From Defluviitaleaceae bacterium (GTDB lineage: Bacteria > Bacillota > Clostridia > Lachnospirales > WQUN01), in the NCBI GenBank assembly GCA_009785615.1, contig WQVX01000017.1, positions 1 to 32,421 on the forward strand: a DNA stretch of 32,421 bases, in the 5' to 3' direction. Positions 1-32,421 of this stretch are shown one piece after another. A model generated the notes under the pieces. It ran no database searches and was not told the origin of the DNA. It saw only the letters and a list, made by a program, of their open reading frames with translations. How positions within the stretch are numbered: position 1 is the stretch's first letter; each line of letters opens with the position of its first letter. Both the position numbers and the translations under genes were made by a program.

Positions 1-136
1 AAACAGCTTGTATGTAAGCCGTATTGTAACCATGAGTGATGGAAGTCAATGGGCACATATTCAGGTTCAAGATACCATTCATAGTCTCCGCAATGGCTAT
101 GTTCGTACCACTTACTTGGTAACTCAAGCACCATAA
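1..136 (+). CDS. C-terminal end of a protein with an SH3-like tail (partial)
   Basis: A frame open from the left edge ends at TAA 134-136 and gives about 44 residues. They alternate polar and hydrophobic residues with short turns (SRIVTMSDGSQWAHI, then GYVRTTYLVTQ), which resembles the last strands of a bacterial SH3-type domain found at the end of secreted wall-binding enzymes. The N-terminal part and any catalytic domain lie outside the window, so the function is unknown. A hairpin terminator follows 33 bases later, which supports this being a real gene end. Confidence 0.55.
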   Translation, partial: NSLYVSRIVTMSDGSQWAHIQVQDTIHSLRNGYVRTTYLVTQAP

Positions 137-169
137 ACAAAAGTGGCTACACACTCAGCATTAAAACTC

Positions 170-208
170 AAAAGCCAATAGCAGAAAAGAACTATGCTAT
201 TGGCTTTT
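170..208 (+). terminator. Rho-independent terminator of the SH3-tail gene
   Basis: A perfect 14-bp inverted repeat (170-183 with 195-208) carries an A-run on the left arm and a TTTT end on the right arm, with an 11-nt loop. It lies just after the partial upstream gene. The right arm overlaps the -35 region of the next promoter. Confidence 0.75.
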
Positions 209-227
209 ATGCATAGTATGGTAAAAT
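200..227 (+). promoter_or_regulatory. Candidate sigma-A promoter for the TipAS gene
   Basis: TTGGCT (200-205) and TAAAAT (222-227) are separated by 16 bases, about 28 bases ahead of the gene start at 255. The -35 box sits inside the right arm of the preceding terminator. This is inferred from pattern only. Confidence 0.4.
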
Positions 228-254
228 GGTAAGGTAATGAAAGGAGCAACAATA

Positions 255-671
255 ATGCAAGATAAAGAAAAATTTGAGGATTTCAAACAAACACTTATTG
301 ATGAAAACGAACAAAAATACGGTGCAGAAGTCCGCAAAAAGTATGGTGATAAGGTTGTAGACGAATCAAACTCCCATCTGAAAGGCTTGAGCCAAGAGCA
401 GCATGATGAGGGCGAACGATTATCTATCGCTCTTGAAGAAGCTTTAAAATCTGCACTCGAAATCAACGACCCAGCCGGAGAGCAAGCACAACATGCTTGC
501 GACCTGCATCGTCAATGGTTGTGTGTGTTCTATCCTGCTTACAACAAAGAATACCACATGGGAATAGGCGAAATGTATGCCTCTGATGAACGGTTCAAAG
601 CTCATTACGACAAAATCGCCCCCGGATGTGCCAAATTTCTACGCGATGCTATCAATATCTACTGTTCATGA
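255..671 (+). CDS. Stand-alone TipAS-domain protein
   Basis: The 138-residue product matches the TipAS antibiotic-recognition domain that normally forms the C-terminal half of MerR-family TipA regulators. The diagnostic C-terminal part is clear: YHMGIGEMY, then DERFKAHYDKIAPGCAKFLRDAI. TipAS folds into a globin-like helical bundle that binds thiopeptide-type ligands. No MerR DNA-binding domain precedes it, and the upstream gene is unrelated, so this is a ligand-binding domain without its own HTH. The start at ATG 255 is chosen because AAGGAG (241-246) lies 8 bases upstream; an in-frame ATG at 237 has no ribosome site. TipAS-only proteins occur in Streptomyces as the short form of TipA, where they can sequester drug; that role here is inference. 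Confidence 0.8.
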   Translation: MQDKEKFEDFKQTLIDENEQKYGAEVRKKYGDKVVDESNSHLKGLSQEQHDEGERLSIALEEALKSALEINDPAGEQAQHACDLHRQWLCVFYPAYNKEYHMGIGEMYASDERFKAHYDKIAPGCAKFLRDAINIYCS

Positions 672-715
672 ACAAAAAGCATTCATCAAACTTTGATATT
701 TTCGCGAAGCAGTGA

Positions 716-835
716 GTCGTTGAGCAAGCAAGCTTGCTCATTCGACGAACGCCGCGAGTGAACAGGTTTAATACCTCGCGGCTTGGCCGCGCAGTGTTAA
801 ACCGATGCCCCGGTTTTGCTACGGGGTAGTTCACT
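716..835. other. Highly structured 120-nt intergenic element (hairpin plus three-way junction)
   Basis: Two structures lie in tandem. The first is a hairpin with a 9-bp stem (721-729 with 732-740) extended by GTCG/CGAC (716-719 with 743-746). The second is a closed three-way junction: outer stem 757-763 with 829-835; branch 1 with stem 765-771/797-803, an internal loop, and 777-782/786-791; branch 2 with 808-812/822-826. Nearly every base is accounted for and the GC content is above that of neighbouring intergenic DNA. It lies after the TipAS stop and before a bidirectional terminator, so it could be transcribed as a 3' UTR, be a separate RNA, or be a DNA repeat. A partial copy of its 3' part occurs at 4029-4050. 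Confidence 0.6.
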
Positions 836-851
836 ATTTGTATAATTTGCA

Positions 852-890
852 AAAAAACGCTATAGGCTTTGTTGGCTGATAGCGTTTTTT
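852..890. terminator. Bidirectional terminator between TipAS gene and asnB
   Basis: A 12-bp perfect inverted repeat (852-863 with 879-890) has an A6 start and a T6 end, so it can act on both strands. It separates convergent transcripts: the TipAS gene from the left and asnB, which stops at 896, from the right. Confidence 0.85.
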
Positions 891-895
891 GGTAT

Positions 896-2731
896 TCAAA
901 CTATTTGAATATGATATTTTTCCAACCAATAATTAAGTTGTAAAAAATATGCAATGGTTTGTGGTGTGGTCATAAGCTGGCCATACCACGGTACTGAATT
1001 GTGAGCATGATTTTCAATTTTTAACAAATTTTCTAAAGATTCTTTATTAATAATTCTTAAAATAGGGGCGGATGTATCTGCAATAGTCTCTTTAAGTCTA
1101 TTACTTACAGTTTGCAAATAGCTTGGGTTGTAGGTTTTAGGATATGGACTTTTTTTGCGCCACAATATTTCGTCAGGCAAAAAATCTTCCATAGCCAGAC
1201 GTAAAAGTCCTTTTTCTCTGTTTTTATAATTTTTCATTTCCCAAGGTATTGTATAGAGATATTCTACAATTCGATAATCACAAAAAGGAACACGAGCTTC
1301 CAGACCGTTATACATACTCATGCGATCTTTTCTTTCTAACAATGTTTGCATAAACCATTGCAAATTTAAGTTAATCATTTCTTTCATCCTACGCTCAAGT
1401 GGAGATATATTTGGCAAAATATTAGTTTTTGCTACTGTTTGTCCATAGCGTTCCTCTACATAGGAAGTGTTTATTGCTTTTGCCAGCTCCGGTTTTAAAA
1501 AACTCATACGATATTCATTAGATTTTGACCAAGGAAATCCTTCTCTGTCTCGTATAGTTTTATCTCGAAACCATGGATACCCTCCAAATAATTCATCGGC
1601 ACATTCACCGGACATTGCAACGGTAACATGTTTTTTTACCTCTTTACAAAAAAGTAGTAGTGAAGCATCTACATCTGCCATACCCGGAAGATCTCTGGCA
1701 TCTACAGCATCATATAGAGCATCCACCAATTTTTCTGTATCTAAAAGGATTCGATGATGCGTTGAACCCAGGTAGTCAGTCATTTTTTCTATAAAAGGAT
1801 GGTCATTACCCGGTTGAAATGGATTCGATTGAAAAAATCGCTCATTATCCTTAAAATCTACCGAAAAAGTGTGTAAAGGTATACTTTGTTTGCGAAAATA
1901 AGAGTTTGTAACAGATGAAATAATGCTTGAATCAAGCCCACCTGATAAAAATGTACCCATAGGTACATCATAAGCAATTTGTCGCTTAATGGAATCTATA
2001 ATTAACTCTCGAACTTTCTCCGTTGTTTGGTCAAATGTATCTGTGTGCGGTTTATCTTCCAGCTTCCAATATGGCCACAATTGTAGATTATTTGGATTAG
2101 ATTGATAAAAAAAACCACAGTAAGCCGGTAAAACCTCTTCTATGCCTTTAATAACCCCATAGCCCGGTGTTCGTCCGGGGCCGATAAGCATAATTTCTGC
2201 AATCGAATCTATATCTATTTGCGGCTCTATAAGTGGGTGGGCTAACAGGGTTTTTATTTCAGAGCCAAATATGAAAATTTCACCTCTACGTGCATAAAAC
2301 AAGGGCTTAACCCCCATCCTATCACGAGCAAAAAATAACCTTTTATTATGATTTTCCCATACTGCAAAGGCAAAAGTTCCGTTTAATCGCTCTACACATT
2401 TTTCCTGCCATTCTACATAAGCATGAAGCAACACTTCGGTATCAGATAAACTTGTAAATTTATGGCCTAAATTTTTTAACTCTATTCTTAGTTCTTGGGC
2501 ATTATATAAATTACCATTACAGATAAGAGCAATTTCAAAATCCCCTTCCGAAAAAATCATAGGTTGCTGTCCATGATTTAAATCTGTTACCTTGAGCCTT
2601 GTATGAATAAGGGTTACTAAATCTTTTTCATATAAGCCCTTTTGATCTGACCCTCTCCTTTGTAACAATCCCTGTATATCTTTAGAAAAGTAAGGATTAT
2701 TGCAACCTATAATCCCTGCTATACCACACAT
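896..2731 (-). CDS. asnB: Asparagine synthase (glutamine-hydrolysing)
   Basis: The 611-residue cytoplasmic enzyme makes asparagine from aspartate, ATP and glutamine. The N-terminal class II glutaminase domain begins MCGIAG, with Cys2 as the nucleophile after Met removal, and has SDTE near residue 96. The C-terminal synthetase domain has the PP-loop SGGLDSS (263-269), SGECADELFGGY and EARVPFCD. The start at 2731 puts Cys at position 2 and follows a GGAGGTGG ribosome site; the in-frame TTG five codons upstream would block Cys2 and is rejected. Two glutaminase positions differ from the usual pattern: NGN (72-74) where NGE is normal, and RRGSDQKG where RGPD is normal. These may alter glutamine handling. 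Length is normal for the family. Confidence 0.93.
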   Translation of the reverse strand: MCGIAGIIGCNNPYFSKDIQGLLQRRGSDQKGLYEKDLVTLIHTRLKVTDLNHGQQPMIFSEGDFEIALICNGNLYNAQELRIELKNLGHKFTSLSDTEVLLHAYVEWQEKCVERLNGTFAFAVWENHNKRLFFARDRMGVKPLFYARRGEIFIFGSEIKTLLAHPLIEPQIDIDSIAEIMLIGPGRTPGYGVIKGIEEVLPAYCGFFYQSNPNNLQLWPYWKLEDKPHTDTFDQTTEKVRELIIDSIKRQIAYDVPMGTFLSGGLDSSIISSVTNSYFRKQSIPLHTFSVDFKDNERFFQSNPFQPGNDHPFIEKMTDYLGSTHHRILLDTEKLVDALYDAVDARDLPGMADVDASLLLFCKEVKKHVTVAMSGECADELFGGYPWFRDKTIRDREGFPWSKSNEYRMSFLKPELAKAINTSYVEERYGQTVAKTNILPNISPLERRMKEMINLNLQWFMQTLLERKDRMSMYNGLEARVPFCDYRIVEYLYTIPWEMKNYKNREKGLLRLAMEDFLPDEILWRKKSPYPKTYNPSYLQTVSNRLKETIADTSAPILRIINKESLENLLKIENHAHNSVPWYGQLMTTPQTIAYFLQLNYWLEKYHIQIV

Positions 2732-2762
2732 ATTTTCCACCTCCAACAGTATTGTATGGAAT

Positions 2763-2781
2763 TTTCACTTAAAAAGTGAAA
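2763..2781. promoter_or_regulatory. Inverted repeat upstream of asnB, possible operator
   Basis: Arms of 8 bp (TTTCACTT and AAGTGAAA) are separated by 3 bases, about 32 bases upstream of the asnB start. On the minus strand it lies in the expected -35 area of a TACAAT -10 candidate near 2750. No U-run follows, so an operator is more likely than a terminator. The binding factor is unknown. Confidence 0.4.
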
Positions 2782-2846
2782 CTATACACAGCTTCTTAAT
2801 ATCATGCATATAATACATCATCAGATAAAGTGAAGGACGGGGAATT

Positions 2847-3110
2847 TTGTTCGACATACAATTACAATCTTTACTTTCGGGTACTTTATTTAAAAAAATA
2901 CTGAATAATGAACCAATCAGCCCGGTTGAATTTAATTTCCTTACAGGGGCACTTATAAACAACAACATCCCATTTGAAACGGCTTTTGTTTCCGGTACAA
3001 GAAAAAACCCGGCCTCATTACAACTTACCCTCCATATGAATCCAACGGCAAGCTTGGTGTTAGTAGTTGCTTTAGAGCCCGGTTCCTCTGTGTTTTCGCC
3101 TAGTCCTTGA
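2847..3110 (+). CDS. Small hypothetical protein (87 aa)
   Basis: A possible gene starting at TTG 2847, with AAGGACGGGG ten bases upstream, and ending at TGA 3110. The product is not recognised. It has an amphipathic N-terminal half and a C-terminal hydrophobic stretch (ASLVLVVALEPGSS). It is divergent from asnB and faces the rluB-type gene. A TATAAT box occurs at 2810-2815 but no good -35 matches it. The opposite strand also has an ORF here, so coding is not certain. Confidence 0.35.
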   Translation: MFDIQLQSLLSGTLFKKILNNEPISPVEFNFLTGALINNNIPFETAFVSGTRKNPASLQLTLHMNPTASLVLVVALEPGSSVFSPSP

Positions 3111-3220
3111 TTATTTACCGGCAGTTGATTAACTATCGTTTAACTTTCATTATTCAGAAAAATATAATTAAGTGGAAGAAGAGGCATTTCAGATTTGGAC
3201 TTTATGAATACAGTCTATAA

Positions 3221-3946
3221 TTAAAGTGCAGAGAGATGAAGTATTTCCTTCAATTCAAAGTCTGTTAAATGGCGATACTTACCGCGAGGTAGGTTCCCCA
3301 ACTTAATAGATCCCATAGATACCCGCTTTAGTTGTAAAACCGGGCACTTGATAGAGTCACACATTTTTCGTATTTGGCGGTTACGTCCTTCATAGATAGT
3401 GATTGAGACAATACAGCCTTGCCCCTTTTTATTCAATATTTTAATTTTTGCCGGAGCAGTTTTTATTCCATCAATAATAAGACCCTTTTTAAATAAATGT
3501 AATTTTTCTTTATTAGGGGTCTCTTTTAAATTTGCAATATAAGTTTTAGGTATAGAGTAACTTGGATGAGTCAAAATTTGAGCTAATTTACCGTCATTAG
3601 TTAATAATAATAATCCTGAAGAATCATAATCCAATCGTCCTACAGGAAACAGCCTTAAAGGTATATCTTTTACAAAATCCAGAACAACGGGGCGGCCATG
3701 AGGGTCATGCACAGAGGTTATAACACCCTCAGGTTTGTGAATCATGATGTATACCAATTTAGAGTTATTAGTTACTACTTTGCCGTCCAAAACTACAATA
3801 TCTTGAGTTGGACATAACTTTGTACCCGGTTGAATAACAACTTCCCCATTAACAGATACGCGCCCGGCAGCAATTATCTCTTCTGACTTACGGCGCGAAG
3901 CAACGCCTGCATCAGCCAAGTATTTTTGTAATCGAATCTTTTCCAT
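3221..3946 (-). CDS. rluB: 23S rRNA pseudouridine synthase, RluB/RsuA family
   Basis: The 241-residue enzyme converts a uridine in rRNA to pseudouridine. An S4 RNA-binding domain covers about residues 1-60 (RLQKYLADAGVASRRKSEE is the family signature start). The catalytic domain follows, with the GRLDYDSSGLLLLTNDG motif whose Asp106 is the expected catalytic residue, and the closing motif EGRNRQIRKMCD. The length fits RluB rather than the longer RluA/RluD types. Family RluB modifies 23S U2605; RsuA acts on 16S U516, and the exact target cannot be decided from sequence. The gene lies downstream of gap on the same strand with a 108-nt gap. AAGGA lies about 10 bases ahead of the ATG. Confidence 0.88.
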   Translation of the reverse strand: MEKIRLQKYLADAGVASRRKSEEIIAAGRVSVNGEVVIQPGTKLCPTQDIVVLDGKVVTNNSKLVYIMIHKPEGVITSVHDPHGRPVVLDFVKDIPLRLFPVGRLDYDSSGLLLLTNDGKLAQILTHPSYSIPKTYIANLKETPNKEKLHLFKKGLIIDGIKTAPAKIKILNKKGQGCIVSITIYEGRNRQIRKMCDSIKCPVLQLKRVSMGSIKLGNLPRGKYRHLTDFELKEILHLSAL

Positions 3947-3968
3947 ATTTCAATAATTCCTTAATATT

Positions 3969-4011
3969 AGACCTCTTGCCTAACTATTAAACCCGGTTAT
4001 GCAAGAGGTCT
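3969..4011. other. Hairpin between gap and rluB
   Basis: An 11-bp perfect stem (3969-3979 with 4001-4011) closes a 21-nt loop. Neither side has a U-run, so it is a weak terminator candidate for gap or an mRNA processing/attenuation structure ahead of rluB. Confidence 0.45.
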
Positions 4012-4028
4012 ATTGAATACAGCTTCTA

Positions 4029-4050
4029 ATCTGCTGCGAGGTAGTTCACT
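4029..4050. repeat. Partial copy of the 3' part of the 716-835 element
   Basis: These 22 bases match 814-835 at 18 positions, including an exact GGTAGTTCACT core (4040-4050 versus 825-835). The matching 5' outer strand is absent here, so this copy cannot form the junction. Confidence 0.4.
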
Positions 4051-4054
4051 TTAC

Positions 4055-5089
<1,035 letters not shown>

Positions 5090-5113
5090 TTATAATGATC
5101 GGTTCCAAAGAAC

Positions 5114-5142
5114 AGTATACCATAATTTATGATTACTAGCAA
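5114..5142 (-). promoter_or_regulatory. gap promoter
   Basis: On the minus strand TTGCTA (5142-5137) and TATACT (5119-5114) are 17 bases apart, with TG one base before the -10, an extended -10. It lies 58 bases upstream of the gap start. Confidence 0.65.
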
Positions 5143-5180
5143 AAATATGCGGAAAATTAATAGGCACGTTTGCTATTACT

Positions 5181-5219
5181 GATGGGCAACCGGTAACAAA
5201 ATGAGACCGATTGCCCATC
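5181..5219. repeat. Constant-loop hairpin repeat, copy 1
   Basis: A 14-bp stem (5181-5194 with 5206-5219, one C/A mismatch) closes the loop AACAAAATGAG (5195-5205). The same 11-nt loop with a different stem occurs at 22173-22209, and a degraded reverse-oriented copy at 24820-24846. It sits between divergent promoters, so it is not a terminator of either gene. An 8-bp AATAGGCA occurs on both sides (5159-5166 and 5234-5241) and could be a target duplication. Confidence 0.65.
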
Positions 5220-5348
5220 GCTTATCGTGATAAAAATAGGCAGTTACAGCCATTTTTGTAATTTTTTTGGAACATAATACATGATTTCCGGCAATTGTGG
5301 CAAACTAAGAAAAAACATGACAAACGTATGATCATTAAATTTTCATCG

Positions 5349-5377
5349 TTTACTATTATTCCAATACTTGTTATAAT
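5349..5377 (+). promoter_or_regulatory. nifJ promoter
   Basis: TTTACT (5349-5354) and TATAAT (5372-5377) are separated by 17 bases, and TG precedes the -10 by one base. It is 55 bases upstream of the nifJ start. Confidence 0.7.
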
Positions 5378-5432
5378 GAGCAAGTAGCTATAACAGTGCC
5401 GGATAATAGCTTTCAAGAAGGAGCTTGCTGAA

Positions 5433-8400
5433 ATGGCTAAAGAAGTTAAGGTAATTGATGGTAACGAGGCAGCAGCATATATTTCTTATGCATTTACTGA
5501 AGTTGCCGGAATTTATCCAATCACACCATCCTCCAACATGGCAGAATGGGTTGATGAATGGGCTGCAAGAGGCAAAAAAAATATTTTTGGACAAGAAGTT
5601 AAAGTTGTAGAAATGCAATCTGAGGCCGGTGCTGCCGGTACTATGCATGGTGTGCTTCAAGCTGGCGCACTTGGCACCTCGTATACTGCTTCCCAGGGTC
5701 TACTACTGATGATTCCGAATATGTACAAAATGGCTGGAGAACTACTGCCGGGGGTACTTCATGTTAGTGCCAGAGCTGTAGCGGCTCATGCACTTTCTAT
5801 TTTTGGTGATCATTCTGACGTAATGGCTTGTAGCCAAACAGGTTTTGCATTGCTTGCGTCTACTAATCCTCAACAAGTAATGGATTTAGGTGCTGTTGCT
5901 CATTTGTCTGCAATCCAAGGGCGCGTGCCTTTTTTACAGTTCTTTGACGGGTTCCGCACATCTCATGAGATGCAAAAAGTAGAAATGTTGGATTATTGCG
6001 ATCTTAACAAAATTGTGGATCACGATGCTATCAGAAGATTCCGCGATAATGCACTTAACCCGGAGCATCCTGTATTACGTGGCACTGCACAAAATCCTGA
6101 TATTTTCTTCCAGGCAAAGGAAGCAAGCAACTCTTTTTATGAAGCTATTCCTTCTATTGTTGAAGAAAATATGAAAAAGATCAACAAGCTTACCGGGCGC
6201 AACTATCAATTATTTAATTATTATGGTTGCTCTAATGCAGAAAATGTAATCATAGCCATGGGTTCTGTTTGCGATACCATTGAAGAAACTATAGATTACC
6301 TTAATGCCAAAGGTGAAAAAGTTGGACTGATTAATGTTCATCTATATCGCCCCTTCTCTATCAAGCATTTGTTGCAGACTATCCCTGCAAGCGTTAAAAA
6401 GATTACTGTTTTAGACCGTTGCAAAGACCCGGCCGGCATGGGCGAGCCTTTATATAAAGATGTTTGTACTGCGTTTATAGAAATGGAAAAAGAGCCTCCT
6501 ATCATTGTAGGCGGACGTTACGGACTAGGTTCTAAAGATGTGTTTCCATCCCAAATTATAGCTGTATTTGAAAATATGAAAAAATATAAGCCTCTTAATC
6601 ATTTTACTGTAGGTATTGAGGATGACGTAACACACAAGTCGCTACCTGTTGGACCCTATGTAGATGTTATTCCTGAAGATACTAAAAGTTGCAAATTTTG
6701 GGGTTTAGGCTCTGATGGTACAGTATCAGCAAATAAAAATGCTATTAAAATTATTGGTGATACCACTGATATGTACTCTCAAGCGTATTTTTCTTATGAT
6801 TCAAAAAAATCCGGCGGTATTACACAATCCCATTTGCGCTTTGGACACAAGCCTATACGTTCTCCTTACTTGGTTAAAACTGCGGATTTTGTGGCATGTC
6901 ATAATCCTTCTTATGTAGACAAATACGATATGCTGAGAGACCTTAAAAACGGCGGAACTTTCTTGCTTAACTGCCTATGGAGTGACGCTGAAATAGATGA
7001 TAAACTTCCTGTTGCCATGAAGAAAGAGATTGCAACACGGGATATTAAATTTTATGCAATTGATGGTATAGGTATTGCTAGTGATTTAGGCTTAGGACGC
7101 CGCATTAATACTATTTTGCAGGCCGCATTCTTTAAGCTTACTGACATTGTGCCTTTAAAAGTAGCTGTTCAGCATATGAAAGATGCTGCTACCGCTTCTT
7201 ATGGGCACCGTGGTGATGATATAATAAAAATGAACCATGCTGCTGTTGATGCTGGTGCATCTAAGGTTCGTGAAGTGAAAATTCCTGCATCTTGGGCTAA
7301 ATTGGAGATATCTGCGCCAATTGTTCCCAATGTGCCTGATTTTATAAAAAATGTAGCTATGCCTGTTAATGCTCAGAAGGGCGATTTCTTGCCGGTAAGT
7401 GCATTTAGGGGTCGTGAAGATGGTACCTTCCCACAAGGCACAGCTGCTTATGAAAAACGTATGGTTGCTGTAGATGTACCACGCTGGATTCCGGCAAATT
7501 GTATCCAATGTAACCAATGTTCTTACGTATGTCCTCATGCTACTATCCGTCCTTTTCTTCTTACCGAAGCAGAAGCTAAAAATGCCCCCGATGGCTATAA
7601 AGTACTTGATGGAACCAAAGGATACGAAGAATACAAGTACAACCTTGGCATCTCTATTATGGACTGTTATGGTTGTGCTGAATGCGTACGAACATGCCCT
7701 GCAAAAGAAAAGGCTATTGTTATGGAACCTGTAGAAAGTCAATTGCATGAACAACCTAACTGGACATATTCCATGAATTTGGCAGAAAAGCCAAATCCAA
7801 TGAGTCCGCTTACTGTAAAAGGTAGCCAGTTTGAAGTGCCACTGCTTGAATTTTCCGGTGCTTGTGCAGGTTGTGGAGAGACACCTTATGCTAAATTGGT
7901 GACTCAACTATATGGAGATCGCATGTATATTGGCAATGCAACAGGATGTTCTTCTATATGGGGAGGCAGTGCGCCTTCTATGCCTTTTACTACTAATCAA
8001 GCCGGAAAAGGGCCTGCTTGGGCAAACTCCCTCTTTGAAGATACTGCTGAGTTTGTTTTAGGGTTCCAATTTGCTGTTAAACAACGTCGTGAAAAATTGG
8101 CTGACATAGTGAAAAAAATTATTGTTTCTGAAAAAGCACCTACAGACTTAAAAGAAGCCGGTAAAGAGTGGATCGAGTCTTATAATGATGGAACCAAAAC
8201 TAAAGTTGCTTCTGAAAAACTACGTTGTGCTAACAAAAAAGCGTTGGAAACATGTACCTGTGCAGCAGCTTGTTGTTGCGGCGGTGATTTAAAAGCTTTA
8301 TACAAGCATATTGCGGCTGAAGATGATATGCTTGTTAAGAAATCTGTATGGGCATTTGGTGGCGACGGCTGGGCTTATGATATTGGTTTTGGTGGCCTGG

Positions 8401-8987
8401 ATCACGCAATTGCTTCCGGGGAAGATATCAATATATTGATATTTGATACAGAAGTATATTCCAACACAGGTGGGCAATCCAGTAAAGCTACTCCTACAGC
8501 ATCTACTGCTAAATTTGCCTTTGCCGGTAAGCAAATTAGCAAAAAAGATTTGGGACTTATTTGCATGAGCTACGGGTATGTATATGTTGCATCTGTAGCC
8601 ATGGGTGCAAATCAAAATCAGACACTTAAAGCCATTGCAGAAGCCGAAGCATATCCGGGGCCATCCGTGGTGCTGTGCTATGCGCCATGCGTTGCCCATG
8701 GTATTAAAGGTGGCCTTATAGCTCAAGAGCAATCAAAGAAAGCAGTAGATGCCGGATACTGGCATCTATATCGTTATAATCCACTTTTAGCTGACGAAAA
8801 TAAAAATCCTTTTATTATGGATTCTAAAGACCCATCTGCAAGCTTCCAAGATTTTATTAGAAGCGAAGTGCGCTATACAGCTTTGGAGAGGGCTTTTCCT
8901 GAAGAAGCGACTATATTGTTTGCTGCTGCGGAAAAAGACGCCAAAAGGCGGCTGGCGGCTTATAAGCGTATGGCGACAGAGATGTAA
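5433..8987 (+). CDS. nifJ: Pyruvate:ferredoxin (flavodoxin) oxidoreductase
   Basis: The 1184-residue single-chain enzyme decarboxylates pyruvate to acetyl-CoA and CO2 and reduces ferredoxin; it is central to anaerobic fermentation. The N-terminal pyrimidine-binding domain begins with YPITPSSNMAEW. A two-cluster ferredoxin domain has CxxCxxCxxxC at Cys690/693/696/700 and Cys745/748/751/755. The TPP-binding domain has CAGCGE (Cys811, Cys814), a third ligand in NATGCSS, GGDGWAYDIG and the EVYSNTGGQSSKATP motif. The ribosome site GAAGGAG lies 12 bases ahead. One oddity is a Cys-rich linker, residues 932-949, with Cys at 932, 941, 943, 947, 948 and 949, just before the TPP pocket motif; these are not ligands of the three known clusters. 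Length is otherwise typical. Confidence 0.97.
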   Translation: MAKEVKVIDGNEAAAYISYAFTEVAGIYPITPSSNMAEWVDEWAARGKKNIFGQEVKVVEMQSEAGAAGTMHGVLQAGALGTSYTASQGLLLMIPNMYKMAGELLPGVLHVSARAVAAHALSIFGDHSDVMACSQTGFALLASTNPQQVMDLGAVAHLSAIQGRVPFLQFFDGFRTSHEMQKVEMLDYCDLNKIVDHDAIRRFRDNALNPEHPVLRGTAQNPDIFFQAKEASNSFYEAIPSIVEENMKKINKLTGRNYQLFNYYGCSNAENVIIAMGSVCDTIEETIDYLNAKGEKVGLINVHLYRPFSIKHLLQTIPASVKKITVLDRCKDPAGMGEPLYKDVCTAFIEMEKEPPIIVGGRYGLGSKDVFPSQIIAVFENMKKYKPLNHFTVGIEDDVTHKSLPVGPYVDVIPEDTKSCKFWGLGSDGTVSANKNAIKIIGDTTDMYSQAYFSYDSKKSGGITQSHLRFGHKPIRSPYLVKTADFVACHNPSYVDKYDMLRDLKNGGTFLLNCLWSDAEIDDKLPVAMKKEIATRDIKFYAIDGIGIASDLGLGRRINTILQAAFFKLTDIVPLKVAVQHMKDAATASYGHRGDDIIKMNHAAVDAGASKVREVKIPASWAKLEISAPIVPNVPDFIKNVAMPVNAQKGDFLPVSAFRGREDGTFPQGTAAYEKRMVAVDVPRWIPANCIQCNQCSYVCPHATIRPFLLTEAEAKNAPDGYKVLDGTKGYEEYKYNLGISIMDCYGCAECVRTCPAKEKAIVMEPVESQLHEQPNWTYSMNLAEKPNPMSPLTVKGSQFEVPLLEFSGACAGCGETPYAKLVTQLYGDRMYIGNATGCSSIWGGSAPSMPFTTNQAGKGPAWANSLFEDTAEFVLGFQFAVKQRREKLADIVKKIIVSEKAPTDLKEAGKEWIESYNDGTKTKVASEKLRCANKKALETCTCAAACCCGGDLKALYKHIAAEDDMLVKKSVWAFGGDGWAYDIGFGGLDHAIASGEDINILIFDTEVYSNTGGQSSKATPTASTAKFAFAGKQISKKDLGLICMSYGYVYVASVAMGANQNQTLKAIAEAEAYPGPSVVLCYAPCVAHGIKGGLIAQEQSKKAVDAGYWHLYRYNPLLADENKNPFIMDSKDPSASFQDFIRSEVRYTALERAFPEEATILFAAAEKDAKRRLAAYKRMATEM

Positions 8988-9006
8988 CAAATACAATTTT
9001 GTCCAG

Positions 9007-9039
9007 GCGCATCAGACTTTGGGTTTGGTGCGCTGTTTT
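9007..9039 (+). terminator. Probable nifJ terminator
   Basis: A 7-bp stem (9007-9013 with 9027-9033, one G-T pair) is followed by TGTTTTG. It lies 20 bases after the nifJ stop. The U-run is short, so partial read-through into hisZ is possible. Confidence 0.55.
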
Positions 9040-9072
9040 GTACAAAAGTAAATTTTAAAGGCGGTGTTTTGA

Positions 9073-10368
9073 ATGAAAAAACTTAAATTACATACCCCAA
9101 ATGGTCTAAATGATATACTCCCTAAGACCTACCAGCGCAAACGATCTGTAGAGCGTAAGATTGAATCTATCTTCGAGCAGTATGGTTATGAGTTTGTATC
9201 CGGTCCTACACTGGAATATTTGTCAGTTTTTGAGGGTAAAGGTAGTATCTCTGCTACAGAGATATATAAGTTGGAAGATAGAAACGGTGAAATACTGGCG
9301 TTGCGCCCGGATATGACACCTGCCTTGGTTCGTATGGTGACAACTCATAACTTGATAGAAGGTTATGGCTCATCATCAGACCCTGTTCGTTTATGTTATA
9401 TCGAAAAATCCTTCCGAAATCATGAAAATTACCAAAACAAAGAAAATGAATTTAGTCAGGCAGGTGCAGAATTAATGGGAGTTTCTTCTCCTGAAGCAGA
9501 TGCGGAGCTGATAGCCCTGGCTATACAAGGATTATTAGCAACAGGACTGGCTAATTTTCGGGTTGATATAGGGCATGTGGACTTTTTGTCGGGAGTACTT
9601 GCTGAACTGGACACAGCTTTATCAGAATCTGATCGTCAAGACTTTATTAACCATATAATTAATCGGGATTATATGGAGGCTGAGGCTATAGCAGACAAGG
9701 TAAGCCATATTGCACCGGCAGGATCATTGCTGTCAGACCTTACACAGCTAAACGGTGGAGTTGATATGCTAAAAGATATTGAATCCTTGATATCGGATTC
9801 AAACACATTAGCTAAACATGCTTTAAAACATCTTGAAGAAGTGTACTCAATTTTGCAAGATCAAAATTTAGCCCGGTATGTTTTGCTGGATTTGAGCATG
9901 TCAGGGCAATTAGATTACTATACAGGTATAGTATTTAAAGGGTATGCAAAAGGAAGTGGTACGCCGGTAGTAGATGGCGGACGATATGACAAACTTTTAG
10001 CGGCTTTTAATGCAAAAAGACGTTCAATCCCGGCAATAGGTTTTGGTATCAAAATAGAAGGATTGCTTGATGCATTAACCGCCCAAAATATAGACTTTGA
10101 ATATGAATCCACATATACTTTATTGGCCTATAATGAGAATGCCCGCTCCGCAGCTTTAACTACAGGTGATATTATGCGCAAACAAGGCTTACGTATAGAA
10201 AACACTTTAATATGCGGAGATTTGGAAGCACAAAAAGCCTATGCTTTGCGAAGAAAATTAAAAGGAATATTGTACTTTAATGATCCGGAAACGGTACTGC
10301 TGGTTGGCTTAGAGACAGGGCAAGAGGAAAAAGTGGCAGTAGAAGAGTTGAAAAATCCAAAAAGCTAG
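9073..10368 (+). CDS. hisZ: ATP phosphoribosyltransferase regulatory subunit
   Basis: The 431-residue protein is a catalytically inactive histidyl-tRNA synthetase paralogue that pairs with short-form HisG in the first step of histidine synthesis and gives it histidine feedback control. Class II synthetase features are visible: LRPDMTPALVRMV (motif near residue 78), the motif-2 region SFRNHENYQNKENEFSQAG, and motif-3-like GGRYDKLLAAF. HisZ rather than HisS is chosen because of the PNGLNDILP start, the FxQAG signature and lack of an anticodon-binding domain of normal type. The gene uses an AAAGGCGGTG ribosome site. hisB follows 42 bases later, but hisG and the rest of the pathway are not in the window. 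Confidence 0.88.
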   Translation: MKKLKLHTPNGLNDILPKTYQRKRSVERKIESIFEQYGYEFVSGPTLEYLSVFEGKGSISATEIYKLEDRNGEILALRPDMTPALVRMVTTHNLIEGYGSSSDPVRLCYIEKSFRNHENYQNKENEFSQAGAELMGVSSPEADAELIALAIQGLLATGLANFRVDIGHVDFLSGVLAELDTALSESDRQDFINHIINRDYMEAEAIADKVSHIAPAGSLLSDLTQLNGGVDMLKDIESLISDSNTLAKHALKHLEEVYSILQDQNLARYVLLDLSMSGQLDYYTGIVFKGYAKGSGTPVVDGGRYDKLLAAFNAKRRSIPAIGFGIKIEGLLDALTAQNIDFEYESTYTLLAYNENARSAALTTGDIMRKQGLRIENTLICGDLEAQKAYALRRKLKGILYFNDPETVLLVGLETGQEEKVAVEELKNPKS

Positions 10369-10410
10369 TAAAAATCCATAGAAAATTTTCAAAAATTTAG
10401 GAGGGATATT

Positions 10411-10959
10411 ATGCGTTTAGCTTCAATTGTGCGTAAAACTGAAGATACAGATATTTCCGTGGATCTTAATCTTGATGGTAGTGGCACATTTACTGCTGAC
10501 ATGCCTACAGTATTTTTTAAAAACATGCTTGCTCAGATAGCTAAACATGGTCTTTTTGACATGCAGCTACATGTTGTTGGTGACACAGATATAGATGGAC
10601 ACCATTCAGTGGAAGATACCGGCACTGTTCTTGGGCAGTCATTTTCCCATGCTTTAGGAGAAAAAAACGGAATTAACAGATATGGTAATGCAATGATTCC
10701 GCTTAATGATGCGCTGGTACTTTGTTCAATAGATTTATCCGGGAAACCTTATCTACACTTTGATGTAAACTTTACAACACCACGCTTAGGTGACATGGAT
10801 ACAGAACTAGTACAAGAATTTTTCCGAGCCATAAGCATTCATGGGGGAATGACCTTGCACATAAAGGTACTTCATGGGGAAAACAACCATCATATAGCAG
10901 AGGCTATATTTAAAGCTTTTGGCAAAGCCCTGTGCGAAGCGGTAAGCATAGGCGGTTGA
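10411..10959 (+). CDS. hisB: Imidazoleglycerol-phosphate dehydratase homologue, divergent
   Basis: The 182-residue protein is clearly HisB family (dehydration of imidazole glycerol phosphate, sixth step of histidine synthesis). Two di-manganese motifs are present: GHHSVED (His64, His65, Glu68) and NHHIAEAIFKAFG (His160, His161, Glu164). Two normal features are missing. The family motif F-[LF]-x-HML reads FFKNML, so the conserved metal-ligand His is Asn38. The chain also ends at ISIGG-like residues (VSIGG) without the usual DPR...STKG tail that closes the active site. The gene has a GGAGGG ribosome site and follows hisZ closely, so it is probably expressed. It may be a weak enzyme, a structural paralogue, or a protein with a changed job. 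Confidence 0.85.
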   Translation: MRLASIVRKTEDTDISVDLNLDGSGTFTADMPTVFFKNMLAQIAKHGLFDMQLHVVGDTDIDGHHSVEDTGTVLGQSFSHALGEKNGINRYGNAMIPLNDALVLCSIDLSGKPYLHFDVNFTTPRLGDMDTELVQEFFRAISIHGGMTLHIKVLHGENNHHIAEAIFKAFGKALCEAVSIGG

Positions 10960-11011
10960 ATACACTAAAAAATTATAAAAACTAACTCTAAATAATAAAA
11001 GGACATGCAAC

Positions 11012-11081
11012 AAAAAAGCCCTCTTTCATAGGATAGCAGTATCACCGATGCACTTAGTGCAGCAAAATGGGAGGGTTTTTT
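11012..11081 (+). promoter_or_regulatory. Leader hairpin burying the ribosome site of the microprotein gene
   Basis: AAAAAAGCCCTC (11012-11023) pairs with GAGGGTTTTTT (11071-11081) with one bulged G. The right arm contains the GGGAGGG ribosome site (11069-11075) and ends one base before the ATG at 11082. An inner hairpin (11049-11053 with 11057-11061) lies in the loop. The same structure could also act as a terminator. Translation of the microprotein is thus likely gated by folding. Confidence 0.5.
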
Positions 11082-11264
11082 ATGCATAATCCGGGCGCAG
11101 GCTTCCAGCCAGACACATGTGGTGGTTCAAGCGATACGATGATGCTACTACTACTTATGATGATGATGAATCCATCTATGAGTGGTGGCGGTGGAGCTAC
11201 CGGCGACAACAGTATGATGATGTTACTATTAATGATGATGATGTCCGGCGGTCGCATGTTTTAG
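11082..11264 (+). CDS. Met/Leu-rich microprotein (60 aa)
   Basis: A 60-residue product with 16 Met and 7 Leu. It contains two similar blocks, MMLLLLMMMM (20-29) and MMMLLLMMMM (45-54), separated by a Gly/Ser spacer (MSGGGGATGDNS), after an N-terminal Gly/Pro-rich part with one Cys. Each block is about 10 residues, long enough for a hydrophobic hairpin but short for a membrane span. I do not recognise a named family. ATG 11082 is chosen over ATG 11067 because GGGAGGG lies between them. Possible roles include membrane association, metal or copper binding, or a methionine sink for oxidants; none is proven. Repeated ATG codons make the DNA low in complexity, so coding is likely but not certain. 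Confidence 0.6.
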   Translation: MHNPGAGFQPDTCGGSSDTMMLLLLMMMMNPSMSGGGGATGDNSMMMLLLMMMMSGGRMF

Positions 11265-11288
11265 ACAAAAATCTGTTTGCAGTGTCAA

Positions 11289-11339
11289 CGGGCGATGTTG
11301 GTAACCGGCAAGTTTCTGCCGTTTGCCGTCGTTCGCCCG
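11289..11339 (+). other. Nested hairpin after the microprotein gene
   Basis: An outer 7-bp stem CGGGCGA/TCGCCCG (11289-11295 with 11333-11339) encloses a 5-bp hairpin (11306-11310 with 11317-11321). It is GC-rich relative to its surroundings and has no U-run, so a structured 3' UTR or a processing site is more likely than a terminator. Confidence 0.45.
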
Positions 11340-11372
11340 GCAAGGCTGCAACCAATAACTACAAGGTATTGC

Positions 11373-11765
11373 ATGAATGCAGAGTTGTTATATGAACATA
11401 CTGACCTTAAAACATTGTTGGGAAGCATTGGAGAAAACCACCGATACATAAAAATACTTTTGAAAACAAAATCTAATAATATAAAAGAAATTCAATCTGT
11501 AATGGATGAAAAAGCCCGTACCAAAACTCCCTTAAACGAAGGACAACAGCGCGTTTTTTATGAGTTTATCGGCTTACATGCCAAAGAGGGAGGCAACTTG
11601 CAAAAATCCTTAATGCGCATAGAGTACATCCAAAATATTCTACATAATGAAAATACTCAACCTTTTAAATTAGCACTGTTATTATTGCAAAAACATCAAG
11701 ATAGCGCGATTAAAAGCCTGCGCCGTATGATTACATCTTGCCAGCAAACGCTTAATGTATTATAA
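11373..11765 (+). CDS. Hypothetical helical protein (130 aa)
   Basis: The product is predicted almost entirely helical and charged, with Leu/Ile spacing that suggests a small helical bundle (for example YIKILLKTKSNNIKEIQSVM and FKLALLLLQKHQDSAIKSL). No family is recognised. There is no signal peptide or membrane segment. ATG 11373 is chosen as start: AAGG lies just upstream and the region before it has a GC-rich hairpin with unlikely coding. A longer in-frame start at 11277 is possible but runs through that hairpin. It lies between the Met-rich microprotein and a large regulator and has its own strong terminator. Confidence 0.55.
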   Translation: MNAELLYEHTDLKTLLGSIGENHRYIKILLKTKSNNIKEIQSVMDEKARTKTPLNEGQQRVFYEFIGLHAKEGGNLQKSLMRIEYIQNILHNENTQPFKLALLLLQKHQDSAIKSLRRMITSCQQTLNVL

Positions 11766-11771
11766 AAAATT

Positions 11772-11829
11772 AAAAGGCTATTGCAAAACCACAAAAAATG
11801 GGGAGCAATAGCCTTTTTTGCTGGATTTT
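11772..11829 (+). terminator. Rho-independent terminator
   Basis: A 13-bp perfect stem (11772-11784 with 11815-11827) ends in TTTTTT. It closes the transcript that carries the 130-residue protein gene. Confidence 0.85.
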
Positions 11830-11970
11830 CGGATAATTCCTCATAACATACCTTCAATAAATTCACAAAAATGTCGATAAATAGGTAAAAAGGCTAGGGT
11901 AAAACAACAGAAATTGAACAATATCGGATTTGTGTAGCATATAGGGTTAGAAGCATGGGGGCGATGGATT

Positions 11971-13884
11971 ATGCCAAGTTATGAAAAAAACGCTATGATA
12001 ACGCTTATTCGTGTTCGACAAAACATGAAACAAGAATATGTAATGGGTCATACTGCTGCTTCAGACGGATTAGGAGGAACCATGTCCCGCTACGAAAATA
12101 ACCGTCAAGAGCCGCGTATGAAGGTTTTTAAAGGCTTGATGGAGACAATGCGTATGCCTATAGAAGCATTTTTTTGTCCTCATTTTGAGGATCAGCCCAT
12201 GGAAGTAGTTGTTCAGCGACCTTACATCCTTAACCTTTTGGATATCGCAGAAAACAATCCATCTGCACATGATGAAGCTGCACGCAGGGTGGAGGCATTA
12301 TCTTCTATGAAAGGTTTTGATGTAGGGCTTAACAGGCAATTTATATTAAGCTGCCAAGCCCGGCTAAACGAGTTGACACAGAAGAACCCCACTGACACTT
12401 TGTTACTTGTAAAAGAGGGAATGGCCATTACATACAAAAATTTTGATGAGCATTCTTTTGATGGTGCCGGCTTAATACTTGAAGAGCCTAGATTATTGCA
12501 TACTTTGGCATCAGCATATCAACGCAGAGGGGATACAGCAGATGCTATTGCACTATTGAAACGTATACAAAAAGGCATTGAAAGTCTACCAAAAGATGAT
12601 CATGAAAAAGACAAGCAGTTAGCACCTCTTATGCTAAATCTTTCAAAATACCTTATACAAAATTCGCAATATGAAGATGCATTGGAAACATGTATACAAG
12701 GAAATGAAGTTTCTATCAGACGCAACAGAGGTAGATACACAGCAGATTTTGCGTACTGCAAAGCCCTTAGTATGCACAGTTTAGGAAATCCTAATGAGTG
12801 TAGAAAGCAACTGATATTGGCTCATAGCGGATATATTTTATTGCATGAAACAGAAAAAGCTGAGCTTGTTAAGATAAAGGCAAAGGAGTTGGGCTTAGAT
12901 TTTGATACTTACAATACAGAAAGCATCATCATTGATAAGCCAAACTATACATTGGGGTTTGGAGAATTGCCGGATCGTACAAATATTGGGAATATGCTTC
13001 GTTTTATGCATGAACAGACAGGCATGAGCTTAGAGGCTTTGTGCCATGGTATTTGCAGCAAAAGCAATTTTTCTAAATTGATAATTGGAAAAATTGGAGT
13101 ACATGTATATCACTTAGAACCTATTATGCAACGCCTGGGGCGAGACATTAATTTTTATGCTAATACCTTTCTATCTGCAAATGATTTTAAAGAAAAGCAG
13201 ATGCGAGACGAAGTGAATATAATGATAATTACTCGTAAATATGAATCGGCAGCAAAATTACTTATTGAGCTGGAAAAAGGGAAAGCCTACCAAAAAGGAG
13301 TAAATCTACAATTTGTCAAAAGTGCATGGGCAACAATTGCAGCCAACAAAGATGGAAACACTCTTGATTATTTAAATATGCTAAAAGAAGCGATAGCAGT
13401 CACTATGCCGGGCTTTAATGAAAAAGAAGTAAATAATTACAGATTTAGCTACAATGAAATTATTCTTATTAACAAAATGGGGAATTATTACTGCGAAACA
13501 GAAGAACTTGAACGAGGAATCCGCCTATTTGAACGCCTTATGGAAAGCATGGACAAATATTACGTAGATGAAACAGAAAAAATAAGGACATATACCATGA
13601 TTTTGTACAATTACTCCAACTTTCTTGAACATATGGGACGAAATATGGAGGCTTTAAAATTTGCAAAAAAAGGAATGATGTTAGATGTAAAACATCAACG
13701 ACTAAACCTTTTACCCAGTTTTGCAGATAACATTGGATGTTCTTTATACAATATCGGGAAAAAAAAAGAAAGTGTTCCCTATTTTGCATTAGCTTACCGA
13801 GGATCAGAATTACTGGGTAAAATCCATAACCAACAAGCAACTGCAAATTTTGTACGGGAACACCTTGGAATTACCTTTGATTGA
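11971..13884 (+). CDS. Large regulator with two HTH-TPR modules
   Basis: The 637-residue cytoplasmic protein has two similar halves. Each starts with an XRE-like helix-turn-helix region (about residues 8-70, with MSRYENNRQEP; and about 335-400, with NMLRFMHEQTGMSLEALCHGI and SNFSKLIIGK) and continues with TPR-like helical repeats (about 130-300 and 410-630, for example YEDALETCIQGNEVSIRRN and MEALKFAKKGMMLD). HTH plus TPR is the layout of RRNPP-type peptide-sensing regulators (Rgg, PlcR), which have about 300 residues and one module. This protein looks like a fused dimer of that type. The first HTH is cleaner than the second. No cognate pheromone gene is recognised next to it. It ends 7 bases from the convergent collagen-like gene. 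Confidence 0.7.
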   Translation: MPSYEKNAMITLIRVRQNMKQEYVMGHTAASDGLGGTMSRYENNRQEPRMKVFKGLMETMRMPIEAFFCPHFEDQPMEVVVQRPYILNLLDIAENNPSAHDEAARRVEALSSMKGFDVGLNRQFILSCQARLNELTQKNPTDTLLLVKEGMAITYKNFDEHSFDGAGLILEEPRLLHTLASAYQRRGDTADAIALLKRIQKGIESLPKDDHEKDKQLAPLMLNLSKYLIQNSQYEDALETCIQGNEVSIRRNRGRYTADFAYCKALSMHSLGNPNECRKQLILAHSGYILLHETEKAELVKIKAKELGLDFDTYNTESIIIDKPNYTLGFGELPDRTNIGNMLRFMHEQTGMSLEALCHGICSKSNFSKLIIGKIGVHVYHLEPIMQRLGRDINFYANTFLSANDFKEKQMRDEVNIMIITRKYESAAKLLIELEKGKAYQKGVNLQFVKSAWATIAANKDGNTLDYLNMLKEAIAVTMPGFNEKEVNNYRFSYNEIILINKMGNYYCETEELERGIRLFERLMESMDKYYVDETEKIRTYTMILYNYSNFLEHMGRNMEALKFAKKGMMLDVKHQRLNLLPSFADNIGCSLYNIGKKKESVPYFALAYRGSELLGKIHNQQATANFVREHLGITFD

Positions 13885-13891
13885 AATGATC

Positions 13892-15667
13892 CTACCTTAC
13901 TAATATGAGAATAGTATCTTCGCTCAGCCTTTCAAGCACACGATAGCCTTTTCCTGATGGACTGTGTGTAGCTATTCCAATAGCATTATGTTGGCAAAAG
14001 CCATTTTCTCTACCGGTTCCATCATCACGTACAATTAATTTGCCCATCATACCAACAGGTGCCCATTCTTGGCGATCAAGCCTTGTAACATAAGTTAACC
14101 CGGGGTCGTAGTTAGGATTGAGTATAGGGACATATTCACGAGTAGAAACTTCTCTTGTGTGTCTTAGTGGCATTGGAGGTATATCAATGCCATTTTTATG
14201 TGCCTCTTTTACGGCCTTATGCCACTCTTCCATCTCATCTTCATCGAAATAGTGATGTTCATGTGTTACATTAACATATTCGTGTATTTTTGCGCCAAAC
14301 TTATCACGCAAATACATATCTGACCAACCGGTACCATGAGCATCACCAATTATAGATGGAGTACCGGATACTACGCCCAAAATATAATCATCGTGTGGAT
14401 TTGCAAAACGTATCTTTTTACCGTTTAAAGTAACAAAGTATCCTCTTCTATCTTCATTAAGCGGGTTTCCATCTAACCATTCAAACATTTCGGCATAGTC
14501 GGCACCCCCACTAGTAAATGATGATGACGCATGGCCAATCCCACCATATTCAAAGCGGAAGGCATTGCTTCTTAATCCTGTAGCAGAGTTTCCATTGCCA
14601 ATAACTAACATATTAGTTATTGTATCAAGTGCTGAAGCCACATTTAGTACTCCAATTGCAGTTTCATAAGTTCCGTTTGAAATAGTATTGTAATTAAATG
14701 CGGCAGATGAAAATCCAACTGATTGCGATAAAGTTCCAAGTGCCATGGAGCTATTTCCGGATGCTACTGTTTGAAATCCTATAGCAAAACTATCTTGTCC
14801 GGATGCTGTTGTGGTATCTCCCATAGCACTGGAAGCTGACCCGGATGCTGTTGTCTGAATTCCTGAAGCAAAGGGGGCAAATTGCCCTGATGCAACAGTT
14901 TGAGTTCCCAAAGCAATACCGTCTTGTCCTATCGTATATGAGCTTGATTCTACTGTGGAGCCAATTTGACGCAGCGAATTTGTTCCGTTGCCATCAAGGA
15001 GGTTAAGTAATCCATTAGAGCCTGTAGCACCTGTATTGCCTTGTAAGCCAGTCGCGCCTGTAGCACCTTTTAAACTAGTTAGCCAATCAATTTCTATTCC
15101 ACTGAAACCATTATCAACTGCAATTTCATAAGCTGATTTGCCCGTGGCACCAGGTTCTCCCATTGGACCGGTATCACCTATAGGGCCAATTTCTCCGGTT
15201 GGCCCTATGTTACCTTGAATACCCTGATGACCTTGAGGACCCGGACATCCTTGAGGGCCTTGTTTTCCTTCAGGGCCTTCAGGGCCAATTGAACCTTCCG
15301 GCCCTATAGGCCCTTGGGATCCTTGAGATCCTTCCGGTCCCATTGGCCCTTGAATTCCCGCAGGCCCATTGTCTCCTTTGGGTCCGGCAGGGCCACGAGG
15401 TCCAACAGGGCCTGCAACACCCGGATTCCCTTTTACACCTTGAGGCCCTTGGAAGCCCGGATCTCCTTGCGGGCCAATATCGCCGCGTACACCTTGCGGC
15501 CCTTGCAAACCTAACGCACCCATTGCACCCCTCGGACCTACAGGCCCGGGACATCCTTGATCCCCTTTAAGCCCTGTGTTTCCTGTGTCACCTTTAGGGC
15601 CACGTAATCCCTGATTACCTTGTGGGCCTGCCGGGCCTTGAGGACCGGGACAGCCTATTTTTGACAT
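13892..15667 (-). CDS. Collagen-like protein with YadA-type repeats and Peptidase_G2 chaperone
   Basis: The 591-residue protein has three parts. Residues 5-178 form 58 unbroken Gly-X-Y triplets with GCP at Cys6, Cys39 and Cys141. Next is a short phage-tail-type linker ([13 protein letters not shown] and [11 protein letters not shown]), then YadA-head-like 14-residue repeats such as [11 protein letters not shown] and [13 protein letters not shown]. The C-terminal 200 residues match Peptidase_G2, the self-cleaving intramolecular chaperone of phage neck-appendage proteins ([35 protein letters not shown]). These parts together suggest a trimeric fibre that folds with its chaperone and then releases it. 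No signal peptide is visible, so it could be spore-surface, phage-derived or exported in another way. Start follows AAGGAGG. Confidence 0.85.
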
Positions 15668-15869
15668 ATAATTTTCCTCCTTAAATTCTAAAGATAATTT
15701 ACTTATACTATTAAGTTAGTACTAAATTGTCCTTTAGTATGTTATTCCATGATGTTCTAAAAGTTACTGAACATCTAATATAGCACTTTGACTTTTGGAG
15801 GGATAAGCTGTTAAACTACATATATTAGTGGACGGGTCTACACTATCCAATTGAAATGAGGTATATGTT

Positions 15870-16706
15870 ATGAGATATTTTGATGCACACTCGCATTATA
15901 CAGACAGGAAATTTAACAGAGACAGGCATGAGCTTTTTGTTGAGATGCAAAAAGAAGGGGTTGCATATGTCGTTGATTGTTTTGGAGCAAAAGAGATGAA
16001 TCTTGGTTTGTCACTTGCAAAGAAACACAATTTTTACTATATGTGCATTAATGCTTGGGATCATTATGGCAAAGATGATTTAGATATTAACATTGAATCT
16101 AATGTATCGCTTATTGATAAGCTGGTCGATGAAACTGTAATAAAACTGAAAAAGCTCTGTGCCGAAAATAAAAAAATTGTGGGCTATGGCGAATGTTGGA
16201 TGGACTTTCGTCGAACAGAAAAAACACCCGACGAAGTGCGAAAGGCAGCATTTTGGTTAAGTAAAGACCTTGAAGTAGCACGAAAAGTTGGTCTGCCTGC
16301 GGTAATACACTCCGGCAATGCCGACCAAGAATCCTTTGATGTAATTAAAAAGACCGATATGCCCGATTATGACTTTGGCAAGGGTATGATGCACTGTTAT
16401 CTTGGGCCACCAAAAATGGCCTTAGATTATATAGACATGGGTTATCTTATTAGCGTAACAGGCTTGGTAACACACCGATCCGCCCGTGGCAAAAATCTGG
16501 TGGAAGTGGTAAAGCAAGTGCCGTTAACACATATGATTATAGAAACAGATTGCCCATATCTTACGCCTGAGCCATTTCGGGATAGACGAAATGATTCGAG
16601 CTTATTAAAGCTGACTGTAGAAGCAATTGCCGACATTAAAAGTGTTTCACCGGAGGAAGTGGCAGAGCTTACAACTGCTAATGCAAAGGCGTTTTATCGG
16701 ATTTAA
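15870..16706 (+). CDS. TatD-family metal-dependent hydrolase
   Basis: The 278-residue cytoplasmic enzyme is an amidohydrolase-fold TIM barrel. Metal ligands are in place: His7 and His9 in DAHSHYTD, Glu108 in GYGECWMD, His147 in PAVIHSGNAD, His175 in MMHCYLG, and Asp227 in IETDCPYLTPEP. TatD proteins are DNases or D-aminoacyl-tRNA-related hydrolases in other bacteria; the substrate here is open. The start follows TGAGG at good distance. Its last four bases overlap the end of the convergent birA gene. It differs somewhat from housekeeping TatD (HSHYTD, ECWMDF), so it may be a paralogue. Confidence 0.85.
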   Translation: MRYFDAHSHYTDRKFNRDRHELFVEMQKEGVAYVVDCFGAKEMNLGLSLAKKHNFYYMCINAWDHYGKDDLDINIESNVSLIDKLVDETVIKLKKLCAENKKIVGYGECWMDFRRTEKTPDEVRKAAFWLSKDLEVARKVGLPAVIHSGNADQESFDVIKKTDMPDYDFGKGMMHCYLGPPKMALDYIDMGYLISVTGLVTHRSARGKNLVEVVKQVPLTHMIIETDCPYLTPEPFRDRRNDSSLLKLTVEAIADIKSVSPEEVAELTTANAKAFYRI

Positions 16707-17557
16707 GAACCAACAAAGCTTCTTATACTAACTTCCCCCGCAGACAATGTAATAACATCTCCTGATTCATTTTTTACAAGTAGTTTCCCCATATCATCTA
16801 TATCCAAAACTGTAGCTTCGTAAGGATTTTCAGTACCTTCCACTCGTACTTTTTTCCCCAGTATGAACAACCTTTGCCTATACCCCTCTATTATTTCTTT
16901 TGAAGTATAAGTGGGGTTAAGCATACGATTTATTATCTCTGCTGCTAGTTGATTACGGGTGATAAGAAGGTTTTCCTTATCAAAATCAAAGATGGAACCA
17001 ACAATACCTTCAAGTTCTACAGGGAGGTCAGTAGTAGCAGTAAAATTTATACCAATACCTACTACAATCCATTGCAAAGTGCCGCTTTCATCAGTAACAG
17101 CCTCCGTTAGAATGCCACCAATTTTTTTTCTGTCCAAAAAAACATCGTTTACCCATTTAATTTGGGGAATTTTTTTTGTAGTAGATGATACATTGCAAAT
17201 GGACTCTATTGCCTCACAAACAACTACCCCGGTAAATACAGTTACTAAAGAGATATCAACAGGCCAAATAGGATAAGGTCGTAAAATAAAAGTCATATAT
17301 ATCCCATGACCGAGAGGAGAAAAAAAACTGCGGCCATATCGACCGCGTCCTCCTGTTTGAACATTCGCTAATATAACGGTGCCGTGTTCTGCATTCAAAG
17401 CTACCATTTCTTTAGCAACATTATTAGTGGAATCTACACTATCGTATATTTTCAGATTACAATTTTCCACTTTTAAAAGGGGCAATATGCCCCTTTTGGA
17501 TATTGTATCGATATAATTATTTAAGCAGCATTCGCTGTTATAAAATGATTTATTCAT
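16703..17557 (-). CDS. birA: Biotin--[acetyl-CoA carboxylase] ligase, HTH-less
   Basis: The 284-residue enzyme makes biotinyl-AMP and attaches biotin to carrier proteins. The catalytic domain has STNNVAKEM, the adenylate loop GGRGRYGRSFFSP and IKWVNDVFLDRKKIGGILTE, followed by the C-terminal SH3-like domain ending around GEVSIRSF. An N-terminal stretch of about 35 residues is too short for the wHTH repressor domain of bifunctional BirA, so regulation of biotin genes by this protein is unlikely. The ATG overlaps the glmM stop as ATGA, suggesting coupled translation. The 3' end overlaps the convergent tatD gene by four bases. Confidence 0.9.
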   Translation of the reverse strand: MNKSFYNSECCLNNYIDTISKRGILPLLKVENCNLKIYDSVDSTNNVAKEMVALNAEHGTVILANVQTGGRGRYGRSFFSPLGHGIYMTFILRPYPIWPVDISLVTVFTGVVVCEAIESICNVSSTTKKIPQIKWVNDVFLDRKKIGGILTEAVTDESGTLQWIVVGIGINFTATTDLPVELEGIVGSIFDFDKENLLITRNQLAAEIINRMLNPTYTSKEIIEGYRQRLFILGKKVRVEGTENPYEATVLDIDDMGKLLVKNESGDVITLSAGEVSIRSFVGS

Positions 17558-18918
17558 TGCAGTTCTTTTTCAATTACTGCAATCAATTCTTCTGCCCATT
17601 TTTGTATTACAACTTTTTCCGGCCCTTCCAGCATTACACGCACTATTGGTTCGGTGCCGGAAGGACGTACTAACACTCTCCCATTATTAGCAAGCTTTTC
17701 TTCTAATTCTCGAATAGCTTTATCTATATTTTCATTTTGCCTTATGTCACCCTTTATCCGTTTTCCTAGCTTGGCACCTAATAATACTTGGGGCATATTC
17801 TCCATTACTTTACGCAATTCAGACATTTTTTGACCACTTTCTTTAAGTGTTGCAAGTAGTTGTAGTCCTGTCAAAATCCCATCGCCGGTAGTATTGTAAT
17901 CATGGAAGATAATATGGCCGGATTGTTCGCCGCCAAAATTGTAGTTGCCTGCCTTCATCTCTTGTATAACATAACGATCACCTACTAATGCACGGCACAG
18001 GTTTAGCCCTTCTTTTTCACAGAACAATTGCAGCCCTAAGTTACTCATAACCGTAGCTACAATGGTATTGTTTTTAAGCTTATTTTTCTTTTTAAGAGCT
18101 AATCCGCAAACGGCCATTATTGCATCTCCGTCCATTTCCGCGCCTGTTTCATCTACTGCTAATACTCTGTCGCCGTCACCATCAAAGGCTAACCCTATGT
18201 CCATTTGATATGCTTTTACATATGTCTGAAGTGATTTTAAATGAGTAGAGCCACACTCTTCATTAATATTGGTGCCATCCGGGTCGCAATGGATAGCATA
18301 TACTTTTGCTCCTAATTGCTTAAAAGCGATACGTGCAGCTTCATAAGTAGCACCATTAGCGCAATCTATGGCTACTTTCATACCAACTAAATGATTTTTT
18401 GATACTGTATCTACCAGAAAGTCCACATAATCAACCACTGCATTTTTACATATAAAACTGCGGCCTACCTTTTCTCCTATTGGTCCGGGGATATCAGTTG
18501 GTTTTCCGGCAAGAAGATTTTCTATTAGAGATTCAATTTCTTCTTCTACAGAGTCGGACAATTTATAGCCTGATTCATCAAAGAATTTTATGCCGTTATC
18601 TTGCATAGGATTATGTGAGGCAGATAACATAATACCTGCATCCATTTTATAGTGCCTAACTAAATAGGCCATAGCCGGGGATGGTATAACTCCGGCTCTG
18701 TAAACTTGTGCTCCTACAGAGCATATTCCTGATATTAAAGCAGCTTCCAGCATATCAGTAGAAAGCCTTGTGTCTGTTCCTATTAAAATTTTTGGAAGGC
18801 ATCCTGTGTTGCCGGCCAAAACATAAGCTCCTGCCCTGCCGATATTTAAAGCTAATTCCGGCGAAAGTTCACTGTTTGCGATACCACGTATACCGTCTGT
18901 TCCAAATAATTTTGCCAT
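17554..18918 (-). CDS. glmM: Phosphoglucosamine mutase
   Basis: The 454-residue enzyme converts glucosamine-6-phosphate to glucosamine-1-phosphate for UDP-GlcNAc and wall synthesis. It starts MAKLFGTDGIRG. The phosphoserine loop LSASHNP has Ser101, the metal loop is DGDGDR, the sugar loop is GGEQSGH, and the phosphate loop is RPSGTEPIVRV. The start at 18918 is chosen because AAGGAGG lies directly upstream; an 18-codon longer frame has no ribosome site and overlaps the promoter. glmM is the first gene of a two-gene operon with birA. Confidence 0.95.
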   Translation of the reverse strand: MAKLFGTDGIRGIANSELSPELALNIGRAGAYVLAGNTGCLPKILIGTDTRLSTDMLEAALISGICSVGAQVYRAGVIPSPAMAYLVRHYKMDAGIMLSASHNPMQDNGIKFFDESGYKLSDSVEEEIESLIENLLAGKPTDIPGPIGEKVGRSFICKNAVVDYVDFLVDTVSKNHLVGMKVAIDCANGATYEAARIAFKQLGAKVYAIHCDPDGTNINEECGSTHLKSLQTYVKAYQMDIGLAFDGDGDRVLAVDETGAEMDGDAIMAVCGLALKKKNKLKNNTIVATVMSNLGLQLFCEKEGLNLCRALVGDRYVIQEMKAGNYNFGGEQSGHIIFHDYNTTGDGILTGLQLLATLKESGQKMSELRKVMENMPQVLLGAKLGKRIKGDIRQNENIDKAIRELEEKLANNGRVLVRPSGTEPIVRVMLEGPEKVVIQKWAEELIAVIEKELQ

Positions 18919-18944
18919 ATACAGCCTCCTTGTATTTAGTTCAC

Positions 18945-18972
18945 ATAATAGCATATATTCAGTTCTTTGCAA
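18945..18972 (-). promoter_or_regulatory. glmM-birA promoter
   Basis: On the minus strand TTGCAA (18972-18967) and TATTAT (18950-18945) are 16 bases apart, 27 bases upstream of the glmM start. It is back to back with the promoter at 18978-19006. Confidence 0.55.
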
Positions 18973-18977
18973 AAGTC

Positions 18978-19006
18978 TTGACGCATAAAATAATTATATG
19001 TAGTAA
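18978..19006 (+). promoter_or_regulatory. Promoter of the acidic-linker protein gene
   Basis: TTGACG (18978-18983) and TAGTAA (19001-19006) are 17 bases apart. The -35 box lies only 5 bases from the -35 box of the glmM promoter on the other strand, so the two may compete for polymerase. Confidence 0.5.
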
Positions 19007-19096
19007 AGTAGTTTTTTGAGCTATAGTTTTTAGCTTTTGGCAAGCTATAAGAAGATTTTAAATCAACTTCTAATAATATTGAAAGGAAGGCATATT

Positions 19097-20155
19097 ATGC
19101 AACAATACATACGAATTTTTTTACCATTAACAAGCGAAACAAAAGGATACGAATACAATACCAAAATCCCTTCGGGACGATGCTTGTTAGAGTCTAGGTC
19201 CGGCACGGGCAAGTTAATTTTGTGGGTTCAGGATTTAAAACCAGAGGCATTATATCGGGTACATTTGCTTTTTAAAGACGGCGGTGGATATGTTGGACTG
19301 CCTCTTTGTCCTTTAACTGTCAAAGCGAGCGGTAAAGGAGAAGCCCGATATACTTTTGACGCTGCAAATATAGAAGGGTTTGGTATGGCTTTGGATGAAT
19401 GCCAAGCATTGATTATTATAGCCGGCTCAGATACAGCGGCACCCCTATGTGGTTATCGTAATGAGATATTGCCGTGGAGAAGAAGTTTCAAAAAATTAGA
19501 TAAAACTCCTAAAATTCCTAAAATTTCAACAACTGCTCCTGGTATAAAAGAAATGGCAAAAAAACCAACAGAAGCAGAAAACATAGTAGTAGAAAAACCT
19601 GTTGAAGAAGTTAAAGCAGAACACATTAAAGAACAGGATGTTATAGAAGAAATTGAAAAAGAAGAAACTATAGAAGAAATTATTATTGAAGAGGAAGAAC
19701 TTAAAGAAGAGTTTATAAACGAAAGTGCTATTAGAGAAGATCTTAGCGGAGAAGAGTCTATGTATGATATTCCAATCCTTGATTCGGAAAATGCCCTTAC
19801 AGACGACTTTAAAGAAGAAGTGGCAATGAGATTAGAAGGTAATACGCATATACAGCCTTTCCAAAAACAAAGCCGCAATGTACAGTGGGTACGAATTTCC
19901 ATAGATGAAAATTTAACTTTACCAAACCATATTTGTGATTTATTAACAAAATCTTTTGTAGAAAATGCTTTTAGACAATATAGTCACTTAATATTAGGCA
20001 CAACCACCGATGACGGCCCAAAGCGTTATTACATAGGAGTACCTGCCTTATATAATCCTAAAGATAAGATAGTGGGTTTTAGACAATTTAAATGCAGTGA
20101 GGATAAATACCCCAAACTTGGAGATTTTGGTTATTGGCTTATCTTCATGTCATAA
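19097..20155 (+). CDS. Hypothetical protein with acidic linker (352 aa)
   Basis: ATG 19097 follows GAAAGGAAGG. An N-terminal globular domain (about 1-140) is rich in beta strands (YIRIFLPLTSE, LILWVQDLKPE, LYRVHLLFKDGGGY). A Lys/Glu-rich low-complexity linker (about 150-235) follows. A conserved-looking C-terminal domain (about 255-352) has WVRISIDENLTLPNHIC, HLILGTTTDDGPKRYYIGVP and GDFGYWLIFM. I recall this three-part form from uncharacterised Lachnospiraceae proteins but cannot name the family. No signal peptide or membrane segment. It has its own promoter and lies upstream of a VanW-type gene. The function is unknown. Confidence 0.75.
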   Translation: MQQYIRIFLPLTSETKGYEYNTKIPSGRCLLESRSGTGKLILWVQDLKPEALYRVHLLFKDGGGYVGLPLCPLTVKASGKGEARYTFDAANIEGFGMALDECQALIIIAGSDTAAPLCGYRNEILPWRRSFKKLDKTPKIPKISTTAPGIKEMAKKPTEAENIVVEKPVEEVKAEHIKEQDVIEEIEKEETIEEIIIEEEELKEEFINESAIREDLSGEESMYDIPILDSENALTDDFKEEVAMRLEGNTHIQPFQKQSRNVQWVRISIDENLTLPNHICDLLTKSFVENAFRQYSHLILGTTTDDGPKRYYIGVPALYNPKDKIVGFRQFKCSEDKYPKLGDFGYWLIFMS

Positions 20156-20158
20156 AAT

Positions 20159-20224
20159 AACATGAAAAATGCTACACATTTTCAATCGCTAGAGCGATTG
20201 TTTCGGCTTCGTCAAACTCATGTT
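20159..20224. other. Structured spacer ahead of the VanW gene
   Basis: An 8-bp hairpin (20183-20190 with 20193-20200) lies inside a 7-bp outer stem AACATGA/TCATGTT (20159-20165 with 20218-20224). No U-run follows the inner stem. It is reminiscent of the structured spacers at 716-835 and 21698-21749 but does not share clear primary sequence. Confidence 0.4.
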
Positions 20225-20244
20225 AATTTGGTGAGGTGAAGGAA

Positions 20245-21672
20245 ATGTTGAAATATTTTGCAATCGTTTTTTCCGGCCTTATTCTAACTGTTTTAATTGT
20301 TATAGGTGTGCATTATGTAACAGTTATTCGATTTTTGGATGCAAGTGCTAGTGATCTTATATATAGCAATATATATATAAATGGTGTAGCTGTGGGTGGT
20401 ATGTCACCCGCAGAAGCTCAAAGAGTTTTGCAAGATGCTGCTGAACTTAATCGTCAAATCATACGTTTTGTATATAACGATAGTCTTGTATACAGTTTTA
20501 ATTTTACAGATTTTGGTGCGGAATATGATTTTGCTGCTTTAATAAAGGAAGCATTTTCATATGGAAGAACGGGAACTCGTCGAGAACGATATGCCAAATT
20601 ACGTACATTACAAGTAAAACAAGAACCTCACAATATAAATGGTACACCTTTATATCGATATGATGAATCTACAATTCCAAAAGGGCTTGAAGCGGTACGA
20701 AATCAAGCCGGTACAGCTCCGGTAAGTGCTTCTATGAGATGGGAAGGCAGGCAGGCAGAAGGTGGATTTGTGATAATTGAAGGGGTTCCGGGGCGTACCC
20801 CTGATATGCAAGCAGCAGCAGAAGAGTTACGCCAAATCTTAGCCAACAGAGATTTTGGAGGGCAAGTAACGCTTAAAATGCATCCTATCCCACCTATTTA
20901 TCAAATTCATCACTTTAAACAATCTCAGTCACTATTGGGGCAATTTTATACACTTTATTCCGGCGGAGATGAAACTCCAAGGAGCATAAATATTAGATTG
21001 GCAGCTTCGCTTATCAATAATACGATTGTATATCCCGGCGATATATTTTCAACACGTGAAGTTATTGGCCCAAGCACCCCTGAAAGAGGCTATGCTATGG
21101 CATCGGTAATTGTAGATGGTCAACTGGTGGAAGACTATGGGGGAGGTTTATGTCAGGTAGCAAGTGCGTTGTATGTTGCACTATTGTTTGCGGAGCTTCA
21201 AGTAACAGAACGAGCCAACCACTCCTTAAAGGTCTATTATATGGATGCCGGATTTGACGCTGCAATAGCCGGGGATTATATGGATTTAAAGTTCAAAAAC
21301 AACACAGAATACCCGGTACTTGTAGTAGCTAATGCCCAAGATGGTATATTAGAGGTGCATATTTATGGTAACGAATCCCGTCCTGCAAATAGATCAATAG
21401 CATTTGTCAGTGAACTTATTGAGACGATTCCGCCGGAACCTGACCGAGTTTTGACAGATGATAATTTACCGGCCGGATATGTATTAATTAATACTGAGCC
21501 TCAAAGTGGATACAAATATGAGGTATTTAGAATTATTTTTATTGATGGGCAACAAGTAGGACGAGAACGGGTAAATACCTCTACTTATCGCCCTATACAA
21601 GGCATTATTACGAAGGGCACATCAGAAATCCTACCTCAAAATGGTGATTATAGCACCTCCACTTCGCACTAG
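20245..21672 (+). CDS. Membrane-anchored VanW/YoaR-type protein
   Basis: The 475-residue protein starts with an N-terminal membrane anchor (about residues 4-28) and a short positively charged lead, so most of it is outside the cell. Residues about 35-150 resemble the PG_binding_4 (YoaR) domain (IYINGVAVGGMSPAEAQRVL). Residues about 240-375 hold the VanW domain: NIRLAASLINNTIVYPGDIFS and the GGGLCQVASALYVALL motif. A C-terminal beta region follows. VanW proteins are linked to the wall in Firmicutes but their reaction is not known. ATG 20245 with AGGTGA upstream is preferred over GTG 20236. Operon with the preceding gene is possible. Confidence 0.85.
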   Translation: MLKYFAIVFSGLILTVLIVIGVHYVTVIRFLDASASDLIYSNIYINGVAVGGMSPAEAQRVLQDAAELNRQIIRFVYNDSLVYSFNFTDFGAEYDFAALIKEAFSYGRTGTRRERYAKLRTLQVKQEPHNINGTPLYRYDESTIPKGLEAVRNQAGTAPVSASMRWEGRQAEGGFVIIEGVPGRTPDMQAAAEELRQILANRDFGGQVTLKMHPIPPIYQIHHFKQSQSLLGQFYTLYSGGDETPRSINIRLAASLINNTIVYPGDIFSTREVIGPSTPERGYAMASVIVDGQLVEDYGGGLCQVASALYVALLFAELQVTERANHSLKVYYMDAGFDAAIAGDYMDLKFKNNTEYPVLVVANAQDGILEVHIYGNESRPANRSIAFVSELIETIPPEPDRVLTDDNLPAGYVLINTEPQSGYKYEVFRIIFIDGQQVGRERVNTSTYRPIQGIITKGTSEILPQNGDYSTSTSH

Positions 21673-21697
21673 CGTGCTTCGTGTCGGTGAAGGGGGC

Positions 21698-21749
21698 GCA
21701 ATTTCCGCTTGTATCAACACGTAAACGTGTTAATATCAATCGGAATTGC
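21698..21749. other. Long hairpin after the VanW gene; rest of 21673-21969 holds no gene
   Basis: An inner stem AACACG/CGTGTT (21716-21721 with 21726-21731) and an outer stem (21698-21707 with 21741-21749, one bulge) make a long imperfect hairpin. A short GCAC/GTGC hairpin precedes it near 21667. From about 21760 to 21960 the DNA is extremely AT-rich with no ORF, ending in weak -10-like sequences before the next small gene. Confidence 0.45.
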
Positions 21750-21969
21750 TATAACAAATTTACAATTTTTTACTACGATTTTGCAAATTTATTACATTTA
21801 ATTTTCATATGCGCATTAAATAGTATCGTATGTGTCTAACTTTGTATAATTATAAAAAAAAAACATATTTTACGACAACTTTACTAATAAATTTTTTATA
21901 TGATGTAAAATTACATTAATAAATTATGATTAAATTTTATGATAATATGAATGTAGAGGTACATTATTT

Positions 21970-22155
21970 ATGAAAACCAGAGAAACAGTTAGATCATTCC
22001 TGTATTTATGTTTAACATTAATAGTACTTTTTTGCATAGCAATAATATCTATAGATTTTATGTTTCCTTTAGTTAGAATAATTATTGTGGTTATACTTGT
22101 TTTGGGAGGCGTAACATTGATTATTGTGTATAATATTTTTAAGGAAAAATTGTAA
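21970..22155 (+). CDS. Small two-span membrane protein (61 aa)
   Basis: The product has two hydrophobic segments, about residues 10-29 (FLYLCLTLIVLFCIAIISI) and 34-55 (VRIIIVVILVLGGVTLIIV), with basic residues before the first and a charged C-terminus. This is a typical small integral membrane protein of unknown function. The start has only a weak AGAGGT site 12 bases upstream. A hairpin repeat begins 17 bases after the stop. Confidence 0.6.
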   Translation: MKTRETVRSFLYLCLTLIVLFCIAIISIDFMFPLVRIIIVVILVLGGVTLIIVYNIFKEKL

Positions 22156-22172
22156 TTGCTGCCTTTCAAAAC

Positions 22173-22209
22173 GCGCCCAACCGGTAACAAAATGAGACCG
22201 GTTGGGCGC
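22173..22209. repeat. Constant-loop hairpin repeat, copy 2 (perfect)
   Basis: A perfect 13-bp stem GCGCCCAACCGGT/ACCGGTTGGGCGC (22173-22185 with 22197-22209) closes the same 11-nt loop AACAAAATGAG seen at 5195-5205. The outer stem bases differ from copy 1, but pairing is kept. TAATTTTTG follows, so this copy may also end transcription of the small membrane protein gene. Confidence 0.7.
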
Positions 22210-22324
22210 ATAATTTTTGTAAAATCATCCCGATTAAATCACATTCATCGCCATATTTTGATAGGCAAAATATTCAGTATCGCGAAAATAAAAACGAAAA
22301 ATTCGCTGTCTTTTTGCATATTTA

Positions 22325-22353
22325 TTGTAATATAAGCGTAAACAGAGTATAAT
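22325..22353 (+). promoter_or_regulatory. Promoter of the TIM-barrel gene
   Basis: TTGTAA (22325-22330) and TATAAT (22348-22353) are 17 bases apart, 81 bases upstream of the start at 22435. The leader contains a CTACAG/CTGTAG inverted repeat. Confidence 0.65.
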
Positions 22354-22434
22354 ACCTATTGCTACAGCAACAGGCTTCCTGTAGTACATTAGATCCGGTT
22401 CCACTCAAAAATAATAATTTAAGGATGCTGAAAA

Positions 22435-23115
22435 ATGGATAAAGAATTAATTTTACAAAGCTCAATACCGGAATACAGTGGTAATTTGCGTAATCATATA
22501 GTAGAAATCCCTAAACCAATTGACAAATGTGGGGGGATACGCATATTTGGCAGAGTTATAAAATCATTAATTTTTAGCACAGATATAGCTATAATACGCA
22601 ATTGTAATGCAGATGCAGTTATTGCCGTTTATCCTTTTACGCCACAGCCGATTATATCTCACGCACTTATTATGGGAAGTGACTTACCTATTTTTTGCGG
22701 TGTAGGTGGTGGAACTACAACAGGTGGCCGGGTAGTACACCTTGCGTCATCTGCCGAATTTCAAGGTGCTTTTGGGGTAGTGCTAAATTCACCAACCCCA
22801 AATGATACTATCATGAGAGTTCGCGAGGTCATAGATATACCTATTGTAATAACTGTGGTTAGCGAGTCATCTGATATTGCAGGGCGAATTGAAGCGGGGG
22901 CTACAATTTTAAATGTATCAGCAGCGGCAAAAACTCCTTGGGTTGTAGAAAAAATAAAAGAGAAGTTCCCTGAAGTTGCAGTAATAGCAACAGGAGGCCC
23001 AAATGACCAATCTATTATTGATACTGTAAATGCAGGTGCAAATGCTGTAACATGGACACCTCCTACTACAGGTGAAATTTTTAAGGATCTGATGACACGG
23101 TATAGAAATAATTAA
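22435..23115 (+). CDS. TIM-barrel protein, putative hydrolase/epimerase-like
   Basis: The 226-residue cytoplasmic protein has the strand-loop pattern of a (beta/alpha)8 barrel of the HisF/NanE phosphate-binding type: DAVIAVYPFTPQP, LPIFCGVGGGTTTGG, AFGVVLNSPTPND, IPIVITVVSESSDI, ATILNVSAAAKTP, VAVIATGGPND and ANAVTWTPPTTGE. The last two loops resemble phosphate-binding loops. Homologues in Clostridia are usually annotated only as hydrolase, without shown activity. AAGGATG precedes the ATG and a good promoter lies upstream. The substrate is unknown. Confidence 0.75.
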   Translation: MDKELILQSSIPEYSGNLRNHIVEIPKPIDKCGGIRIFGRVIKSLIFSTDIAIIRNCNADAVIAVYPFTPQPIISHALIMGSDLPIFCGVGGGTTTGGRVVHLASSAEFQGAFGVVLNSPTPNDTIMRVREVIDIPIVITVVSESSDIAGRIEAGATILNVSAAAKTPWVVEKIKEKFPEVAVIATGGPNDQSIIDTVNAGANAVTWTPPTTGEIFKDLMTRYRNN

Positions 23116-23187
23116 AAAAGAAAATAAGGTTGTGTACTACCGGAAAAGGAGGAGTAAAAAGAAGAGGAGAAAAGCGAAAGGAAAAAA

Positions 23188-23304
23188 GAGATTGTTAGAT
23201 ATAGGGTTATCATGTTTTGAGTTAGTGGTACATTTATAGGCTTTCTTACGCACCAACCAAATGTATAGTTGTTCCATGAGCCGTCGGACACGTTTCCAAC
23301 CACA
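23188..23304 (-). pseudogene. IS3-family transposase orfB remnant
   Basis: The minus-strand frame reads KRVRRLMEQL, then RKKAYKCTTNSKHDNPISNNL, which is the region just before the catalytic rve domain of IS3-family OrfB (usual form ...RRKYKATTDSKHNYPVAPNLL). The frame runs into low-complexity hydrophobic residues where the DDE core should begin, and nothing of the DDE core remains. Confidence 0.6.
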
Positions 23305-23437
23305 AGGAAGGGTTTTTCTAATCATTTGAAAAAGCATGTCAAGTCCCATAGCAATATTTTTTCTATGCGTTTGCCATTGGTTAGATTGCCACGGCAAAGA
23401 ATTTTGATACAGATATTACCAAATGGTATAATGAGGC

Positions 23438-24130
23438 ATGGAAAAATTAAATTTAGTCGGCCATTTCAACAAAGTCGAAACAACAAGAAAACACAATGCG
23501 TACGTACATAGAGTAGGGAGAACGCTAACCATAATCACATTGGGTTTTCTGCGCAAATTGTAAGACGTTGACGAAATACAACAATGGACGAACGAGCCGT
23601 GCATCCGAGAATTTTTATCAGAAAATTTCGCTATACATACAATACTGACATGCCGATGGATAAACGAAATATTATCGATAGTAAAACCCGAATCATTAAA
23701 TGAAGTATTTGTAGAATGGACAGCAGAAATGTTGCCTAAGTTTCTTGACGGACTAACAATAGCTTTCGATGGAAAGAGAATTTGTTCAAGTAATTACGAT
23801 AAACCACTGCATATATTAAGTGCATATTTGTGCGAATCAGGCTTAACCATTGGGCAAAAAACGGTAGATGAAAAAAGCAATGAAATACCTGTAATGCGGG
23901 AGATTATCTTCTCAATGCAAAAGGTAATTAAGAGACACTTGAGAGCGATATTCAGGATTTCGTTCAAGATGAAACATTGCGTTCTATTTGGGAAAGGTAG
24001 CGAACATGATTTTTCAATATTCAAACGCACTTTTGATTGGGCACATCCTGACATATATATGCTTGGAGACAGCGGATTTCAGGGCATTTTAACACATTTA
24101 TTAACACGAAAGTTTTCTATAACTATGTAA
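23438..24130 (+). pseudogene. ISAs1-family transposase remnant joined to an IS5-type fragment
   Basis: A frame of 230 codons from ATG 23438 is broken only by TAA at 23561-23563. Up to about 23925 it matches ISAs1-family (H-repeat-associated) transposases: EKLNLVGHFNKVE, EIQQWTNEPCIREFL, DGLTIAFDGKRI, LHILSAYLCESGLTIGQ and VDEKSNEIPVM. After that it no longer follows ISAs1 but reads FGKGSEHDFSIFKRTF and HPDIYMLGDSGFQGI, typical of the IS5/DDE_Tnp_4 type DDE core. The frame ends soon after at TAA 24128-24130, well short of a full transposase (about 370 residues). The in-frame junction of two families makes it look like a single protein, but it is most simply two remnants. Confidence 0.65.
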
Positions 24131-24152
24131 AACAGCATAACACTTTACCTAT

Positions 24153-24176
24153 AAAACCGTGTTTCTAAGCGGTTTT
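24153..24176 (+). terminator. Weak terminator after the transposase remnant
   Basis: AAAACCG (24153-24159) pairs with CGGTTTT (24170-24176), followed by CTTG. The stem is short. Confidence 0.4.
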
Positions 24177-24217
24177 CTTGTTATCGTTAATAGTTGCAAA
24201 TCATTATGTCAGAACTT

Positions 24218-24410
24218 CTAATTTTCTCGTTCAAGCTCCTTCACACGCTCTGCAAGATTTAATGATGCTTTGGGACTTGCCGGTTCGTTCATAAACGGTA
24301 AAACTCCCTGTTTTACACGACTCACCCATGTATAGAGTGTATCTACCGGTATCTTCAATTGTTCGTGCTCCTATTTCTTTTGACAATCTTACTGCATCTG
24401 CTCTGTATTC
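24218..24410 (-). pseudogene. IS3-family orfA remnant, frameshifted
   Basis: The minus strand reads EYRADAVRLSKEIGARTIEDTGR in one frame and, after a shift near 24345, TLYTWVSRVKQGVLPFMNE followed by PASPKASLNLAERVKELEREN and a stop (24218). Together this is the IS3-family OrfA helix-turn-helix and leucine-zipper region (HTH_Tnp_1). The frameshift shows that it is dead. An AAGGAG at 24423-24428 is its likely former ribosome site. Confidence 0.7.
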
Positions 24411-24594
24411 TGATGTTTAACTCCTTTGGGTTGTTGTCAAGAGGAACGTTTTTGATACAGGAAAAGCCCCGATAAAGCATGGTGACAAATAGTGGCATAT
24501 CGTTTTGCCAAAATTGCCAAAACTCACCCATAGGCAACATCCAATAAAAAAATTCATCAAAATTATTGTACTTTGGCACTTTAATTACTTTCAT
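24355..24594 (-). CDS. Hypothetical short protein, probably truncated by IS3 insertion
   Basis: The frame starts at ATG 24594 with GGGAGG four bases upstream and reads KVIKVPKYNNFDEFFYWML, then GEFWQFWQNDMPLFVTMLYRG, rich in aromatic residues. From about 24430 onward the frame runs into the orfA remnant, so the native C-terminus is lost. No family recognised. Confidence 0.3.
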   Translation of the reverse strand: MKVIKVPKYNNFDEFFYWMLPMGEFWQFWQNDMPLFVTMLYRGFSCIKNVPLDNNPKELNIRIQSRCSKIVKRNRSTNN

Positions 24595-24819
24595 ATATCC
24601 TCCCATAGTAGCTTCATCTCAATTACCACTATATCAAATTTCTACAGAATGTTTGTGCTTTTTCCTCTACGTCCTGTACGATGATTTATAATATCTCTAT
24701 CTTGGTTATCGTGTCAATATTAAATGTCATATCAAATGCAGAAATTAGTCATAAAAGTGCAGAAAAAATCATGATAAAAAGTGGCGTTTTGCCTTATATT
24801 ATGGGGGGATACCATATGG

Positions 24820-24846
24820 CAACCGGTCTCATTTTGTCACTGATTG
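24820..24846. repeat. Constant-loop hairpin repeat, copy 3 (reverse, degraded)
   Basis: On the minus strand the loop GACAAAATGAG differs at one base from the other copies. The stem (24820-24827 with 24839-24846) has one mismatch and one G-T pair, and pairing stops after 8 bp. It lies between the IS remnants and the cysteine peptidase promoter. About 24607-24810 otherwise contains no convincing gene. Confidence 0.5.
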
Positions 24847-24924
24847 AATCTTTTGTTTAGGTAAAGTCAATGTGAGTTCGCATAAGTGGTTTTACCTTTT
24901 AAAGAATATTTTACCAAAAAAGCG

Positions 24925-24953
24925 TTGACAAACAACCATTAATCATTTATACT
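24925..24953 (+). promoter_or_regulatory. Near-consensus sigma-A promoter of the peptidase gene
   Basis: TTGACA (24925-24930), a perfect -35 box, and TATACT (24948-24953) are exactly 17 bases apart. It leaves a leader of about 107 nt before the start at 25067. Confidence 0.8.
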
Positions 24954-24997
24954 ACAATTACAATTTGATCAGATTGAATATTATACAAACATATTCG

Positions 24998-25036
24998 ATT
25001 GTATGAAAACTAAATTAGATTAATTCATCATACAAT
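24998..25036 (+). promoter_or_regulatory. Leader hairpin upstream of the peptidase gene
   Basis: ATTGTATGA (24998-25006) pairs with TCATACAAT (25028-25036), 9 bp with a 21-nt loop, in the mRNA leader. It lies upstream of the AAGGAG site, so it may affect stability or folding rather than hide the ribosome site. Confidence 0.4.
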
Positions 25037-25066
25037 TGGACTGCCTATGAAAAGGAGACTCACATT

Positions 25067-25849
25067 ATGAAAACAAATATCTTTAAGCGAACAATAACAT
25101 TAATGCTTATGTTAGTTTTATTATCCACAAATAGCATTATTGCATCCGGAAATAATTTATCGCCAACTCCAACTCCATCACCTCGCTTAGGAAATGAAAA
25201 TGAAGTGAACTTTGCCCCATTTAGCAATACTAATACTGGCGGGGCGTTGGAGGCCACACAAGAACAAATGAATTATTGGGCTGGACAAGAGAGAATGAAT
25301 CCTCGTATGTCTGCCTTGGAAACTGAAATTGTACCATTTTCAACATGGCACAATCTGCATCCTTTCACACATTTTGCACAAACAGCACATAATGGTAATT
25401 CAAATACTTGTGGGATCGCAAGTGTGCGCATGGTACACCAGTGGTTTAGAGGTTGGACACCCACTCAAGCCCAAATAATTAATTCCCCTGAAGTTACTTT
25501 ACATCCTACAGGTACGTATTTATCTGATTTGGTAAGATACCTTAATAATAATGGTGTTTTCCCGTATGCTGCTGTATTTAGAGCAAATCAAAGCACCATG
25601 ACATCACGACTTACTTCTTCACTAAGATCTTTTAACGCTCCCCCTATTATTGGTCTAAACGGACGTACAGACCAAGGATTTCCACGTAATACAGGAAATC
25701 ATTTTGTTGTCTCCTATTCAGTTTTGGGTAACGGCCTTGAATTTGCACTTGCTGACCCTGCTGGACAAGGTAGCTTGAGATGGTACGATGTAACTGCTGC
25801 TAACTTGTTTAGAGCATACGATAATGTAAATATAGGCTTTGCATGGTAA
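25067..25849 (+). CDS. Secreted C39-like cysteine peptidase
   Basis: The 260-residue protein has a signal peptide (residues 1 to about 27, with the KRTITLMLMLVLLSTNS core) and a Thr/Pro-rich spacer (31-40). The C-terminal domain looks like the papain-like C39 fold: Cys115 in NTCGIASVRMVHQW, His212 in GNHFVVSYSV and Asp230 in FALADPAGQG. The order Cys-His-Asp and the spacings fit. Its substrate is unknown; candidates are peptides or wall proteins outside the cell. AAAAGGAG precedes the ATG. A strong promoter suggests high expression. There is no wall-anchor motif. Confidence 0.75.
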   Translation: MKTNIFKRTITLMLMLVLLSTNSIIASGNNLSPTPTPSPRLGNENEVNFAPFSNTNTGGALEATQEQMNYWAGQERMNPRMSALETEIVPFSTWHNLHPFTHFAQTAHNGNSNTCGIASVRMVHQWFRGWTPTQAQIINSPEVTLHPTGTYLSDLVRYLNNNGVFPYAAVFRANQSTMTSRLTSSLRSFNAPPIIGLNGRTDQGFPRNTGNHFVVSYSVLGNGLEFALADPAGQGSLRWYDVTAANLFRAYDNVNIGFAW

Positions 25850-25906
25850 TTTTTCAATATCCAATTACTAATTTTTGGATTAATGTTAAGTAGTTAGTGA
25901 ATATTT

Positions 25907-25942
25907 AGGGTGCTATTCTAATCTACAATTAAATAGCACCCT
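25907..25942. terminator. Hairpin between peptidase and lipoprotein genes
   Basis: A perfect 11-bp stem AGGGTGCTATT/AATAGCACCCT (25907-25917 with 25932-25942). It has no U-run on the plus strand, so it may slow but not fully stop transcription into the lipoprotein gene. Confidence 0.5.
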
Positions 25943-25971
25943 AAAACTATAGAAGAAATGGAGATAGCTTT

Positions 25972-27090
25972 ATGAAAATAAAATTTACAGCTATTTGTAC
26001 ATTGGTATCTCTAATAGGCTTGTTTATTGCTTGTAACAATCCCGGAGTTTCACAAATGACTTCAACTTCATTTGAACTGATAGAATTGGAGTTTTTACTA
26101 GAAGAAAAGCGAATGTTTGCCGCAGTGTTACTTGAAGATAGTATAATTTTTGCAGGAAATGATACCGGTCCAAACAGTGGCATAAATAACAGGATTTATT
26201 ATAGATATTACTTTGAATCATCATCATTTGTTAAAATTGGCACTTTTAACAATTTTTTTATGTCAACGGGAGATTATGTTATACTTGATAATATGATATT
26301 TTTTGACGCTACTCTTGTTGATAGTAACTATGGAAATTTTATAAATGTTATTTTCAAAATTGATTTAGAGCATAATACATTGATTCGTCGTTTTGAAGAT
26401 GTGGTGTCAAACCCTCTATTTCATATTGCGCCTTTTGATGGTGGACTGATTTCTCTAAAAAGCAAAACCACAGAAGGGTCTTATGTGAGCTATTTAGAAA
26501 CATTTAAATTTGAAACAAATATGACAGAAATTATATCTGAGTTAATTATGAATGCAGACGCCGGTGAAGGCTTTGAGTATTTAGTGCATACAACATATAA
26601 TGGCAAAACTTATGTTATGTATAGTGTCATAGGTGGCAATGAAGCGGCAATGATACGAGTGTATGGGGAAAATATGAACATACTTAGAAGCATTAGTCTT
26701 GGAGAATCAGAGCAGTATATTATGGCGAATCGTCCGCATACAATTAGAGTTTTTGGGGATTATGTCTACATTCTAAATTATTCCATGCGAAGCTTTATTG
26801 GTAAAATCGAATCAGATAATAGTCTTTCATCTTTGCACTTGGGCAGATTAGCATTTGCACCAAATTCTAACAACACATCTAATATTCAATTGTTTTTTGA
26901 GCGTGATAGTGCCAATGTTGTGCTATTGGATACAAATACCGGGCTGCTACATGAAATCACAGTAGATTTGGATGATGGATACAGTCTGCTTTATATCAAA
27001 ACCAACGGAAATACAGCCTTTATTTGCCTAATATCAGAAGATATGGCGTTTGAAAACTACAGATATTTTTTAACAAATTTTACAATTTAG
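25972..27090 (+). CDS. Lipoprotein of unknown function
   Basis: The 372-residue protein has a lipoprotein signal (LIGLFIAC, lipid-modified Cys21), so it should be anchored to the outer side of the membrane. The rest is rich in short beta strands with repeated bulky residues (for example MFAAVLLEDSIIFAGND, TYVMYSVIGGNEAAMIRVYG and IRVFGDYVYILNYS), in spacing that fits a beta-propeller-like sensor or binding fold. No named family is recognised. It follows the cysteine peptidase gene with a hairpin between, and the pair may be functionally linked. Confidence 0.7.
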   Translation: MKIKFTAICTLVSLIGLFIACNNPGVSQMTSTSFELIELEFLLEEKRMFAAVLLEDSIIFAGNDTGPNSGINNRIYYRYYFESSSFVKIGTFNNFFMSTGDYVILDNMIFFDATLVDSNYGNFINVIFKIDLEHNTLIRRFEDVVSNPLFHIAPFDGGLISLKSKTTEGSYVSYLETFKFETNMTEIISELIMNADAGEGFEYLVHTTYNGKTYVMYSVIGGNEAAMIRVYGENMNILRSISLGESEQYIMANRPHTIRVFGDYVYILNYSMRSFIGKIESDNSLSSLHLGRLAFAPNSNNTSNIQLFFERDSANVVLLDTNTGLLHEITVDLDDGYSLLYIKTNGNTAFICLISEDMAFENYRYFLTNFTI

Positions 27091-27112
27091 CATTAATAAA
27101 AATTTCAACCCA

Positions 27113-27141
27113 TTGCACAATTCCTACAAAAAGGCTATGAT
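27113..27141 (+). promoter_or_regulatory. Promoter immediately ahead of the MATE gene
   Basis: TTGCAC (27113-27118) and TATGAT (27136-27141) are 17 bases apart. The -10 ends only 9 bases before the ATG at 27151, so the transcript would start within a few bases of the start codon. Confidence 0.5.
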
Positions 27142-27150
27142 AATAGTATT

Positions 27151-28551
27151 ATGGGAATTAAAAACATTTTTTCAACAAAAAACATGGTAAAAGAAAGCTT
27201 TATTATAGGAGACATCCCATCCAACCAAAAGGCTTACGGGACTTGTTTGCGTATCGCTTTGCCTTCTGTAATAGAGCTTGTCTCTATGTCCATCATAATG
27301 ATGTTTAGTACGGCTATGGTAGGAAATTTAGGTTCGGAAGCTTTAACTGCGGTGGGGCTGGTTTCTCAGCCAAGAATGGTATTTACGTCCCTGTTTTTTG
27401 CTCTTAACGTGGGTGTAACAGCCGTGGTGTCAAGAAGGCGAGGCCAAGGCGACCAAAGATCCGCCAGGATATGCCTGCGGCAAGCTATATTGCTTGCTTT
27501 TCTGATTAGTATAGTTATGACTATACTTGCGGTAATTTCGGCTCGCCCTATGATGCAATTTGCCGGTGCCCAATGGGACACAATAGATCCGGCAACGTCC
27601 TATTTTCGCATAGTCAGCTTTGCTTTGCCTTTTAACGCACTTTCTATGACTATCAGTGCCGCACAGCGAGGCATAGGCAATACAAGAGTAACCATGGTAG
27701 TTAATATTTGGGCAAATATTGTAAATGTAGTTTTGCACTTTCTTTTAGTAGAAGGCAATTTGGGATTTCCTGCACTGGGGGTTGATGGTGCTGCTATTGC
27801 TGTACTTGTTAGCGGGATTGTTGGCGCACTTTTGGCTATTGGATCAGTTTTATCAAAAGATGCATACTTAAAGGTATCGTGGAAGGATAGATGGTACCCA
27901 AATTTGCCTATGATAAAGAGTATTTCTAAAATCGGAGGCAATTCTATATTTGAGCAATTGTGCCTGCGCATTGGCTTTTTTGGATACGCTATAATAATTG
28001 CAAGCTTGGGTACAGATGCATTTGCTGCTCATAATATAGCTATGCAAATGATGCATTTATCATTTACTTTTGCGGATGGAATAGCTGTTGCTGCAACAGG
28101 GCTGGTGGGTCAGCAGCTAGGTGCCGGCCGTCCTGATATCTCTATTATGTACGGCAAAATTGGGCAACGTCTTGCGTTTATTGCTTCTGTATTTTTAGTT
28201 ATATTCACTATCACTACCCGTTATTGGTTCTCCGGCATTTTCCTGGATGATCAACATATCATCGAAGAAAGTGCAAGACTGCTTTTAATATTAGCAATTA
28301 TAATACCTATCCAGACATCACAATTGATATTGGCAGGTTGTTTGCGTGGAGCAGGGGACACTAAATTTGTAGCTTTTACCATGTTGTTAAGCGTAGCTTT
28401 GGCTAGACCTCTTATCAGCTTGTTATTAGTATTTGGCTTTAATATGGGTCTTACAGGTGCTTGGTATACCATGATTATAGACCAGGGGATAAGGCTTGTT
28501 ATGTTATATGGTCGCTTTGTTAAAGGAAAGTGGACGGAAATTAAAATATGA
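27151..28551 (+). CDS. MATE-family efflux transporter
   Basis: The 466-residue protein is a multidrug/cation antiporter-type membrane protein with about 12 predicted spans in two similar halves (for example IELVSMSIIMMFSTAMVGNL in the first and FEQLCLRIGFFGYAIIIASL in the second). The family features ALTAVGLVSQP, AAQRGIGNTR and LAGCLRGAGDTKF are present. No good ribosome site lies before the ATG and a promoter ends just upstream. The next gene overlaps its stop as ATGA. Substrate cannot be told from sequence. Confidence 0.9.
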   Translation: MGIKNIFSTKNMVKESFIIGDIPSNQKAYGTCLRIALPSVIELVSMSIIMMFSTAMVGNLGSEALTAVGLVSQPRMVFTSLFFALNVGVTAVVSRRRGQGDQRSARICLRQAILLAFLISIVMTILAVISARPMMQFAGAQWDTIDPATSYFRIVSFALPFNALSMTISAAQRGIGNTRVTMVVNIWANIVNVVLHFLLVEGNLGFPALGVDGAAIAVLVSGIVGALLAIGSVLSKDAYLKVSWKDRWYPNLPMIKSISKIGGNSIFEQLCLRIGFFGYAIIIASLGTDAFAAHNIAMQMMHLSFTFADGIAVAATGLVGQQLGAGRPDISIMYGKIGQRLAFIASVFLVIFTITTRYWFSGIFLDDQHIIEESARLLLILAIIIPIQTSQLILAGCLRGAGDTKFVAFTMLLSVALARPLISLLLVFGFNMGLTGAWYTMIIDQGIRLVMLYGRFVKGKWTEIKI

Positions 28552-28733
28552 TTGATAAAGCTGATAAAAGTTTTAAAGTGGGTGATATTGCCTATATGAA
28601 AAAAGCCCATCCATGCGGAAGTCATGAATGGGAAATTTTGCGTGTAGGCATGGAGTTTCGTATCCGATGTATGAAATGTGCGCATTTTGTTACGTTGTCC
28701 AGATCAAAATTCGAGAAAAATGTAAAAATTTGA
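28548..28733 (+). CDS. DUF951 family protein
   Basis: The 61-residue protein matches the DUF951 family of Firmicutes: FKVGDIAYMKKAHPCGSHEW, then ILRVGMEFRIRCMKCAHFV. The HPCGS, CMKC and SRSKFEK positions are the conserved ones. The two Cys of CxxC and nearby Cys/His suggest a small metal-binding or nucleic-acid-binding beta protein, but the role is not known. Its ATG overlaps the MATE stop, so translation is coupled. Confidence 0.88.
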   Translation: MIDKADKSFKVGDIAYMKKAHPCGSHEWEILRVGMEFRIRCMKCAHFVTLSRSKFEKNVKI

Positions 28734-28764
28734 TTTCCGGATTTGATTTCCAAAAAGGTTCCTC

Positions 28765-28792
28765 TAAAGTATTCACAATACCGGTACGATAA
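28765..28792 (+). promoter_or_regulatory. Possible flagellar-sigma (sigma-28/sigma-D) promoter
   Basis: TAAA (28765-28768) and TACGATAA (28785-28792) are 16 bases apart, close to the sigma-28 pattern TAAA-N15-GCCGATAA. It lies 44 bases upstream of the FliD-like gene. No equally good sigma-A promoter is seen in that gap. One site is weak evidence. Confidence 0.35.
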
Positions 28793-28836
28793 AATTTTAG
28801 AAGCATTTTGCTTACATTTTGAGAGGAGTTGACGCT

Positions 28837-30117
28837 ATGCCCATAAATACAAACTTTAGATTACCGCCTTCAATGGCAAATGTAAACCCGGGGTTAAACC
28901 CGCTTATCCCTTCTTCCCCGGGAGGATCCGCAGACACGGGTTCTATGATTAATCAATTGGTTACTACATCTGTAACATTTTTGTCTCTTGCCGGGTCAAG
29001 AGCGCAAAATTTACAAACAAGTTTTACAAATCTGGCAGGGGCTTTTGGTAGCAGAGTTGCCCATTCAAGTAATTCAAGCAGATTGGAAATACGCTCATTT
29101 AATGCGCAAAATTTGCAAAACACAACTGTTTTGATTAATCAAGTAGCTGTATCCCAAAGAAATGAAGGAAATCCTTTAAACTCTAATACAGTAATTGAAT
29201 TTGATGAAGATTTTGACGGGGTTTTCAAATTTGAGGTAGAAGTTAATGGTAATACTCATCAACTTTCGTTTACAGTAGAAGGTGATTTGACACATAACGG
29301 CCTTCAACAACATATGCTCGCTGCTATAAACGGAGCCGGTTTAGGAATTAACGCTACAATTACTACAACTGAAAGCGGAGTAACCGGTACACTAAACCTA
29401 CAATCAACCACCACCGGTGCCGGTGAAGATGGACAACCCGGGTTTGCAATTAGGGATGTAACCGGCAATGCTGTAGCTATTACCGGCGCAGATACCATTG
29501 CACGTGATGGACTAGATGCAATATTCTCAGTAAATGGCGGCGAACAGCAAACTAGCGCAACAAATGATATTAGTTTACCCGGTGGACTCAACGTAAGGCT
29601 ACATACTGCCTCAACAGAGCCGGTAACAATATCATCAGGAAATAATGTAGCACCGGTTAGAAACAATCTGCATCAGATGATATCTGATTATAATAGATTA
29701 TTAGATCTTGCCAGAAGCAATTCCGGTGACAGAGCTACAAGAATGCTGGCAAGGGATATAGAAAATGCTGCCCGTGCAAACAGAAGAGACCTGGAAAGTA
29801 TCGGAATAAGTTTTGACCGTGATGGTTTTCTTGTGGTTAATGATAGCAGATTAAACCAAGCAATAGAAAATGGTAATGCTGAAAGATTACTTACCGGTAA
29901 CGGTAGGCTTTCACGGAGTTTTATTGGCAGACTGGATAGAATATCAAATAGTGTGCTTAGGAATCCAATGCGCCATGTAAGCCCTCATGTAAGCAGATTA
30001 CCCGGCTTTAATGCTGCAATGAACGCTGTTAATTCAAATAATAGAAATAACGCAAGGCAAGCAACACCATTTAGTGCTTACGAACAAAATGATCTTATGC
30101 TTAACTTTTTTAATTAG
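28837..30117 (+). CDS. FliD-like (flagellar cap/hook-associated type 2-like) protein
   Basis: The 426-residue protein has helical ends and a beta-rich middle, like flagellar axial proteins. Residues about 225-285 resemble the flagellin hook IN motif and FliD core (DAIFSVNGGEQQTSATNDIS, then LNVRLHTASTEPVTISS), followed by LHQMISDYNRLLDLAR. Further on, DLESIGISFDRDGFLVVNDSR matches the FliD statement of a helix and short strand before the C-terminal coiled part. No signal peptide, as expected for a flagellar export substrate. The start follows AGAGGAG. No other flagellar gene is in the window, so it may be an orphan or a relative with another surface role. Confidence 0.6.
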   Translation: MPINTNFRLPPSMANVNPGLNPLIPSSPGGSADTGSMINQLVTTSVTFLSLAGSRAQNLQTSFTNLAGAFGSRVAHSSNSSRLEIRSFNAQNLQNTTVLINQVAVSQRNEGNPLNSNTVIEFDEDFDGVFKFEVEVNGNTHQLSFTVEGDLTHNGLQQHMLAAINGAGLGINATITTTESGVTGTLNLQSTTTGAGEDGQPGFAIRDVTGNAVAITGADTIARDGLDAIFSVNGGEQQTSATNDISLPGGLNVRLHTASTEPVTISSGNNVAPVRNNLHQMISDYNRLLDLARSNSGDRATRMLARDIENAARANRRDLESIGISFDRDGFLVVNDSRLNQAIENGNAERLLTGNGRLSRSFIGRLDRISNSVLRNPMRHVSPHVSRLPGFNAAMNAVNSNNRNNARQATPFSAYEQNDLMLNFFN

Positions 30118-30170
30118 GTTTCTTGTATAATTGGGCAATGTCAGATTTACGTGAAAATTTTGTGCCATCC

Positions 30171-30211
30171 AATAAAGGGGCTGTCTTAAATTATAAGACA
30201 GCCCCTTTATT
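30171..30211. terminator. Perfect 18-bp bidirectional terminator
   Basis: A perfect 18-bp stem (30171-30188 with 30194-30211) with a 5-nt loop contains GGGGCTGTCTTA and its complement, flanked by AATAAA/TTTATT. It lies between the convergent FliD-like and LRR genes. Similar GGGGCTGTCT palindromes are common near insertion-sequence ends, so an IS scar is an alternative. Confidence 0.8.
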
Positions 30212-30249
30212 AGAGGGCTTATTTTTTTGGAAAAATTTTGTTTAAAGGT

Positions 30250-31089
30250 TTATATCCTGCGATTTAATGGCCTGCCGGAAACATTTGGCACATGCTCCAC
30301 CGGTATCCAGTTACTGATTTGGTTTCTCTCCAAGTACAAAGTAGTCAAATTAGTAAGGTTGGATAGTGTTTTCAAATTGCTGATCTTGTTGCTGCTCAAG
30401 CCCAGCTCAGTCAAATTAGTAAGGTTTGATAGTGTTTTCAAATCACTGATTTGGTTGCCCCGCAAGTACAGCTCAGTCAAATTTGTGAGGTTGGATAGTG
30501 GTGTCAAATCGCTGATTTTGTTGCGCCCCATGGACAGCCTAGTCAATTTTTTAAGGTTGGACAGTGGTGTCAAATCGCTGATTTTGTTGCGCCACAAGTA
30601 CAAAGTAGCCAAATTAATGAGGTTGGATAGTGGTGTCAAATCGCTGATTTTGTTGCCGCTCAAGTACAAAGTAGTCAAATTTGTGAGGTTGGATAGTGGT
30701 GTCAAATCGCTGATTTGATTACGCCACAAGTACAAAGTAGTCAAATTTGTAAGATTGGATAGTGGTGTCAAATCGCTGATTTGATTACGCCACAAGTACA
30801 AAGTAGTCAAATTTGTGAGGTTGGATAGTGGTGTCAAATCACTGATTTTGTTACCACTCAAGTTCATCCATGTCAAATTTGTCATATAGCTTAGTGGAAC
30901 GATATCTTTATCTAATAATCCTTTATTGCTCAAGTTCAATTCTGTCAAAGAAGTTTTAAATCGCTCTCCTCTTATAGTTATATATCGTGGACACCTATTT
31001 CTATCAACTATACGCTTTCTTAAATTAGCAAATTCATCTTTAAGCATAGCTATAAGTATAGCGGCAATCCCCATTATTTCAGCTCTCAT
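30250..31089 (-). CDS. Leucine-rich repeat protein, internalin-like repeats
   Basis: The 279-residue protein has a short hydrophobic segment near its start (MGIAAILIAML, residues 6-16), a basic stretch, then eight 22-residue leucine-rich repeats (residues 82-257) of the form ISDLTPLSNLTNLTTLYLWRNQ-like (split here as ISDLTPLSNL and TNLTTLYL), with half-repeats at both ends. Such 22-residue repeats form a curved protein-binding surface, as in internalins. The hydrophobic segment is too short to be a sure signal peptide, and there is no wall anchor, so location is uncertain. The start at 31089 follows GGGAGGG, the same GGGAGGGTTTTT start context as the Met-rich microprotein at 11069. Confidence 0.8.
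   Translation of the reverse strand: MRAEIMGIAAILIAMLKDEFANLRKRIVDRNRCPRYITIRGERFKTSLTELNLSNKGLLDKDIVPLSYMTNLTWMNLSGNKISDLTPLSNLTNLTTLYLWRNQISDLTPLSNLTNLTTLYLWRNQISDLTPLSNLTNLTTLYLSGNKISDLTPLSNLINLATLYLWRNKISDLTPLSNLKKLTRLSMGRNKISDLTPLSNLTNLTELYLRGNQISDLKTLSNLTNLTELGLSSNKISNLKTLSNLTNLTTLYLERNQISNWIPVEHVPNVSGRPLNRRI
30319..30846 (-). repeat. Eight 66-bp tandem repeats coding for LRR units
   Basis: The eight units are in frame and differ mostly at a few codons. The first two (residues 82-103 and 104-125) give identical protein and nearly identical DNA, which points to recent duplication or conversion. Such arrays often change in copy number. Confidence 0.85.
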
Positions 31090-31226
31090 AAAAACCCTCC
31101 CAAGTTTTTCAAACAGTATTATGTATATTTAAGTATCAAATGATATTAATTTGTTTCATTATATCAGATTCAATCATAATTAGCATAGGTATCTCCAATT
31201 CGTAAAAGACATAGCAAACCATACTA

Positions 31227-31255
31227 TTGAGCGAGAGGAAAGCCTATGGTATACT
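31227..31255 (+). promoter_or_regulatory. Promoter of the Rpn-family gene
   Basis: TTGAGC (31227-31232) and TATACT (31250-31255) are 17 bases apart, with TG one base before the -10. It lies 33 bases upstream of the TTG start at 31289. Confidence 0.6.
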
Positions 31256-31288
31256 TGAAAAAAGACATAAGCTGGACAGGGGGCTATT

Positions 31289-32248
31289 TTGAAGAAAAAG
31301 ACTGAGGCAGAACTTGCCACCATGCATGTCTATCTGGATGAAGATAAAAAGGCTCTCATTAAGCAAGAATACGGCATTGATGTAGATAGCGAATTATTTG
31401 ACCCTCGCCTGGATTTTGTATCTAAGCGCATCCTTGCTGCTGACACCGAAGAATCCAAAAAGGCACTCGTTTCATTCCTTAACGCAGCATTGAAGCTGAA
31501 AAACAAAAAAAGAGTTGTTAAGGTTCTAAATCCGGTAACTACAGTAGAAAGTTCAAGTCATAAAAAATCCATTTTTGATGTTCGAGTGGAGTTTTTGGAT
31601 GGCTCGGAGGCCATAATAGAAATAGAGTTTCGGAAGAAGGACGACTTCAAAAGGCGCAGTCAATTTTTGATTTCACGGTCTTATGCCAGCCAGGATATAG
31701 CCGGAAAGACATATGATGCCTTGGATAAACGCTATATCGTTTGTGTGCTGAATTACACGTTGCTTGATGATGAAGAGGACGATGATTTCTACCGGGATTA
31801 TATGTACCGTGACAGGAAAGGCAGACCGCTAACAGATGACCTGAATATCATTTTTGTAGAACTTACGAAACTGGATGATTTGCTTAAAAAACCTGTTAAC
31901 AAGCTTACGCCGATTGAATGTTGGGCATTGTTTTTCCGACACTCCACTGATAAAGATAAAAGGGAATTGTTAAGCCAAATAATAGAAAAGGAAGAAGGGA
32001 TAAAGGTGGCTACACAAATACTTCAAACGATAAGCCAAAATAAAGAAGAACGAAGAGCATATGAGGAACAACTTATATTTGAACTTGATCAGCGTTCGGA
32101 AGTTGCTAATGCGAGGAAACAAGGTATAGAGCAAGGAGCTAAAGCCAAAGAAATAGAAATTGCTAAAGGCTTGAAACTAGACAATGTACCTTTTAGTGTT
32201 ATCGTAAAAAACACCACCCTTACACTTCGAGAAATTGAAGCACTTTAA
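31289..32248 (+). CDS. Rpn-family PD-(D/E)XK nuclease / putative transposase
   Basis: The 319-residue protein matches the PD-(D/E)XK nuclease family transposases (recombination-promoting nucleases). The N-terminal signature DPRLDFVSKRILA (38-50) is clear. The catalytic core reads IFDVRVEFLDGSEAIIEIEF, giving Asp97, Glu111 and Glu113; the family usually has E-x-Q at the last two positions, so Glu113 replaces Gln. The C-terminal third is charged and helical, with EQGAKAKEIEIAKGLK, as usual for the family. The start is TTG 31289 with AGGGGG six bases upstream; ATG 31322 would cut into the conserved N-terminus. Such genes occur in many copies and are thought to move or promote recombination. Confidence 0.82.
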   Translation: MKKKTEAELATMHVYLDEDKKALIKQEYGIDVDSELFDPRLDFVSKRILAADTEESKKALVSFLNAALKLKNKKRVVKVLNPVTTVESSSHKKSIFDVRVEFLDGSEAIIEIEFRKKDDFKRRSQFLISRSYASQDIAGKTYDALDKRYIVCVLNYTLLDDEEDDDFYRDYMYRDRKGRPLTDDLNIIFVELTKLDDLLKKPVNKLTPIECWALFFRHSTDKDKRELLSQIIEKEEGIKVATQILQTISQNKEERRAYEEQLIFELDQRSEVANARKQGIEQGAKAKEIEIAKGLKLDNVPFSVIVKNTTLTLREIEAL

Positions 32249-32317
32249 TTTCAATACTTAAAAATCAAATATATAGGTATCTCATATGTATTAAAATAAA
32301 CTTACTATCTAAAACAC

Positions 32318-32350
32318 AAAACCCCGAAACATTAAATTTTCGGGGTTTTT
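32318..32350 (+). terminator. Rho-independent terminator of the Rpn-family gene
   Basis: AAAACCCCGAAA (32318-32329) pairs with TTTCGGGGTTTT (32338-32349), 12 bp, and continues into a T-run. It lies 70 bases after the stop. Confidence 0.85.
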
Positions 32351-32392
32351 CTGTAACAAATTTTTAACACTAAAATATATGGAAAAAAACAC

Positions 32393-32421
32393 TTGAAAGA
32401 TCCTGTGGAAGATGGTAGTAT
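32393..32421 (+). promoter_or_regulatory. Promoter at the window edge
   Basis: TTGAAA (32393-32398) and TAGTAT (32416-32421) are 17 bases apart, with TG one base before the -10. It ends at the last base of the window; its gene lies outside. Confidence 0.4.

Follow-up and report, generated by a model that had tools for sequence, protein, structure and literature searches.

In the published REP families, copies lie downstream of a gene or in the space where two genes converge, and the CGTC REP super-family also stands without a known transposase (PMC3733652). Stem-loop families have likewise been surveyed across 40 genomes (Cozzuto et al., 2008; PMC2267715). The hairpin family described here was recognised in a window of 32,421 nt, meaning the whole stretch of DNA that was analysed, and the first-pass annotation of that window had proposed a recognised RNA/DNA hairpin or a REP-like mobile element. 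The family does show every tested feature of a REP in the broad sense (PMC12306157), being extragenic, a short palindrome and present in many copies. The draft genome yielded neither a REP transposase nor a REP tag to go with it, and mobility would follow from the copy number together with an asymmetry of the loop that the copies share.

Hairpins of the window and their copies in the genome

The window contains three copies (Table 1). The loop, AACAAAATGAG, is an exact match between copies 1 and 2, as had been claimed, and the outer stems of these two differ and still pair, over a perfect 13 bp in copy 2 and over 14 bp interrupted by a single C.A mismatch in copy 1. Copy 3 has the 8-bp core stem in imperfect form and no outer stem. 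Copy 1 occupies the gap between the divergent genes for GAPDH and pyruvate:ferredoxin oxidoreductase. Because the site is upstream of both, a terminator role does not fit there. Copy 2 starts 17-18 nt past the stop of a 61-codon ORF. An Rfam search of the window matched no family.

Table 1. Hairpin copies and other features of the window
Feature	Positions	Strand	Parts	Basis
Copy 1, hairpin	5181..5219	+	core 5187-5213; loop 5195-5205; arms 5181-5194/5206-5219	sequence; model R1, 48.1 bits
Copy 2, hairpin	22173..22209	+	core 22178-22204; loop 22186-22196; arms 22173-22185/22197-22209	sequence; model R1, 60.4 bits
Copy 3, core-only hairpin CAATCAGTGACAAAATGAGACCGGTTG	24820..24846	-		model R1, 31.0 bits
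GAPDH gene	4055-5056	-		Pfam
Pyruvate:ferredoxin oxidoreductase gene	5433-8987	+		Pfam
61-codon ORF	21970-22155	+
82-bp stretch right of copy 2	22301-22382
Protein with collagen-like repeats	13892-15667	-		Pfam
Leucine-rich-repeat-like ORF	30250-31089	-
Transposase gene, PD-(D/E)XK (Rpn-type) nuclease family	31289-32248	+		Pfam PF12784

Several other features of the window were noted in passing. The 82-bp stretch to the right of copy 2 is a ~89% match to part of a ~550-bp repeat; elsewhere, in L095, L104, L120 and L133, this repeat starts at the hairpin. One-mismatch matches to the loop within the leucine-rich-repeat-like ORF stem from its 66-nt DNA repeats, which carry AACAAAATCAG several times, and are unrelated to the hairpin. 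The domain layout of the protein with collagen-like repeats, which adds a YadA head repeat and an autoproteolytic Peptidase_G2 domain, is reminiscent of phage tail fibres. VanW/G5, POR and DUF6128 proteins are among the Pfam matches as well and suggest a Clostridia lineage.

The genome to which the window belongs (G000) is a draft of 240 contigs. The 27-nt core, CAACCGGT[A/G]ACAAAATGAGACCGGTTG, recurs in it 91-101 times at up to three mismatches, whereas the reversed-pattern control gives 0 copies, and the 11-nt loop alone has 43 exact copies against 4 for its reversed pattern. A covariance model likewise returns 94 matches. The family is not due to chance, and the genome-wide search for which the first-pass annotation had called found many copies rather than just three. 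For the analyses below, 94 copies were collected with their flanks, 88 of them non-redundant. Among the fetched loci the nearest copies are more than 2 kb apart and none form close inverted pairs. The exact core has no match in 95 relatives, in the bacterial and archaeal genome collection or among viral contigs.

A uniform core, variable outer stems and sister families

The core comprises an 8-bp stem, a 2x2 internal loop, one C-G pair and an AAAAT apex. It is near-uniform, with 85 transitions to 9 transversions across all copies, and departures from it are equal in long-stem (1.10) and core-only copies (1.06, p=0.87). The outer stem behaves differently from one site to the next. At least 5 further Watson-Crick pairs were formed outside the core in 20 of the 88 copies, against 0.83+-0.9 expected when the right arms were shuffled among copies (maximum 5 in 2000 shuffles). 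In these 20 long-stem copies the stem continues outward for 5-12 bp, with sequences that differ yet pair; the other 68 have no outer pairing. The claim that stems change with pairing preserved is thus borne out for about a quarter of the copies and fails as a description of all.

The outer arms are always in register with the core, with 16 cases against 0.5 expected at offset 0,0 and at most 1 at any other tested offset, and they therefore prolong that same stem instead of belonging to an older hairpin that received the core in its loop. The simple form of a model in which the core inserted into the loop of an existing terminator is rejected, since the arms abut the core in register and leave no remnant of such a loop. 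A purine/pyrimidine pattern beside the core is kept even in copies without pairing, which may reflect GC-rich arms that decay by transitions.

Covariation points in the same direction. In alignment A1, of 81 copies from the own genome, the full-stem score is 0.177 against 0.135 for shuffled alignments, a value reached by 0 of 500 shuffles. In alignment A2, to which sister hairpins of two other genera are added, it is 0.402 against 0.186 (again 0/500), with A2 including pre-selected long-stem copies and the shuffles keeping the relatedness of the copies; because of these two properties the figures count as support for selection on pairing and stop short of proof. Three inner pairs switch between genera (A-U/G-C, U-A/C-G and C-G/U-A). 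The covariation check proposed at the outset thus came out positive, both in outer pairing and in scores above all 500 shuffles.

Two further genera of the family carry many copies of a hairpin built to the same plan from different stem letters (CAGTTGGTCGCAAATTGCGACCAACTG). Searching with the 27-mer brought up a single relative, CAACCGGTCGCAAAATGCGACCGGTTG, from another genus; GGTCGCAAA[A/T]TGCGACC and its near variants, picked up with a follow-up pattern, number 25 and 33 copies in two of the family's genera. With the covariance model these two genera give at least 139 and at least 149 matches, figures in which both strands of a palindrome can count. Five further family members have 10, 6, 2, 1 and 1 matches, the other 30 have no match to the model, and outside the family only two single weak matches occur among 196 genomes of the order. 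Sister hairpins are present in G027, G012, G010 and G033, and among the relatives' matches that were inspected, most form strong stems between A- and T-tracts. The two positions beside the loop that are mismatched in the own-genome stem are paired in the relatives. Because the own-genome copies have this mismatch in common, they appear to go back to a single variant whose numbers rose in this lineage.

A different palindrome, TTCTTCTGAAATTGC...GCAATTTCAGAAGAA, recurs at two G012 loci (L153:2818 and L157:1325) and hints that G012 contains additional families of dispersed palindromes.

Placement, possible terminator function and flanking repeats

Nearly all copies are intergenic, with only 2 of the 94 inside ORFs of at least 100 aa. 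By a simple, crude ORF caller, convergent spaces hold 34% of the copies against 17% of random intergenic points (p=0.001), and the median distance to the nearest gene 3' end is 41 bp against 141 bp for such points. A T-tract, defined as at least 4 T in the 8 positions after the stem on either strand, accompanies 14 of the 20 long-stem copies and 7 of the 68 core-only copies. The predicted RNA folding energy is about -29 kcal/mol for the former and -12 kcal/mol for the latter. The slot 3' of paralogous XRE-type regulator ends holds this hairpin in seven loci; in three others (L186, L189 and L190) its place is taken by unrelated hairpins that resemble terminators. One paralogous pair also has a common convergent neighbour. 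This exchange with unrelated terminator-like hairpins supports a terminator function for part of the copies. The best reading of the sequences is that a minority of the hairpin sites would function as intrinsic terminators. Most copies, as far as their sequence tells, are not obvious terminators, because 68 of 88 are without outer pairing and mostly without a T-tract. The earlier view that the hairpin does not fit a simple terminator role therefore holds for copy 1 and is too strong for the genome, given the 3'-end placement and the T-tracts of long-stem copies.

The flanks of the copies belong to several unrelated repeat families, to the left or to the right of the core, and consist in part of genes (XRE regulator 3' ends) and of neighbouring MITEs. 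The idea that the hairpin is the end of one larger element is rejected on this ground, and the hairpin is therefore the sole common part. A search for empty sites among the repeats of the genome found none and gave only the paralogous pair L101/L190.

Some of the flanking sequences are repeats in their own right. The 3' end of an XRE-type regulator gene recurs almost unchanged in 12 places (L181-L192), mostly at contig ends, and is a multi-copy and probably mobile unit that breaks the assembly. An abundant ~105-bp MITE-like repeat with the ends TATAGCA...TGCTATA (L009:5768-5876, L040, L111, L116 and others) borders the hairpin's left half, or stands in place of it, in L022 and L040. At L009:2840-5800, a restriction-modification-like cluster (an XRE-like regulator, a cytosine-5 methylase-like ORF and an opposite-strand ORF) is flanked by ~190-bp direct repeats that each end in the hairpin, possibly an insertion with a long target duplication.

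Origin of the family and comparison with known systems

The hairpins probably constitute a lineage-specific REP-like family, in which the core is fixed in sequence and the outer stem is conserved in pairing at about a quarter of the sites. Its copies would descend from one ancestral palindrome, all of them sharing the same broken loop symmetry, and would have been scattered across the genome. Copies that combine a long stem with A/T-tracts would act as intrinsic, often bidirectional, transcription terminators, and core-only copies would likewise be products of dispersal, with outer arms eroded mainly by transitions. The spread may most likely have been driven by an activity outside the RAYT family that recognises single strands or hairpins, or by short-tract conversion between existing hairpins. 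Rather unlikely, in our judgement, is a module embedded in terminators, of which the 27-nt core spreads and is homogenised across unrelated sites without a known type of transposase while every site retains a pairing outer stem of its own, giving rise to "dialects" of individual genera.

Could the family instead be the plain consensus intrinsic terminator of this bacterial family, its cores alike by convergence and terminator selection without any dispersal? The perfect stems of 13-20 bp in the G010, G012 and G033 matches, most with A/T-tracts, would suit such a terminator, as would the placement at gene 3' ends and the exchange of slots described above. However, the 94 G000 copies share an asymmetric loop (A.A and R.G mismatches) that is not expected from convergence, the core is equally conserved in copies without a T-tract or outer stem, and one copy of the window lies between divergent genes. 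This explanation is accordingly unlikely. It is quite improbable that the family is a REP/REPIN whose mobiliser, a RAYT (Y1 tyrosine transposase), is absent from the draft or has been lost in recent times. The match to REPs in size, copy number and placement speaks for it, and the Y1_Tnp search of the draft G000 did find one weak, decayed scrap (28 bits), the only match there. The draft genomes G027 and G012, rich in sister repeats, have no Y1_Tnp match, a GTAG or CGTC tag (or its complement) is found at the hairpin foot in only 0-3 of 94 copies on either side, and a paired REPIN/BIME arrangement is lacking. Because of the missing transposase beyond that scrap, the missing tag and the lack of close inverted pairs, the family is not a canonical RAYT-REP.

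Signals of other kinds fare worse. Genus-specific arm variants and a terminator-like hairpin location recall the DNA-uptake signals of Neisseria and Pasteurellaceae, inverted pairs of which have been recruited into terminators, but the arms are practically never single: GAGACCGGTTG occurs 58 times inside and 2 times outside hairpins in 404 kb, and CAGTTGGT is paired 24 times and single 2 times in the G012 loci. With ~100 copies instead of more than 1000 and a fixed loop as well, a DNA uptake sequence is strongly disfavoured and very improbable. An integron attC-like recombination site is effectively excluded. Its hallmarks are echoed in hairpin feet that loosely fit RYYYAAC/GTTRRRY and in flank families that differ between the left and right of the core, yet G000, G012 and G027 have no integron integrase over the cut-off, the copies are not in arrays and have no unpaired central spacer, and 27-50 nt is short for attC.

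The preferred reading, a dispersed REP-like family, would add such a family apparently without a RAYT, and the sister families in related genera make RAYT-less spread of REP-like palindromes testable. Of interest are the three repeat-rich draft genomes without a recognisable mobiliser, the combination of a sequence-fixed core with a structure-only outer stem and genus-specific variants, and the fact that one hairpin is seen in a "plain repeat" and a "terminator" state at different sites.

Compared with known systems, the family resembles the DUS/USS terminators of Neisseria and Pasteurellaceae (PMC1852404) in having conserved inverted arms in terminator-like hairpins that differ between relatives, and departs from them in arms hardly ever found single, a conserved loop and a low copy number. 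With REPs of the GTAG/CGTC super-families it shares a palindrome of 20-40 nt, ~100 intergenic copies placed after genes and in convergent spaces (PMC3733652; broad definition in PMC12306157) and variants specific to a family or species. Unlike these, it is without a foot tag and a RAYT, is not arranged in close inverted pairs, a difference that also separates it from the closely spaced hairpins of REPIN/BIME elements, and resides in a Clostridia-like genome, a lineage suggested by gene content. Compared as a class, the families of Cozzuto et al. (2008) are likewise repeats scattered between genes that have a predicted hairpin in common, from which the present family is set apart by its covariation across genera.
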